Shown here: positions 1-64,000 of the stretch, piece by piece
Position numbering within the stretch: position 1 is the stretch's first letter
Layout: each line of letters starts with the position of its first letter
Assembly (NCBI RefSeq): GCF_014901205.1
Contig: NZ_JACNMU010000006.1
Span: 62,001-126,000 of the forward strand
Length of the DNA stretch: 64,000 nt
DNA from: Meridianimarinicoccus sp. MJW13
GTDB taxonomy: Bacteria > Pseudomonadota > Alphaproteobacteria > Rhodobacterales > Rhodobacteraceae
Direction of reading: 5' to 3'
Made by a program: the position numbers and the translations under genes
The notes under the pieces: generated by a model
The model's database searches: none
What the model was told of the DNA's origin: nothing
Seen by the model: the letters and a program-made list of their open reading frames with translations, nothing else

Positions 1-3000
1 AGCCCGAGCCGTTCGCTCTGCCCGAGCTGCCGGTGTCGGTCGATGTGAAACAACTGTCGGTCGGCGGTGTGCGCATCGGCGAGCCGGTGCTGGGCCAGCA
101 GGTCGATCTGTCGGTCACCGGCAATGCCCGGTTGCAGGAAGGCGAAGGCGCGCTTGAACTGGCGATCTTCCGGATCGACGGGCAAGAGGCCTCGATCCGC
201 GTCGCCGGCGGTTTCGAGAACGAATCCCGGCGTCTCTATGTCGATCTCGACGTGTCCGAGGCTGACGACGGTCTGATCACCACGCTGGCCGGTATTCCCG
301 GCACGCCGCCGTTGGAACTGACGCTGAAGGGCGATGCCCCGATCAGCGACTTTCAGGCGGTACTGGAATTGCGCACCGATGACATCGTGCGCCTGGCCGG
401 CGACATCGGTCTGCGCGAAGTTGCAGGCGACAGCCCCACGCCCGACCGGCTGATCACGGCGGATGTGGGCGGTGATGTCGCCGACTTGTTCCTGCCCGAA
501 TATCGCGACTTCTTTGGCGATGAGATCACGCTGAAACTCTCCGCCCGTCAGGGCGAAGCCGTCGGGCTGGATATCGAGGATCTGGACCTGAACACGCGCG
601 GCCTGCGCCTGACCGGCGAGGTTGACCTGTCGCCCGAATACCTGCCGGTGACCGCCGATCTGAAGGCCAATCTGGGCACCGAGATCGGCCTGCCGGTGGT
701 GCTGCCCCTGCCCGGCCCGCCGGTTCTGGTCGACAACGCCGATCTTGAGATCACCTATGACGAGGCCGCTGGCGATACCTTTTCGCTGGATCTGGTCGGC
801 ACTGGCTTCATGCAGGCGCAGGGCTATCTGCTGGATCGCGTGGCGCTGCAGGCCGCGGGCCAGTTGACGAAATCCGCGCCGACCACAGTGGACGAGGTGC
901 AGGCGCGGGTTGACGCGGAAGTGTCGGGGTTCTCGACCACCGATCATGCGCTGTGGCAGGCGACGGGCGATGACTTCACCCTCGGCGCGCTGATCGACTG
1001 GGATATCGACGGGCTTCTGACGCTGCGCGACTTCCTTGTCTCCGCCGGCGACATCACCGCGCAGGGTCAGGCCGATGTGGCCGGTCTGTCGGAAAGCCGC
1101 CCGCAAATTTCGGCACAGCTCGACGCCGCGGTCGGCGATCTGGACCGGTTCTCGGCCCTTGTGGGCGAGGATCTGTCCGGCGCCATCGACACCGGGCTGA
1201 CGGCCGAGTTCAACACCGTGACCGGCGAAGGCACTGTCACGCTGGACGGCCAGACCCGCGATATCGTTGTGGGCACCTATGACAGCAACGACCTGCTGGC
1301 CGGACTGGTGGATCTGAAGGTGGAGGCCGCGCGCGGTGCCGACGGCATCTCGCTGGACAACCTGTCGATCAGCGGCGAGCGTCTGGATCTGGCCGGCACC
1401 GCCCATATCGCACCGGATTTCTGGCCGCAGCATGTGAAATTGACCGGCCGGGTCGGCTCGGGCAACGGCGTTCCGGTGGACCTGCCGGTGCCGGGGCAGG
1501 AAATCTCGCTGGGCCGGGCCGATCTGGATGTCAGCTATGACGCGGACACCGGTGACCAGTATGCCGTGACCCTCGCGGTCGAGGACTTCGCCCAGGCCGG
1601 TGTCATGGAATTGCAGGATCTGTCCCTGACCGCCGATGGCGCCCTGTCGCGCGACGGCAGCACGGTGACCGGCGCGACCTCGGATCTGGTGGCGGCCCTG
1701 AAGGGGGTCAGCGCGCAGGATCCCGAAATCTCGAAAGTTCTGGCCGACGGCGCGGATCTGAAAGCCAAGGTCGACTGGGTCGCCGACGGCGGCCTGCTGA
1801 ACCTGTCGGGCTTCGCGTTGCGCTCGGGCGAGGTCAATGCCACGGCCGAGGTCAAGGTCACCGATCTGGCCGGCGAGGCGATGACGGTGGACAGCACCTT
1901 CGATCTGGTCTCGGGCCCGCTCAGCCGCTTCGCGGCCCTGTCGGGGCAGGACCTGACCGGCAGCGTCTCTGCACGCGGCACCGCGGCCTATGCGCTGGAC
2001 ACCGGGTTCTTCAACGTCGACGCCAATGCGCGCGCGCAGAACCTGGGCATCGGACAGCCGCAGGTCGACCAACTGGTTGCCGGTGAAACCACCCTGATTG
2101 CCCGCGCCCGCCGCGACGAGGACGGGCTGGTACTGGACACGGTCAAGCTGGACGCGGCGCAACTGAACCTGAATGCCGACGGCAACATGGTGAACGATAT
2201 CACCACCATCAACCTGACCGCCGGATTGAAGGACGTGGGTGTTCTGACGCCCAGCTTCAACGGTCCGCTCAACATCGTGGCCACCGCAACCGGGGCTGGC
2301 GGCGGCTGGGGCGTGGACGGCAAGATGGATGGTCCGGGCGGATCGACCGCGACGGTCACGGGCGATGTGATCCGCGCCGATGGCACCATGGATCTGGAAG
2401 CCGTGGGTGCGATCCCGCTGGGGCTGGCCAACGTGTTCCTGCTGCCGCGCACCATCGACGGGCTGGCCCGCTTTGACCTGAAGGTCCAAGGCCAACCCGG
2501 ACTGGATGCGGTCAACGGGACCGTCACGGTGGCCGGCGCACGTCTGACCGATCCGGCCACGCGCCTGACGCTGAACGACATTGCCGTCCAGCTTGGTCTG
2601 GCCAACAGCACCGCCAATCTGGATGTGGGCACCAACCTGTCGTCGGGGGGCCGCATCACGGTGACCGGGCCCATCGGGCTGGGCGATGGCCTGCCCGCCG
2701 AGATCACCGCGCGGCTCAGCCAGATCCATCTGGAAGATCCGACGCTGTATGATCTCAACCTGAACGGCGAGATCGACGTCAACGGTCCGCTGGCCGGGGG
2801 CGCGGCGATCAGCGGCGTGATCAATGTCGGGCGCAGTGTGCTGCGCATTCCCGGCGGTCTGAGCGGCGCCGGGTCGATCCCGGACATCCAGCACGTCGGC
2901 GAAGGCGCCAAGTCGCTGCAAACCCGCATCCGGGCCGGTCTGGTCGAGGAAGAGGACGACGGCAACGGCGGCGGTGGCGTCGCCTACCCGCTCGATATCC

Positions 3001-3674
3001 GCATCTCGGCGCCGAACCAGATCTTCGTGCGCGGGCGGGGCATCGATGCCGAAGTGGGCGGAGAGATTCAGATCGGCGGCACCACTGCGTCGGTCGAACC
3101 CAACGGCAGCCTGAAACTGATCCGCGGGCGCATGTCGCTTCTGGCCCAGCAACTGGATTTTGAAGCGGTCGATATCTCGCTGCAAGGCGATCTCGACCCA
3201 GACATCCGCATGATCGCAACTTCGGACAACGGCGACATCAACGCCAAGATCCAGATCGTGGGGCCGGCTTCGGATCCCGAACTGTCCTTCACCTCCGAGC
3301 CGGAACTGCCCGAGGACGAGGTGCTGGCGCAACTGTTCTTCGGCAAGCCGGTGCAGGACCTGACACCGCTGGAACTGGCCCAGCTGATCGGTGCCATCAA
3401 TACGCTGACAGGTGGCAGCGGCGGCGTCTTTGGCCGCATTCGCGATGGCATCGGGGTCGATGATCTGAACGTGTCGACGGACGAAGAAGGCAGGACCGAG
3501 GTGACGGCGGGCAAGTACCTTACCGACAAGATCTACACCGACGTCACCGTAGGCTCCGATGGCAATACCGAGCTGGAGTTGAACTATGAAATCAACGACA
3601 AGCTGACGGCCCGCGGCGGCTTTGACCGCAAGGGCAACACCGCCCTGGGATTCCGCTTCGAGCTTGACTACTAA
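1..3674 (+). CDS. tamB: Translocation and assembly module protein TamB (5' end outside window)
   Basis: Large repetitive beta-rich protein; the frame is already open at the first bases, so the N-terminal membrane anchor and true start lie upstream of the window. About 1220 residues are visible. The Asp/Gly-rich repeated units (GxxDLxxxx type) are typical of AsmA/TamB-like lipid-transport proteins that span the periplasm. The last ~330 residues match the conserved TamB (DUF490) domain: an FFGKP segment and a C-terminal tail with alternating hydrophobic residues ending in an aromatic residue (FRFELDY). In the family TamB works with the outer-membrane TamA, whose gene is expected just upstream. 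Family call is firm; exact role (lipid transport versus autotransporter assembly) is from family knowledge. Confidence 0.88.
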   Translation, partial: PEPFALPELPVSVDVKQLSVGGVRIGEPVLGQQVDLSVTGNARLQEGEGALELAIFRIDGQEASIRVAGGFENESRRLYVDLDVSEADDGLITTLAGIPGTPPLELTLKGDAPISDFQAVLELRTDDIVRLAGDIGLREVAGDSPTPDRLITADVGGDVADLFLPEYRDFFGDEITLKLSARQGEAVGLDIEDLDLNTRGLRLTGEVDLSPEYLPVTADLKANLGTEIGLPVVLPLPGPPVLVDNADLEITYDEAAGDTFSLDLVGTGFMQAQGYLLDRVALQAAGQLTKSAPTTVDEVQARVDAEVSGFSTTDHALWQATGDDFTLGALIDWDIDGLLTLRDFLVSAGDITAQGQADVAGLSESRPQISAQLDAAVGDLDRFSALVGEDLSGAIDTGLTAEFNTVTGEGTVTLDGQTRDIVVGTYDSNDLLAGLVDLKVEAARGADGISLDNLSISGERLDLAGTAHIAPDFWPQHVKLTGRVGSGNGVPVDLPVPGQEISLGRADLDVSYDADTGDQYAVTLAVEDFAQAGVMELQDLSLTADGALSRDGSTVTGATSDLVAALKGVSAQDPEISKVLADGADLKAKVDWVADGGLLNLSGFALRSGEVNATAEVKVTDLAGEAMTVDSTFDLVSGPLSRFAALSGQDLTGSVSARGTAAYALDTGFFNVDANARAQNLGIGQPQVDQLVAGETTLIARARRDEDGLVLDTVKLDAAQLNLNADGNMVNDITTINLTAGLKDVGVLTPSFNGPLNIVATATGAGGGWGVDGKMDGPGGSTATVTGDVIRADGTMDLEAVGAIPLGLANVFLLPRTIDGLARFDLKVQGQPGLDAVNGTVTVAGARLTDPATRLTLNDIAVQLGLANSTANLDVGTNLSSGGRITVTGPIGLGDGLPAEITARLSQIHLEDPTLYDLNLNGEIDVNGPLAGGAAISGVINVGRSVLRIPGGLSGAGSIPDIQHVGEGAKSLQTRIRAGLVEEEDDGNGGGGVAYPLDIRISAPNQIFVRGRGIDAEVGGEIQIGGTTASVEPNGSLKLIRGRMSLLAQQLDFEAVDISLQGDLDPDIRMIATSDNGDINAKIQIVGPASDPELSFTSEPELPEDEVLAQLFFGKPVQDLTPLELAQLIGAINTLTGGSGGVFGRIRDGIGVDDLNVSTDEEGRTEVTAGKYLTDKIYTDVTVGSDGNTELELNYEINDKLTARGGFDRKGNTALGFRFELDY

Positions 3675-3701
3675 GGTCACCCCCTTCGGGGGTATCCCAT
3701 C

Positions 3702-3740
3702 AAAAAGCCCTCCGGCGCGTTGTGCGCCGGAGGGCTTTTT
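3702..3740. terminator. Bidirectional intrinsic terminator between tamB and phoB
   Basis: Perfect 17-bp inverted repeat: left arm 3702-3718 begins AAAAAGCCCTCCGGCGC, loop GTTGT, right arm 3724-3740 ends in TTTTT. The A-run on one side and T-run on the other give a U-tract in both directions, fitting its place between the convergent tamB and phoB genes. Confidence 0.93.
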
Positions 3741-3761
3741 CCTGTCGCGGTGTGGGGCGTC

Positions 3762-4454
3762 TCAGCCCAAGGCGTAGCCCGCGCCGCGCACCGTGCGCAC
3801 CGGATCGCCGCCGCCGAACTGGCACAGCGCCTTACGCAGGCGGCCGATGTGTACATCCACCGTGCGGGTGTCGACATAGATATCCCGCCCCCAGACACGA
3901 TCCAGAAGCTGTTCGCGGCTCCAGACCCGGCCAGGTTTTTCCATGAAGGTGGATAGCAGGCGAAATTCGGTCGGTCCCAGCTTCAGCGGATGGCCATCGC
4001 GAAACACCTTGTGGCTTTCCGCGTCCAGCGTGATGTCCTCGAACTCCAGCACCTCGCCCACGGTCGCGGGCCGGGTGCGCCGCAGTTGCGAACGGACGCG
4101 CGCCATCAACTCGATCACCGAATAGGGTTTGACCACATAGTCATCGGCCCCGGTTTCCAGACCGCGCACGCGATCCACCTCTTCGGACCGCGCCGACAGC
4201 ATGATGATCGGCACGCCTCGGGTTTCGGGCCGGGTCTTGAGCTGGCGGCAGACCTCGATGCCCGAGACATTGGGCAGCATCCAGTCCAGCACGATCAGAT
4301 CCGGCGCCTGCTCTTTCACCAGCATCAGCGCCTCTTCCCCGTTCTCGGCCCGTGCCACGGCATAGCCTTCGGATTCGAGATTGTAGGCGAGGATTTCCCG
4401 CTGCGCCGGTTCGTCCTCGACGATCAGCACCATGGGTTTGACAGAGGCAACCAC
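3762..4454 (-). CDS. phoB: Phosphate regulon response regulator PhoB
   Basis: OmpR/PhoB-family two-domain response regulator, 230 aa. Receiver domain: acidic pair in IVEDEPAQ, phospho-acceptor Asp57 in LIVLDWMLP, conserved Lys in DDYVVKPYS. Winged-helix DNA-binding domain in the C-terminal 100 residues (LGPTEFRLLSTFMEKPGRVWSREQLLD, then TVDVHIGRLRKAL). The GTG start at 4454 directly abuts the phoU stop codon and has a GGAGGG box a few bases upstream within the end of phoU; a Met at residue 8 (4433) is possible but lacks such a box. Last gene of the phoR-pstSCAB-phoU-phoB cluster. It should activate pstS through the Pho box at 9762-9790. Confidence 0.96.
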   Translation of the reverse strand: MVASVKPMVLIVEDEPAQREILAYNLESEGYAVARAENGEEALMLVKEQAPDLIVLDWMLPNVSGIEVCRQLKTRPETRGVPIIMLSARSEEVDRVRGLETGADDYVVKPYSVIELMARVRSQLRRTRPATVGEVLEFEDITLDAESHKVFRDGHPLKLGPTEFRLLSTFMEKPGRVWSREQLLDRVWGRDIYVDTRTVDVHIGRLRKALCQFGGGDPVRTVRGAGYALG

Positions 4455-5171
4455 CTATCCCTCCGTCGGCGTAGTGATAAAGGCGGTGTGATCGGCCTTG
4501 GGGCGCACCTCTGTCGGCACTTCGCCGGACACAAGATAGATGACCTGATCGGCGATCGAGGTCACATGGTCACCCATGCGTTCGATGTTCTTGGCGATGA
4601 AATGCAGATGCATGCAGCCGGTGATGTGGCGCGGATCTTCCATCATGTAAGTCAGGAACTGGCGGAACATGGCATTGTACATCTGATCCACGTCGCCGTC
4701 GCGCACGCGCACGTCCTGCGCCAGATCCACATCACGATGGATATAGCTGTCCAGCGCATCCTTCAGCATCAGTTCCACCGCCTGTGCCATGCGCCGCAGG
4801 TCCGAGGTCGCGCCCTCGATCGGCGTCATCTGCGCCAGCACCGAGGTCCGCTTGGCGATGTTCTTGGCATAGTCGCCCATGCGTTCCAGATTGCCGCTGA
4901 TCTTCATCACGGTCAGCACCGTGCGCAGATCGCCCGCCGCCGGGGCGCGCAGGGCGATCAGCCGGGCCGCTTCGGTGTTGATGCGCTGTTCCAACTCGTC
5001 AATCTGCAGGTCCTGCCGGCGCACCGCGGCGGCCAGCTCCTCGTCGCGATTTTCCAGCGAGGTGGCGGCGTCCAGGATGGCGGTTTCCACCAGTCCGCCC
5101 ATTTTCATGATATGGGCCTGAACGGCTTCGAGTTCCCGGTCATAGACCGAGCTGATATGTTCTTCGATCAC
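4455..5171 (-). CDS. phoU: Phosphate signalling complex accessory protein PhoU
   Basis: All-alpha protein of 238 aa with two repeated PhoU domains, each with a metal-binding E/DxxxD-type motif (ERMGDYAKNIAKR near the middle, ERMGDHVTSIADQ near the end). It links the PstSCAB transporter with PhoR and represses the Pho regulon when phosphate is plentiful. I place the start at a GTG (5171) with AAGGA upstream, giving the usual PhoU N-terminus IEEHISSVYDRELE. The frame stays open further upstream but only as antisense of pstB reading, so that extension is not real. It lies 11 nt downstream of pstB and touches phoB. Confidence 0.95.
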   Translation of the reverse strand: MIEEHISSVYDRELEAVQAHIMKMGGLVETAILDAATSLENRDEELAAAVRRQDLQIDELEQRINTEAARLIALRAPAAGDLRTVLTVMKISGNLERMGDYAKNIAKRTSVLAQMTPIEGATSDLRRMAQAVELMLKDALDSYIHRDVDLAQDVRVRDGDVDQMYNAMFRQFLTYMMEDPRHITGCMHLHFIAKNIERMGDHVTSIADQVIYLVSGEVPTEVRPKADHTAFITTPTEG

Positions 5172-5182
5172 GACAGTTGTCC

Positions 5183-5995
5183 TTATCCGATACGGCCGGT
5201 GATGTAACTTTCGGTGCGCGGGTCTTTCGGGTTGGTGAAAATGTCCCCTGTCTTGCCGAATTCCACAAGTTCGCCCAAGTGGAAAAACGCGGTGCGCTGG
5301 CTGACACGCGCGGCCTGCTGCATCGAGTGGGTAACGATGATCACCGAGAAATTGGTGCGCAACTCTTCGATCAGTTCCTCCACCTGTGCGGTGGCAATCG
5401 GGTCCAGCGCCGAACAGGGTTCGTCCATCAACAGAACCTCGGGCTCGGTCGCCACGGCGCGCGCGATGCACAGGCGCTGCTGCTGGCCGCCCGACAGGCC
5501 GGTGCCCGGCGCATGCAGACGATCCTTGACCTCGTCCCAGATGGCGCCTCGTCGCAGGGATCTCTCGACCACCATGTCCAGATCGGCCTTGCTGTCCACC
5601 AGGCCGTGGATGCGCGGGCCATAGGCGATGTTGTCATAGATCGACTTGGGGAACGGGTTGGGTTTCTGAAACACCATGCCGACCTTGGCGCGCAGTTGCA
5701 CCGGGTCGACCTTGCGGTCGTAGATGTTCTCGCCATCCAGCGACAGCTTGCCCTCGACCCGGCAGATGTCGATGGTGTCGTTCATCCGGTTCAGGCAGCG
5801 CAGGAAGGTGGATTTGCCACAGCCCGACGGGCCGATGAAGGCAGTGACCGTGTTGGATTCGATTCGCACGTTCACATCCTTGATCGCGTGATTGTCGCCG
5901 TAATAGACCTGCACGTTCTCGCAGTCGAACTTGATCGCTTGCGTGTCCACGTCGCGCTCCACAATTCTCATGTCGTTCATTTGTCGGTACTCCAA
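5183..5995 (-). CDS. pstB: Phosphate ABC transporter ATP-binding protein PstB
   Basis: ABC ATPase of 270 aa. Walker [10 protein letters not shown] at residues 55-63, Q-loop region [15 protein letters not shown], signature LSGGQQQRL, Walker [14 protein letters not shown] and H-loop IIVTHSM are all present, and the set is diagnostic for PstB. It powers high-affinity phosphate import through PstC and PstA. The start could be Met1 or Met6 (MNDMR); Met1 is adopted because it abuts the pstA stop codon. Co-transcribed with pstA upstream and phoU downstream. Confidence 0.96.
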
Positions 5996-7348
5996 TTACC
6001 AGCGGCGTTCAAACCGGCGGCGCAGGATGATGGCCAAAGTGTTCATGAGCACGAGGAACACCAGCAGCACGATGATGGCGCCAGACGCGCGTTCAAAGAA
6101 GGCGGGGTCGGACCTTTGGGTCCAGTTGTACACCTGGACCGGCAGGGCCGTGGCGGGATCGAACAGACCTTCGGGCGGGGCCGCGGGATATTCGCGCACG
6201 AAAGCCACCATGCCGATCAGCAGCAGCGGCGCGGTTTCGCCCAGGGCCTGCGCCAGCCCGATGATGGCGCCGGTCAGGATGCCCGGCATCGCCAGCGGCA
6301 GGATGTGGTGAAACACCGTCTGCATTTTCGAGGCACCCAGGCCAAGGGCGGCATCGGCAATCGACGGCGGCACCGATTTCAGCGCGGCGCGGGTCGAGAT
6401 GATGATCGTCGGCAGGGTCATCAGTGTCAGCACCAACCCGCCCACGATGGGCGCCGATTGCGGCAGATGCGCGAAGTTGATGAAGATCGCCAGCCCGAGG
6501 ATGCCGAAGACGATGGACGGCACGGCAGCCAGGTTCGAGATGTTGACCTCGATGATGTCGGTCAGCCAGTTCTGTGGCGCGAATTCTTCAAGATAGATCG
6601 ACGACGCCACGCCGATGGGCAAGGCCAGGCACAGCACCACCATCATCATGTAGAGCGAGCCGAGGATCGCAACGCCCAGCCCCGCCGCTTCGGGCCGCTG
6701 GTCCGAGGCATCCGGCGCGGTCAGGAAGGCCCAGTTGAAGCGGGTTTCCATCATGCCTTCGGCCACCATGGCGTCGGCCAGATCCAGCTGCTGAACCGAA
6801 ATGTTGTTGTCCATTTCGGCAGATTCGTGGGTGACGCGGCCCTTGAAATAGCCGTCGATGCGGCCATTGGCGAGAAACTCGAAGCTTTGGGTGGTGCCGA
6901 TCAGCTCGGGGTTGGCGCGCACGAAGCGCAGAAGCTGTCCCGGCGCCTCTTTCGAGATCATCGCGCCGACCATCTTGTCGGTCAGCCCTTCAATGTCGCT
7001 TCCCAGTTCGGTGGCGACGGTCTGGGTGGCCTGCTTGATCAGCGGTGCCACGGCAAAGGTGGTCAATTTGGCCATATCTGCCGGATCGCGGTTGCCGTTC
7101 TTGTCCAGCTTGTCGGCGCGCAATTCCACATCCATGACCACATAGGTCTGGCGGAAGGCCGGCATCCCCTGGCTGAGGATCGAACTTAGCAGCACGATCA
7201 GCGCCATCAGCCCCAGAAGCACGGCGCTGAGACCGTAGAAGCGAAAGCGTTTCTCGGCGGCATTGCGGCGGCGGGTGCGGGCGCTGACCTCATACAGCGA
7301 GGTCGTCTTGCGCGCCGGAGATGCGGGCGCTGCGGTCACATCGGTCAT
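5996..7348 (-). CDS. pstA: Phosphate ABC transporter permease PstA
   Basis: 450-aa permease, long for PstA because it has a ~200-residue N-terminal region (one membrane helix near residues 40-62, then a periplasmic segment) before the transport core, the arrangement of the alphaproteobacterial DUF3333-PstA type. The C-terminal half has the BPD permease loop (EAA-type: DAALGLGASKMQTVFHHILPLAMPGI) that contacts PstB and about five further helices. Its ATG at 7348 overlaps the pstC stop (ATGA), implying translational coupling. Confidence 0.95.
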   Translation of the reverse strand: MTDVTAAPASPARKTTSLYEVSARTRRRNAAEKRFRFYGLSAVLLGLMALIVLLSSILSQGMPAFRQTYVVMDVELRADKLDKNGNRDPADMAKLTTFAVAPLIKQATQTVATELGSDIEGLTDKMVGAMISKEAPGQLLRFVRANPELIGTTQSFEFLANGRIDGYFKGRVTHESAEMDNNISVQQLDLADAMVAEGMMETRFNWAFLTAPDASDQRPEAAGLGVAILGSLYMMMVVLCLALPIGVASSIYLEEFAPQNWLTDIIEVNISNLAAVPSIVFGILGLAIFINFAHLPQSAPIVGGLVLTLMTLPTIIISTRAALKSVPPSIADAALGLGASKMQTVFHHILPLAMPGILTGAIIGLAQALGETAPLLLIGMVAFVREYPAAPPEGLFDPATALPVQVYNWTQRSDPAFFERASGAIIVLLVFLVLMNTLAIILRRRFERRW

Positions 7349-8550
7349 TCGTACTGTTCCCGATAGGTGCGGACGATAATGAGCGCGAGCACGTTCAGCC
7401 CGAGCGTGATGACGAAAAGCGTGATCCCCAGGGCAAAGGCCACCAGCGTTTCGGGCGAAGCGAAATCGGTATCCCCGGTCAACTGGCTGACGATCTTTAC
7501 GGTGACCGTGGTCATGGCCTCGAACGGGTTCAGCGACAGCCGGGCGGCGGCCCCTGCCCCCATCACCACGATCATGGTCTCTCCGATGGCGCGCGAGGCT
7601 GCCAGCAGGATCGCCCCGACGATGCCCGGCAGGGCCGCCGGAATCACCACCTTCTTGATGGTTTCCGACTTGGTGGCGCCCAGCCCGAACGAGCCGTCGC
7701 GCATCGCCTGCGGCACCGCGTTGATGATGTCGTCGGACAGCGATGATACGAAGGGGATCAACATGATGCCCATGACAAGCCCGGCGGTGGCCACCGACGA
7801 GGCGCTTTCGCCCAGTCCCATCGGGATCGCGAAAACATCGCGCAGGATCGGGCCGACGGTGATCAGGGCAAACAGTCCGTAGACGATGGTCGGGATGCCG
7901 GCCAGAACCTCCAGCAGCGGCTTGGCCACGGCGCGCAGTTTCGGTCCGGCGTATTCCGCCAGGTAGATGGCCGCGAACAAGCCCACGGGTACTGCCACCA
8001 TCAGCGCGATGAACGAGACATAGAGCGTGCCCCAGAGCAGCGGCAGCATCCCCAGATCGCTGTCACCGCGAAAATTCGGGGCCCAGTTGGTACCGAAGAA
8101 GAACCGTGTCCAGGGGTACTGACCAAAGAAATTGCGGGCCTCGAACAGCATCGACAACACCAGGCCGATGGTGGTCAGGATGGCGATGGAAGAAGCCAGG
8201 ATCAGGATGACGCGGATCATCTTTTCGACCCCGTCGCGGGCGCGGTAGCCGCGCTCGATCCGGGCATGGGTCACATAGAAGGCAGCGCAGGCGCCGGCCA
8301 GGGTCAGCACCGACAGCGCGATGTTGTTGCCATCCGCGACGCCCATCAGCGCGCGGCCCAGGGCGGCGACGACCATGACGAACAGCCCGGCCAGAAAGGT
8401 CGCAAGCCCGACGTTCCAGCCATGATAGGGCAGCAGCGAATGCATCACCCGGTTGCTGCCACCCGAGACGGAAACCGCCTTTCGGTGACCCATGATGTAT
8501 CCCAGCACCGACAGGGTGACGAGGATCAGAAAAAGCCAGGTTCCGGGCAT
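7345..8550 (-). CDS. pstC: Phosphate ABC transporter permease PstC
   Basis: 401-aa membrane protein with about eight hydrophobic segments. The EAA loop reads FGLGATKSETIKKVVIPAALPGIVG, and conserved blocks YLAEYAGPKLR and GIPTIVYGLFAL identify PstC. It forms the inner-membrane channel with PstA. It is somewhat shorter in the N-terminal half than many alphaproteobacterial PstC proteins as I recall them. Start ATG 8550 is preceded by GGTGGA. It lies 83 nt downstream of pstS and overlaps pstA by 4 nt. Confidence 0.94.
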   Translation of the reverse strand: MPGTWLFLILVTLSVLGYIMGHRKAVSVSGGSNRVMHSLLPYHGWNVGLATFLAGLFVMVVAALGRALMGVADGNNIALSVLTLAGACAAFYVTHARIERGYRARDGVEKMIRVILILASSIAILTTIGLVLSMLFEARNFFGQYPWTRFFFGTNWAPNFRGDSDLGMLPLLWGTLYVSFIALMVAVPVGLFAAIYLAEYAGPKLRAVAKPLLEVLAGIPTIVYGLFALITVGPILRDVFAIPMGLGESASSVATAGLVMGIMLIPFVSSLSDDIINAVPQAMRDGSFGLGATKSETIKKVVIPAALPGIVGAILLAASRAIGETMIVVMGAGAAARLSLNPFEAMTTVTVKIVSQLTGDTDFASPETLVAFALGITLFVITLGLNVLALIIVRTYREQYE

Positions 8551-8633
8551 TCATTCCACCAAAACTGTCAGGATCAACAAGGGGAGCGGCGCTGGCGCGA
8601 ACCGATCCCCCCGGTGTTCGGGTTTGCGTCCGG

Positions 8634-9674
8634 TTACGAGCCGGTTGCGATGGTCTCTTCCGCAGCGATGGCGGTCTGGGTGTCGGCCAGGTCCGGATCG
8701 GACACCAGACCGTATTCCGCCAGCGGGCCATCGGGGCCGGCCACGTCGTCCATCAGGAAGAATTCGGCATATTCCTTCAGGCCGGGGATCGTGCCGATGT
8801 GCTGTTTCTTCACGTAGAAATACAGCGGGCGCGACACCGGGTAGTCGCCCGAGGCGATGGATTCGGTCGAGGGGACGACGCCGGACATGGTGGCAACCTG
8901 CAGCTTGGCGGTGTTGTTCTCGTAGAACGACAGGCCGAACACGCCGATGCCTTCGGGGTTCGAATCGATGCGCGCCAGCGTCTCGGTGTAGTCGCCGTCG
9001 ATATCGACCGACACGCCGTCGGTGCGGATCGCGATGCAGGATTTCTCGGCGGCTTTCTTGTCGCCGCCGGCGGCCGCCTTGAACGCCTCGAAGTCGCCGG
9101 TTTCCTCGCAGCCCGCCAGGATCACCTTGTCTTCAAAGACTTCGCGGGTCCCGTGCTTGGTGCCGGGAATGAAGGCCGCGATCTTCTGGGCCGGCAGATC
9201 CGGGTTCACCTCGTTCCACATGGTGTAGGGGTTGGCGACGACCGCGCCGTCAACCACGATCTCGGCAGACAGCGCCTTGTACCAGTCAACCGGGGTGAAC
9301 GCGAAGGCATTGCCGTCGATGGCCGAGGCAAAGACAATGCCGTCATAGCCGAAACGGATTTCCATGATCTCGGTCACACCGGCATCGGCGCAGGCCTTGA
9401 CTTCGTTTTCACGGATCTTGCGCGACGAATTGGCGATGTCGATTGTGTTGTCGCCGATGCCTTCGCAGAATTTCTTCAGACCGGCCGAGGAGCCGCCCGA
9501 TTCCACGACCGGGGTCGGGAAGTCGAAGTTTTCACCAAAGGCCTCCGCCACGATCGAGGCATAGGGCAGAACGGTGGACGACCCGGCAACCTGGATCTGG
9601 TCACGGGCGGCTGCGGCGGTGGCGGAAACGGCAGCGATCGCCAGCGCCGAGGCGGTCAGTTTCACGAAGGTCAT
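8634..9674 (-). CDS. pstS: Phosphate-binding periplasmic protein PstS
   Basis: 346-aa secreted binding protein. Signal peptide at residues 1-23 (MTFVKLTASALAIAAVSATAAA). Phosphate-contacting blocks are visible: AGSSTVLPY after the signal, ESGGSSAGLKKFC and GTKHGTREVFE. The ATG at 9674 has AGGAG six bases upstream and gives a clean signal peptide; the frame continues upstream to 9746 but this adds a non-signal extension and is rejected. First gene of the pst operon, directly downstream of the Pho box, so it should be the most strongly phosphate-repressed gene here. Confidence 0.95.
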   Translation of the reverse strand: MTFVKLTASALAIAAVSATAAAARDQIQVAGSSTVLPYASIVAEAFGENFDFPTPVVESGGSSAGLKKFCEGIGDNTIDIANSSRKIRENEVKACADAGVTEIMEIRFGYDGIVFASAIDGNAFAFTPVDWYKALSAEIVVDGAVVANPYTMWNEVNPDLPAQKIAAFIPGTKHGTREVFEDKVILAGCEETGDFEAFKAAAGGDKKAAEKSCIAIRTDGVSVDIDGDYTETLARIDSNPEGIGVFGLSFYENNTAKLQVATMSGVVPSTESIASGDYPVSRPLYFYVKKQHIGTIPGLKEYAEFFLMDDVAGPDGPLAEYGLVSDPDLADTQTAIAAEETIATGS

Positions 9675-9761
9675 GGATTGCTCCTGATTGAATATTCGCC
9701 AGGCGACCCTTCCACAAGGATCTCCCTGACGCGGGGCGTATGCCATCCGGGTCGAGCTTTT

Positions 9762-9790
9762 GTGACGGTTCGGTAACTGTTTTATGACAA
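9762..9790 (-). promoter_or_regulatory. Pho box (PhoB binding site) upstream of pstS
   Basis: On the minus strand three 7-mers TTGTCAT, CAGTTAC and CCGTCAC are separated by two 4-nt spacers (AAAA, CGAA), the 7-4-7-4-7 spacing of PhoB direct repeats (consensus CTGTCAT/CTGTCAC). It sits 88 nt upstream of the pstS start, inside the phoR-pstS gap, implying that pstS has its own phosphate-controlled promoter separate from any phoR transcript. Confidence 0.85.
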
Positions 9791-9817
9791 ACGCCGGGGC
9801 TTATCCGTGACCTTGGG

Positions 9818-10918
9818 TCATTTGCCCCGAACCGGCAGGCTGATCCGAAACCGGCTGCCCTTGCCCGGGGTGCTGTCGATCTTCAGGTGACCGCGATGGC
9901 GGTTCATGATGTGCTTGACGATGGCCAGCCCCAGCCCGGTGCCGCCCGCCGATTGCGCCCGGTGATCGTCGGCGCGGTAGAACCGCTCGGTCAGTCGGTG
10001 CAGGTGGATGGTGTCGATCCCCGGCCCCTCGTCGGCCACGGTCACAGCCACCGCGGCCGAGCCGAGATTCGGATCGCGGGCCACCAGTTCGTACTGGATA
10101 TGAATCACCCCGCCCGCGCCGCCGTACTTGATGGCGTTCTCGATCAGGTTGGTGAACACCTGCCGCAACTGGTCCGCATCGCCGCGCACCTGTGGCAGGT
10201 CTGGTGCCGCGCCGATATCGAAGACCACCCCGGCGGCTTCGGCCAGGGGGCGCAGGCTCAGGCAGACCGAATCCACAATGTCCGGCAGCGACTGCAATTC
10301 GGTGGGCCGCACCCGTTCCTCGGATTCCACCCGCGACAGCGACAGCAGGTCGTCCACCAGCCGGTTCATGCGCTCCGCCTCGCGCGCCATGATTTCCAGA
10401 AACCGGTCGCGTGCGGCGGCATCGTCCCGGGCCGGACCGCGCAGGGTTTCGATAAACCCCACAAGGGCGGTCAGCGGCGTGCGCAATTCATGGCTGACAT
10501 TGGCAACGAAGTCGCGGCGCATCTGGCTGGCGGTTTCGATCGAGGTCACGTCCTCAAGGCTGGTCAGCACTGCCGACACCGGGGTGCTTTCGATCGGCGT
10601 GCAGGTGACGCGATAGACCGTTTCGGTGGCCAGATCCTTGTGCACGAAGCGCGCGTGATGTGGGCGGGCATCCTGAAACGTGCCGGCGATGGCGTCGGTC
10701 ACATCCGGATGCCGCAGCACCGTCAGAAAGTGCCGCCCGACCATGTTGCGTCCCAGCAGCTTTTCGGCGCGCGGGTTCAGGGCGACGATGCGTTCGTCCT
10801 GCCCCACAAGGATCAGCGGCAGCGGCACGCCGTTGAGCAGCGCCGATACATCGGTCACCGCAAGGTTGCCGGCCTGTTTGGGCCGAAACGTCTCTGCATC
10901 CTGCGGGGATCGCGCCAT
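9818..10918 (-). CDS. phoR: Phosphate regulon sensor histidine kinase PhoR
   Basis: 366-aa histidine kinase. PAS domain at about residues 22-125 (PLPLILVGQDERIVALNPRAE), HisKA with phospho-acceptor His143 in FVANVSHELRTPLTALVGF, then HATPase_c with N-box NLIENAIKYGG, G1 DEGPGID and G2 GTGLGLAIVKHI. Unlike classic PhoR, no membrane-spanning stretch is visible before the PAS domain, and the upstream gene ends only 40 nt away, leaving little room for one. It should phosphorylate PhoB under phosphate limitation, gated by PstSCAB-PhoU. A kinase of another system is unlikely given the neighbours. Confidence 0.93.
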   Translation of the reverse strand: MARSPQDAETFRPKQAGNLAVTDVSALLNGVPLPLILVGQDERIVALNPRAEKLLGRNMVGRHFLTVLRHPDVTDAIAGTFQDARPHHARFVHKDLATETVYRVTCTPIESTPVSAVLTSLEDVTSIETASQMRRDFVANVSHELRTPLTALVGFIETLRGPARDDAAARDRFLEIMAREAERMNRLVDDLLSLSRVESEERVRPTELQSLPDIVDSVCLSLRPLAEAAGVVFDIGAAPDLPQVRGDADQLRQVFTNLIENAIKYGGAGGVIHIQYELVARDPNLGSAAVAVTVADEGPGIDTIHLHRLTERFYRADDHRAQSAGGTGLGLAIVKHIMNRHRGHLKIDSTPGKGSRFRISLPVRGK

Positions 10919-10958
10919 GGCCGTCTCCTGCGTGGTGTTGCCTGCCGTCAGGGGCGGG

Positions 10959-11492
10959 TCACTCGGCCAGCGGGTCCAGCCCGTCGCGGAAGCGGCGCAT
11001 GTTGGCCTGGTAGCCTTCGGCCGAGCGGGTCAGTCCGGCAATGGCGTCCTCCGTCAGGTCGCGCACGACCTTGGCCGGCACCCCCATTACCAGCGATCCG
11101 TCGGGAATATCCTTGCCCTCGGTCACCAGTGCCCCGGCGCCGATCAGGCAGTTGCGCCCGATTTTCGCACCATTCAGCACCGTGGCGCCCATGCCGATCA
11201 GGCTGTTGTCGCCGATGGTGCAGCCATGCAGCATCGCCTTGTGGGCCACCGTGCAATTGCGCCCGATGGTCAGGGGATAGCCCATGTCGGTGTGCAGCAC
11301 GCAGTTTTCCTGGATGTTGCTGCCCGGTCCGACGTGGATCAACTCGTTGTCGCCGCGCAGGGTGCAGCCGAACCAGACCGAACTGCCGCTGTCCAGCCGC
11401 ACCTTTCCGATCACATTGGCCGTCGGGGCGACCCAGACATCGCCATCCTCGGGCAGCACCGGGGTTTCACCGTTCAATGCATACAGGGTCAT
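10959..11492 (-). CDS. Gamma-class carbonic anhydrase family protein (left-handed beta-helix)
   Basis: 177 aa made of hexapeptide repeats ([LIV]GxxxxIG type: [38 protein letters not shown]), the left-handed parallel beta-helix of gamma carbonic anhydrase/YrdA-PaaY-like proteins. Histidines suited for zinc binding are present in the central coils (AHKAMLHGC). Start ATG at 11492 overlaps the gmk stop as ATGA; a longer frame upstream is only antisense-type reading over gmk. Function may be carbonic anhydrase or a structural/acyl-CoA-related role; the family does not settle it. Probably co-transcribed with gmk and possibly phoR. Confidence 0.85.
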
Positions 11493-12130
11493 AGCCGCTC
11501 CTCGAATTCCGTGTTGAGCCCGCGCACGAAGGCTGTCAGGCCAGGCCGCCGGATGCGCTTCAGCCGTTCGGCCGTCACGATGGCCTGCACTTCGGCTTCG
11601 GCGATGTCGATATCCTCGTTCACCAGCACATAGTCGTATTCGGCCCAATGGCTGATTTCGTCACGCGACCGCTTCATGCGGCCCGCGATCACCTCGTCAC
11701 TGTCCTGACCGCGGCTGTTCAACCGGCGCTCCAGCTCGGCGATGGAGGGCGGCAGCACGAAGATCGACACCACGTCCTCGGCCCGCAGCGAATTGCGCAC
11801 CTGCTGTCCGCCCTGCCAGTCGATGTCGAGAAGGATGTCCCGGCCCGTTTCCAGCGCGGCCACAACCGGCGATTTCGGGGTGCCATAGAAATTTCCGAAC
11901 ACCTCGGCATGTTCCAGAAGCTCGCCCTCGGCCACCATGCCGCGGAACTGGTCGTGGCTGTGGAAGAAATATTCCCGCCCGTGTGCCTCGCCCGGACGTG
12001 GGGCGCGGGTGGTGGCCGAGACCGAAAAGCCGATCTCGGGATCCCAGGCGCGCAGGCGCTTTGCCAGGGTGGATTTCCCCGCGCCCGAAGGCGATGACAG
12101 GATGATCAGCAAACCGCGACGCTGGGACAT
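11489..12130 (-). CDS. gmk: Guanylate kinase
   Basis: 213 aa. P-loop [10 protein letters not shown] at residues 12-21, GMP-binding elements [13 protein letters not shown] and HGREYFFHS, and [14 protein letters not shown] (conserved acidic segment) identify guanylate kinase, which makes GDP from GMP and ATP. Length is usual. First gene of a minus-strand run, coupled by a 4-nt overlap to the carbonic anhydrase-like gene. Confidence 0.96.
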
Positions 12131-12404
12131 GGGAACCCTTCTGGCTGGACAAGTCGTGCGGCAAATGACGCGGAATAGCCTGTGGGGTCAAGCCCGCGCA
12201 AGCGCCCTGCACGTCCCGGTGCCGGGTGACACAGGCAAACGGAGTTGGCCCCCGCGCCGGACGGTAATCCCAATAAATTAACCAGCGCGTCAAATTGAAC
12301 AACACATTGAGTGAAATCTGTGTCAAATATCCCCCGCCCCCGGCAGGAAATCGACCTCGCAGCGGGGTGGGCAAAACGAGTCTGCAAGGTCAGGGGACTG
12401 TGAT

Positions 12405-13142
12405 ATGCATGGGGAAAGCGACTTCGGCACAAACATGACAAATGTCGTGCCGTTTGGAATAGGCACCGCTGACATGAAACATCCGGCGCTGGCACAGATC
12501 GAAGCCTATTGGGAAGCCCTTCGCGGTGATCGTCTGACCCCGTTGCGGTCCGAGGTTGACCCGCGCGGCATTGATCGCGCGCTGGAACATGCCTTCATCC
12601 TTGAGCGTATTGCCCCCGGCGTGGCCCGGTTCCGGCTGGCCGGGATGCATCTGAACGATCTGATGGGCATGGAAGTGCGCGGCATGCCCGTCACCGCCTT
12701 CATCGCCCCGAAAGCCCGCGACCAGATCAGCGATGCGCTGGAGCATGTGTTCGAAGCCCCGGCCCGCGCCCGTATCCGGCTGACCGGCAGCGCCCCTGTC
12801 GGCGCCTCGAAGGCCGAGGCCGAGATGGTGCTTCTGCCCCTGCGCAGTGATCTGGGCGACATCAGTCGTGCGCTGGGATGTCTGGTGTCACAGAGGATTA
12901 CCGGAAAACCGCCACATCGGTTCGGCATCGCCTCGGTCGACCTGGAGCGTCTGTCGGACAGCGATGTTGAGGTGCCGGAATACCGCCAGGCTGCCAGCGA
13001 CGAACCAGCCCCGGCGATGCAGGAACGTCAGGCGCCCTTCGCATCACCGCACCCCGCGAAAAACGACGCGGCAAAGGACACGGCGGGCGACGGACCGGAC
13101 GGCGCCCGGCATCTGCGGCTTGTGCACAATCGGGACGATTGA
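12405..13142 (+). CDS. PAS domain-containing protein (PAS_5 family)
   Basis: 245-aa soluble protein. Residues about 25-175 resemble the PAS_5 (formerly DUF1457) domain: PALAQIEAYWEALRGDRLTPLRSEVDPRGI, then a segment around FRLAGMHLNDLMGMEVRGMP. The last 70 residues are low-complexity and rich in Pro, Ala and Asp. No kinase or output domain. Family members are mostly uncharacterised in alphaproteobacteria. Stands alone between gmk (divergent) and the DAHP synthase gene (convergent); the 274-nt gap upstream holds no other gene I can see. Confidence 0.7.
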   Translation: MHGESDFGTNMTNVVPFGIGTADMKHPALAQIEAYWEALRGDRLTPLRSEVDPRGIDRALEHAFILERIAPGVARFRLAGMHLNDLMGMEVRGMPVTAFIAPKARDQISDALEHVFEAPARARIRLTGSAPVGASKAEAEMVLLPLRSDLGDISRALGCLVSQRITGKPPHRFGIASVDLERLSDSDVEVPEYRQAASDEPAPAMQERQAPFASPHPAKNDAAKDTAGDGPDGARHLRLVHNRDD

Positions 13143-13167
13143 TCCGATCTGACCACGCCCGACACCG

Positions 13168-13200
13168 AAAAAAGGCGGACCCGAGGGGCCCGCCTTTCTT
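13168..13200. terminator. Intrinsic terminator between the PAS_5 gene and the DAHP synthase gene
   Basis: Arms AAAGGCGG (13171-13178) and CCGCCTTT (13190-13197), with an A-run before and TTTCTT after. Placed between two convergent genes, it can act in both directions. Confidence 0.75.
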
Positions 13201-13219
13201 GTGTCACGATGGCTAAGGG

Positions 13220-14590
13220 TCAGAGCGCGGCAGCCGCTCCGGACCCGCCAGAGGTCGAGAGTTCTTCGGCCACAAGGAACGCCAGTTCCAGCGATTGCGA
13301 GGCATTCAGGCGCGGATCGCAAGCGGTGTGATAGCGCGAGGACAGGTCATCCTCGGTCACGTCGCGCACGCCGCCGGTGCATTCGGTCACGTCCTTGCCG
13401 GTCATTTCGAAATGCACGCCGCCGGGATGGGTGCCCTCGGCCTTGTGGATGGCGAAGAATTCGCGCACTTCGCGCAGCACGCTGTCGAAGGGCCGGGTCT
13501 TGTAACCGGTCGCCGACTTGATGGTGTTGCCGTGCATCGGGTCGCACGACCAGACCACGTTGGCGCCTTCCTCCTGCACGGTCTTGATCAGTCGCGGCAG
13601 ATGCTCGCCCACGCTGCCCGCGCCGAAGCGGGCGATCAGGGTCAGACGTCCGGCTTCGTTATTGGGGTTCAGCTTCTCCATCAGCACCTTGAGATCTTCA
13701 ACGGTGGTGGTGGGCCCGCATTTCAGACCGATGGGGTTTTGTACGCCGCGGCAGAATTCCACATGCGCGCCATCGGGCTGACGGGTGCGGTCGCCGATCC
13801 ACAGCAGATGTCCCGAACCCGCCACCGGCTTGCCGGAGGTGGAATCGATCCGGCACAAGGCTTCTTCGTATTCCAGCAGCAGCGCTTCATGGCTGGTGTA
13901 GAAATCCACCGTGTGCAGGGTCGGCGCCACTTCCGATGACACGCCGGCGGCGTTGATGAAGTCCAGCGCATCCGAGATGCCGTTGGCCATCTCGCTGTAG
14001 CGGTCGATCTCGGCCTTGTCGGTGAAACCCAGCGTCCAGGCGTGCACCTGGTGCATGTCCGCATAGCCGCCCTGGCTGAAGGCGCGCAGCAGGTTCAGCG
14101 AGGCCGCGGCCTGGGTGTAGGCCTGCAACATCCGCCGCGGATCGGGAATGCGCGCTTCCGGGGTGAAGTCGATGTCGTTGATGATGTCGCCACGGTAGGA
14201 TGGCAGTTCCACACCACCGATGGTTTCCGTCGCCGCCGAGCGCGGCTTGGCGAACTGCCCGGCCATACGGCCGATCTTGACCACCGGCACCTTGGCGCCC
14301 CAGGTCAGCACCATCGCCATCTGCAGCATCACCTTGAAGGTGTCACGGATCGAATCCGCGCTGAACTCGCCAAAGCTTTCGGCGCAGTCGCCGCCCTGCA
14401 ACAGGAAGGCCTCGCCGCGTGCGACCTTGGCCAGTTCGGACTTCAGCGTGCGCACTTCGCCGGCAAAGACCAGCGGCGGATAGCTTGAAAGCTGGCTTTC
14501 AACGGCTGCAAGCGCATCTGCATCGGTATAATCCGGCATCTGCACCCGGGGCTTCGTTCTCCAGTCTGATTTCATCCATGAGTTGGTCAT
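13220..14590 (-). CDS. aroG: Class II 3-deoxy-7-phosphoheptulonate (DAHP) synthase
   Basis: 456 aa, plant-type (class II) DAHP synthase catalysing the first step of the shikimate pathway from PEP and erythrose 4-phosphate. Diagnostic blocks: [11 protein letters not shown] with the metal-binding Cys, [40 protein letters not shown] and [12 protein letters not shown]. Start ATG 14590 has GGAGG five bases upstream; an apparent open extension further upstream lacks family similarity and is discarded. Stands alone, convergent with the PAS_5 gene. Symbol usage for class II enzymes varies between genomes. Confidence 0.94.
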
Positions 14591-14786
14591 GGGAGCCTCC
14601 GCTATATCTGGCCCGAGTTGTTTGAGCCGGCTCTGCCTATAGCCGCTAACATTGGAAATGAAAACACGCTTGCAGCGGCTGATTGCTGCGGGCGCGGGGC
14701 GTCTGGGCGGAATATTCAAGCTTCCTCTGGACCCGGCCTTCCAAGTCAGGCTTCTATACGGCACCAAGACCGGCCAGGAGCGTCCC

Positions 14787-15767
14787 ATGACCTCACCCCT
14801 ACCGCCCACCGAGACGCGGCGCTTCGTCTTTGTTCTATTGCCGAAATTCAGCCTGCTGGCCTTTGCCGCGGCAATCGAGGCGCTGCGCCTGGCCAACCGG
14901 ACGGCGACCCGCGAGGTGTTTTCCTGGAGCCTGGTGGGCGAGGATGCGGGGACCGCCACCTGTTCGGCGGGCACCAGCTTTGCCCTTGATGGCGGGCTGG
15001 AGGAGTTGCGGCGGGAAGATGTCATCGTGCTGTGCGGCGGTCTGGATATTCAGGACGCCAGCACCAAGCGCCTGCTGAACTGGTTGCGACGCGAGTCGCG
15101 GCGCGGCTGTACAGTGGCCGGCCTGTGCACCGGCGCGCATGTCATGGCCCGGGCCGGGTTGCTGGACGGGCGCAAGGCCACGATACACTGGGAAAACTAC
15201 GACAGTTTCGCCGAGGATTTCCTGGATGTGGATCTGACCAAGTCGGTCTTCGTGATGGATGGCAACCGCTATACCTGTGCCGGGGGCACCGCGGCCATCG
15301 ACCTGATGCTGAAACTGGTGGCCAATACCGCCGGCAACGATATCGCCTCGAACGTGGCGGACATGCTGATCTATTCCTCGATCCGCACCGATCAGGACAC
15401 CCAGAGGCTGTCGATCCCGACCCGGATCGGGGTGCGGCATCCCAAGCTGGCGGCGGTGATCCAAGAGATGGAACAGAACATCGAAGAGCCGATCAGCCCG
15501 TCGATCCTGGCCCGTGACGTGGGCCTGTCGACGCGGCAACTGGAACGGTTGTTCCGGCGTTATCTGAACCGCTCGCCCAAGCGATACTACATGGAGTTGC
15601 GGCTACAGAAAGCGCGCAACCTGCTGATGCAGACCGATATGAGCGTCATCAATGTGGCGCTGGCCTGCGGGTTCACCTCGCCGTCGCATTTTTCCAAATG
15701 CTACCGCGCGCAATACGAGACCACGCCCTACCGTGAACGCGGGGCGCAGGCGGCGCAGGAAGACTGA
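14787..15767 (+). CDS. GlxA-family transcriptional regulator (DJ-1/PfpI-like domain plus AraC HTH)
   Basis: 326 aa from the ATG at 14787, which has AGGAG just upstream; an in-frame ATG at 14652 would add a 45-residue tail without family similarity. N-terminal glutamine-amidotransferase-like domain ([21 protein letters not shown], with a Cys nucleophile-type elbow [18 protein letters not shown]), C-terminal AraC double helix-turn-helix ([19 protein letters not shown] and [19 protein letters not shown]). This layout is shared by regulators of carnitine, choline and arginine catabolism (CdhR, GbdR, ArgR). The target cannot be deduced from the neighbours. Confidence 0.88.
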
Positions 15768-15772
15768 TCCGC

Positions 15773-15823
15773 CTCCGGCGGGAGTATTTGTGCCAAAAAG
15801 AAACAAGGGTCACTCCGCCGGAG
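15773..15823. repeat. Intergenic repeat-like element with GGAGTATTT and AAAAAGAAA, flanked by a 9-bp inverted repeat
   Basis: Between the convergent regulator and dehydrogenase genes. Arms CTCCGGCGG (15773-15781) and CCGCCGGAG (15815-15823) enclose GGAGTATTTGTGCC followed by an A-rich run. The GGAGTATTT...GCCAAAAAGAAA core resembles an intergenic element I recall as repeated in many Rhodobacteraceae genomes; only one copy is seen here. The right arm overlaps the 3' end of the dehydrogenase gene. Confidence 0.5.
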
Positions 15824-16928
15824 TAATGCGGTAGGCGGTGCCGTCGTTTTCCGACAGGAACCAGAGGCTGCCGTCCGGCGCTTCGCGAATGTCGCGGACT
15901 CGGCCAGTCTGCGGCGCCGATAGGCGTTCGGCCTCGGTCCGGGTCTCGCCGTCGATACGGCTGATCATGTCGAATTTCAGCGAGCCCGCGAAGATGTCGC
16001 CACGCCATTGCGGCCAGAGCTTGCCGGAATAGATCACCAGCCCGGACGGCGCGATGGAGGGATCCCAGTAGTGGGCGGGCTGCGCCATCCCCGGTTTCAC
16101 GGTGCCTTCGCCGATCCTTGCGCCCGAGTAGTGGCGGCCATAGGCGATCACCGGCCAGCCATAGTTGGCGCCCTTGCGAATGCGGTTCAGCTCATCCCCG
16201 CCGCGGGCGCCATGTTCGGTGATCCAAAGCTGGCCGCGCGCATCCAGGGCCGCACCCTGCGGGTTGCGATGGCCATAGGACCAGATTTCAGGCCGGGCGC
16301 CGGGGGTGGCGGTGAATGGATTGTCCGCCGGGGCCTGCCCGTCGCGGGTCAGGCGCAGGACGGTGCCGTTGTGGCGCGACAGATCCTGTGCGGCGGCGCG
16401 GTCGCCGCGATCGCCAATGGTCATGAAAAGGGTGCCATCGGGGGCCTCGACCAGACGCGCGCCGAAATGGCGGCCGCCGGAGCTTCCCTTCGCGATCTGG
16501 AACAGCTGCTGCACTTCCGTCAGGCGCGTGCCGTCCTTCGTCAGACGCCCGCGTCCCAGGGCCGTGCCACTGCCGCCCGGCTGGGGCTTGGCATAGGTAA
16601 AGAATACCTCGCGTCGGGTGGCGAAATCGCGCGGCACGAGGATGTCCAGAAGGCCGCCCTGCCCCGGTGTCGCGATCTTTGGAAGGCCCGTCACCGACGT
16701 CGCGCGGCCCTCGCGAACGTGCAACAAGCGCCCGTCGCGTTCGGTGATCAGCAGGCCGCCTCCGGGCAGGAACCCAAGCGCCCAGGGCATGTCGAGACCA
16801 GTGACCATCGGTGTGAGCGTCAGGCGACCGGCGGAACTGTCCACCGTTTGGGCGGTCGCAGAGAGGGACAGCCCGAGACCCAAAGTCACGATGGCGAGAA
16901 GGCGGAAGGAATGTCGAAGCGCGATCAT
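15810..16928 (-). CDS. Secreted PQQ-dependent sugar dehydrogenase family protein
   Basis: 372 aa with a signal peptide (residues 1-26, ending SATAQ) and a six-bladed beta-propeller of the glucose/sorbosone dehydrogenase (GSDH) type: LDMPWALGFLPGGGLLITERDGRL, GGLLDILVPRDF, SSGGRHFGARL, WSYGHRNPQGAALD and WITEHGARGGDELNRI. In YliI/Asd-like relatives the protein oxidises aldose sugars in the periplasm with PQQ. No PQQ synthesis genes are visible in the window. Divergent from the ABC operon to its right. Confidence 0.87.
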   Translation of the reverse strand: MIALRHSFRLLAIVTLGLGLSLSATAQTVDSSAGRLTLTPMVTGLDMPWALGFLPGGGLLITERDGRLLHVREGRATSVTGLPKIATPGQGGLLDILVPRDFATRREVFFTYAKPQPGGSGTALGRGRLTKDGTRLTEVQQLFQIAKGSSGGRHFGARLVEAPDGTLFMTIGDRGDRAAAQDLSRHNGTVLRLTRDGQAPADNPFTATPGARPEIWSYGHRNPQGAALDARGQLWITEHGARGGDELNRIRKGANYGWPVIAYGRHYSGARIGEGTVKPGMAQPAHYWDPSIAPSGLVIYSGKLWPQWRGDIFAGSLKFDMISRIDGETRTEAERLSAPQTGRVRDIREAPDGSLWFLSENDGTAYRITPAE

Positions 16929-16983
16929 ACCCGGAATCTAGCCCCCCTGGCGGTGCATGACCGCAAACATTCCCGTGAGGACC

Positions 16984-17001
16984 CAACGGAAGCTTCCGTT
17001 G
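16984..17001. promoter_or_regulatory. 18-bp perfect palindrome upstream of the LIV-type ABC operon
   Basis: CAACGGAAGCTTCCGTTG reads the same on both strands. It lies 84 nt upstream of the binding-protein start and 56 nt upstream of the divergent dehydrogenase start. Further TTCC/CGGA half-sites follow within 40 nt. This is a likely operator for a dimeric regulator; which one is unknown. Confidence 0.55.
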
Positions 17002-17084
17002 CGGAGACTTCCCATTTCCGCAAGGTCGGACTAGCGTCTGAGTCGTAGGCTTCACGTTCGAAGACTCCAACACGGGAGAAAAAC

Positions 17085-18275
17085 ATGAAAAAACTGCTGA
17101 CGGCCACCGCCGTAACGGCATTGACTGCCGGGTCCGCTTTTGCAGCCGGCGAAGAAATCAAGATCGGTGTTCTTCTGGGCTTCTCGGGTCCGCTGGAATC
17201 GCTTGCCGGGCCGATGGCCGGTGGCGCGGAACTGGCGATTGCCGAAGTGAGCGAGAGCGGCATGCTGATGGATGGCGCCAAGGTCACGCCGGTGCGCGGC
17301 GATTCCACCTGCGTGGACGCGGCTGCGGCCACGGCGGCTGGCGAACGGCTGATCACCTCGGATGGGGTGGCTGCGATCATGGGCGCGATGTGTTCGGGCG
17401 CGACCGGCGCAGTGCTCAGCAACGTGGCCATGCCCAATGGCACGGTGATGATCTCGCCCTCCGCGTCTTCGCCCGGCCTGAGTGCCGCAGAGGACAACGG
17501 ATTGTTCTTCCGCACCGCGCCCTCCGATGCCCGCCAGGGTGTGGTGATGGCCGACATCATCACTGAACGCGGCATTTCGGAAGTCGCCGTGACCTATACC
17601 AACAACGACTATGGCAAGGGGCTGGCCGACAGCTTTGCCCAGGCCTTTGAAGCCGCAGGCGGCACCGTGACCATCGTCGCACCGCATGACGACGGCAAGC
17701 CGGACTATTCGGCCGAGGTTGCCACGCTGGCCTCCGCCGGCGGTGAAGCGCTGGTCGTGGCCGGCTATGTGGACGAGGGCGGATCGGGCATGATCCAGGC
17801 CTCGCTCGACACCGGTGCCTTTGACCTCTTCGTGCTGCCCGACGGCATGGTCAGCGACAAGCTGGAAGAGAACTTCGGCGATGCCATCGAAGGATCCTTC
17901 GGCCAGGCGCCGGGATCGAACTCGGACGGCGGCGCGCTTTACGAAGAGATGGCGACAGCCGCCGGTGTCGACGGTGCCTCGGTTTATTCCAAGGAAGCCT
18001 ATGATGCGGCGGCCTTGATCTTGTTGTCCATGCAGGCCGCGGGCTCGACCGCAGGCGCGGACTTCAAGTCCAAGATCATGGAAGTTGCCAACGCTCCGGG
18101 CGAGCCGATCCTGCCGGGTGAACTGGCCAAGGGTCTGGAAATCCTGAAGAATGGCGGCGACATCGACTATGTCGGCGCCTCTGCCGTGGAACTGATCGAA
18201 CCGGGCGAAGCCGCTGGCGTCTACCGTGAAATCGAGATCAAGGACGGCAAGGTCACGGAGGTCGGCTTCCGCTGA
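17085..18275 (+). CDS. ABC transporter substrate-binding protein, LIV (branched-chain amino acid) family
   Basis: 396 aa with a signal peptide (MKKLLTATAVTALTAGSAFA). Periplasmic binding fold type I: IKIGVLLGFSGPLESLAGPMAGGAELAI at the start, VAAIMGAMCSGATGAVL, and VAVTYTNNDYGKGLADSF are typical Peripla_BP_6/LivJ-type segments. GGGAG lies upstream of the ATG. First gene of an operon containing two ATPases, two small secreted proteins and two permeases. Ligand is unknown: amino acid, amide or urea are all possible for the family. A 12-bp hairpin follows the stop codon. Confidence 0.9.
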   Translation: MKKLLTATAVTALTAGSAFAAGEEIKIGVLLGFSGPLESLAGPMAGGAELAIAEVSESGMLMDGAKVTPVRGDSTCVDAAAATAAGERLITSDGVAAIMGAMCSGATGAVLSNVAMPNGTVMISPSASSPGLSAAEDNGLFFRTAPSDARQGVVMADIITERGISEVAVTYTNNDYGKGLADSFAQAFEAAGGTVTIVAPHDDGKPDYSAEVATLASAGGEALVVAGYVDEGGSGMIQASLDTGAFDLFVLPDGMVSDKLEENFGDAIEGSFGQAPGSNSDGGALYEEMATAAGVDGASVYSKEAYDAAALILLSMQAAGSTAGADFKSKIMEVANAPGEPILPGELAKGLEILKNGGDIDYVGASAVELIEPGEAAGVYREIEIKDGKVTEVGFR

Positions 18276-18283
18276 GGGAAATT

Positions 18284-18313
18284 TGGCATGGCGTCCGACG
18301 CGACGCCATGCCA
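18284..18313 (+). repeat. Strong hairpin after the binding-protein gene
   Basis: Arms TGGCATGGCGTC (18284-18295) and GACGCCATGCCA (18302-18313) with a 6-nt loop. No T-tract follows, so it is more likely an RNA-stabilising or processing stem that keeps binding-protein mRNA in excess over the downstream transporter genes than a full terminator. Confidence 0.65.
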
Positions 18314-18353
18314 TACGCCGCCCCCAAAGAGCTAGAACCAACAAGGGCGCGCC

Positions 18354-19142
18354 ATGATAGCAGTCGAAAATCTGCACAGGCATTTCGGAGGGTTTCGGGC
18401 CGTTGACGGCGCGTCCCTGCGTATCCAGGACAAGTCGATCACCGGATTGATCGGGCCAAACGGCGCCGGTAAATCCACGCTTTTCAATGTGATCGCCGGT
18501 GTTCTTCCACCGACGTCGGGCCGTGTGACCATGGCGGGCGCGGATATCACCGGCCTGCCGCCGCACGAATTGTTTCACAAGGGGGTGCTGCGCACCTTCC
18601 AGATCGCGCATGAGTTCAGTTCGATGACCGTGCGTGAAAACCTGATGGTGGTGCCCGGCGCCCAAGCCGGTGAGACCCTTTGGAACGCCTGGTTCCGGCG
18701 CGCCGCAATCGCGCAGGAAGAAGCCACGCTGCGCAAGCAGGCCGACGAGGTGCTGGAATTCCTGACCATCGACCATCTGGCCGAGGAAAAGGCCGGCAAC
18801 CTGTCGGGCGGGCAGAAAAAGCTGCTGGAGCTGGGCCGCACCATGATGGTGGATGCGCGCATCGTCTTTCTGGACGAGGTTGGCGCCGGGGTGAACCGCA
18901 CCCTGCTGAACACCATCGGCGACGCCATCATTCGCCTGAACAAGGAACGCGGCTATACCTTCTGCGTGATCGAGCACGACATGGACTTCATCGGCCGCCT
19001 TTGCGACCCGGTGATCTGCATGGCCGAGGGCAAGGTGCTGGCCGAGGGGACGTTGGATGAGATCAAGGCCAACGAACAGGTGATCGAGGCCTATCTGGGC
19101 ACCGGCCTGAAGAACAAGGTTCAGGCGGAGGCCAGCACATGA
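18354..19142 (+). CDS. livG: LIV-type ABC transporter ATP-binding protein (LivG-like)
   Basis: 262-aa ATPase. Walker A GPNGAGKST, Q-loop RTFQIAHEFSSMTVRENLM, signature LSGGQKKLLELGR, Walker B IVFLDEVGAGVN, and H-loop VIEHDMDFI with the C-terminal LAEGTLDEIKANEQVIEAYLG tail typical of LivG (BCA_ABC_TP_C). Walker B carries Val-Gly-Ala where Pro-Thr/Met-Ala is more common. The stop overlaps the start of the second ATPase. The symbol is family-level; the substrate is not established. Confidence 0.9.
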   Translation: MIAVENLHRHFGGFRAVDGASLRIQDKSITGLIGPNGAGKSTLFNVIAGVLPPTSGRVTMAGADITGLPPHELFHKGVLRTFQIAHEFSSMTVRENLMVVPGAQAGETLWNAWFRRAAIAQEEATLRKQADEVLEFLTIDHLAEEKAGNLSGGQKKLLELGRTMMVDARIVFLDEVGAGVNRTLLNTIGDAIIRLNKERGYTFCVIEHDMDFIGRLCDPVICMAEGKVLAEGTLDEIKANEQVIEAYLGTGLKNKVQAEAST

Positions 19143-19849
19143 GCACACCTTTCCTGAATGCCGACAGCATGACCGGCGGCTATGGGGCCGCCGATATTCT
19201 GCATGGGTGCACGTTGTCCGTGGACAAGGGCCAGATCGCGGTGATCGTCGGGCCCAACGGCGCGGGCAAGTCGACTGCCATGAAGGCCGTGTTCGGGATG
19301 CTGAACCTGCGCGAGGGCAAGGTAACCCTTGGTGGACAGGATATCACCCATCTCAGCCCGCAGCAGCGGGTACATCTGGGCATGGGGTTCGTGCCGCAGA
19401 CCCACAACATCTTCACGTCGATGACGGTGCAGGAAAACCTGGAAATGGGGGCGTTCATCCGCACCGATGATTTCCGCGGCACCATGGACCAGGTGTTCGA
19501 ACTGTTTCCGATCCTGCACGAAAAACGCAATCAGGCCGCCGGGGAATTGTCCGGCGGGCAGCGTCAGCAGGTGGCGGTCGGTCGCGCGCTGATGACCAAA
19601 CCCACCGTACTGATGCTGGACGAACCCACGGCCGGGGTCAGCCCGATCGTGATGGATGAATTGTTCGACCGGATCATCGAAGTGGCGCGCACCGGCATTT
19701 CGATCCTGATGGTCGAACAGAACGCGCGCCAGGCGCTGGAGATTGCCGACAAGGGCTATGTTCTGGTGCAGGGGCGCAACCGCTACACCGATACCGGGGC
19801 CGCCTTGCTGGCTGACCCGGATGTCCGCAAGAGCTTTCTGGGCGGATGA
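19139..19849 (+). CDS. livF: LIV-type ABC transporter ATP-binding protein (LivF-like)
   Basis: 236-aa ATPase. Walker A GPNGAGKST, LSPQQRVHLGMGFVPQ, signature LSGGQRQQVAVGRAL, Walker B VLMLDEPTAGVSP and H-switch LMVEQNARQALEIADKGYVL, the LivF hallmark. Pairs with the LivG-like protein to power import. Overlaps both neighbours by 4 nt (ATGA), including the small secreted protein gene downstream, which shows tight coupling. Confidence 0.9.
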   Translation: MSTPFLNADSMTGGYGAADILHGCTLSVDKGQIAVIVGPNGAGKSTAMKAVFGMLNLREGKVTLGGQDITHLSPQQRVHLGMGFVPQTHNIFTSMTVQENLEMGAFIRTDDFRGTMDQVFELFPILHEKRNQAAGELSGGQRQQVAVGRALMTKPTVLMLDEPTAGVSPIVMDELFDRIIEVARTGISILMVEQNARQALEIADKGYVLVQGRNRYTDTGAALLADPDVRKSFLGG

Positions 19850-20265
19850 CCGGCATGGGAGTTGTCATTGCAGCAGGCGCGCTTGCGGGCACGCCATCGG
19901 TGTCGGGGGCGGAGTTTCCGCCTGTCGGCACCCGCATGACCTGCACCTTCACCGAGGCCTGCATCGACCGCCGCCCTTGTTTCGACAGCCGGGCGCAGGT
20001 TGCGATTCAGGTGGTGGACGACGCGCTGGCCCTGCTGGATCTGGGCGAAGGTCAGCTGCGGCCGGCCCGCATCCTGCGCGAAGGTGTCTGGACCAGCTAT
20101 CAAACCGAACCGGATCGCGACCACGGGTTGCGCACCCAGATCCTGGACATGGCCGAAGACGGGCGTGCATCGCTGGTCGTCTCCAGCCCCGGCGAGGCCG
20201 TGGGTATGCTGAGCCGCACCGGCACCTGCATCCGCCTGCCCGCGTCAGAGGAGACCACCCCATGA
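19846..20265 (+). CDS. Small secreted four-cysteine protein, first of a paralogous pair
   Basis: 139 aa, not recognised. The N-terminus has a short hydrophobic stretch (GVVIAAGALAG) and a plausible signal cleavage after VSGA. Cysteines lie at 33, 39, 45 and 128: pattern CTFTEAC-x5-C early and RTGTC near the end. The same pattern and a TQILDMAEDGRA-like block recur in the next gene, so the two are diverged duplicates. Both ends overlap neighbours by ATGA (ATPase before, paralogue after), placing it firmly inside the transporter operon. A periplasmic accessory role is inference only. Confidence 0.75.
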   Translation: MTGMGVVIAAGALAGTPSVSGAEFPPVGTRMTCTFTEACIDRRPCFDSRAQVAIQVVDDALALLDLGEGQLRPARILREGVWTSYQTEPDRDHGLRTQILDMAEDGRASLVVSSPGEAVGMLSRTGTCIRLPASEETTP

Positions 20266-20639
20266 CAGTCTTTCCTTTCCGCCCTGCCCTTGTCGCTGCA
20301 AGCCTTGCCCTGGCTCCCGGTCTGGCCGCCGCACAAAGCGTCGAGGTCGAATGTGTCTTTACCCTGGAGTGCTATGAGGCCGAGGCCTGCAACGAGGCCA
20401 ACTTCAACCTGCGCGTCGGCAAGGGCGACAGCCCAACCGAAGCCGTGGTGCGCACGCCGGCGGAAACCTTTTCGGGCAATGTCGAGGGGCATGACAGCAC
20501 CTCGCTGGTCTGGACCACCCGGACCGCCACCACCGCCCAGATCCTCAGTTGGGGCGCAGACGGCAGCGCCCGCTATACCCTGCATCTGACAGACGGCCCG
20601 GCCGTGGTCTCTTATCACGGGCATTGCGAGGCAAAATGA
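20262..20639 (+). CDS. Small secreted four-cysteine protein, second of a paralogous pair
   Basis: 125 aa, not recognised. Clear signal peptide, MTVFPFRPALVAASLALAPG followed by LAAAQ. Cysteines at 31, 37, 43 and 122: CVFTLEC-x5-C and YHGHC, with the same 6+6 residue spacing as the upstream paralogue; AQILSWGADGSA aligns with its TQILDMAEDGRA. The start ATG overlaps the previous stop and its own stop overlaps the permease start (ATGA both times). It is probably periplasmic with two disulfides. Function unknown. Confidence 0.8.
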   Translation: MTVFPFRPALVAASLALAPGLAAAQSVEVECVFTLECYEAEACNEANFNLRVGKGDSPTEAVVRTPAETFSGNVEGHDSTSLVWTTRTATTAQILSWGADGSARYTLHLTDGPAVVSYHGHCEAK

Positions 20640-21649
20640 CCGACTTCCTCAACGCCTTTATCGTTCTGGCCAACTTCGTGCTGGTGCCGGGCATCGCCTA
20701 TGGCAGCCAGCTGGCGCTTGGAGCGCTTGGCGTGACGCTGATCTTCGCGATACTGCGGTTCACCAATATCGCCCATGGTGACACCATGGCTTTCGGGGCG
20801 ATGATCACCATCTTCGTGACCTGGGCGCTCCAGGCTGCCGGGGTGTCGATCGATCCGCTGCCGACGGCCTTGCTGGCCCTGCCCGTGGGCATTGCCGCCA
20901 CCGCCGTGCTGGTGCTTGCCACCGATCGGTTTGTTTACCAGTTCTACCGCAAGCAAAAGGTGGAACCGGTGATGCTGCTGATCGTATCGGTCGGCGTGAT
21001 GTTCGTGATGAACGGGCTGGTGCGCTTCATCATCGGCCCCGACGATCAGCGTTTCACCGATGGCGAACGCTTCATCATCTCGTCCCGCACCTTCAAGGAA
21101 ATGACCGGCCTGGCCGAAGGGCTGGCGATCAAGACCACGCAGGGCATCACCGTGGTCACGGCGATCCTGACCGTGGCGGCGCTGTTCTGGTTCCTGAACC
21201 GCACCCGCATGGGCAAATCCATGCGCGCCTATTCCGACAATGAGGATCTGGCGCTGCTGTCCGGCATCAACCCCGAACGGGTGGTGGCGGTAACCTGGGT
21301 GATCGTGGCGGCGCTGGCGACCATCGCGGGCGTGCTTTACGGCCTTGATAAAAGCTTCAAGCCCTTCACCTATTTCCACCTGCTGCTGCCGGTCTTCGCC
21401 GCGGCCATCGTCGGTGGTCTGGGCAATCCGCTGGGCGCGATCGCCGGCGGCTTCGTCATCGCCTTTTCCGAGGTGACGCTGACCTATGCCTTCAAGCGGG
21501 TGATCGGATACCTGGTGCCGGAAGGGATGGAGCCCTCGGGTCTCGTCCAGCTTCTGGCCACCGATTACAAATTCGCGGTCAGCTTCGCGATCCTTGTGAT
21601 CGTGCTGTTGTTCAAGCCCACGGGGCTGTTTGCGGGGAAAAACACATGA
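20636..21649 (+). CDS. livH: LIV-type ABC transporter permease (LivH-like)
   Basis: 337-aa inner-membrane permease with about eight helices. Family blocks: YGSQLALGALGVTLIFAILRFTNIAHGDTMAFGAM near the start and YSDNEDLALLSGINPERVVAVTWVI before the last helices, then VGGLGNPLGAIAGG. ATG at 20636 overlaps the preceding stop. Forms the channel with the LivM-like partner encoded next. Confidence 0.9.
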   Translation: MTDFLNAFIVLANFVLVPGIAYGSQLALGALGVTLIFAILRFTNIAHGDTMAFGAMITIFVTWALQAAGVSIDPLPTALLALPVGIAATAVLVLATDRFVYQFYRKQKVEPVMLLIVSVGVMFVMNGLVRFIIGPDDQRFTDGERFIISSRTFKEMTGLAEGLAIKTTQGITVVTAILTVAALFWFLNRTRMGKSMRAYSDNEDLALLSGINPERVVAVTWVIVAALATIAGVLYGLDKSFKPFTYFHLLLPVFAAAIVGGLGNPLGAIAGGFVIAFSEVTLTYAFKRVIGYLVPEGMEPSGLVQLLATDYKFAVSFAILVIVLLFKPTGLFAGKNT

Positions 21650-22950
21650 GCCAGACAATGCGTGGCACGCTCCTGTTCCTGCTGGTGGCAGGCCTCATCC
21701 TGGCCACCGGGTTTTTGCAAAGCTGGAACTCGGCCCTTCTGATCCTGAACATGGGGTTGATTTCGGCGATCATGGCGCTGGGGGTGAACCTGCAATGGGG
21801 GTTCGCCGGTCTCTTCAACGTCGGCATCATGGGCTTTGTCGCCCTGGGCGGTCTGGCCGTGGTGCTGACCTCGATGCCTCCCGTGGGGGCTGCCTGGGCG
21901 GCGGGCGGGGCGCGGATGCTGCTGGCGCTGGCCGTGGGCGCCGGGGCCATCGTCGCGGCCATCTTCGCTTGGAAGTCCGTCACGCCCGGCCGCAAGCGGG
22001 CGCTGGTCATGACGGCGGTTCTGGTCGTTGGTTACATCGTGTACCGGCAGTTGTTCGATCCGGCCCGCGCCGCGATCGAGGCGGTGAACCCGACCCTAGA
22101 AGGCTACCTTGGCGGCGCCGGTCTGCCGGTGGTGTTCTCCTGGCCCGTGGGCATGGCGCTGGCGGCCGGGGCGGCCTGGCTGATCGGCAAGACGGCGCTG
22201 GGGCTGCGCTCTGACTATCTCGCCATTGCCACGCTGGGGATCTCGGAAATCATCATCGCTGTGATGAAGAACGAGGACTGGCTGAGCCGCGGCGTCAAGA
22301 ACGTCAATGGCTTGCCCCGCCCGATGCCTTATGAGGTCGATCTGCAAAACGATCCCGGCTTTGTCGAGGCCGCCACGGGCTATGGTCTGGATCCGGTGAC
22401 CGCCTCGACCCTGTACGTCAAGGCGGGCTACAGCCTGTATTTCACCGTCGTCCTGATCCTGCTGCTGGTGCTGGCGCAATTGGCCCTGCGGTCGCCCTGG
22501 GGCCGGATGATGCGCGCCATCCGCGACAACGAGGTGGCGGCGGCGGCCATGGGCAAGAACATCAAGAAGCGGCACCTGCAGATCTTCGTTCTGGGTTCGG
22601 CGGTTTGCGGTCTGGCGGGGGCGATGATGACCACGCTGGACGGCCAGTTGACCCCGGCCACCTATCAGCCGCTGCGCTATACCTTCCTGATCTGGGTGAT
22701 GGTGATCATCGGCGGCTCGGGCAACAATTTCGGCGCAGTTCTGGGCGGGTTCCTTGTCTGGTTCCTGTGGGTGCAGGTCGAGCCGCTGGGACAGGTGTTC
22801 CTGCAGGTGGTCACCAGCCCGCTGACCGATGGCAGCCCGCTGAAAGAGCATCTGCTTGATGGCGCGGCCTACATGCGGCTTCTGACCATGGGGCTGCTGC
22901 TGCTGGTGGTGCTGCGGTTCAGCCCGCGCGGGTTGCTGCCGGAACGCTGA
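21646..22950 (+). CDS. livM: LIV-type ABC transporter permease (LivM-like)
   Basis: 434-aa permease. LivM hallmarks: LISAIMALGVNLQWGFAGLFNVGIMGFVALGG, LRSDYLAIATLGISEIIIA, GRMMRAIRDNEVAAAAMGKNIKKRHLQIFVLGSAVCGLAGAM and GGSGNNFGAVLGG. Somewhat longer than many LivM proteins owing to extra helices around residues 90-130. Last gene of the operon, coupled to the LivH-like gene by a 4-nt overlap. Confidence 0.9.
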   Translation: MSQTMRGTLLFLLVAGLILATGFLQSWNSALLILNMGLISAIMALGVNLQWGFAGLFNVGIMGFVALGGLAVVLTSMPPVGAAWAAGGARMLLALAVGAGAIVAAIFAWKSVTPGRKRALVMTAVLVVGYIVYRQLFDPARAAIEAVNPTLEGYLGGAGLPVVFSWPVGMALAAGAAWLIGKTALGLRSDYLAIATLGISEIIIAVMKNEDWLSRGVKNVNGLPRPMPYEVDLQNDPGFVEAATGYGLDPVTASTLYVKAGYSLYFTVVLILLLVLAQLALRSPWGRMMRAIRDNEVAAAAMGKNIKKRHLQIFVLGSAVCGLAGAMMTTLDGQLTPATYQPLRYTFLIWVMVIIGGSGNNFGAVLGGFLVWFLWVQVEPLGQVFLQVVTSPLTDGSPLKEHLLDGAAYMRLLTMGLLLLVVLRFSPRGLLPER

Positions 22951-23016
22951 GCCTGCCCCGGCCATCTGCAGGCCTGCCTTTGCCTTTGCCTTGCCGGGCG
23001 GTGGGGTGCTGGGACG

Positions 23017-23826
23017 CTATTTGGTCACGCGCCCGGTGCCCAGCAACGCCCGGTCAAGGCATTGCGCGTAGACCCATGCCGTCTCCTCGACCCCCAGCCG
23101 GTTGCAGAGGCGCTTTGATGACGCGTTATCGGCGCGTACCCCGGTGATGAACCCGCGCGCGCCCTCGACTTCCCACATGTGGCATAGGGCCATCGCCCCC
23201 AGCAGCAAGGCGATCTTCTGGCCGCGCCGGTCTGGCCGTGTGGCCAACATCCCCCAGAACACGTCCCCCGCGTGCAGCGCGTCGGGATGATGCAGGCCGA
23301 AAGCCGAAGCCGTGGCCACCGGCGCGCCCGTCGGGTCCAGTGCGGCCAGCGTCAAGCCGCGCCGTGCTACCCCGCGCATCACGCTGCCCGGAACCGGCAT
23401 GAGACCGCAGTCTTGGCAAAGTGCCGCGACATCCGCCACCACCTTCGTGTCGCTTGCCCGGTCCAGCCGGCACAGGCTCAGATCGGCAGGCATCTCGTGC
23501 TTGGCCAGTACGGCACGGCTGGCCGCATAGGCCCTCTTGCCACCGCGGAAATGCTCGTGACGGTCGGTGCCGAAACCCAGGGCTTGCACCTGGGAAAACA
23601 ACGCATCGCACTCCGTCTTGGGTAAGTAGTAGCACACCCCGGCGCCCTGCAACCGTGCCAGGCTGATCAGCAATTCGGCCGTGTCCGCGACAGGCGTACT
23701 TAACGCCACCAGTCGGCCATAGCTTGCAAAGCGGGGATCCGATGACAACAGACGCCAAAGATCGGCACTGCGCCGCATCAAACCGACCTGCGCGGGGGTG
23801 CCGAAGTATTCCTCTTCATAGACCAT
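23017..23826 (-). CDS. GNAT-family N-acetyltransferase
   Basis: 269 aa. The C-terminal half carries the GNAT fold with the acetyl-CoA loop ATRPDRRGQKIALLLGAMAL (R-x-x-G-x-A type) and the later TGVRADNASSKRLCNRLGV, common in GNAT enzymes (asparagine and KxxNxLG-like segments). The N-terminal half (residues 1-130) looks like a second, degenerate GNAT-like domain. Substrate unknown. Monocistronic, facing the ABC operon tail to tail. Confidence 0.78.
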   Translation of the reverse strand: MVYEEEYFGTPAQVGLMRRSADLWRLLSSDPRFASYGRLVALSTPVADTAELLISLARLQGAGVCYYLPKTECDALFSQVQALGFGTDRHEHFRGGKRAYAASRAVLAKHEMPADLSLCRLDRASDTKVVADVAALCQDCGLMPVPGSVMRGVARRGLTLAALDPTGAPVATASAFGLHHPDALHAGDVFWGMLATRPDRRGQKIALLLGAMALCHMWEVEGARGFITGVRADNASSKRLCNRLGVEETAWVYAQCLDRALLGTGRVTK

Positions 23827-23880
23827 GCGTCATCCCCTCCCCGTCGCGCCGTGGTCCCAGACTAGGCCAAAGCCGCGCCA

Positions 23881-23916
23881 AAACGAAAGGGCCGGCATTG
23901 TGTGAAATGCCGGCCC
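23881..23916 (-). terminator. Intrinsic terminator downstream of the small membrane protein gene
   Basis: 11-bp stem GGGCCGGCATT (23889-23899) and AATGCCGGCCC (23906-23916) with a 6-nt loop. Read on the minus strand it is followed by TTTCGTTTT. It lies 25 nt beyond the stop codon of the 143-aa gene at 23941. Confidence 0.85.
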
Positions 23917-23940
23917 CTCCGCAAACCCATTTCGTGTTGA

Positions 23941-24372
23941 TCAGAGCTTTTTCACGGTCCGTTCCCAACGTCCGTAAACATAGAACAGGAACGCCAGGGC
24001 ACTGGAGCCTGCCATCAGGTACAGTCCGGTAAATCCGGCCAGACCCATGAGCGTGGGCCGGGTAAACAGGCTCCACCACACGGTCAGGAAGGTCATGCAG
24101 GCAAAGCCCGTGAACAGCAGCAGCACCGACCAGCGATTGCGGCGATAGAGCAGCCAGGCACCGGCAAGGCCGCTCCAGACCGTGACGGCCCAAAGCACGC
24201 TCAGCCACAGGGGCAAATCGCGAACGAATTGCAGCAACTCGGCGCTGTAGAAGTTGAGATAAGCCGCGATCCCAAGCTTGACCGCGACATAGTCGAGGAC
24301 GGCAAGACCATAGAAAATCAGGGCCGCGATGGCGACAGGCCAATGGTGCCAGGGGGCTTTGCTGTTGGTCAT
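23941..24372 (-). CDS. Small integral membrane protein of unknown function
   Basis: 143 aa with four predicted membrane helices (IAALIFYGLAVLDYVAVKLG; LWLSVLWAVTVWSGLAGAWLL; SVLLLFTGFACMTFLTVWWS; GLAGFTGLYLMAGSSALAFLF) and a basic C-terminus. ATG at 24372 has GGAG upstream. No family recognised with confidence. It stands alone with its own terminator, 391 nt from the next gene upstream. Confidence 0.65.
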   Translation of the reverse strand: MTNSKAPWHHWPVAIAALIFYGLAVLDYVAVKLGIAAYLNFYSAELLQFVRDLPLWLSVLWAVTVWSGLAGAWLLYRRNRWSVLLLFTGFACMTFLTVWWSLFTRPTLMGLAGFTGLYLMAGSSALAFLFYVYGRWERTVKKL

Positions 24373-24763
24373 AGAACACTCCACGAAGACTTGCGCGAGG
24401 TTCCCCCGCACAGGCGTCAAAGTCCAGCCCTTTGCCCGCGTCATGGCGCCTCTTGTGCGCCCGTTTCTGTCTCAATGGTGAGATGGACCTGTCCGCGACG
24501 CATTGCAATTCGATACCGTCAACCGTCGGCCCCAGGGGGAAGTGGTACATGGACAACAGATTGCACGTCTTGGTGGTGCAGGTCCGTTTCCAGTCCCGCC
24601 ATTCTGCAACTTCAAGAAGATTGTCCCGGACCGTACTGGCCAGTCAGACAGAAGGCCGCCCCCCGATCCGCGACACCGCTTGCCAGGCAACACCGACAAT
24701 GGCGGCATGATGGAACCGGCAGCCGATGCGCGAGACCGCGCTCTGGCCTGAATTCAACCGAAG
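24373..24763. other. 391-nt gap without a recognisable gene
   Basis: Only short frames that do not resemble any protein I know. No clear hairpin, tRNA or repeat found. It lies at the left edge of the tricarboxylate block and may be degraded sequence at the junction between backbone and accessory DNA. Confidence 0.4.
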
Positions 24764-26143
24764 TCATCCCGGCGCTTCGGCATTGGCAATCGGCAGCGCG
24801 AACGTCAGGCTAGCGCCGGTCTGCGACGGATTGATGCCCAGCGTTCCACCGTGGCGAACAGCAATAGACAATGCGATTGCCAGTCCCAAGCCGCTGCCGT
24901 TCGAAGGCTCGATCTGCGAAAAGCGGTCAAAGACGGATTGTGCCGCTTCCGGCGACAGGCCACGACCATCGTCCTCAACCTTGACGGTTGCCAATGCGCC
25001 TTCACGCCCGGTCTGGACGGCAATCCGGGAAAGGCTGACCCCGCCGTGTTTCTGGGCGTTGTCGATCAGGTTCTTCAATGCTTCCGACACAAAGAACCGG
25101 TCGGCAAAAACCGGAAGCGGCGTGCCGGCCGGTTTCAATTCGAACTCGAGACCCGAACCGAGAATCGCCGGCGCCAGATCCGCGCAGGTCTGTTCAACAA
25201 GGGCGCCGAGGTCGAAAATCTCCAAGGCATCTTCCCCATCGCCGTTCTGCAACCGGTCCAGCGACAGGAGCTGTTCGGTCACCCGCGCCGCGGAATGCGC
25301 TGCAAGCACAAGCTCATCCAGCCGTTGCCGCCGCTCGTCATCACTCATCGCATCGCGGGCGGCCTCGGCCATCGACTGCACTGCGGCGGTCGGGTTTCGC
25401 AACTGATGCGCTGCATTGGAAATGAAGACCTGGTGTTCCGAGATGTTTGCCTCGACCTTCTGAAACAATCGGTTCAGCGTCTCCACGATTCCACGGGTTT
25501 CGTCAGGAACAGCGCGCTTGATCGTGCTGAGATCGTTTGGAGAGCGGGCGGCAATGGCATCCTCAAGATCGACCAGAGGCCGCAACCCGACCCTGACCCC
25601 GAACCAGACCACAAGCGCAAGCGTCGCCAGAAGCGCGACAATCAGCGCAACGGCCCGCAGTGCCAGTTGGTAGGCAAAAGCATTGCGATCGGCAATGCGC
25701 TGCCAGACCGTCACTGTGGCATCACCTTCAAGATTGCCTATTGTCTGGCGCTCGGTCAGACGAAGGACGCGAACGGGCTCGCCGCGATAGGTCGCCGCAA
25801 AGAAGACCGGGCGATAGTTGTTCCCGTCCACGGACCCGCCGGTTGGCGGATAGGCGTACCCCGCGACGTAGATTCCGTCCGGGCCAGTGGCGTGATAGAA
25901 GACCTCTCCGCCCGAAACATCCGTGATCAGATCCCGGGTCGAGGGCAGCAACGCGTCGCCCTGGGAGATCGCTACATCGCGGGAAATCGCAAGGCCGGTC
26001 GACAGCAGCGTCCGGTCGAACAGTTCCGAGGCAGTGTCATGGGCTACCGTGTAGCGCCAAAACACCAGCAGCACGGCCATGAGCACGAGCGGCGTCAGGA
26101 TCAGCGCAAAAAGCCGTTGCCGCAAGGAGAGCGTGCCGCGCAT
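24764..26143 (-). CDS. tctE: TctE-type sensor histidine kinase
   Basis: 459 aa. Two membrane helices (about residues 10-30 and 162-183) flank a periplasmic 2CSK_N-type sensor domain. A HAMP-like segment follows, then HisKA with His246 in ISNAAHQLRNPTAAVQ (the AHQLRNP form usual for the TctE group), then HATPase with N-box LIDNAQKHGG, DDGRGLSP and GSGLGLAIALSIA. In relatives it senses tricarboxylates and controls the Tct transporter. Its start overlaps the stop of the response regulator gene. Divergent from tctC. Confidence 0.88.
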   Translation of the reverse strand: MRGTLSLRQRLFALILTPLVLMAVLLVFWRYTVAHDTASELFDRTLLSTGLAISRDVAISQGDALLPSTRDLITDVSGGEVFYHATGPDGIYVAGYAYPPTGGSVDGNNYRPVFFAATYRGEPVRVLRLTERQTIGNLEGDATVTVWQRIADRNAFAYQLALRAVALIVALLATLALVVWFGVRVGLRPLVDLEDAIAARSPNDLSTIKRAVPDETRGIVETLNRLFQKVEANISEHQVFISNAAHQLRNPTAAVQSMAEAARDAMSDDERRQRLDELVLAAHSAARVTEQLLSLDRLQNGDGEDALEIFDLGALVEQTCADLAPAILGSGLEFELKPAGTPLPVFADRFFVSEALKNLIDNAQKHGGVSLSRIAVQTGREGALATVKVEDDGRGLSPEAAQSVFDRFSQIEPSNGSGLGLAIALSIAVRHGGTLGINPSQTGASLTFALPIANAEAPG

Positions 26144-26811
26144 CAGCCTTCAACGTCAAGCATGTAGCCCAACCCGCGCGCGGTCTTGATGGACACGCCG
26201 CGCCCGGCCAGCCGACGGCGCAGGCGGGAAACATGCGGTTCGATTGCCCGGTCGTCCACGTCGGCGCCAACCCCGTAGACATGGTCTGTCAAATGCGCCT
26301 TCGAAACCAGACGGCCACGGCGCTCCAGCAGGCATTCGAATGTCGCCAGTTCCCGGCGCGGGATCTCCAGGACCTCGCTATCTGCCATCACTTGCCGGGC
26401 CGTGCGGTCAAACTCCAACCCGCCAATGCTTTCACGGGCGCCATAGTCCAGGTTCCGGCGTCGCGACAGGGCGCGGATCCGGGCCTCCAGTTCGTCCATT
26501 TCGAACGGTTTCACCAGGTAGTCGTCAGCGCCCAGGTCAAGCCCGGCCACCCGGTCGGAGGTTTCGGTGCGGGCGGTCAGCAGGATCACCGGAACCCCTT
26601 CGCCCCGCGCGCGCAGGCCCCTGAGAACCTCCAGCCCACTCCGGCCCGGCAAATTGATGTCAAGCACGACAAGGTCGGCCCCTTGTTGTGCCAGAAATGT
26701 GTCTGCGTCGTTTCCATTGTGGATCACGTCCGCGGAATGGCCGCGGTCGCGCAGCCGGTAGGCGATGGCATTCGCCAACGCCTCGTTGTCTTCCACGATC
26801 ACGATACGCAT
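26143..26811 (-). CDS. tctD: TctD-type response regulator
   Basis: 222 aa OmpR-family regulator: IVEDNEALANAIAYRLRDRG, phospho-acceptor Asp51 in LVVLDINLPGRSG, Lys in DDYLVKPFEMDELEAR, then a winged-helix domain with AIEPHVSRLRRRLAG. ATG at 26811 is preceded by GGAGGG; an upstream extension to 26850 is unneeded. Partner of the TctE kinase, with which it overlaps by one base. It is expected to activate the divergent tctC-tctAB genes, possibly through the inverted repeats in the 138-nt gap. Confidence 0.9.
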   Translation of the reverse strand: MRIVIVEDNEALANAIAYRLRDRGHSADVIHNGNDADTFLAQQGADLVVLDINLPGRSGLEVLRGLRARGEGVPVILLTARTETSDRVAGLDLGADDYLVKPFEMDELEARIRALSRRRNLDYGARESIGGLEFDRTARQVMADSEVLEIPRRELATFECLLERRGRLVSKAHLTDHVYGVGADVDDRAIEPHVSRLRRRLAGRGVSIKTARGLGYMLDVEG

Positions 26812-26822
26812 TTTCCCTCCCA

Positions 26823-26841
26823 CAAGCTTCGCGCAAGCTTG
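26823..26841. promoter_or_regulatory. Inverted repeat CAAGCTT-N5-AAGCTTG upstream of tctD
   Basis: Perfect 7-bp arms at 26823-26829 and 26835-26841, just upstream of the tctD ribosome-binding region. Possible operator for autoregulation. Confidence 0.35.
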
Positions 26842-26897
26842 GCCCCTCATTTTGACCCCATTGAAGCGGGAATCAAATCCCGAATCTCTAATGAGCC

Positions 26898-26920
26898 CGG
26901 TGGTGAGAGGAACACCACCG
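26898..26920. promoter_or_regulatory. 8-bp inverted repeat upstream of tctC
   Basis: Arms CGGTGGTG (26898-26905) and CACCACCG (26913-26920) with 7-nt spacer AGAGGAA, 30 nt before the tctC start. Either an operator or a 5' UTR stem. Confidence 0.35.
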
Positions 26921-26949
26921 CGGTTGACTGGTCACATCGGAGGACACCA

Positions 26950-28038
26950 ATGACCCAATTTGCTTTCACTCGCCGCGTCGTTCTTGGAATGGTTGCAGCC
27001 GCTGCACTCTCCGCTCCGGCTGCCGCCGAAGTGGACTTTTCCGGCAAGACCATCGAATGGGTCATCCCCTTCTCGGAAACCGGCGGATCGGCCAAATGGG
27101 CGAATTTCTTCGGCCCGCTCCTCTCCGAGGCGCTGCCGGGCAACCCGACCGTTGTGGTGAAATTCATGCCCGGCGCAGGGTCCACCAAGGGCGCCAACTG
27201 GTTTCAGAACGAAAAGCACAAGGACGGAACGCTGCTCTTTGGCACGTCCGGTTCAACCCAGTTTCCCTACCTGCTGAACGATCCGCGCGTGCGTTAAGAA
27301 TACAAGGACTGGATCCCGGTCATGGCCTCGGGCACGGGCGGCGTGGCCTACCTGAATCCGGAAGATGGCGCCAATTTCGATGGATCCGCAAACGCCCTGA
27401 AGGACACCAACTTCATCTTCGGATCGCAGGGGGCGACACGCCTGGATATCGTGCCGCTGCTGGCCTGGAAGATGCTTGGCATGAACGTCGAACCTGTGTT
27501 CGGCATCAAGGGGCGCGGCGACGGCCGGCTGATGTTCGAACGTGGCGAAGCCAACATCGACTACCAGACCTCGTCAAGCTATATCGGCGGATCGATGGCG
27601 ATGGTCAACGATGGCAAGGCCGTCCCGATGATGACCTGGGGCGCGCTGGATGCAGATGGCAATATCGTCCGCGACCCGACTTTCCCGGACATCGCCACTT
27701 TCAAGGAAGTCTGTGAGGCGACCGACGGATGCGAAACGTCCGGCGAGACATGGGACGCCTGGAAGGCCTTCTTCATCTCGGGCTTCCCCGTCCAGAAGCT
27801 TGCCTTCCTGCCCGGTGACACGCCGCAGGATGTCGTTGACACGTACACCGCCGCCTTCAACGAGGTCATCGCGCGCGCCGACTTCGCCGAAATCTCGGCC
27901 AAGCGGGTCGGCGAATACCCCGTCTTCGTGGGCCCTGATGCACAAAAGGCGTTGGAAACCGCGATTTCGGTATCCGACGATGCGAAGGCCTACATCGTCA
28001 ACTGGCTCGCCGAAGACTACGGCGTGACGCTCAAGTAA
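26950..28038 (+). pseudogene. tctC: Tripartite tricarboxylate transporter substrate-binding protein TctC, interrupted by an in-frame TAA
   Basis: The frame runs from ATG 26950 (GGAGG at 26939-26943, signal peptide with a TRRVVLGMVAAAALSAPAAA core) to 28038, 362 codons long apart from one TAA at 27295-27297. Both halves read as one TctC/Bug-type binding protein in the same frame: VIPFSETGGSAKWANFFGPLL and VKFMPGAGSTKGANWF before the stop, EYKDWIPVMASGTGG and FVGPDAQKALETAISV after. The sequence around the stop (DPRVR-stop-EYKDW) suggests loss of one sense codon, e.g. Tyr TAC/TAT changed to TAA. As given, only a 115-aa N-terminal fragment is made. A sequencing error or very recent mutation is possible since the rest is intact. 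Confidence 0.85.
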
Positions 28039-28054
28039 GACCCTCTGCTGCGCG

Positions 28055-28082
28055 ACGCCGGCCGGACCTGTCCGACCGGCGT
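28055..28082 (+). repeat. Hairpin between tctC and tctAB
   Basis: Arms ACGCCGG (28055-28061) and CCGGCGT (28076-28082) with an inner CGGA/TCCG stem and CCTG loop. No T-tract. Probably an mRNA-stabilising stem that favours the binding-protein message over the membrane component. Confidence 0.55.
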
Positions 28083-28122
28083 TGGCTTCCCCATTTCCAT
28101 TCCACATACAGAAAGCGGCTCC

Positions 28123-30159
28123 ATGGAGATTTTCGCGAACGCCCTTCCTGCGCTCGGTGAAGCGTGGGGGCTCATCCTGCAACCCATGGTCCTGGGCTAT
28201 CTTGTGCTTGGTGTCGTCATGGGCCTTGCGGTCGGCGTATTCCCCGGACTTGGTGGCATTGCCGGGCTCTCGCTGCTGCTGCCTTTCATGTTCGGCATGG
28301 ACCCCATCCTGGGGCTGGCGCTGATGATCGGAATGGTGGCCGTTGTTCCCACCTCCGACACGTTTGCCTCGGTGCTCATGGGAATCCCGGGCTCTTCAGC
28401 CTCACAAGCCACGGTGCTTGACGGATTCCCGATGGCCAAGAACGGCCAGGCCGCCCGCGCGCTGTCGGCCGCTTTCGCATCCTCGCTGTTCGGTGGCCTC
28501 GTCGGGGCGGCGTTCCTGACGGTCTTCATTCTGGTTGCGCGGCCCATCGTGCTTGAGTTCGGTCTGCCGGAAATGCTGATGGTCACCATCCTTGGCCTGT
28601 CCATGGTCGCGGTGCTTGCAGGGCGTTTCGCGCTCAAGGGGCTTGCGGCCGCAGGGCTTGGCCTGATGATCGGCACAATCGGCGAGGCTGACGCCGGAGG
28701 CAGCCTGCGCATGGCAAGCTACGACATTCCGTATCTGACGGACGGCCTGAAGCTTGTGATCGTCGGCCTGGGCATCTTTGCCATCCCCGAAATCGTTTCC
28801 TTGCTGCGTCAGGACCGTTCCATCGCCAAGGGTGCGGAACTGGGCGGGGGCTGGCTGGACGGTGTGCGCGACTGGTTCGCCAACATCTGGCTCTCGGTCC
28901 GCTGTTCCATCATCGGTGTCGTTGTCGGCATCATCCCCGGTCTCGGAGGGTCCGTGGTCGACTGGATCGCCTATGGCCACTCCGTCCAGACCACGAAAGA
29001 CAAATCCAATTTCGGCAAGGGCGAAGTGCGCGGCGTGATCGGGCCGGAAAGCTCGAACAACGCCAAGGAAGGCGGCGGTCTTGTTCCGACGCTGCTTTTC
29101 GGCATTCCCGGATCCGGGTCCATGGCGATCTTCATTGGCGTCGTCGCGCTGCTCGGATCGGGCGAGATCGAGGTTGGTCCGGCGATGCTCAAGGACAACC
29201 TTGACATCACCTATTCCATCGTTTGGCTGCTGGCTCTGGCAAATGTGGTGGGGACGATCCTCTGCATCGCGCTTTCGGGTGGGATCGCCCGGATGACGAC
29301 AATCCGCTTCACCTACCTCGCGCCGTTCCTGTTCATGCTGATCAGCTTCGCGGCATTCCAGTCCGGTCAGAATTTCGAGGATTTGCTCGCCCTGTTCGTC
29401 ATTGGTCTGATCGGGATTTTCCTGCGCCGGTTCGACTGGTCGCGTCCGGCCTTCCTGATCGGCTTCGTGCTGTCGAACCCGGTGGAACAGTTTACCAACC
29501 AGGCGTTCCAGATCGCATCCTTCCGGTTCCGTAAAAGCTTTGAAGAGGGCATCGACTATATCTTCAGCCCGATCGTGATCATCCTGATCATCATCACCGT
29601 GGTGTCGGTCGTTCTGGGCCTGCGTCAGGCGAAAAACATCATGGCGGAAGGCGATGTTCAGTCTGGAACCAAGCGGGCTCCGATGGTCTTCCTTCTGATC
29701 ATTGCAGGCTACCTGCTGGTGGCGTTGATCAACGCCAACATGATCCCGGACTACAACATGACCGACAAGATCATCCCGATGGTCATCGGATCCTTCGCGC
29801 TGGGTTGCTGCCTGATCCTGCTGGTCCAGATGATCCGCCGCCCGGAAAGAGACGCCATCTTTGCGGATAAGGAAGTGGCCGGAGAAGATGCGGACGCACC
29901 CTATGGCCTTTGGTCCACGCTGGCCTGGTTTGGTTCGCTGATCGTCGGCACCTTCTTCGTTGGCTTCATCATCGCGCTGCTTGGGTTCCTGATCACCTTT
30001 TTGCGGGTCCGCGCGGGTGCCGGTTGGGGCAAGACCCTGATCCTGACCGCCTGTGGCATTGCCTTCATGTGCCTGATGGCCGGCGTCCTGAACCGCGATT
30101 TCCCGCCGGGGCTGTTGCAGCACTATGTCCCGCTTCCCTGGCCGCTGGGAGGGGAGTGA
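28123..30159 (+). CDS. tctA: Fused TctA-TctB membrane component of a tripartite tricarboxylate transporter
   Basis: 678 aa. Residues 1-500 are TctA: GVFPGLGGIAGLSLLLPF, the loop FASVLMGIPGSSASQATVLDGFPMAKNGQAARAL, a second copy VGIIPGLGGSVVDWIAYGHS and PTLLFGIPGSGSMAIF, the paired GxPG motifs of the family. About residues 520-678 contain four more helices and resemble the small TctB subunit, so both membrane subunits are one polypeptide. Together with the TctC binding protein it imports a tricarboxylate using an ion gradient. Followed after 3 nt by the PrpF/GalD-like gene. Confidence 0.9.
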   Translation: MEIFANALPALGEAWGLILQPMVLGYLVLGVVMGLAVGVFPGLGGIAGLSLLLPFMFGMDPILGLALMIGMVAVVPTSDTFASVLMGIPGSSASQATVLDGFPMAKNGQAARALSAAFASSLFGGLVGAAFLTVFILVARPIVLEFGLPEMLMVTILGLSMVAVLAGRFALKGLAAAGLGLMIGTIGEADAGGSLRMASYDIPYLTDGLKLVIVGLGIFAIPEIVSLLRQDRSIAKGAELGGGWLDGVRDWFANIWLSVRCSIIGVVVGIIPGLGGSVVDWIAYGHSVQTTKDKSNFGKGEVRGVIGPESSNNAKEGGGLVPTLLFGIPGSGSMAIFIGVVALLGSGEIEVGPAMLKDNLDITYSIVWLLALANVVGTILCIALSGGIARMTTIRFTYLAPFLFMLISFAAFQSGQNFEDLLALFVIGLIGIFLRRFDWSRPAFLIGFVLSNPVEQFTNQAFQIASFRFRKSFEEGIDYIFSPIVIILIIITVVSVVLGLRQAKNIMAEGDVQSGTKRAPMVFLLIIAGYLLVALINANMIPDYNMTDKIIPMVIGSFALGCCLILLVQMIRRPERDAIFADKEVAGEDADAPYGLWSTLAWFGSLIVGTFFVGFIIALLGFLITFLRVRAGAGWGKTLILTACGIAFMCLMAGVLNRDFPPGLLQHYVPLPWPLGGE

Positions 30160-30162
30160 CCC

Positions 30163-31263
30163 ATGACCCAGACAGGTATACCCTATATCTTCATGCGTGG
30201 TGGCACGTCCCGTGGACCCTACTTCCGCCGCGAGGATCTTCCCGAAGATCGCGAGATGCTCGCAAAGGTGCTGATTGCTGCGGTCGGTTCGGGTCATGCG
30301 CTCAACATCGACGGAATCGGGGGCGGTGCGGCGGTGACCACCAAGGTCGCCATGCTGTCGCAATCCAAGGATGACTGGGCCGATATCGACTATTTCTTTG
30401 CTCAGGTGTCGGTCGAGGATCAGATGGTCGATTTCAAACCCACCTGCGGCAATATCCTCTCGGGGGTAGGTCCGGCCGCCATCGAGATGGGACTTGTCGA
30501 TCCGGCCGAGGACGTGACCGAGATCCGCATTCGCGCAACCAACACGGGCGCGCGCGTGGTGGCAAGGGTGCGCACGCCGGGTGGGCGCCTCTCCTATGAA
30601 GGCGATACCGAGATTGCGGGCGTGCCCGGTGTCTCCTCCCCTGTGCAACTGACCTTCATGGGCGTCGTCGGCTCGGCGACCGGGGCCTTTCTGCCGACCG
30701 GAAACCTGCGCGACGCATTTGACGGTCTCACGGTGACTTGCATGGATGTCGCCATGCCCGTGGTCCTGGCCCGTGCGGCCGATTTCGGGCTGACGGGATA
30801 CGAGAGCGCCGAGGAGCTTGACGAAAACCGCGCGTTCTTTGACCGGATGGAGGCAATCCGGCGGAAGGCCGGCTCTGCGATGGGCATGGGCGACGTGTCG
30901 CAATCCGTCACGCCGAAATTCGCCATTCTGGCCCCGGCCCGTAAAGGCGGCACCATTGCAGCCCGGTATTTCATGCCCTGGAAGACCCACCCGACCATGG
31001 CGGTGACCGGGGCGCAATGTATCGCCTCAAGCGCGCTGACGCCCGGTACCGTGGCTGACGGGATGCTGGACCGCCCCACCGACGGCCCTGCAGATGTGGT
31101 CATCGAACATCCTTCCGGCACGATCGAGGTACTGGTCGATTTTTCAAGCGACGGCGGGTTCACCCTGAACGCGGCCGGTCTTGTCCGGACCGCCCGCAAG
31201 CTGGCCGACGGCCAGGTCTATGTTCCCCGCGCGGTCTGGGCGGGACCGGAGGTTGACGCATGA
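30163..31263 (+). CDS. PrpF/4-oxalomesaconate tautomerase (GalD)-family isomerase
   Basis: 366 aa with a diaminopimelate-epimerase-like double fold of the PrpF family: IPYIFMRGGTSRGPYFRREDLP at the start, LNIDGIGGGAAVTTKVAML, the conserved Cys in FKPTCGNILSGVGPAAIE and a second Cys in VTGAQCIASSA. Family members isomerise unsaturated tricarboxylates (2-methylaconitate, 4-oxalomesaconate). Next to tricarboxylate uptake and TcuAB, a cis/trans or double-bond shift of an aconitate-like acid fits. The exact substrate is inference. Its stop overlaps the following gene start. Confidence 0.85.
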   Translation: MTQTGIPYIFMRGGTSRGPYFRREDLPEDREMLAKVLIAAVGSGHALNIDGIGGGAAVTTKVAMLSQSKDDWADIDYFFAQVSVEDQMVDFKPTCGNILSGVGPAAIEMGLVDPAEDVTEIRIRATNTGARVVARVRTPGGRLSYEGDTEIAGVPGVSSPVQLTFMGVVGSATGAFLPTGNLRDAFDGLTVTCMDVAMPVVLARAADFGLTGYESAEELDENRAFFDRMEAIRRKAGSAMGMGDVSQSVTPKFAILAPARKGGTIAARYFMPWKTHPTMAVTGAQCIASSALTPGTVADGMLDRPTDGPADVVIEHPSGTIEVLVDFSSDGGFTLNAAGLVRTARKLADGQVYVPRAVWAGPEVDA

Positions 31264-31568
31264 ACACCCGGAATATCCTCTTTGCCTTCAATGGCTTGTC
31301 CAGTGCCGAGACCGCGTTGCGCTATTCCGCTCACACTACCAGGGCCAAAGGCGCGCATATGACCGCCCTTGTCGCCCATTCCGGCCATGAAACAGACGAC
31401 AGCCATGCCGCCTGGATGCCGGCAAAAGCGTGCGAGATCATTGCGGCGGCCAAGGCCGAGATCATTGACGACATTCGTGGGAAGTTCGATGTGCTGTCTG
31501 GCGACCTCGGGCTGGACGATCGGCTGCACTATACCGATGTCACCGGCGCGCTTTCGTCGCTGCATTGA
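31260..31568 (+). CDS. Truncated universal stress protein (Usp)-like fragment
   Basis: 102 aa. The start resembles a Usp domain (RNILFAFNGLSSAETALRYSAHTTRAKGAHMTALVAH), but the protein ends at DVTGALSSLH, where longer Usp relatives continue into the ATP-binding second half of the fold (GxxGxx9GS), which is absent. No continuation of the domain is found in other frames downstream: the D-2-hydroxyacid dehydrogenase begins 15 nt later. The upstream overlap (ATGA with the isomerase) is intact, so a deletion of the gene's 3' part is the simplest reading. Probably non-functional. Confidence 0.6.
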   Translation: MNTRNILFAFNGLSSAETALRYSAHTTRAKGAHMTALVAHSGHETDDSHAAWMPAKACEIIAAAKAEIIDDIRGKFDVLSGDLGLDDRLHYTDVTGALSSLH

Positions 31569-31582
31569 AGGGCAAGGGATCG

Positions 31583-32566
31583 ATGAAAGTTCATATTCTC
31601 GACGATTGGTTCGATACGCTGCGGGCCCTGCCCTGTTTCCGCAAACTGGATGGCCATGATGTCACCGTCTGGACAGATCATGTCGAGGATATCGACACCT
31701 TGGCTTCAAGGCTGTCCGGGGCCGAGGCTTTGGTGCTGTTTCGCGAGCGTACCAAGATCACCCGCGCGCTGTTGGAGCGCCTGCCCCATCTGCGGCTGAT
31801 CAGCCAGCGCAGCGTCTACCCGCACGTGGATGTCCCGGCCTGCACCGACAACAACGTGCTGCTCTGTTCCAACATGCATGCGGGCACACCCTCTTATGCA
31901 GCTGCTGAGTTGACCTGGGCCTTGATCCTGGCGGCGATGCGTCAAATCCCGGCACAGGTGGCTTCGGTCAAGGCCGGGACATGGCAGATGGGCGTGGGGA
32001 AGACGCTGCGCGGGCGGCGGATCGGGCTCTATGGTTACGGTCGTATCGCGCGGGCGGTGGCAGGATATGCGCGGGCCTTCGGGATGGATGTTGTCTGGTG
32101 GTCTTCGGACGCGGGGCGTGCCAGGGCGCGCGCCGATGGCGAGATGATTGCAGACAGCCGCGAGGCCTTTTTTGGGTCCTGCGACGTGGTCTCGGTGCAT
32201 GTCCGGCTGAAGCCCGAAACACGGGGCATCCTCACGGCTGCGGATTTCGCGGCAATGCGTTCCGATGCGGTCTTCGTCAACACCTCGCGCGCCGGGCTGA
32301 TCGCACCGGGTGCGCTGAAGGCGGCGCTCGACAAGGGGCACCCGGGCACGGCTGCGATCGATGTGTTCGACAGCGAACCGCTGACCGATCCCAAGGATCC
32401 GCTCCTTGCCCATCCCCGCCTGATTGCGACGCCGCATATCGGCTTTGTGACCGAGGACGAATTCGATCTGCAGTTTGCCGACATCTTCGACCAGATCAAC
32501 GCCTATGCTGAAAAAGCGCCGATCCACATGGTCAACCCCGAGGTCTGGGATGCTCAGCGCGGCTGA
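31583..32566 (+). CDS. D-2-hydroxyacid dehydrogenase family protein
   Basis: 327 aa. NAD-binding Rossmann core with RRIGLYGYGRIARAVAGYARAFGMDV, catalytic Arg in VFVNTSRAGLI, acidic residue in IDVFDSEPL and catalytic His in IATPHIGFVTED. The lid region resembles phosphoglycerate dehydrogenase-like enzymes of unknown substrate. AAGGG precedes the ATG at 31583; an ATG at 31565 is less likely. In this context it may reduce or oxidise a 2-oxo/2-hydroxy tricarboxylate; this is inference. Its 3' end overlaps the convergent LysR gene by 13 nt. Confidence 0.85.
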   Translation: MKVHILDDWFDTLRALPCFRKLDGHDVTVWTDHVEDIDTLASRLSGAEALVLFRERTKITRALLERLPHLRLISQRSVYPHVDVPACTDNNVLLCSNMHAGTPSYAAAELTWALILAAMRQIPAQVASVKAGTWQMGVGKTLRGRRIGLYGYGRIARAVAGYARAFGMDVVWWSSDAGRARARADGEMIADSREAFFGSCDVVSVHVRLKPETRGILTAADFAAMRSDAVFVNTSRAGLIAPGALKAALDKGHPGTAAIDVFDSEPLTDPKDPLLAHPRLIATPHIGFVTEDEFDLQFADIFDQINAYAEKAPIHMVNPEVWDAQRG

Positions 32567-33474
32567 TCCAGACCCTCGGCAATCCGCACCGCATGTCGGA
32601 ATGCAACCACGGCCGGCCTGTCGGCCTGCCCGATGCGGGTCAGCAGCCCGACCGGCCGTACGATCCCCGGCGCTGGCAAATGACGAATGACGATGCGATC
32701 CACGTATCCTTCGGTCATGGCTGATTGCGGAAGGATGCCGATCCCGCTCCCGGCCGAGACCAGTTCCAGCATCGTGCTGGTGCGCTGGACCTCATAGGTC
32801 CAGAAGTGGCCCAACCGTGCCCGTGCCATGGCGTCGTCAATGAGCATCCGGTTGCCGGTACCCCGCGCCGGCACGATCAGCGACTGGTGCGCAAGATCCT
32901 TCCAGCCGATCTTTTCGGCCTCCCCCAGGACGTGTCCCGCCGGAAGGGCCAGCACCATCGGTTCGTCGAACAGCGGCTCGAAGGCGGAACCCGGCTCTCC
33001 GACCGGAACCGAGCAGATCCCGAAATCCGCGTCCCCCTGCGCAACGGCCTGGGCGACTTCGGTGGCGGCCATGTCGAGAAACCGGATCCGGGCGGCATTC
33101 CCCGCGTCCCGAAAACAGCGCAGTGCTTTGGGCAACAACCGCTCAACGACCGTGGGAATGATGGCGACGGTCACGACCGCATTGCGTTGGTATTCCAGCA
33201 TCACGCTTTCATCGCGCAACGCCAGCGTGGTCTCGCGCGCGTCGTCGAGGATGGCTTGCGCCCGCGCCTTCAGCCGCTTGGCCGCCAGCGTCGGTTTGAC
33301 CGCCCGGGTTGTCCTTTCGAACAACTCGGACCCGAGCGCTGTCTCAAGCTTCTGGATCCGTCGCGTGATGGCCGACTGGGACAGGCCAAGGTCGCTGCTC
33401 GCGGTATGGAAAGAGCCGCTCTCCAGAACCGCGAGAAAAGCCTCCAGATCGCCAAAATCGAAATTGATGTGCAT
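32554..33474 (-). CDS. LysR-family transcriptional regulator, divergent from tcuA
   Basis: 306 aa. N-terminal helix-turn-helix (FLAVLESGSFHTASSDLGLSQSAITRRIQKLETALGSELFERTTRAVKPT), effector-binding domain from about residue 90. Divergent from tcuA with a 79-nt gap, the normal arrangement for a LysR activator and its target, so it is likely to control tcuAB (as TcuR does in Salmonella). The gap contains AT-rich ATAACGCAATAATC and ATTGGTCAAATT segments that could hold T-N11-A sites. Confidence 0.88.
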   Translation of the reverse strand: MHINFDFGDLEAFLAVLESGSFHTASSDLGLSQSAITRRIQKLETALGSELFERTTRAVKPTLAAKRLKARAQAILDDARETTLALRDESVMLEYQRNAVVTVAIIPTVVERLLPKALRCFRDAGNAARIRFLDMAATEVAQAVAQGDADFGICSVPVGEPGSAFEPLFDEPMVLALPAGHVLGEAEKIGWKDLAHQSLIVPARGTGNRMLIDDAMARARLGHFWTYEVQRTSTMLELVSAGSGIGILPQSAMTEGYVDRIVIRHLPAPGIVRPVGLLTRIGQADRPAVVAFRHAVRIAEGLDQPR

Positions 33475-33553
33475 AACGCAATAATCAACCGAAAACCGTC
33501 ATTGGTCAAATTAAAGCGCGCCTGCTACTCAGATCGCAGCAAGGGAAAAGACC

Positions 33554-34939
33554 ATGACCAGCCAATATGACATCGCGGTGATCGGCGGCGGCAACGCAGC
33601 GCTTTGCGCCGCCATGACAGCGGCAGAGGCCGGCGCGCGGGTGCTGATCCTTGAAACCGCGCCCAAGGCCTACCGGGGCGGCAACTCGCGCCACACGCGT
33701 AACTTCCGCTGCATGCATTCCGGACCCCTCGGGCCCTTGGTGGAGGACTACAGCGAGGAAGAGTATTTCGCCGATCTGCTCAAGGTGACCGGGGGCAAGA
33801 CCGATGAACACCTCGCGCGCCTCGCCATCCAAACGTCCCAGGAATGCCTTCCATGGATGGAGGCGCACGGAGTGCGGTTCCAGCCGTCGCTTTCCGGCAC
33901 GCTGTCCCTGGCGCGCACCAATGCCTTCTTCATGGGCGGCGGAAAAGGCCTTGTGAATGCCTACTACCGCACCGCGGAAGGCCTCGGCGTCGACGTGATC
34001 TACGAGGCCCATGTCACCCATCTGGAACTTAAAGGGGACCGGGTCACACGCGTCGAATACACCCATGACGGGCAGGATCACCGGATCGAGCCCAAGGCGG
34101 TGATCGTGGCATCTGGCGGGTTCCAGGCTGACACCGATTGGCTCACCCGGGCATGGGGCAAACCGGCCAAGAATTTCCTGATCCGCGGGACGCCCTACAA
34201 CCGGGGCGTCGTATTGGCAGACCTGCTGGCCCAGGGGGTAAGCCAGGTCGGCGATCCGACCCAGTGCCACGCCGTCGCCATCGACGGCCGGGCGCCGAAA
34301 TTCGACGGCGGCATCGTCACCCGGCTTGACTGCGTGCCCTTCTCCATCGTCGTCAACAAGCACGCCGAACGGTTCTATGACGAGGGCGAGGATGTCTGGC
34401 CGAAGCGCTATGCGATCTGGGGCCGGTTGGTCGCCAATCAGCCCGACCAGGTGGGATATGTGATCATCGACGCGAAGTCGCTGGAACTCTTCATGCCTTC
34501 GGTGTTTCCGCCGCTCAAGGCGGACACGCTGGAAGATCTGGCCGTCCAGATGGACCTGCCGCCGGACAAGCTGCGTGCGACGGTCGAGGACTTCAACAGC
34601 GCCTGCGGCGATACCTCGTCTTTCCATCCGACGGAACTGGACGGCGTGGCGACGCACGGCATTGCGCCGCCGAAAACCAACTGGGCCCGTCCGATCACCG
34701 AGCCACCCTTCTATGGTTATTCGCTGCGGACCGGCGTGACCTTCACCTATCTCGGGCTGAAGGTCGACGAAAATGCCCAGTGCTCTACTGCCAATGGCCC
34801 GATCCGAAATCTTTGGGCGGCTGGAGAGACAATGGCCGGTTCGATCCTGGGCCAAGGCTATCTTGCAGGATTCGGCATGACCATCGGAACCGTCTTCGGA
34901 CGCATCGCAGGACGGGAAGCTTCGAACCATGTCGCTTGA
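33554..34939 (+). CDS. tcuA: FAD-dependent tricarballylate dehydrogenase TcuA
   Basis: 461-aa flavoprotein of the FAD_binding_2 (fumarate reductase/succinate dehydrogenase-like) family: dinucleotide motif IAVIGGGNAALCAAMTAAEAGARVLILE, substrate-region RGGNSRHTRNFRC, and C-terminal LWAAGETMAGSILGQGYLAGFGMTIGTVFGRIAG. The N-terminal RGGNSRHTRN form is that of TcuA, which oxidises tricarballylate to cis-aconitate. AAGGGA precedes the ATG. Overlaps tcuB by 11 nt. Confidence 0.9.
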   Translation: MTSQYDIAVIGGGNAALCAAMTAAEAGARVLILETAPKAYRGGNSRHTRNFRCMHSGPLGPLVEDYSEEEYFADLLKVTGGKTDEHLARLAIQTSQECLPWMEAHGVRFQPSLSGTLSLARTNAFFMGGGKGLVNAYYRTAEGLGVDVIYEAHVTHLELKGDRVTRVEYTHDGQDHRIEPKAVIVASGGFQADTDWLTRAWGKPAKNFLIRGTPYNRGVVLADLLAQGVSQVGDPTQCHAVAIDGRAPKFDGGIVTRLDCVPFSIVVNKHAERFYDEGEDVWPKRYAIWGRLVANQPDQVGYVIIDAKSLELFMPSVFPPLKADTLEDLAVQMDLPPDKLRATVEDFNSACGDTSSFHPTELDGVATHGIAPPKTNWARPITEPPFYGYSLRTGVTFTYLGLKVDENAQCSTANGPIRNLWAAGETMAGSILGQGYLAGFGMTIGTVFGRIAGREASNHVA

Positions 34940-36041
34940 TCTTATTCAGGAAGCCCGCCGCCAGGCGGAAATCTGCAACGCGTGTCGCTATTGCGAGGGC
35001 TATTGCTCGGTTTTCCCGGCGTTGCATCAGGAGCGTTTCTTTTCCGACGGGAACCTTACCCAGCTCGCCAATCTCTGCCACAATTGCCGCGGCTGCTATT
35101 ACGCCTGCCAATACACCGCGCCGCACGAATTTGACCTGAACCTCCCCAAGGCCCTGGCCGAGGTCCGTCGGGAAAGCTGGGAAAACCATGCCTGGCCCGC
35201 CCCGGTCGCGCGCGTGTTCCAGGCCAACGGCACATTGATTGCCGCCGCTTGCGTTCTTGGCTTTGCGCTGCTGTTCCTGGCGATGCGGGCGATCGGCTCG
35301 GCCGGGGGCGACGGCTTCTACGCCGCGCTCTCGCACAATGCGATGGTGGCCATCTTTGCCCCGGCCTTCCTGTTTCCGCTGGTTAGCCTTGTCCTGAGCC
35401 TGCGCCGCTACTGGAACACGGTCGGCGGCGAACCTGTCCGCCTGTCGCATGTGACCGCTGCAGTCGGCATGGTCGCAAAGATGAAAGACCTTGCCGCTGG
35501 ACATGGCGACGGCTGCAATTTCGAGGAAGAGGACCGTTTCTCTCAGTCTCGACGCTATGCCCACCAGTTGGTGATGTACGGATTCCTGCTCTGTTTCGCG
35601 GCCACGAGTGCGGGCACTGCCCTGCACTATGTCTTCGACCTGCCTGCACCCTACGGCATCTTTTCACTGCCGAAGCTCCTTGGGATTCCCGGTGGCCTGA
35701 TGCTGGCCTGGGGCACCGCCTGGATGGCAAGGCTCAAGCTTGCGGCCGACCGCGATGTAGGGGACCCATCCGCATGGGGTGGAGAGATGGGTTTCGTCCT
35801 GCTGCTGTTCGTGGTCGCGGTCAGCGGGCTTGCGCTCTACGTCCTGGGCGGTACCGGAATGATGCCACTCCTGCTTGCCCTTCACCTTGGTGCTGTGCTG
35901 ACCTTCTTCCTGCTGACGCCTTTTACCAAGATGGCCCACGGCTTCTATCGCCTCGCCGCTCTGGTCCGGGATGCACAGCGGGTGCAGGCGCGTGGCGCAA
36001 CTGCCCCGACGCGGGCCCAGCAGGCCAGCGCGCGGTCATGA
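34929..36041 (+). CDS. tcuB: Tricarballylate utilisation 4Fe-4S membrane protein TcuB
   Basis: 370 aa. Two C-x2-C-x2-C-x3-C clusters near the N-terminus (CNACRYCEGYC and CHNCRGCYYAC) for [4Fe-4S] centres, followed by about six membrane helices with histidines placed for heme. In Salmonella TcuB passes electrons from TcuA (FADH2) to the quinone pool. Overlaps tcuA in a different frame, implying coupling. The extreme C-terminus is Ala/Arg-rich. Confidence 0.92.
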   Translation: MSLDLIQEARRQAEICNACRYCEGYCSVFPALHQERFFSDGNLTQLANLCHNCRGCYYACQYTAPHEFDLNLPKALAEVRRESWENHAWPAPVARVFQANGTLIAAACVLGFALLFLAMRAIGSAGGDGFYAALSHNAMVAIFAPAFLFPLVSLVLSLRRYWNTVGGEPVRLSHVTAAVGMVAKMKDLAAGHGDGCNFEEEDRFSQSRRYAHQLVMYGFLLCFAATSAGTALHYVFDLPAPYGIFSLPKLLGIPGGLMLAWGTAWMARLKLAADRDVGDPSAWGGEMGFVLLLFVVAVSGLALYVLGGTGMMPLLLALHLGAVLTFFLLTPFTKMAHGFYRLAALVRDAQRVQARGATAPTRAQQASARS

Positions 36042-36084
36042 CGAGGGTGGAACCGGATCGCGGCCGAGTGGTGCGTGCTGCAAC

Positions 36085-37140
36085 GTGCGGCGGTCCAAGT
36101 TGAGGGTTGGGGGGGCGCGCCTTCGCCCGCTGGTGGCGACGCTCGCGATTGCGGGCCTGGGCGTCACCGTCTTTTCCCTGGCCGGCCTGCCGCTGCCCTT
36201 CCTGCTTGGTCCGATGTTCGCGTGCCTTGGCTTCGCCCTGCTCGGCGCCCGGTTGCAGGGGCCCGGTGTCATCGGCACCATGTTCCGGACAGTGCTGGGG
36301 GTCGCCGCCGGATCGGCGATTTCACCCGATGTCGTGTCTCAGGTTCCGGACATGTTGCGGTCGCTTGCGCTGGTTCCGTTCTTCGTCGGAATCATCGCGC
36401 TGACCGCCTACCCATTGCTGCATTCCGTCTTCGGCTACGACCGGGTGACGAGCTACTACGGCGCCATGCCCGGCGGCTTTCAGGATATGGTGGTCTACGG
36501 TGAAGAGGCCGGGGCCAACATGCGGGTGCTTTCACTTATTCACGCGACGCGGGTTCTGCTGCTGGTGAGTCTTGCGCCGTTCGCGCTCAGCCAGATCTGG
36601 GGCGTGGACCTGTCCGCCCTCCCCGGCGTACCGGCCAGTGCCATCCCGGCCCGGGAAATCGCCTTGATGGTCGCTGCGGGACTTGGTGGTTGGCTGATCG
36701 CAAAACGCCTCGGCATCTTCGGTGCCTCGATCATCGGCCCGCTTGTTGTTACGGCGTGCCTGTCTCTTCTGGGGCTCATCACGCATCGCCCGCCAGCCGA
36801 GATGGTCTGGGCGGCGCAGTTCTTCATCGGGCTTGGTGTGGGCGCGCGCTATGCGGGTGTGTCGCTACTGGAACTGCGCCATACGCTCCTTGCCGCCATC
36901 ACAAACGGTTTGCTTCTGGCCGCCGTCAGCGGCGTCTTCATCGCTGGCGTCGCAATACTTGGCATCGCCCCGGGACTGGATGCCTTTCTGGCATTCCTGC
37001 CGGGCGGCCAGGGCGAAATGGTTGTGCTGTCAATTATCGCCGGTGCCGACCTGACCTATGTCGTCCTCCACCATGTCTTCCGCCTCGTGCTTGTGATCAC
37101 CTGCGCGCCGGTCGCGATCAAGCTGTTTCGGCAACCATAG
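36085..37140 (+). CDS. AbrB-family membrane protein
   Basis: About 351 aa with roughly ten helices and an internal duplication, each half beginning with a GLPLPFLLGPMFACL / KRLGIFGASIIGPLVVTA-like block, the AbrB (ammonia monooxygenase regulator-like) membrane family often linked to tricarboxylate transporter clusters. No ATG fits well: the frame is open from 35971, but that overlaps tcuB. I propose GTG 36085 (alternative TTG 36100). Conserved YGAMPGGFQDMV and LPGGQGEMVVLS motifs. Likely an auxiliary transporter for the same substrate class; unproven. Confidence 0.8.
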   Translation: MRRSKLRVGGARLRPLVATLAIAGLGVTVFSLAGLPLPFLLGPMFACLGFALLGARLQGPGVIGTMFRTVLGVAAGSAISPDVVSQVPDMLRSLALVPFFVGIIALTAYPLLHSVFGYDRVTSYYGAMPGGFQDMVVYGEEAGANMRVLSLIHATRVLLLVSLAPFALSQIWGVDLSALPGVPASAIPAREIALMVAAGLGGWLIAKRLGIFGASIIGPLVVTACLSLLGLITHRPPAEMVWAAQFFIGLGVGARYAGVSLLELRHTLLAAITNGLLLAAVSGVFIAGVAILGIAPGLDAFLAFLPGGQGEMVVLSIIAGADLTYVVLHHVFRLVLVITCAPVAIKLFRQP

Positions 37141-37395
37141 AACCCTCTGGCCCGATCCTTCGGCGTCTCTTCCACGATCCACAGCGGCGCCCCGCAAGGG
37201 CCTGCATCACCGGCAAAGCGTGGTGCCGCGATGCAGCATCCGACTCGGCGTGCGGACCCCCGAAATTTCGAACAATGCGCGCCAATAGTCGATCAAACCG
37301 AAGATTGCGAGCTTTCGAGAAATCCCACGACACAAGGAATGTAGGCGTCTGGAGGCGATAACTTCAAAGGATTTGCCAATAGGGAAAGATACCTT

Positions 37396-37479
37396 TGGTA
37401 CCCGAGGCCGGACTCGAACCGGCACGCCTTGCGGCGGGGGATTTTGAATCCCCTGCGTCTACCATTCCGCCACTCGGGC
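37396..37479 (-). tRNA. tRNA-Leu (anticodon CAA)
   Basis: 84 nt with encoded CCA. Acceptor arm GCCCGAG/CTCGGGT, anticodon stem-loop GGGGA-TTCAAAA-TCCCC giving anticodon CAA, a long variable arm as expected for leucine, and the T-loop GTTCGAGTC. Its 3' end faces the tricarboxylate block. Confidence 0.96.
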
Positions 37480-37563
37480 CCGGACCGCGTAAGGGGTGCG
37501 GTCTGTGCCTCCCCGGTCTGGCAGGTTCAAGCGCGATGCTCAACCGGCCAGGGCCGTGGAAAA

Positions 37564-37640
37564 TGGTCGGGACGGCAAGATTCGAACTTGCGACCTACGG
37601 TACCCAAAACCGTCGCGCTACCAGGCTGCGCTACGCCCCG
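37564..37640 (-). tRNA. tRNA-Pro (anticodon UGG)
   Basis: 77 nt with encoded CCA. Acceptor CGGGGCG/CGTCCCG, D-arm with AGCCTGGTAGC, anticodon stem ACGGT/ACCGT with loop TTTGGGT (anticodon UGG), T-loop GTTCGAATC. 84 nt separate it from tRNA-Leu on the same strand. Confidence 0.97.
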
Positions 37641-37686
37641 ACACCGGCAGTGCTTATCGCCGGTTGTCAGAAATGAAAAGACCAAA

Positions 37687-38166
37687 TCACGGGCAAGGCC
37701 AGGCCGCCGTGGCAGGATCGAAGGCGGGATGGCGCATCTCGGTTCCGGGGGCCAGCCCAAGGACGCCGCTCAGACCGCCGTTGATTTCAAGCACGGCAAA
37801 AATGTCGTCGCCGCCGGGAATACCGGTTTCATCCAGCGGGATGGCGTTTTGGTGGATGCGGCGTACCCGGCCATCGTCCCCCACAAAGATCATGTCCAGA
37901 GGGATCAGGGTGTTGCGCATCCAGAAAGACACTCGCTGGGGGTGTTCATAGACAAACAGCATCCCGGCCGACCGCGGCAGGGATTCGCGATGCATCAGCC
38001 CTGTTGCGCGTTCCTGACGGTCGTCGGCAACCTCGACGGAAAAGCTGGCTTGCCCCCAAGGTCCGCGCAGGTCGACCCGGTCCGGCGCGCAGCCCGGATC
38101 GGCCAGAGCCGGGGCCGCAGCAACACTGGCCAGAAGCAGGCCAAGCAGCAGGCGCATCGGCTTCAT
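37687..38166 (-). CDS. DUF192 family secreted protein
   Basis: 159 aa with a signal peptide ([19 protein letters not shown]) and a DUF192 domain: [53 protein letters not shown]. The domain is widespread and of unknown role. The ATG at 38166 overlaps the upstream cold-shock gene stop (ATGA); Met4 (38157) is better spaced from a GAGGA box and is an alternative start. Co-transcribed with the cold-shock gene. Confidence 0.88.
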
Positions 38167-38711
38167 TCCTCGCCGGGTTGCAGGGCGAATTCCCACGAAG
38201 TGACCAGAACCGCCATCAGCCCCCGCCGGCCTTCGACCACGCGCACGCAAACCGCCTCGCCCGGTTGCAGATCGGCCAGACCGGATCGGCGCAGAACCTC
38301 GATATGAATGAAAATGTCGCCGGCCTTGCCGAAGGCATTGGCAAAGCCGAATCCCTTGGACTTGTCGAACCATTTCACGCGCGCCGGTTCCAGTGGTCCG
38401 GCCTCGGCATCGTCGAATTCCTCGGCATGGAAAGTGCCATGCGCCTCGATCTCGGTGGTCAGCGGCGGATCGATCCGCAGAACCTCCACCGCCTGCCGCC
38501 CGCGCGGCGTTTCATGCACGGCGATTTCGACCACGGCCCCGTCGGCAACAGAGCTTTGCCCGAAGTTCCGCAGCACATTTGCATGCAACAGGATGTCGGC
38601 CCCACCCGCATCCGCGACGACAAAACCAAACCCCTTGGCCGGGTCAAACCACTTGACCTGGCCAATCAGGATTTCGGTTTCGTCTTCGGAACTCATATCA
38701 CTAAATGGCAT
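38163..38711 (-). CDS. Double cold-shock-domain protein
   Basis: 182 aa with two cold-shock domains, about residues 14-80 and 110-178. Each has a recognisable RNP1 core ([14 protein letters not shown] and [14 protein letters not shown]) and an RNP2-like segment ([18 protein letters not shown]). Single-stranded nucleic acid binding is expected. The linker is acidic. The tandem form is typical of alphaproteobacterial cold-shock proteins. An AT-rich leader lies between this gene and pdxH. Confidence 0.93.
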
Positions 38712-38810
38712 ACTGTTCTTTTTCTATCAGATTGGGCCAGGCTATTGTTTTTGGTCTATAAAGCTGCGTCGTCCAATAACCTATCCCGGTACGTGTTCAA
38801 GGTGAACAGT

Positions 38811-39416
38811 CTAGGGGCTTAACCGATTGACCGTCCAACTGCTTCCCTCCTTCTCGCGCCGCCATTGAAAGCGGTTGTGCAATCTGAACTCTCCATCGGC
38901 CCAGAACTCGATCTCGACAGGGGTGATCCTGTAGCCGCCCCAATGGGGCGGACGTTCGGGATGTGGGCCAAGCTTTAACCCCAGACGCGCCACGTCGGCC
39001 ATCAGGCTGGCCCGACTTTTCAGCGGCTGCGACTGTTGCGACGCCCAGGCGCCGATCCGGCTTTGCAGCGCGCGCGAGGCGAAATAGGCATCCGACTGTT
39101 CCGGCGACACCTGTTCCACCGGTCCCCGAACGCGGATCTGCCGCTTCAGCGTCTTCCAGTGAATGACAAAGGCCGCCTTGCCCGTCGCCGCAATCTCCTG
39201 GCCCTTGGCGCTGTGATAATTGGTGTAGAAGACAAAGCCGTTGTCTTCGATCCCGCGCATCAGCACCACCCGGACGTTGGGCAGGCCCCCGGCATCGACC
39301 GTCGCCAAGGCCGCGGCATCGGGATCGGCGACCTCGTGCTTGCGGGCCTCATCCAGCCACTGACGCGAAATCGCGAACGGATCCTCACCGGAAAAAATGC
39401 CGGACCTTTCACTCAT
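38811..39416 (-). CDS. pdxH: Pyridoxamine 5'-phosphate oxidase
   Basis: 201 aa. FMN- and PLP-binding blocks: [60 protein letters not shown]-like substrate segment and C-terminal [33 protein letters not shown] with catalytic Arg/His. Oxidises PNP/PMP to PLP. ATG 39416 is chosen for family length; an upstream in-frame start would add nine residues. Divergent from fabI. Confidence 0.95.
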
Positions 39417-39480
39417 CGGCTGCCCCCCCCACGGAACATACACGAAACCTTTCGCCGAAACTTCGACGATACTAGCACAC

Positions 39481-39492
39481 TTGCCTAGGCAA
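39481..39492. promoter_or_regulatory. 12-bp perfect palindrome between pdxH and fabI
   Basis: TTGCCTAGGCAA, 65 nt before the pdxH start and 82 nt before fabI. Perfect two-fold symmetry in a divergent promoter region; possible operator, factor unknown. A weak promoter-like pair TTGATC (39527-39532), 17 nt, CTCTAT (39550-39555) lies downstream toward fabI. Confidence 0.4.
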
Positions 39493-39574
39493 TACCTTGC
39501 CGCTTCACAGCCTTGAAGCCCCGCCTTTGATCGCCTAAACGACCTTAACCTCTATCGTGCGCGGAGAATAAAGA

Positions 39575-40381
39575 ATGTCAACTAAACTCATGCAAGGAAA
39601 GCGTGGCCTGATCATGGGTCTGGCCAATGACAAATCGATTGCATGGGGTATCGCCAAGACCTGTGCCGAGCACGGGGCGGAGCTGGCGTTCTCCTATCAG
39701 GGCGGTCCGCTGAAGAAACGGGTCGAGCCGCTGGCGGCTGAGCTTGGCTCGGATCTGGTGCTGGAATGCGACGTGGCCGACCCGGCCTCGCTGGATGCGC
39801 TGTTCGCGACGCTGGAAGAGAAATGGGGCAAGCTGGACTTCGTGGTCCACGCCATCGGCTTTTCGGACAAGAGCGAGCTTCGGGGCCGCTATGTCGACAC
39901 CAGCCCGCAGAACTTCCAGACCACGATGGATATCTCGGTCTACTCCTTCACCGCCGTGTGCCAGCGGGCTGAAAAGCTGATGACCGACGGCGGATCCTGC
40001 CTGACCATGACCTATTACGGCGCCGAAAAGGTCATGCCGCATTACAACGTCATGGGCGTGGCCAAGGCGGCGCTTGAAGCCTCGGTGCGCTACCTGGCCG
40101 AGGATCTGGGCAAGGACGGCATTCGCGTCAACGCGATCTCGGCCGGCACCATCAAGACCCTTGCTGCCAGCGGGATCGGCGATTTCCGCTACATCATGAA
40201 GTGGAACGAATACAACGCGCCGCTGCGCCGGACCGTGACCCAGGAGGAGGTCGGGAAATCGGCGCTGTACCTGCTGTCCGACCTGGGCTCGGCCACCACT
40301 GGCGAGGTGCTTCATGTAGACGCGGGCTATCACGTGGTCGGCATGAAGGCCGTTGACGCGCCGGATATCACCAAGGGATGA
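39575..40381 (+). CDS. fabI: Enoyl-[acyl-carrier-protein] reductase (NADH) FabI
   Basis: 268-aa short-chain dehydrogenase-like enzyme. N-terminal GLIMGLANDKSIAWGIAKTCAEHGAELAFSYQ is the FabI nucleotide site; catalytic Tyr157 and Lys164 in YNVMGVAKAALEASVRYLAEDLG; Tyr147-148 in MTYYGAEKVMPHY; cofactor loop ISAGTIKTLAASGI. Performs the last reduction in each round of fatty acid elongation. Its stop overlaps the next start (ATGA). Confidence 0.96.
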   Translation: MSTKLMQGKRGLIMGLANDKSIAWGIAKTCAEHGAELAFSYQGGPLKKRVEPLAAELGSDLVLECDVADPASLDALFATLEEKWGKLDFVVHAIGFSDKSELRGRYVDTSPQNFQTTMDISVYSFTAVCQRAEKLMTDGGSCLTMTYYGAEKVMPHYNVMGVAKAALEASVRYLAEDLGKDGIRVNAISAGTIKTLAASGIGDFRYIMKWNEYNAPLRRTVTQEEVGKSALYLLSDLGSATTGEVLHVDAGYHVVGMKAVDAPDITKG

Positions 40382-40992
40382 CGCTGGTCGCCTTCCTGAC
40401 CGTTGCCACGCTGCATTTGCTGGCGGCCATCAGTCCGGGGCCGGCCTTCGTGATGTGCCTGCGGGTCTCGGTCGCCGAAGGGTTCCGCCCGGCGGTGGCC
40501 CTGTCGCTGGGCATGGGTCTGGGCGCGACCCTCTGGGCCTTCGCGGCACTGGCCGGACTGGCGGTGCTGTTCGAGGTACTGCCCATGGCCCTGACCGTCC
40601 TGCGCTTTGCCGGGGCGGCCTTCCTGATCTGGCTGGCGGTGATGATGTGGACCCACGCCCGCACGCCCCTGCCGCAGGCCACGCGCGACGTTCCGGTGCG
40701 CGGAAGTGCCTCGGCCTTCCGGCTGGGGATCATGACGCAACTGGCCAATCCCAAGCCCGCCGTCTTCTTCGGCGCGGTTTTTGTCGGGCTGGTGCCGGGG
40801 GATACCGCGCTGAGGGTCAAGGCCCTGCTGTTGGCGGTGGTCTTCCTGAACGAGGCGCTGTGGTACATCGCGGTGTCACGCCTGATGTCTGGGCGCCCGG
40901 CCCAGACGATTTATCGCAAGGCCAAGGCCCATCTGGACCGCCTGTTCGGCGGGCTGATGGCGGCGCTGGCCGTGAAACTCGCAGCCGGGTAG
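40378..40992 (+). CDS. LysE/RhtB-family amino acid exporter
   Basis: 204 aa, six helices. Family blocks [38 protein letters not shown] and [22 protein letters not shown] (the NPK motif). Exports amino acids or related metabolites; substrate unknown. Translationally coupled to fabI, which seems a chance operon rather than a shared pathway. Confidence 0.9.
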
Positions 40993-41017
40993 GAACCCCG
41001 GACAAGGGAGGTCGAAG

Positions 41018-41521
41018 ATGACGGATCGTCTGCCACATGAGAAAGGGTTCCACATCAGCTGGGACCAGATCCACCGCGACAGCCGGGCTTTGGCCTGGCG
41101 GCTGGACAAGCGCGGCCCGGGCCCGGACGGCGGCTGGAAGGCCATCGTGGCGATCACCCGCGGCGGCATGGCCCCGGCGATGATCATCGCGCGGGAACTG
41201 GATATCCGCACCGTGGATACGATTTCGATCAAGAGCTACGACAACCAGACCCAAAGCGACACGCAGGTGCTGAACACCCCCGATGCCGATCTGATGGGCG
41301 ACGGCACCGGTATTCTGGTCATCGATGACCTGGTGGACAGCGGCAAGACGCTGGAGGTCGTGCGCGCCATGTACCCCAATGCGCATTTCGCTACCGTCTA
41401 TGCCAAACCCAAGGGCGAGCCGATGGTGGACACCTTCATCACCGGGGTCAGCCAGGACACCTGGATCTTCTTTCCGTGGGACATGGCCCTGCAATATGTC
41501 GAGCCGTATCGCGGCACCTGA
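41018..41521 (+). CDS. gpt: Xanthine (xanthine-guanine) phosphoribosyltransferase
   Basis: 167 aa. PRPP-binding loop [41 protein letters not shown] near the N-terminus, and C-terminal WIFFPWDM purine-binding segment are those of Gpt. Salvages guanine and xanthine to GMP and XMP. GGGAGG upstream of the ATG. Lies 25 nt after the exporter gene. Confidence 0.94.
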
Positions 41522-41623
41522 CGCCGCCCCCACCCGCGCGGGATTGCACGGCGCCGCGACTTGGTTGCTGGTCCCCCAGAAAGGGCCTACACCCGGCTGA
41601 ACACTAGAGACAGGGCAGATCTC

Positions 41624-43468
41624 ATGGCTAAAAAAGGCAAGGCCTCGCAACTCGTGGTCTGGGTGCTGATGGCGATGCTAATCGTCGGGCTTGCAGGCTT
41701 CGGCGTGGGCAATTTCGGCGGCACCATCACCAATGTGGCGACGGTTGGCGAAACCGAGGTGGACATCGATACCTACGGCCGTGCATTGCAGCGCGACATG
41801 CAGGCGTTGGAGGCCGCCACGGGACAGACCGCCTCGATGGCCGACCTTCAGGCACAGGGCCGCGACGTGGCTGTGCTGCAAGGGCTTCTTGGCACCGCCG
41901 CGCTGGATGAGGCCACCCGGTTGGCCGGCCTGTCCGTGGGTGACGCGCGCGTCGGCGCCCAGATCCAGGACATCGCGGCGTTTCAGGGTCTCGACGGCAA
42001 GTTTGACCGCGAAGCCTATGAATTTGCTCTGGATCGCAACCAGATGTCGGTGGAGCAGTTCGAGGATTCGGTGCGCCAGGACCTGTCCCGCAACTTGTTT
42101 CAGGCGGCACTGGTCTCGGGTCTTGCGCCGCAGCCTGCCTATGCCGACGCGATCTATCGCTTTATTGCCGAACGCCGGACACTCAGCCTGATCCGCCTGA
42201 CAGAGGACGATCTGGACGCCCCGGTGCCTGCCCCCGATGCAGCCGCGATCCAGGCGCATTACGAGGCCAACATCGACGCCTACACCCTGCCCGAGCGCAA
42301 GGCGATCACCTATGCTTGGCTGACCCCCGAGATGCTGGCCGAAACCATCGAGATCGACGAGGCCGAGCTGCGGGCCGCCTATGACGCCCGCGCCGAGGAG
42401 TTCAACATCCCCGAGCGTCGTCTGGTGGAACGTCTGGCCTTCTCCGACGACGCCGCCGCACAGAAAGCCATGGCCGCGATCGATGCCGGCACCGCCGATT
42501 TCGACAGTTTTCTGGCCGAGCGCGATCTGACCGTGGATGACGTGGATCTGGGCGCCGTCTCCCGTGACGATCTGGGTGCGGCTGCCGAAGGGGTGTTCGC
42601 CCTCTCGGAAGCCGGTGTCGTCGGCCCCCTGCCCACCAACCTTGGTCCGGCGCTGTTCCGCGTCTCGGCCATCCTGTCGCCGCAGAACACGACCTTCGAC
42701 GAAGCCCGCGACATGCTTGCAACCGAATTGCAGGTCGAAGCCGCGCTCAGCCAGTTGGACAACGAACTGGAGCCGCTGGAAGATCTGCTGGCGGGTGGTG
42801 CCACGCTGGAAGAACTGGCGTCGGAAACCGCGATGGACCTGGGCACAGTGGAATGGTTCGGACCCGCATCGGAGGGGATCGCCGCCTATGCGACCTTCAA
42901 CGAGTTGGCCGCGCAGGCGACCCCCGACGACTTCCCCGAAGTGCGGCAGTTGGACGACGGCGCGCTGTTCGCGATCCGCGTCGACGAGATCATACCGCCG
43001 ACGGTACAGCCACTGGACGAGGTGATCGACGCGGCCACATTGGCGGCCCGCGATGCCGCCGTGCGCGATGCCCTGCGCGCCCGTGAAACCGAGTTGGAAG
43101 AGGCCTTGGCCTCGGGCCTGTCTGCCACCGATCTGGGGCTGGAGCCGGTGGTGGTGGACAACATCACCCGCACCTCGGTCCCCGAAGGGGTTCCGCTGGA
43201 AGCCTCAGAACGCATCTTCACGCTGGAAGAAGGCGAGATCGAGGTGATCGAGGATGGTGCCGCACTGGTCCTGATCCGCATCGACGAGATCCTGCCGCCC
43301 TCGGCGGATGATCCCAATGCCGCCATGCTGCGCCAGGCCCTGGGCCAGCAAGCCAGCGAACAGATGGCACAGGACGTTCTGAACGAGATCGCGCGGGCCA
43401 TGGAAACCCGTGTCGGGATCACCATCAACCAGGCCGCCCTGAACGCGGTGCATGCGCAACTGCCATGA
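41624..43468 (+). CDS. ppiD: PpiD/SurA-type periplasmic folding chaperone (peptidyl-prolyl isomerase family)
   Basis: 614 aa. One N-terminal membrane anchor (residues about 10-30, VVWVLMAMLIVGLAGFG), a SurA_N-like domain (FDREAYEFALDRNQMSVEQFEDSVRQDLSRNLF), then a parvulin-like PPIase_2 region (RLVERLAFSDDAAAQKAMAAIDAGTADFDSFLAERDL...DLGAVSRDDL) and a long acidic C-terminal part. Assists folding of exported proteins at the inner membrane. Stop overlaps trpE start (ATGA). Confidence 0.9.
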   Translation: MAKKGKASQLVVWVLMAMLIVGLAGFGVGNFGGTITNVATVGETEVDIDTYGRALQRDMQALEAATGQTASMADLQAQGRDVAVLQGLLGTAALDEATRLAGLSVGDARVGAQIQDIAAFQGLDGKFDREAYEFALDRNQMSVEQFEDSVRQDLSRNLFQAALVSGLAPQPAYADAIYRFIAERRTLSLIRLTEDDLDAPVPAPDAAAIQAHYEANIDAYTLPERKAITYAWLTPEMLAETIEIDEAELRAAYDARAEEFNIPERRLVERLAFSDDAAAQKAMAAIDAGTADFDSFLAERDLTVDDVDLGAVSRDDLGAAAEGVFALSEAGVVGPLPTNLGPALFRVSAILSPQNTTFDEARDMLATELQVEAALSQLDNELEPLEDLLAGGATLEELASETAMDLGTVEWFGPASEGIAAYATFNELAAQATPDDFPEVRQLDDGALFAIRVDEIIPPTVQPLDEVIDAATLAARDAAVRDALRARETELEEALASGLSATDLGLEPVVVDNITRTSVPEGVPLEASERIFTLEEGEIEVIEDGAALVLIRIDEILPPSADDPNAAMLRQALGQQASEQMAQDVLNEIARAMETRVGITINQAALNAVHAQLP

Positions 43469-44973
43469 GCCTGACCCCGTCTTTCGAGGCTTTCGCCGAA
43501 GGCCATGCTGCCGGGCACAACCAGCTGGTCTATACCCGGCTGGCCGCCGATCTGGATACGCCGGTGTCGCTGATGCTGAAGCTGGGCGACGCGGGCACAG
43601 ACACCTTCATGCTGGAATCCGTCACCGGCGGCGAGGTTCGGGGACGCTATTCGATCATCGGTCTGAAGCCCGACCTGATCTGGGAATGCCGCGGCACCCA
43701 AGCCCGGCTGAACCGCGCCGCCCGCTATGACCGCGACGGCTTCGTGCCCGAGACGGCCGCGCCGCTTGAGTCCCTGCGCGCGCTGATTGCCGAAAGCCGG
43801 ATCGAGATGCCCGACGATCTTCCGGCCTCGGCCGCCGGGCTGTTCGGCTATCTGGGCTATGACATGATCCGGCTGGTAGAACACCTGCCGGGCGTCAATC
43901 CCGACCCTTTGGGCTTGCCCGACGCGATGCTGATGCGGCCCTCGGTCGTTGTGGTGCTGGATGGCGTGAAGGGCGAGGTCACGGTGGTCTCGCCGGTCTG
44001 GACCCGTGACGGGCTGTCGGCCCGCGCCGCCTATGCCCAGGCCGCCGAACGCGTCATGGACGCGGTGCGCGACCTGTCCCGCCCGGTCGCTGGCGAAAGC
44101 CGCAACCTGGGGGCATCCGTCCCCAGCGCCGAGCCGGTGTCGAATTTCACCAAGGACGGCTATCTGGCCGCGGTCGAGAAGGCCAAGGATTACATCCGCG
44201 CGGGCGATATCTTCCAGGTGGTCCCGGCTCAGCGCTGGACCCAGAAATTCGACCTGCCGCCCTTCGCGCTGTATCGGTCCTTGCGGCGCACCAACCCGTC
44301 GCCGTTCATGTTCTTCTTCAACTTCGGCGGCTTCCAGGTGATCGGCGCCAGCCCCGAGATCCTGGTGCGGGTCTTCGGGCGCGAGGTCACCATCCGCCCC
44401 ATCGCCGGCACCCGCCCGCGCGGCGCCACGCCCGCCGAGGACAAGGCACTGGAGCGCGATCTTCTGTCGGATCCCAAGGAGTTGGCCGAGCACCTGATGC
44501 TGCTGGACCTGGGCCGCAACGACACCGGACGGGTCTCGAAGATCGGCACCGTGCGGCCGACCGAGGAATTCATCATCGAACGCTACAGCCACGTCATGCA
44601 CATCGTGTCGAACGTGGTTGGAGAGTTGAGCGAAGATCATGACGCCCTGTCGGCGCTGCTGGCCGGGCTGCCGGCGGGCACCGTGTCGGGCGCGCCCAAG
44701 GTCCGCGCGATGGAGATCATCGACGAGCTGGAACCGGAAAAGCGCGGCATCTATGGCGGCGGCGTCGGTTACTTCGCGGCCAATGGCGATATGGACATGT
44801 GCATCGCCCTGCGCACCGCCGTTCTGAAGGATCAGAACCTGTACATCCAGGCCGGTGGCGGCGTGGTCTACGACAGCGATCCCGAGGCCGAATGGCAGGA
44901 AACCGTCAACAAGTCCAAGGCCATCCGCATGGCGGCCGAGGATGCCGCGCGGTTCGACGGCTCCAACAGCTAG
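43465..44973 (+). CDS. trpE: Anthranilate synthase component I
   Basis: 502 aa. Trp feedback site region (LESVTGGEVRGRYSIIGLKPDLIWE), chorismate-binding domain with GDIFQVVPAQRW, IAGTRPRGATPAEDKALERDLLSDPKELAEHLMLLDLGRNDTGRV, PAGTVSGAPKVRAMEIIDELEPEKRGIYGG and IQAGGGVVYDSDPEAEWQET. Makes anthranilate with TrpG. Separated from trpGDC by a 1.1-kb gene on the opposite strand. Confidence 0.97.
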   Translation: MSLTPSFEAFAEGHAAGHNQLVYTRLAADLDTPVSLMLKLGDAGTDTFMLESVTGGEVRGRYSIIGLKPDLIWECRGTQARLNRAARYDRDGFVPETAAPLESLRALIAESRIEMPDDLPASAAGLFGYLGYDMIRLVEHLPGVNPDPLGLPDAMLMRPSVVVVLDGVKGEVTVVSPVWTRDGLSARAAYAQAAERVMDAVRDLSRPVAGESRNLGASVPSAEPVSNFTKDGYLAAVEKAKDYIRAGDIFQVVPAQRWTQKFDLPPFALYRSLRRTNPSPFMFFFNFGGFQVIGASPEILVRVFGREVTIRPIAGTRPRGATPAEDKALERDLLSDPKELAEHLMLLDLGRNDTGRVSKIGTVRPTEEFIIERYSHVMHIVSNVVGELSEDHDALSALLAGLPAGTVSGAPKVRAMEIIDELEPEKRGIYGGGVGYFAANGDMDMCIALRTAVLKDQNLYIQAGGGVVYDSDPEAEWQETVNKSKAIRMAAEDAARFDGSNS

Positions 44974-44974
44974 A

Positions 44975-46090
44975 CTAACGCGTCAGCCAGGACAGGGGCA
45001 CCGGGGTCATCCCGGCGCCCTCTTCCGCCAGCCAGTCGCCAACGGCTTGCAAGACGGCGGGATCCTCGCCCAGCAGCACCGCCACCCGGCCATCACGTTG
45101 GGCGCGCAGGCGCAGGGCTTGCAGGGTCTCGGGCGTCACCGCGTCTGCGTCGGTGAACCGGCGATAAAGCGGCACCAGCGTGGACGGATAATTCGGAACC
45201 GAGGCTTGCGTGGTGCCATCAAGGCGGACCTGTTCCAGCCCCGCGGGGGGTCCGATTGCATCGCTTTGCGCGACGCTCATCACCCAGTCCGGCAAATCCG
45301 ACGCGGTACCTTGCACAATGAACGCCACCAGCGGACCATCGGGCCGCCGCCAGATCGGGGCCGGCGCAGGAAGGTCCACAATCGGTGGGGTTGCCAGGGA
45401 CACACGGCGCATTTGCGACAGGCCCGATGTGGGAACCTCCGCGACCGAAGAGGCGACCATCACCGCCCTGACAGGGTCCGGTGCCTGCGCGATCACCGCA
45501 AGCTGAGACAGCCCGCGCGCAGGCAGCCCCTTTTGGGGTGTGACGACGTCAAGTGATGGGGATGCATGGGGCCTGGGTTCCAGAACCGGGCCGGCGGGCT
45601 GTATCAGGTCGGGCCGGGACGGTTCGGCAACATCCAGGGTGACCGGTGCCGGGTCCGCAGGGGGAAATGCGGCGGGCAGCGCCTCGGTAATGGCCCCGAC
45701 GCCATCTTCCAAGACGCGCGGGTCTTGGGGGCGTTCCGGCACCTGATCAGAAAGTGTCACGGCCTGGACGACCGATCCGACAGGCACCGCAACCTCGGCC
45801 AGCGGCCCCCGTTCCACGGCGATCGCAGGCGTGCCAGTCACAGCCACAGACAGCACATCCAGCGGAGGCTCAAGTTCCCCGAAGGCCACGGCAACGGGAT
45901 CGGACGGTTCAAAGGCCGCGACAGGATCATCGCCGCGCTGCGATTCCAGCACCAGGGCGGCCGTGAACAGGATGATCCCGCCCACGATGACGCCCCAGAA
46001 AGCTCCTGTCAGAAATCCGCGTCCCACGCCTGCCCGTGCTCCGATCCTGCTTTGTCCCCACTGGTAGCGCCTTGTTCCCCCCTTGACCAC
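44975..46090 (-). CDS. Membrane-anchored Ala/Pro-rich protein lying antisense between trpE and trpG
   Basis: 371 aa, not firmly recognised. Basic N-terminus, one membrane helix at about residues 27-48 (FLTGAFWGVIVGGIILFTAALV), a ~170-residue Pro/Ala/Val-rich periplasmic linker, then a C-terminal ~110-residue domain (PLVAFIVQGTASDLPDW ... RDGRVAVLLGEDPAVLQAVGDWLAEEG). The end faintly resembles the tail of divergent polysaccharide deacetylases of alphaproteobacteria, but the catalytic core is not visible. Stop is 1 nt from the trpE stop; its start is 47 nt from trpG. Confidence 0.7.
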   Translation of the reverse strand: MVKGGTRRYQWGQSRIGARAGVGRGFLTGAFWGVIVGGIILFTAALVLESQRGDDPVAAFEPSDPVAVAFGELEPPLDVLSVAVTGTPAIAVERGPLAEVAVPVGSVVQAVTLSDQVPERPQDPRVLEDGVGAITEALPAAFPPADPAPVTLDVAEPSRPDLIQPAGPVLEPRPHASPSLDVVTPQKGLPARGLSQLAVIAQAPDPVRAVMVASSVAEVPTSGLSQMRRVSLATPPIVDLPAPAPIWRRPDGPLVAFIVQGTASDLPDWVMSVAQSDAIGPPAGLEQVRLDGTTQASVPNYPSTLVPLYRRFTDADAVTPETLQALRLRAQRDGRVAVLLGEDPAVLQAVGDWLAEEGAGMTPVPLSWLTR

Positions 46091-46137
46091 CCGCGCCTTA
46101 ACTGGGCAGATGTGCCAACCTTTGAAGGACCGGGGAC

Positions 46138-46719
46138 ATGCTGCTTCTCATGGATAACTACGACAGTTTCACCTATAACCTCGTTCATTATCTGGGCGAA
46201 CTGGGTGCCGATGTGACAGTGCATCGCAACGACAAGATCACGGTCGAGGATGCCCTGGCCCTGAACCCGTCGTCCATCGTGCTGTCGCCCGGCCCCTGCG
46301 ACCCGGCGCAGGCAGGCATCTGTCTGGATCTGACCCGTGCCGCCGCCAAGGCCGGGGTGCCTTTGTTGGGGGTCTGCCTTGGTCATCAGACCATTGGCGA
46401 GGCGTTCGGCGGCAAGGTCGTGCGCTGCCACGAGATCGTGCACGGCAAGGCCGGCACCATCCTGCACGCGGGCAAGGGCGTGTTCGCCGGCCTGCCCTCG
46501 CCGCTGTCCGGCACCCGCTATCATTCGCTGATCGTCGACCGCGACAGCCTGCCCGAGTGTCTGGAAGTCACCGCATGGCTTGAGGATGGCACCATCATGG
46601 GGGTGCGCCACCGCGATCTGCCGGTCGAAGGCGTGCAGTTCCATCCCGAGAGCATCCGCTCCGAGCATGGGCACGCCATGCTGAAAACCTTTCTCGACAG
46701 TGCCAAGGTACCCGTATGA
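46138..46719 (+). CDS. trpG: Anthranilate synthase component II (glutamine amidotransferase)
   Basis: 193 aa class I glutamine amidotransferase: [33 protein letters not shown], nucleophile Cys in [17 protein letters not shown], and the His/Glu pair in [16 protein letters not shown]. Supplies ammonia to TrpE. First gene of trpG-trpD-trpC-moaC, each coupled to the next by a 4-nt overlap. Confidence 0.96.
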
Positions 46720-47738
46720 GTGACATTCTGAGACCGCTGATCGGCCAAGCGGCCGATCGCCCGCTGACCGCTGACGAGGCTCTGGCCGCCTTCGAGACCC
46801 TGTTCGACGGCACCGCCACGCCCAGCCAGATCGGCGGCTTCCTGATGGCGCTGCGCACACGCGGCGAAACCGTGGACGAAATCGCCGCTGCCGCCGCGGT
46901 GATGCGCGCCCGCTGCGCCAAGGTGGCCGCACCCGAGGGGGCAATGGACATCGTCGGCACCGGCGGCGATGGCATGGGCACGCTGAATATTTCCACCGCG
47001 ACGGCTTTCGTCGTGGCGGGTGCCGGTGTGGCGGTGGCCAAGCACGGCAACCGCAACCTCAGTTCAAAGTCCGGCGCGGCGGATGCGTTGGGCCAGTTGG
47101 GCATCAACGTGATGATCGACGCGCAAGCCACGGAAAAGGCTCTGGAACAGGTTGGTATCTGCTTCATGATGGCGCCCATGCATCACCCGGCGATCAAGCA
47201 CGTCATGCCCACCCGGCAGGAACTTGGCACCCGCACGGTATTCAATCTGCTCGGCCCGCTGACCAATCCCGCAGGCGTCAAACGGCAGTTGACCGGCGCC
47301 TTTTCCCGCGACTGGATCCGGCCGATGGCGGAAACGCTGGCAGCGCTTGGATCAGAGCGCGCCTGGCTGGTGCACGGCAGCGACGGCACCGACGAGTTGT
47401 CGATCTGCGGCGAAAGCTATGTTGCCGCGCTGGAAGACGGCCGCATCGAAGATCGAACGGTGCACCCCGAAGACGCCGGCCTGCCCGTGCATCCGTTCGA
47501 GTCGATCCTCGGCGGTTCGCCCGAGGAAAACGGCGTGGCGTTCCGGGCGTTGCTGGACGGCGCGCCGGGGGCCTACCGCGATGCGGTCTGCCTGAATGCC
47601 GCCGCGGCCCTGGTCATCGCCGACAAGGCCGCCGACCTGAAAGACGGCGCACGGCTGGCTCAAGAGAGTATCGACAGCGGCAAGGCCCTGAAGAAAATAC
47701 AGGACTTGGCACGCATCACCACGGAGCTTGCCGCATGA
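46716..47738 (+). CDS. trpD: Anthranilate phosphoribosyltransferase
   Basis: 340 aa. PRPP-binding glycine loop [43 protein letters not shown], and [30 protein letters not shown] with the anthranilate-contacting residues. Second step specific to tryptophan synthesis. Confidence 0.97.
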
Positions 47739-48538
47739 CCACCACCATTCTGGACAAGATCAAGGCCTACAAACTGGAACATGTGGCCGCATGCAAGCGC
47801 GACCTGTCGATGGCCGAGCAGGAGGCCCGCGCCCGCGCCGCCAACCCCACGCGCGGCTTCGCCAAGGCGCTGACAGAGGCACAGAACAACGGCTATGGCC
47901 TGATTGCCGAGATCAAGAAAGCCAGCCCCTCCAAAGGGTTGATCCGCGCCGACTTTGATCCTCCCGCGCTGGCCCGCGCCTATGAGGCCGGCGGCGCAAC
48001 CTGCCTGTCGGTGCTGACCGACGGCCCGTCCTTTCAAGGCGCCAACGGGTTCCTGACCGCCGCCCGCGATGCGGTCTCCCTGCCCGCGCTGCGCAAGGAC
48101 TTCATGTATGATCCCTATCAGGTCGCCGAAGCCCGGGGTCTGGGCGCCGATTGTATCCTGATCATCATGGCCAGTGTCACCGACGCCCAGGCCGCAGAAC
48201 TGGAAAACGCGGCATTCGGCTGGGGCATGGATGTGCTGATCGAAGTCCATGATGCCGAGGAACTGGAGCGCGCGCTGGCGCTGAAATCTCCGCTGATCGG
48301 CATCAACAACCGCAATCTCAAGACCTTCGAAACCTCGCTGGGTACCACCCGCGATCTGGCGCCACGCGTGCCGCGTGACCGGTTGGTCATCGGGGAATCG
48401 GGTCTGTTCACGCAGGCGGATCTGGCATCCATGGCCGAGGTCGGCGTGCGCACCTTCCTGATCGGCGAAAGTCTGATGCGGCAGGACGATGTCACCGCCG
48501 CCACGCGCGCGCTGTTGTCGGACCCGGTGAGCGCATGA
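47735..48538 (+). CDS. trpC: Indole-3-glycerol phosphate synthase
   Basis: 267-aa TIM barrel: [75 protein letters not shown] and [13 protein letters not shown] hold the catalytic Lys, Glu and phosphate-binding residues of TrpC. Length is usual and there is no TrpF fusion. The trpF, trpB and trpA genes are not in the window. Confidence 0.97.
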
Positions 48539-49011
48539 GCGGGCTGACCCATTTCGATGCGCAGGGACAGGCGCATATGGTGGATGTTTCTGAAAAGCCG
48601 GTCACGTCGCGCACAGCCGTGGCGTCCGGTTGCGTGAAGATGACGCCGGAAACCCTTGCAATAATTACGGAAGGCCGAGCGAAAAAGGGCGATGTTCTGT
48701 CGGTGGCGCGGCTGGCTGGGATCATGGGCGCGAAAAAAACCGCCGAGTTGATCCCTCTGTGCCATCCACTGCCCATCACCAAGGTCGCTGTTGAACTGAC
48801 CCCGGACGACAGCCTGCCCGGCGTGCGGATCGAGGCCACCGTCAAGACCTCGGGCCAGACAGGGGTGGAGATGGAAGCGCTGACGGCGGTCTCTACCGCC
48901 GCGCTAACCCTGTATGACATGGTCAAGGCGGTCGAGAAATCCATGGAAATCCGCGATATCCGGCTTGAAATGAAGGACGGCGGCAAGTCCGGACGCTACG
49001 AGGCGGGCTGA
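48535..49011 (+). CDS. moaC: Cyclic pyranopterin monophosphate synthase MoaC
   Basis: 158 aa. Active-site block [23 protein letters not shown], early [18 protein letters not shown] and [31 protein letters not shown]. Acts with MoaA in the first step of molybdopterin synthesis. Overlaps trpC and is followed 2 nt later by moeA. Confidence 0.97.
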
Positions 49012-49013
49012 AA

Positions 49014-50192
49014 ATGATCTCTGTTTCCGAGGCGCTGACCGGCATCTTCGATCTGCTGACCCCCTTGCGGGCGGAAACCGTGCCGCTGCGCGCGGCTTCG
49101 GGCCGGGTTCTGGCCGAAGACGCCGTGGCCGGGCGGGACCAGCCGCCCTTCGATGCCGCGGTGATGGATGGCTACGCCGTGGCGGAGGCAGGATCGCTCG
49201 TCGGGAAAACGCTGCGCGTGGTGGGCGAAGCCGCCGCCGGGCACGCGCTGGACCGACGGATCGGTCCGGGCGAAGCCGCGCGGATCTTCACCGGGGCCCC
49301 CATGCCGCCCGACGCCTGCCGCGTCATCATGCAGGAAGACACGCGTGCCGAAGATGGAACCGTCGCGATTGTTGAAGACGACCCGGAAAACATCTTCGTC
49401 CGCCCCTTGGGCAGCGATTTTCGGTCCGGGGATCACCTGAAGGCCGGGCGCCGCCTGACGCCGATGGACGTGGTGCTGCTGGCCGCGATGAACCTGGCCG
49501 AGGTGCGCGTGACCCGCCGCCCCACCGTCGCGATCCTGTCGACCGGGGATGAGCTGGTCCTGCCCGGCGAAACGCCGCGCGCCGATCAGATCATCGCGTC
49601 GAACGGCTTTGGGCTGGCCGCGCTGGCCGAACAGGCCGGGGCCGAGGCGCGGCTTCTGCCGGTGGTGCGGGATCGGATGGAGGCGCTGGAGGCGGCGTTT
49701 GACCTTTGTTCCGGCGCCGACCTGATCGTCACCAGCGGCGGTGCCTCGGTCGGCGATCATGACCTGCTGGGGCGGGACCTGTCGGCCCTTGGGCTGACCC
49801 GAAACTTTTACAAGGTCGCCATGCGGCCGGGCAAGCCGCTGATGGCTGGCAAGTTGCGCAGCACGCCGATGATCGGCCTGCCGGGTAATCCCGTGTCCTC
49901 AATGGTTTGCGGGATGATTTTCATGCAGCCCGCACTTCATGCGCTGGCCGGACTGCCGCCGCAACCTGCACGGAGGGATCGCTTGCAGCTGGCCGTCGAT
50001 CTGCCCGAAAACGGCGGTCGCGAACACTACATGCGGTCACGGCTTGGCCCTCAGGGCGTCACGCCCTTCACCAGCCAGGACAGCAGCCTGCAAAAGGTCC
50101 TGTCCGAAGCCGACGCGCTGATCGTGCGCCCGCCGCATGATCCGGCCCGCAAAGCCGGGGAATATATCGAGACCGTTCCGCTGCGCCCGTGA
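49014..50192 (+). CDS. moeA: Molybdopterin molybdenumtransferase MoeA
   Basis: 392 aa. Four-domain MoeA: QPPFDAAVMDGYAV, GEAARIFTGAPMPPDACRVIMQED, then MoCF-fold block VAILSTGDELV and DLIVTSGGASVGDHD, and VAMRPGKPLMAGKLRSTPMIGLPGNPVSSMV. Inserts molybdate into adenylated molybdopterin. Ends directly against the lexA promoter. Confidence 0.95.
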   Translation: MISVSEALTGIFDLLTPLRAETVPLRAASGRVLAEDAVAGRDQPPFDAAVMDGYAVAEAGSLVGKTLRVVGEAAAGHALDRRIGPGEAARIFTGAPMPPDACRVIMQEDTRAEDGTVAIVEDDPENIFVRPLGSDFRSGDHLKAGRRLTPMDVVLLAAMNLAEVRVTRRPTVAILSTGDELVLPGETPRADQIIASNGFGLAALAEQAGAEARLLPVVRDRMEALEAAFDLCSGADLIVTSGGASVGDHDLLGRDLSALGLTRNFYKVAMRPGKPLMAGKLRSTPMIGLPGNPVSSMVCGMIFMQPALHALAGLPPQPARRDRLQLAVDLPENGGREHYMRSRLGPQGVTPFTSQDSSLQKVLSEADALIVRPPHDPARKAGEYIETVPLRP

Positions 50193-50221
50193 TTGACACA
50201 AAACGTGAACACCTGTAGAAC
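50193..50221 (+). promoter_or_regulatory. lexA promoter with SOS box
   Basis: A -35 TTGACA at 50193-50198 starts one base after the moeA stop; 17 nt further lies a -10-like TAGAAC (50216-50221). The SOS box GAACACCTGTAGAAC (GAAC-N7-GAAC, the direct-repeat alphaproteobacterial LexA site) covers 50207-50221 and overlaps the -10 element, as expected for autorepression. Confidence 0.88.
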
Positions 50222-50269
50222 GGATCTCAGAAAGAAACGTTTCCTCAAGGCGTTAGGCGGAGCAGCCCC

Positions 50270-50971
50270 ATGTTGACCCAGAAACAGCTGGATCTTCTGC
50301 AATTCATACACACGCGATTGCAGCGGGAGGGCGTTCCGCCCTCCTTCGACGAGATGAAAGAGGCGCTGGATCTGCGCTCAAAATCCGGGATCCATCGGTT
50401 GATCACCGCGCTGGAAGAACGTGGGTTCATCCGGCGACTGGCCCACAAGGCGCGCGCGATCGAGATCGTGAAACTGCCCGAAAGCCTGGAGAACAAATCC
50501 TTCCGGCCCAAGGTCATCGACGGCGACAGGCCGGACGGGCCACGACCGCGCGGTTCCGTATCGGTCGAGGGCAGCGCGGGGAACCTCGTGCCACTGCTCG
50601 GCAAGGTGGCGGCCGGGGGGCCGATCCACGCGATTTCCGAAGCCAGGGCGGAAATCACCGTGCCGCCCAACCTGCTGGCCGGAAATGGACCGCATTATGC
50701 GCTGGAGGTTGACGGGGATTCGATGATCGAGGCCGGCATCAATCCCGGCGATGTGGTTATCATCCGCGAAGGCACCATGGCCGAGAACGGCGATATCGTC
50801 GTGGCGGCGTTCCAGGATCACGACGAATACGTGGTGACGCTGAAAAAGTTCTTCCTGCGCGACAGCCGGGTGGCGCTGAAAGCCGCCAATCCGCGCTATG
50901 AGGATCGCATCCTGCCACGCGATCAGGTCGAGGTGCAGGGCCGCCTTGTCGGCTTGATCCGCAGCTACTGA
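50270..50971 (+). CDS. lexA: LexA repressor
   Basis: 233 aa. N-terminal winged helix ([20 protein letters not shown] ... [33 protein letters not shown]), Ala115-Gly116 self-cleavage bond in GKVAAGGPI, catalytic Ser151 in [10 protein letters not shown] and Lys192/193 in TLKKFF. Represses SOS genes until RecA triggers self-cleavage. Its own SOS box is in front. The 3' end overlaps comEC by 7 nt. Confidence 0.97.
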
Positions 50972-53127
50972 CCGGGCGGCGCGTTCAGCGCCAGCCGCAC
51001 GGATTCGACAATTCTCAAGGCCTGCGCCGGATCCTTCTGACCGGCACGGGTCCACAGGCGGTTGCCAGCCCGCACCTTGGCGGCTTCGACGCGCCAGGCG
51101 TCTTGCTGTCCCCAGATGGCCAGCGCGCCGCTTTTTCGCAGTGCATCGGGATCGAGGATCAGGCACGGGCCGGAAATCTCCCGTGTCGGGGTGACAAGCA
51201 TCTGCGCGCTCGCACACGCGGCCGAGCGCCCTGAGGCCCATCGCATCTGGGCGCTGTTCACCGGCACGACCATCGCCTTGCCGTCCAGGTCCGCCTGCGC
51301 ACGGTCATAGGCTGCGATCCGATCCCGATCCTGACCATCGTTTTCCAGCCACGCCAAGGCAGCATATCCGTCGCCGCGCGGCTTGTTGAGCGCGCGTCCC
51401 GCTTGCGTCATCACCCCCACCAGTCCCCCGGTCTCGGCGATCAGCAGAAAGGGCCTTTCGACCCGGCTCCACACCCCGAAGGCCAGCGCGATCACCGCCA
51501 GACCTAGCACCGCCGACCGGGTGCGCCACAGCATCAGCCACAAGGCCCCAAGGGCAAAAACGGGCAGGAACATCGCGGGTGGGCTGGGCACGAATTTCAG
51601 GGCGTTCTGCAGACCCGCCACATGCCCGGCCACCGTCAGTATCCAGGTGATGCCCTGCCCCATGATCCACAATGCGGGCTGGGCCATCCCGACCAGCCCC
51701 AGCACCCCGGCCAGCACTGCCGCCGGCGCCACGACACTGCCCATCACCGGCACCGCCAGCAAGTTGGCGATCAACCCGTACGAGGCAATCTGGTTGAAAT
51801 GCGCCGCCGCAAATGGCGCAGTCGCCAGCCCGGCCACGGCGGAAGACAGCACCAGCGTGCCCACCACCCGCAAGGGCCGCCAGACCCGCGGCAGATCGAC
51901 CGCGCGCAGCCACCCGAAGGTCCAGACCAGCGCGGTCGTGGCCGCAAAGGACATCTGGAACCCCGGCCCCATCAGGGCCTCTGGCCTGAGCACCAGCACT
52001 ATGGTGGCCGCCAGCGCCACGGCGCGCAGGGTGATGGCCCGCCTGTCCGCCAGCACGGCGGCCAGCATCACCGCCACCATGATGAAAGCCCGCTGGGTCG
52101 ACACAGACCCCCCCGACAGGGCCAGGTATCCGGCGGCGGCCAGCAGCGCACAAATCGCCGCGATCTTCTTGCCGGGCCATCGCAGGGCCAGCGGCGGGAC
52201 CAGCGCGATGGCGGCCCGCACCGCGCCGAAAACCACGCCGGTCAACAACCCCACGTGCAGCCCCGAGATCGCCAGAAGATGCGCCAGGTTGCTGTTGCGC
52301 ATGGCATCCATCGTCTCGCGCGACAGGGCGGAACGGTCGCCGGTCACGATGGCGGCGGCCATGGCCCCGGCCTGTCCGGGGATGCGCGCCTGGAGCCGCG
52401 CCGACAGGGAAAGCCGCACCTGCCCCAGCCAGACCGCCGGGCTGCGGGCATCGGGCCGCGCGACGACCAGAACCGGGTTGCGGGTATAGCCCACCGCGCC
52501 GATCTGCTGAAACCACGCGTGGCGGCGGAAGTCGAAGCCCCCCGGCTCGACCGGTGCCGAGGGCGGGCTGAGGTGGCCGGTGGTCATCACCCGCAATCCC
52601 GTCTCCGGCTCAACATCATGCGGCAGCCCGTGCAGCGAAATGCGCACCCGCGCCGGTGTACGATGGCGGGACAGATCGCCCAGCGTGACCTGATCCAGCG
52701 TCAGTCGCAACTTGTCACTGATCGACCGATCGATCTGTACGATACGTCCCTGGATCGGGCCGTAGAAGCGGTATTCCAGCACCGGTGCGGCCACCAGATG
52801 TGCGCGGGTGCCAGCCCAGCCAAAGGCCAGAAGCATCAGCGCAAGGGCGGTCCAGAGTGGCCCGGTGGTCTCGGACCCGCGTCGCGACAGGATCGCGGCC
52901 AGCAGACCCAGCCCGGCGGCGATCCCCAGACCCGCTACCGAAGGCTCCTGTGGCACGGCGAAATACGCGCCGATGCCCACGGCCATCGCCACCGGCACCC
53001 AAAGGAACAGATGCCCGCGTTGCGCCGCGATCTGGATGGCGATCGGATTGCCTGTCACTGGCCGGTCCGCCCGGGCATGGTCTTGCACCTCCGTTGCTCC
53101 GCAACTGTTTCCGGTCGTGGTTGCCAT
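50965..53127 (-). CDS. comEC: ComEC/Rec2-family DNA uptake channel protein
   Basis: 720 aa, many membrane helices. N-terminal OB-like domain (DUF4131; [29 protein letters not shown]), competence domain with [22 protein letters not shown] and [22 protein letters not shown]. No metallo-beta-lactamase domain is visible at the C-terminus, which ends in a soluble ~150-residue region. Forms the inner-membrane channel for single-stranded DNA in natural transformation. Convergent with lexA, divergent from gltX. Confidence 0.92.
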
Positions 53128-53211
53128 GCGGTTAACGGCGCTTCGGCGCGTGCGGGTTTACCCCCCTTGGCATCCGCTTTAAGGGACATCTCAGCAGCCA
53201 AGGAGCCCCAG

Positions 53212-54615
53212 ATGACCGCCCCGCATGTCGTGACCCGTTTCGCCCCGTCCCCCACTGGCTATCTGCACATCGGCGGGGCCAGAACCGCGCTGTTCAACTG
53301 GCTGTACGCGCGCGCCCGTGGTGGCCAGTTCCTGCTGCGGATCGAGGATACCGACCGCGCCCGATCGACCCCCGAGGCGACGCAGGCCATTCTGGACGGC
53401 ATGTCCTGGCTGAAGCTGGATCATGACGGCGAGGTCATCAGCCAGGCCGCGCGCGGCGACCGCCATGCCGAGGTTGCCCATGCGATGCTGGCCTCTGGCC
53501 ATGCCTACAAGTGCTTCTCGCCGCAGGAAGAGATCGCCGCCTTCCGGGATGCCGCCCGTGCCGAGGGCAAATCGACCCTGTTCCGCTCGCCGTGGCGCGA
53601 CGCCGACCCGGCCACCTTCCCGGACGCGCCCTATGTGGTCCGCCTGAAGGCTCCGCGCGACGGAGAGACGGTGATCGACGATCAGGTGCAGGGCAAGGTC
53701 ACCTTCCGCAATTCCGAGCTGGACGACATGATCTGCCTGCGTTCGGACGGAACGCCGACCTACATGCTGGCCGTGGTGGTGGACGATCACGACATGGGCG
53801 TCACCCATGTGATCCGGGGCGACGACCACCTGGCCAATGCGGCGCGTCAGACACTGGTTTATCAGGCCATGGGCTGGCCGCTGCCGGTCTGGGCACATAT
53901 TCCGCTGATCCACGGCCCTGACGGCAAGAAACTGTCCAAGCGTCACGGCGCGCTTGGCGTCGATGAATACCAGAAGATGGGCTATCCCGTCGAAGGCATG
54001 CGCAACTATCTGTCACGGCTGGGCTGGAGCCACGGCGACGACGAGGTTTTCACCACGGCACAGGCGCTGGAGTGGTTCGATCTGGATGGAATCGGCAAAT
54101 CCCCGGCCCGGTTCGACTTCAAGAAGCTGGAAAACATCTGCGGTCACCAGATGGCCATGACAGACGATGCTGCACTGTTGCATGAAATTGAGGCATATTT
54201 GAATGTGACCGGGGCAGATCGCCTCACGCCCACTCAGGTCGAGGGTCTGGGGGCTGCGCTCTATTGCCTCAAGGATCGCGCGAAGACCATACCGCAACTT
54301 CTTGAAAAAGCGCATTTCGTACTGGCGGAGCGGCCCCTGGAACTTGACGCGAAATCGGCCAAGACGCTCGATCCGGTATCCATTGGTATACTGAAAGAAT
54401 TGACGCCGCATCTGCAAAATGCTAGTTGGTCGCGCAATGCGCTGGAGGAAACTGTAACAGCGTTTGCAGAGGCAGGGGACATCAAGATGGGCAAGATCGC
54501 ACAGCCTTTGCGGGCCGCGCTTTCTGGTCGCGCTGTATCCCCAAGCGTTTTTGACATGATGCTGGTCATCGGGCGGGACGAGACTCTGGCCCGGCTGGCA
54601 GATGTGACTGGCTAA
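53212..54615 (+). CDS. gltX: Glutamate--tRNA ligase
   Basis: 467 aa class I aminoacyl-tRNA synthetase: HIGH-type [48 protein letters not shown]-type [16 protein letters not shown] 53212 has AAGGAG upstream; the frame is open far upstream through the antisense of comEC, but this is not coding. Alphaproteobacteria often have two GltX proteins; the other would lie elsewhere. Confidence 0.96.
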
Positions 54616-54632
54616 GGCCGATTTCCGGCCTT
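54614..54632 (+). terminator. Weak stem-loop after gltX
   Basis: Arms AAGGCCG (54614-54620) and CGGCCTT (54626-54632), 5-nt loop, starting within the gltX stop codon. No T-run follows, so termination would be partial. Confidence 0.4.
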
Positions 54633-54694
54633 GGTCACCGACAGACACGAGCGATACGACTAGCGCGTGCCGCGCGTCATACAAAGGGACAATC

Positions 54695-55990
54695 ATGGCT
54701 GACACGACTAAGACCGCGACCCTGAGTTTCGGCGACACCACACTGGAGTTGCCGCTTCACTCGCCCTCCATCGGGCCGGATGCCGTTGACATTAGCTCGC
54801 TCTACGGTCAGGGCCACGTCTTCACCTACGATCCGGGGTTCACCTCGACTGCGGCCTGCCGTTCGACCATCACCTATATTGACGGCGAAGAAGGCGTGCT
54901 GCTGCACCGGGGCTATCCGATCGACCAACTTGCGGCCAAGTCGCACTACCTGGAAGTCTGCTATCTGCTGCTGTACGGCGAACTGCCCACGGGCACCCAG
55001 CTGGAAGACTTCGAGCGTCGTGTCACCCAGCACACCATGCTGCACGAGCAGATGCGCAACTTCTTCTCGGGCTTCCGCCGCGACGCGCATCCGATGGCCA
55101 TCATGGTCGGGATCGTTGGCGCAATGTCGGCCTTCTACCATGACAGCACCGATATTGCCGATCCGTGGCAGCGCGAAGTCGCCTCGATCCGCCTGATCGC
55201 CAAGATGCCGACCATCGCTGCCTGGGCGTTCAAGTATCACGTGGGCCAGCCCTTCGTGTATCCGCGCAACGATCTGGACTATGCCTCGAACTTCCTGCGC
55301 ATGTGCTTTGCCGTGCCCGCCCAGGAATACGAAGTGAACCCGATCCTGAGCCGCGCCATGGACCGGATCTTTACCCTGCACGCCGATCACGAGCAGAACG
55401 CCTCGACCTCGACCGTGCGTCTGGCCTCTTCCTCGGGCGCCAACCCGTTCGCCTGCATCGCGGCCGGCATCGCCTGCCTCTGGGGTCCGGCCCATGGCGG
55501 CGCCAACCAGGCCTGCCTGGAGATGCTGAAGGAAATCGGCACCCCGGATCGCATTCCGGAATACATCGCCCGCGCCAAGGACAAGAACGATCCGTTCCGC
55601 CTGATGGGCTTTGGTCACCGCGTGTACAAGAACTTCGACCCGCGCGCGAAGGTGATGAAGCAATCGGCCGACGAGGTGCTGGATCTGCTGGGCATCGAGG
55701 ACAACCCGACCCTGCAGGTGGCCAAGGAGCTGGAAGCGGCCGCCCTTGCCGATCCGTACTTCGCCGAAAAGAAGTTGTTCCCGAACGTGGACTTCTATTC
55801 CGGCATCATCCTTGAGGCCATGGGCTTCCCGACCTCGATGTTCACCCCGATCTTCGCGCTGTCGCGCACCGTGGGCTGGATCTCGCAGTGGAAGGAAATG
55901 CTGGGCGATCCCGAGCAGCGCATTGGCCGTCCGCGTCAGCTTTACATGGGTGCTACCGAGCGTGACTACATCGACGTGGAAAACCGCTGA
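54695..55990 (+). CDS. gltA: Citrate synthase
   Basis: 431 aa, type II hexameric bacterial form: [33 protein letters not shown], catalytic His in [48 protein letters not shown], and Asp in [10 protein letters not shown]. First TCA cycle step. AAGGG upstream of the ATG. Followed by a strong terminator. Confidence 0.97.
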
Positions 55991-56014
55991 TCCAGCGGCC
56001 CCGCGACCAACAGG

Positions 56015-56044
56015 AAAGCCCCGGCATCGGCCGGGGCTTTCTCG
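56015..56044. terminator. Intrinsic terminator after gltA
   Basis: 10-bp arms AAAGCCCCGG (56015-56024) and CCGGGGCTTT (56031-56040) with CATCGG loop, followed by CTCG. Symmetric A/T ends let it serve gltA and the convergent PNPOx-like gene. Confidence 0.85.
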
Positions 56045-56053
56045 TTTCCGGGC

Positions 56054-56611
56054 TCAGCCCGCGTCGGGCCTGATCCCGGTAGGCGCCCCGTCGATTGTCT
56101 GGCGGTTCTTGCGCTCTTGATAGGCCTGAGTGCCGTCCGGGCCAAGTGCAACGAAATGCGCGACCAGCTGGTCGTCCGCGCGATCTTCGACAAAGTCCAT
56201 CAGCGGCACCCCCATCCCGCACGAGCTTTGCACCAGATCGATCCGCAGATCGAAGACCTGCCGGGCGCCCGCCACGTCCGGGAAATGGCCATAGGCCCAG
56301 TCCCAATCCGCATCGAAATCATGGATCGCGCGCGCCTGTCCATAGACCCGCAGGATCAGCGGCTTGCCGTCGAAGGCGCACCACATCAGCGTCATCCGGT
56401 TGGTATCGCGCAGGTGGCCTGCGGTTTCATTGCCGCTGCCGGTCAGGTTCAGCCACAACAGCCGGTTGTCATCCAGCACCCGCAGGCTGTCCATGCCCTT
56501 GGGCGAGACGTTCACCCGCCCCTCGCGCGCGGCGGTGCCCACGAAAAAGATGTGCTGCCGGGCGATGAATGTCCGGAATGCTTCGGTCAGGCGGGGAAAC
56601 TGCTTTGCCAT
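56054..56611 (-). CDS. Pyridoxamine 5'-phosphate oxidase-family (FMN-binding split-barrel) protein
   Basis: 185 aa. Split barrel: FIARQHIFFVGTAAREGRVNVSPKGMDSLRVLDDNRLLWLNLTGSGNETAGHLRDTNRMTLMW-type segment of the PNPOx-like group, distinct from true PdxH. Probably a flavin- or F420-type oxidoreductase of unknown substrate. ATG 56611 preferred over GTG 56626 from the family N-terminus. Single gene. Confidence 0.82.
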   Translation of the reverse strand: MAKQFPRLTEAFRTFIARQHIFFVGTAAREGRVNVSPKGMDSLRVLDDNRLLWLNLTGSGNETAGHLRDTNRMTLMWCAFDGKPLILRVYGQARAIHDFDADWDWAYGHFPDVAGARQVFDLRIDLVQSSCGMGVPLMDFVEDRADDQLVAHFVALGPDGTQAYQERKNRQTIDGAPTGIRPDAG

Positions 56612-56746
56612 CTTGGGGCCTTTCACACTTGTTCAGCACCAGCCCTACCGCATTCGCCGCAGGCACAGAACCCTTGCCGCCTTGCCGCCGCGTCCTGCTT
56701 TGTCTAGGTAGACCGCGATTCCACGACATTCCTGAAAGGCGCGCCC

Positions 56747-58048
56747 ATGATCCCCCGCTATTCCCGTCCCGAGATGGTCGCCATCTGGTCCCCGGAAACC
56801 AAGTTTCGGATCTGGTACGAGATCGAGGCCCACGCCTGCGACGCCCAGGCCGAACTGGGGGTGATCCCGAAGGAAAACGCCGAGGCCGTCTGGAAAGCCA
56901 AGGACGTGGAATTCAACGTCGACCGCATCGACGAGATCGAGGCCGTCACCAAACATGACGTCATCGCCTTCCTGACCCATCTGGCCGAGATCATCGGCAA
57001 TGATGAAGCCCGCTTCGTGCATCAGGGCATGACCAGTTCCGACGTGCTGGACACCTGTTTCAACGTGCAGCTGGTCCGCGCCGCCGACATCCTGATCGCC
57101 GACATGGAAAAACTGCTGGCCGCCCTGAAGCGTCGCGCGATGGAACACAAGATGACCATCCGCATCGGCCGCAGCCATGGCATCCATGCCGAGCCGACCA
57201 CCATGGGCCTGACCTTCGCGCGCTTCTACGCCGAGATGGATCGCAACCTGAACCGCCTGAAGAAAGCCCGGATGGAGATCGCCACCGGTGCCGTCTCCGG
57301 CGCGGTCGGCACCTTCGCCAACATCGACCCGGCGGTCGAGGAACACGTCTGCGCCAAGCTGGGGCTCGAGGTCGAGCCGATCTCGACCCAGGTGATCCCA
57401 CGCGACCGGCACGCCGCCTTCTTCGCCGCCCTTGGCGTGGTGGCCAGTTCCATCGAGAACGTCGCCACCGAGATCCGCCACATGCAGCGCACCGAGGTTC
57501 TGGAAGCTGAAGAGTTCTTCTCGAAAGGTCAGAAGGGCTCTTCGGCGATGCCGCACAAGCGCAACCCGGTGCTGACCGAGAACCTGACCGGTCTGGCCCG
57601 CCTGGTGCGCATGGCCGTGGTTCCGGCGATGGAGAACGTGGCGCTCTGGCACGAGCGCGACATCTCGCACAGCTCGGTGGAACGCAACATCGGCCCCGAC
57701 ACCACCATCACGCTGGATTTCGCATTGGCGCGCCTGACCATGGTGATCGACAAGCTGGTGATCTATCCCGACAACATGATCGCCAACATGAACAAGTTCC
57801 GCGGTCTGGTGCATTCGCAGCGCGTGCTGCTGGCCCTGACCCAGAAAGGTGTCAGCCGCGAAGACAGCTATCGTCTGGTTCAGCGCAACGCCATGAAGGT
57901 CTGGGAACAAGGCGCTGATTTCATGGAAGAACTGAAGGGCGATCCGGATGTGACCGCGGTGATGTCCGTGGCCGAGATCGAAGACAAGTTCGACCTTGGC
58001 TATCACACCAAGCACGTCGATACGATCTTCAGCCGCGTCTTCGGTTAG
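56747..58048 (+). CDS. purB: Adenylosuccinate lyase
   Basis: 433 aa fumarase/aspartase-superfamily enzyme: EAVTKHDVIAFLTHLAE, HQGMTSSDVLDTC, GRSHGIHAEPTTMG with catalytic His, and signature GSSAMPHKRNPVLTEN with catalytic Ser. Cleaves SAICAR and adenylosuccinate in purine synthesis. GAAAGG upstream of ATG. Confidence 0.97.
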   Translation: MIPRYSRPEMVAIWSPETKFRIWYEIEAHACDAQAELGVIPKENAEAVWKAKDVEFNVDRIDEIEAVTKHDVIAFLTHLAEIIGNDEARFVHQGMTSSDVLDTCFNVQLVRAADILIADMEKLLAALKRRAMEHKMTIRIGRSHGIHAEPTTMGLTFARFYAEMDRNLNRLKKARMEIATGAVSGAVGTFANIDPAVEEHVCAKLGLEVEPISTQVIPRDRHAAFFAALGVVASSIENVATEIRHMQRTEVLEAEEFFSKGQKGSSAMPHKRNPVLTENLTGLARLVRMAVVPAMENVALWHERDISHSSVERNIGPDTTITLDFALARLTMVIDKLVIYPDNMIANMNKFRGLVHSQRVLLALTQKGVSREDSYRLVQRNAMKVWEQGADFMEELKGDPDVTAVMSVAEIEDKFDLGYHTKHVDTIFSRVFG

Positions 58049-58113
58049 GCGAAAATTTTGAAGCCAGCGCCCTTCGTGCTACATTCTCCGTCGTACAACG
58101 AAGGGAGTCGATC

Positions 58114-58278
58114 ATGAAGATCAAGACAGCAATCGTGGCCTTGGCGCTGGCCACCCTGCCCGGGCTTGCCGTGGCGGACTATTGCCAGCACGGCAAGGAA
58201 CAGCGGGCGTCCTCCTGTGCCCAGGGCTTGACGTGGGATTCCGCGACGCAACGCTGCACCCCCGGCACCACAAGCTGA
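58114..58278 (+). CDS. 54-residue secreted cysteine-containing peptide
   Basis: Short gene with AAGGGAG seven bases before the ATG. Signal peptide MKIKTAIVALALATLPGLAVA, then a 33-residue mature part DYCQHGKEQRASSCAQGLTW followed by DSATQRC and a short tail; three Cys, with a C-x-H-G ... SCAxGxxWDxxTxxC pattern reminiscent of a chitin-binding/peritrophin-like half repeat. I recall similar small proteins after purB in related genomes, sometimes mislabelled after purB. Function unknown. A 10-bp stem-loop follows the stop directly. Confidence 0.75.
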   Translation: MKIKTAIVALALATLPGLAVADYCQHGKEQRASSCAQGLTWDSATQRCTPGTTS

Positions 58279-58305
58279 TAATCTGCCGCAAGTAACGGCA
58301 GATTA
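58279..58305 (+). terminator. Stem-loop after the 54-aa gene
   Basis: Arms TAATCTGCCG (58279-58288) and CGGCAGATTA (58296-58305), 7-nt loop, beginning immediately after the stop codon. No T-run follows, so it may stabilise the mRNA end rather than terminate strongly. Confidence 0.55.
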
Positions 58306-58352
58306 AACCTGTTGAGACTAGGCTCGGCCCACCTGCAGAACGCGGAGGGTCC

Positions 58353-59429
58353 ATGTCTCAACCTGTTGTTTCCCAGTCACCTGTTTCCAGCCCTGCTGGC
58401 GCTCCGCCGATACCGGCCCGCCGGCCCCGGCAAGTCCTGACCAAACGGCAGAAGGCCGCCGTTATCGTCCGGCTGCTTCTGAAACAGGGCGCGAAATTCT
58501 CGCTCGACGATCTGCCCGAGGCGCTGCAGATCGAACTGACCCATGAAATGGGCGCCCTACGCAGCATCGACAAGGACACCCTCGATGCGGTGGTCGCGGA
58601 ATTTATCCAGGATGTGAACGACGTCGGAGCGGCCTTTCCGGGCGGAATCGAAAACGCGCTTGAGTTGCTCAACGGCGCGCTCAGCCCCGATGCCCTGCGC
58701 CGTCTTCGGTTGCAAACCGGTGTCGTAGTTCAGGGCGATCCCTGGAAGATGATCGAAGGGCTGGAGGTGCCGCAACTGGCCGAGATCCTGCAAAAGGAAA
58801 GCATCGAAACCTCGGCCGTGGTGCTGGCCAAGCTGCCGGTGCCGACCTCTGCCGCGATCCTTGGCCATCTGCCCGGCGAATTGGCGCGGCGGATCACCTA
58901 TGCAGTCTCCACCACAGGGGCGGTCGATCCTGAAACCGTGCGCACCATCGGCCATGCGATCGCGACCGAGATCGCCACGGCAGAACTGAAAGCCTTCGAG
59001 GAAGAACCTGTCAGCCGGGTTGGCGCCATGCTGAACTTCTCGCGTGCCGAAACCCGCGACCGGGTGCTTGACGGGCTGGTGGAGGAGGATGAGAGCTTTG
59101 CCACGCAGGTTCGCAAGGCCATCTTCACCTTCAACGACATCGAGACCCGGATCACTCCGCGCGACGTTCCCAAGATCACCCGCGCCGTGGATCAGCAACA
59201 ACTGGTGATCGCCATTGCCGCCGCGCTGGCGTCCGAGAAAGAACAGGCGTCGGCCGAATTCATCCTCAACTCAATCTCCAAACGCATGTCGGAACAGATC
59301 CGCGAGGATGCCGAGGATCTGGGCCGGGTCAAACCCGAAGACGGGGAAACCGCCATGGCTGCGGTGGTCGGCGCCATCCGCGATATGGAGCAGGCTGGGG
59401 AACTGACCCTCATCGCCCCCGAGGGATAG
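58353..59429 (+). CDS. fliG: FliG-like flagellar motor switch protein (divergent, isolated)
   Basis: 358 aa. Pro-rich N-terminal 28 residues, then FliG_N (LTKRQKAAVIVRLLLKQGAKFSLDDLPEALQIELTHEMGAL), FliG_M and FliG_C (AIFTFNDIETRITPRDVPKITRAVDQQQLVIAI ... FILNSISKRMSEQIREDAEDLGRVKPED). The middle-domain EHPQ motif that contacts FliM reads EVPQ (residues 138-141). In FliG_C the ALKGA segment is replaced by a longer Ala-rich stretch, while the SKRMSEQIRED helix keeps Arg and acidic residues. No other flagellar gene is nearby. It could be a functional relocated fliG or a FliG-derived protein with another role. Confidence 0.75.
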   Translation: MSQPVVSQSPVSSPAGAPPIPARRPRQVLTKRQKAAVIVRLLLKQGAKFSLDDLPEALQIELTHEMGALRSIDKDTLDAVVAEFIQDVNDVGAAFPGGIENALELLNGALSPDALRRLRLQTGVVVQGDPWKMIEGLEVPQLAEILQKESIETSAVVLAKLPVPTSAAILGHLPGELARRITYAVSTTGAVDPETVRTIGHAIATEIATAELKAFEEEPVSRVGAMLNFSRAETRDRVLDGLVEEDESFATQVRKAIFTFNDIETRITPRDVPKITRAVDQQQLVIAIAAALASEKEQASAEFILNSISKRMSEQIREDAEDLGRVKPEDGETAMAAVVGAIRDMEQAGELTLIAPEG

Positions 59430-59502
59430 GCGCCGCCCCGTTGCCCAGCCTTGCCGACCCGCGTATAGCATCGGCAACGGCTGGGATCGGAACGGGAACA
59501 CC

Positions 59503-60420
59503 ATGGGGAAGAACCGCAAGGATGACGCGCCCAACCCTTTGCATCGCTGGGCTATTCTGGCGCTGGTACGCGCACCGCTGCTGCTGCCCTACGGCCTGCG
59601 CGGGCCGGTGGTGGGCTGGCTGATGTCACGCATCGCGGCCCCCATCGCGCGCTATGATCAACGGGTCATCGACAACCTGAACTACGTTCTGCCGGATATG
59701 GACCCGGCTGAGGTCAAGCGCCTGTCGCGGGCGGTCCCGGCCAACACCGGACGCATGTTGATCGAGATTGCCTCGGGGACAAAATTTACCGACCGGATCT
59801 CCAAGATCGAGATGCAGGGTCCCGGCCTGCCCGCGTTGGACCAGGCCCGCGCCGAGGGCCGGCCGATCATCGTGGTCTCGGGCCATTTCGGCAATTTCGA
59901 CGCCGCCCGCGCCGCATTGGCGCAACGCGGCCACCAGATCGGCGCGCTCTATCGTCCGGTGGACGATCCGGTGCTGGACACCGAATTTCACACCGTGCTC
60001 AGCCGCATCGCCGCCCCGGTCTTTCCGCGCGGCCGCAAGGGTCTGGGCGCGATGTTGCGATTCCTGCGCAAGGGCAACACCGTGGCCATTCTGTTGGATC
60101 AGTTCGTCCATGAAGGCGCCGAAGTGAATTTCTTCGGCAAGCCCGCCCCGACCTCAACCTCTGCGGCCGAGATGGCGCTGAAGTACGGCGCGCTGCTGAT
60201 CCCGGTCTATGGCATCCGCACAAAGGACGGGTTTGACATCATTGCCGAGGCACCAATCCCGCCCAGTGATGCAATCACCATGACCCAAGCCATCAACGAC
60301 AGTCTGGAGGCGCGGGTGCGCGCGCATATGGATCAATGGTTGTGGATTCACCGGCGCTGGAAGCCCGAGCTTCAGCGCACGCGGGCCGCCGCGAAAACCG
60401 GCCCCGGGCCGTCAGCCTGA
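59503..60420 (+). CDS. Lipid A biosynthesis (LpxL/HtrB-type) acyltransferase
   Basis: 305 aa. N-terminal membrane-associated helix, HX4D catalytic motif at residues 128-133 (HFGNFD), then RPVDDPVLDTEF, FPRGRKGLGAMLRFLRKGNTVAILLDQ and VNFFGKPAPTSTSAAEMALKYGALLIPVYGIR. Transfers a secondary acyl chain to lipid A precursor. Ends with a WLWIHRRWKP block. Its 3' end overlaps the convergent DUF1223 gene by 49 nt. Confidence 0.9.
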   Translation: MGKNRKDDAPNPLHRWAILALVRAPLLLPYGLRGPVVGWLMSRIAAPIARYDQRVIDNLNYVLPDMDPAEVKRLSRAVPANTGRMLIEIASGTKFTDRISKIEMQGPGLPALDQARAEGRPIIVVSGHFGNFDAARAALAQRGHQIGALYRPVDDPVLDTEFHTVLSRIAAPVFPRGRKGLGAMLRFLRKGNTVAILLDQFVHEGAEVNFFGKPAPTSTSAAEMALKYGALLIPVYGIRTKDGFDIIAEAPIPPSDAITMTQAINDSLEARVRAHMDQWLWIHRRWKPELQRTRAAAKTGPGPSA

Positions 60421-61076
60421 AGCAAGACCGCGCCTTCGTCATCACCCGGATAGGGTGCCTCCAGCCGGGCCGGCGCGGTGCCTTCCCATTCGGCCAGCGG
60501 CGTCCATTGGGTCACGATGTTGACATAGTCCATCACGCGCCCCGTGTTTTCGCCGCCCCGGATCGTGACGCGGGCATGGGGGGTGAAGCGCACCAGGACC
60601 ACGCGCACGGCGCCCGGCCCCTTGCCATGCGGCGCCATCGACACTTCCAGCCGATCCCCGGTGCGGGACACCGACAGTTCGGCCTGCTTGGCCAGGGTCT
60701 TGTGGGCGTTGATCGCGGCCATGGTCTCGACCGGCTTGAACCCGGCAATATCGGTCTGCCCGCCGATGATCATCTGCGGTGTATAGATCATCGACCGGCC
60801 CGCATGATGCGCGTAAGCCTTCTGTCGCTTGGTGAATTTCGGCGAGGCGAACTTGTCCGGCCAGCCGATATAGTCCCAGTAATCCACATGCAGGGCCAAC
60901 GGCAGCACGTCCTCGCGCGTGGACAATTCCATCAGCAGGGCGTCGGCGGGCGGACAGGAGGAACATCCCTGCGAGGTGAACAGTTCCACCACCACCGGGC
61001 CGGGTTGAGGCTGCGCCGCCACCGGGCTGAGCCATCCCGAAATCACCACCAGCAAAACCGCCAACCGCATCATCAT
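60372..61076 (-). CDS. DUF1223 thioredoxin-fold secreted protein
   Basis: 234 aa with a signal peptide (MMMRLAVLLVVISGWLSPVA). DUF1223 block VVVELFTSQGCSSCPPADALL with Cys38 and Cys41 (CSSC, thioredoxin-like), LALHVDYWDYIGWPDKFASPKFTKRQKAYA, and YTPQMIIGG. Likely a periplasmic redox protein of unknown partner. Three consecutive ATG codons mark the start; the first is adopted. Divergent from acnA. Confidence 0.88.
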   Translation of the reverse strand: MMMRLAVLLVVISGWLSPVAAQPQPGPVVVELFTSQGCSSCPPADALLMELSTREDVLPLALHVDYWDYIGWPDKFASPKFTKRQKAYAHHAGRSMIYTPQMIIGGQTDIAGFKPVETMAAINAHKTLAKQAELSVSRTGDRLEVSMAPHGKGPGAVRVVLVRFTPHARVTIRGGENTGRVMDYVNIVTQWTPLAEWEGTAPARLEAPYPGDDEGAVLLQADGPGPVFAAARVR

Positions 61077-61179
61077 GTCCCGTTTCGTCCCCACACTGTA
61101 AGGGTGCACATTAGGCCAGCCCTTGCTTGTGAGCCAATCACCGTTTCGCGAGAGAAAAAGCGTCGCACTCAGGCGGGGT

Positions 61180-61194
61180 TGCACATTGTGTGCA
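61180..61194. promoter_or_regulatory. Inverted repeat TGCACA-TTG-TGTGCA upstream of acnA
   Basis: Perfect 6-bp arms with 3-nt spacer, directly before TGGTATACA, which could be a -10 element. A second copy of the half-site, TGCACATT, lies at 61105-61112. Probable regulator-binding site in the 219-nt DUF1223/acnA gap; the factor is unknown. Confidence 0.45.
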
Positions 61195-61295
61195 TTGGTA
61201 TACAAAGCGCGCGAGACCCCGCGCAACGCCGCTCCGACTCGTCGGGGCGGACCGCGATCAGCAAGAGCCCGTCAGATATTGGGAGGCCAGATTCC

Positions 61296-64000
<2,705 letters not shown>

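What the first reader, a model, noticed from the sequence alone, without database searches (positions are those of the whole stretch)
19846..20639. Paralogous pair of small secreted four-cysteine proteins inside a LIV-type ABC transporter operon
Two adjacent unrecognised genes share the order C-x5-C-x5-C near the mature N-terminus (CTFTEAC and CVFTLEC cores), a QIL...DG block and a last Cys in GTC/GHC near the end. They sit between the ATPase and permease genes, joined to each other and to both neighbours by ATGA overlaps, so they are made with the transporter. Both look secreted. I know of no described accessory subunit of LIV transporters with this pattern. They might bind ligand, stabilise the binding protein or sense redox in the periplasm; this is inference.
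Basis: partly seen in the sequence, partly recalled or inferred. Interest (0 to 1): 0.72.

Follow-up and report, generated by a model that had tools for sequence, protein, structure and literature searches.

The report
Periplasmic barrel proteins in LIV operon
Two small secreted proteins encoded inside an amino-acid importer operon belong to an undescribed, fast-changing family of predicted disulfide-held beta-barrels found at this place in many relatives, sometimes in several copies, often lost, and in a few genomes kept although the importer is gone.

Summary
In detail: coordinates, four-cysteine pattern, QIL..DG block and ATGA overlaps are in the sequence. P1 and P2 are distant paralogues: pairwise BLAST fails (E 0.17), but a profile of P2-type proteins finds P1 at 4e-6. 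Their family has no match above cut-off in Pfam or NCBIfam. With a wide profile 87 of 248 genomes of the window's bacterial family match; I count 80 of these 87 with a member beside livF and/or livH of the LIV operon, a few also at livG-livF. Up to four tandem members occur; other junctions are empty. Both proteins are predicted as eight-stranded beta-barrels with Cys1 and Cys4 on the first and last strands; Cys2 and Cys3 are mostly lost together. The genes are under purifying selection but change several times faster than the transporter. Against a strict subunit: two genomes keep two or three members at the ancestral locus without an orthologous transporter, and one has an empty slot with two members behind a TRAP-like permease. 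I favour a dispensable periplasmic partner of the importer (0.42); an independent inhibitor-like barrel expressed from the operon is almost as likely. My literature searches found no description.

The parts
17085..18275 (+). substrate-binding protein of the LIV-type importer
   Evidence: relative of LIV-binding proteins (NF011933 4.9e-31, below its cut-off; PDB 4n0q 1.5e-23)
18354..19142 (+). livG-type ATPase
   Evidence: PRK11300 2.3e-60, below its cut-off
19139..19849 (+). livF-type ATPase; overlaps livG by ATGA
   Evidence: best UrtE 5.4e-68, LivF 3.2e-64, both below cut-off
19846..20265 (+). P1: four-Cys barrel protein, secreted by homology; overlaps livF by ATGA; single-sequence matches only in the window's genus among 61 genomes searched
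20262..20639 (+). P2: secreted four-Cys barrel protein, of the widespread branch of the family; overlaps P1 and livH by ATGA
20636..21649 (+). livH-type permease
21646..22950 (+). livM-type permease

Best explanation
P1 and P2 are members of a new family of small periplasmic proteins: eight-stranded antiparallel beta-barrels closed by a disulfide between the first and last strands (Cys1-Cys4), usually with a second one at the first turn (Cys2-Cys3). The family lives in a variable-content slot of the LIV operon of the window's bacterial family, is translated in step with the importer, duplicates in tandem and is often absent. My committed mechanism: they are dispensable, protein-binding periplasmic partners of the LIV importer, most likely touching the substrate-binding protein or the periplasmic face of LivH/LivM and tuning delivery or stability. 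Shown: family, linkage, turnover, purifying selection. Predicted: fold. Inferred: disulfide pairing, periplasmic site, the partner and its effect.
For: Linkage: 54 of 57 genomes with an A1-profile match have one within 2 kb of livH; 80 of 87 with the wider profile A7 have a member next to livF and/or livH (my hand count); 29 of 29 named loci lie between livF and livH (L065 and L066 seem to be one contig in two assemblies). Members also occur at the livG-livF junction (5 of 87 operons; L188-L191). ATGA coupling. Purifying selection: P2 dN/dS 0.13-0.30 in 9 pairs, P1 0.42 in one pair (dS near or above 1 in most pairs, so rough). Fold: P2 pLDDT 87.3, P1 81.3, the same eight strands. Of 1640 ORFs of the window and 28 loci, the 37 profile hits are all slot genes (the profile holds many of them, so the control is the absence elsewhere).
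Against: G153 and G175 keep 3 and 2 members behind the GlxA-type regulator at the ancestral locus without an orthologous transporter; one pair of these is 33% identical, so if orthologous they have been kept for long. G114 has an empty LIV slot and two members behind a TRAP-like permease. 23 of 40 LIV loci without A1 match have a junction of at most 168 bases. Occupancy changes at least 19 times on a tree of 87 operons, hardly clustered (shuffled mean 21.9; 42 of 500 as low), odd for a real subunit. Old co-inheritance alone could keep the linkage. No complex was modelled.
Confidence: 0.42

Rival explanations
1. Stand-alone periplasmic inhibitor or immunity-type barrel that works like MliC/PliC or Neisseria ACP: it blocks an enzyme or agent that reaches the periplasm, and uses the LIV operon only as an expression site. 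Loss, gain, duplication and fast change follow the presence of the target.
For: Architecture as described for MliC/PliC/ACP: about 100 residues, eight strands, cysteines on strands 1 and 8 (passages of PMC5507604). Members persist without the transporter and turn over fast; up to four tandem copies; dN three to six times that of livH in nine pairs.
Against: Neither P1 nor P2 has the motifs SxSGAxY or YxxxTKG; of 139 member entries two, both from one genome, match one of them. No MliC profile match in 32 members at E <= 0.5. Gene-average dN/dS is well below 1. Linkage to one transporter would need another cause.
Confidence: 0.33
2. Calycin-type ligand carrier that binds a substrate in the barrel and hands it to the substrate-binding protein, as AztD does with zinc for AztC.
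For: Foldseek lists lipocalins, fatty-acid binding proteins and biotin-binding avidins among weak matches; AztD is a precedent for a periplasmic helper of an ABC importer in Paracoccus (search listing and starts of abstracts).
Against: No PDB match at E <= 0.001; the barrel is short, leaving little room for a pocket (inference); in 113 members only the cysteines and one Gly are invariant or nearly so, so no conserved pocket is seen.
Confidence: 0.13
3. Redox or disulfide-exchange sensor of the periplasm coupled to the importer.
For: Four conserved cysteines.
Against: Cys2 and Cys3 are lost together in 10 of 139 members, and in 3 of 6 aligned P1 sequences, while Cys1 and Cys4 stay: the pattern of structural disulfides.
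Confidence: 0.04

Closest known systems
LIV/BraC-type branched-chain amino-acid ABC importers (LivKHMGF)
   Same: The five core genes of the operon are relatives of this importer.
   Different: I recall no small secreted barrel genes in the described importer; here the junctions livF-livH and sometimes livG-livF carry 0 to 4 of them.
MliC/PliC lysozyme inhibitors and Neisseria ACP
   Same: Predicted eight-stranded antiparallel barrel of about 100 residues with cysteines on strands 1 and 8.
   Different: No sequence-profile match, motifs absent in P1 and P2, extra Cys2-Cys3 pair, encoded in a transporter operon.
AztD, periplasmic zinc protein of the AztABCD importer
   Same: An extra periplasmic protein encoded with an ABC importer and acting on its binding protein (works-like precedent, listing and abstract starts).
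   Different: P1/P2 are small four-Cys barrels with no conserved metal-ligand set seen; AztD's fold is recalled as different; it serves zinc.
Calycin-like barrels: lipocalins, avidins, NHBA and TbpB barrel domains
   Same: Beta-barrel; weak Foldseek matches.
   Different: No match at E <= 0.001 in the PDB; cysteine pattern and genomic setting differ.

Membership tests
MliC/PliC-type lysozyme inhibitors | eight-stranded antiparallel beta-barrel of about 100 residues | tested here: met
   AlphaFold2 models with eight strands, P2 pLDDT 87.3, P1 81.3; prediction only, barrel closure judged from strand order and Foldseek matches
MliC/PliC-type lysozyme inhibitors | disulfide between strands beta1 and beta8 | tested here: inconclusive
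MliC/PliC-type lysozyme inhibitors | motifs SxSGAxY and YxxxTKG | tested here: not met
   absent from P1 and P2; 2 of 139 member entries, both from one genome, match one of them
MliC/PliC-type lysozyme inhibitors | sequence-profile match (Pfam) | tested here: not met
   32 P2-type members: no MliC profile at E <= 0.5; ten unrelated models, each hit by one member
MliC/PliC-type lysozyme inhibitors | inhibits lysozyme | not testable with these tools
   needs purified protein
LIV-type ABC importer (the operon) | binding protein, two ATPases, two permeases of the Liv families | tested here: met
   all below NCBIfam cut-offs, so the substrate is not assigned
dedicated subunit of the LIV importer (P1, P2) | present with the transporter and absent without it | tested here: not met
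   empty slots; members without the orthologous transporter in G153 and G175; behind a TRAP-like permease in G114
dedicated subunit of the LIV importer (P1, P2) | physical contact with binding protein or permease | not testable with these tools
   only single chains can be modelled
calycin/lipocalin-like barrels | significant structural match | tested here: inconclusive
   no PDB match at E <= 0.001; best 1.7e-3 (P2) and 1.1e-2 (P1)

The most novel reading that the evidence does not exclude
The livF-livH and livG-livF junctions of this importer are a cargo slot: a place where periplasmic barrel proteins of one undescribed family are swapped, multiplied and lost, acting as inhibitor or immunity proteins that shield the importer or the cell envelope from a variable periplasm-reaching threat, with the importer operon as carrier.
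Probability: 0.2. Interest if true: 0.8.

Novelty: new variant of a known kind. Interest (0 to 1): 0.6.

Why it matters
LIV importers are among the best-known bacterial transporters, and an extra periplasmic component was not expected. If the barrels act on the importer, they are a new way of tuning amino-acid uptake in a widespread family of largely marine bacteria. If they do not, a transporter operon serves as carrier for a fast-changing family of periplasmic proteins. The natural experiments found here (slot empty, slot full, importer gone with barrels kept, barrels moved behind a TRAP-like permease) make the choice testable.

Tried and rejected
A chance cysteine pattern was rejected: profile test against 1000 shuffles and invariance of the cysteines. 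A frame artefact was rejected: dN/dS well below 1. A phage or mobile origin found no support: no relative in viral contigs with P1, best PHROG match of 32 members E 0.069; the structure search of viral models gave three matches at E <= 0.001 and one named LprI-like at 1.0e-3, which I take as shared barrel fold. MliC membership was rejected. Several P2-type members carry a [ST]GxGAxY stretch (seen) that recalls the MliC motif; by alignment it falls at the beta5-beta6 turn of the P2 model, not at beta4-beta5, and I treat it as coincidence, untested. The class-wide search (narrow profile A1) matched only the window's own genome among 240. In the order search all 38 matching and all listed non-matching genomes are of the window's own family (63 of 121 were not listed), so it says nothing about other families. 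The wider profile A7 was not run outside the family. The literature searches gave nothing on these proteins.

Limits: the occupied/empty sample of the tree was not random (chosen by LivH score and by having members). Its label counts 5 slots with no recognised member as occupied. The iterative profile may hold a few wrong-frame ORFs and counts some genomes twice. The P1 model used 13 P2-type rows of 15. Handles G030 and G559 were not examined.

Full report
Observation. P1 is 19846-20265 (139 aa) and P2 is 20262-20639 (125 aa). livG/livF, livF/P1, P1/P2, P2/livH and livH/livM are joined by ATGA overlaps. Both have C-x5-C-x5-C, a QIL...DG block and a last Cys in GTC/GHC. The other genes are a LIV-type binding protein, LivG, LivF, LivH and LivM by family search, all below curated cut-offs, so the substrate is open. 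The window's genome has one copy of the pair by DNA search, and the wide profile finds two matches there, P1 and P2.

The family. P1 has one Pfam match, far below cut-off (E 0.17), P2 none; NCBIfam none. The 32 P2-type members have only single stray hits, and no PDB sequence matches their profile at E <= 10. P1 as a single sequence matched 6 of 61 genomes, all of the window's genus. P2 matched 42 of 248 genomes of the bacterial family, the profile A1 57 of 248, and a profile of 113 diverse members (A7) 87 of 248. In a class-wide sample A1 matched only the window's genome among 240. Starting from A1, an iterative search among 213 ORFs of 130 places (some genomes are present twice) joined 139 ORFs; 101 of 106 occupied places held a member and 30 places held two to four. 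As a control, 1640 ORFs of the window and 28 loci gave 37 hits at E <= 1, every one a slot gene.

Linkage. 54 of the 57 genomes with A1 matches have one within 2 kb of livH. All 29 loci found in the named genome collection by a peptide pattern, with no regard to place, lie between livF and livH. With A7 I count 80 of 87 genomes with a member beside livF and/or livH. G114, G134, G153, G163, G175 and G233 are not linked and G030 was not checked; the G233 and G030 matches are weak and in long frames. G261 has a further unlinked copy. Members also sit at the livG-livF junction in 5 of 87 operons (four shown).

Exceptions that matter. In the window a class II DAHP synthase (-) and a GlxA/AraC-type regulator (+) lie to the left of the operon (names from sequence, recalled); the regulator is found in 17 and the synthase in 16 of 29 named loci within the DNA held. 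In G153 the same two genes are followed directly by three family genes with overlapping ends, and there are no liv genes in the 12.5 kb. Its best LivH is a 39% paralogue elsewhere, in an operon whose livF and livH leave no room for a barrel gene. In G175 the same locus has two family genes and no liv genes, and the genome has no LivH at the threshold. One protein of each locus can be paired at 38 of 115 identical residues; if they are orthologues, they have been kept for long without the transporter. In G114 the LIV slot is empty (five bases between livF and livH) and two members follow a TRAP-type large permease (named from sequence, recalled) on another contig. G251 has its operon split at the slot.

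Turnover. Of 40 LIV loci without A1 match (taken from the best LivH scores), 23 had a junction of at most 168 bases, 15 held a small secreted-looking ORF (12 of these 15 places joined the family), one had 281 bases without such an ORF and one had no livF in the stretch. Of 24 empty junctions printed, 17 read stop-NNN-ATG. Within one genus (g80) three of four genomes searched have a member and one has none. On a tree of LivG/F/H/M from 87 operons (62 occupied, 25 empty; not a random sample) occupancy needs at least 19 changes, 12 of them forced by well-supported branches, against 21.9 on average for shuffled labels (42 of 500 as low). The tree cannot tell gain from loss.

Selection. In nine pairs of relatives P2 has dN/dS 0.13-0.30, and P1 0.42 in the one pair available; livF and livH have 0.01-0.12. 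dS is near or above 1 in most pairs, so the ratios are rough. These look like real, constrained genes whose dN is about three to six times that of livH.

Structure and cysteines. AlphaFold2 gives P2 pLDDT 87.3, pTM 0.74 and eight strands (29-38, 44-54, 60-64, 69-78, 81-87, 91-97, 102-109, 114-124); P1 pLDDT 81.3, pTM 0.70 and eight strands in the same order. Cys1 is in strand 1 and Cys4 in strand 8; Cys2 is near the end of strand 1 and Cys3 just before strand 2. Of 139 members 127 have all four, 10 lack Cys2 and Cys3 together, one lacks Cys2 alone and one Cys1 alone. In the P1 alignment 3 of 6 have lost exactly Cys2 and Cys3. This argues for Cys1-Cys4 and Cys2-Cys3 disulfides; distances were not measured. 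Foldseek against the PDB finds only weak barrel matches (NHBA, TbpB, lipocalins, avidins, fatty-acid binding proteins and others; none at E <= 0.001). From passages of PMC5507604, MliC/PliC and Neisseria ACP are eight-stranded barrels with a disulfide between strands 1 and 8, the closest described architecture I know; their motifs and Pfam profile are not found here.

How it works. Shown: a family without a described model, in-operon, coding, under purifying selection, with fast turnover. Predicted: barrel. Inferred: periplasmic place and disulfides. For function I lean to a dispensable periplasmic partner of the importer because of the linkage at two junctions and the translational coupling. 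The rival, an independent inhibitor-like barrel that uses the operon for expression, explains better the copies without transporter, the empty slots and the tandem growth; the two cannot be told apart here.

Print. Searches for liv genes with Rhodobacteraceae, Roseobacter, Rhodobacter or Ruegeria terms and for accessory proteins of ABC importers gave no paper on such proteins in their listings. Of the listed papers I saw passages of PMC11921356, which names livK, livF and livH as up-regulated in a coculture and mentions no extra gene in those passages. Preprints and most papers of subscription journals are not held.

Noticed in passing
window 13220-15025 (-), 14652-15767 (+): Class II DAHP synthase and a GlxA/AraC-type regulator (names from sequence, recalled) lie left of the LIV operon; the regulator is within the DNA held in 17 and the synthase in 16 of 29 named loci, a conserved neighbourhood that may regulate the importer.
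   Followed up: partly
L128 5512-6814; L184 4467-5413: Transporter-free versions of the locus: family genes directly behind the GlxA-type regulator, with a gene of similar N-terminal sequence (penicillin-acylase-like, recalled) further on in both.
   Followed up: yes
L188 2918-3322, L189 5625-6032, L190 5028-5411, L191 3503-3883: A second place at the livG-livF junction holds members that resemble, by eye, unlinked ones beside an integrase/resolvase (L130) and alone (L181).
   Followed up: partly
L052, L057 and L061, binding-protein gene: L052 and L061 (livF 97%, livH 94% identical) have binding proteins only 65% alike, while L052 and L057 share 94%: one binding protein may have been swapped.
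   Followed up: no
L186 (G251): LIV operon split at the slot: SBP-livG-livF plus two family genes on one contig, livH on another.
   Followed up: no
L019 684-1118, L128 6404-6814, L183 4492-4920, L184 4826-5413: Some members have an N-terminal hydrophobic segment far from the barrel that looks uncleaved, and one (L176 4464-4853) a lipobox-like LTAGC, so anchored forms of the barrel may exist (by eye).
   Followed up: no
window 15810-16928 (-): PQQ-type sugar dehydrogenase-like gene (name recalled) between the regulator and the operon; a relative is found in 11 of 29 named loci.
   Followed up: no
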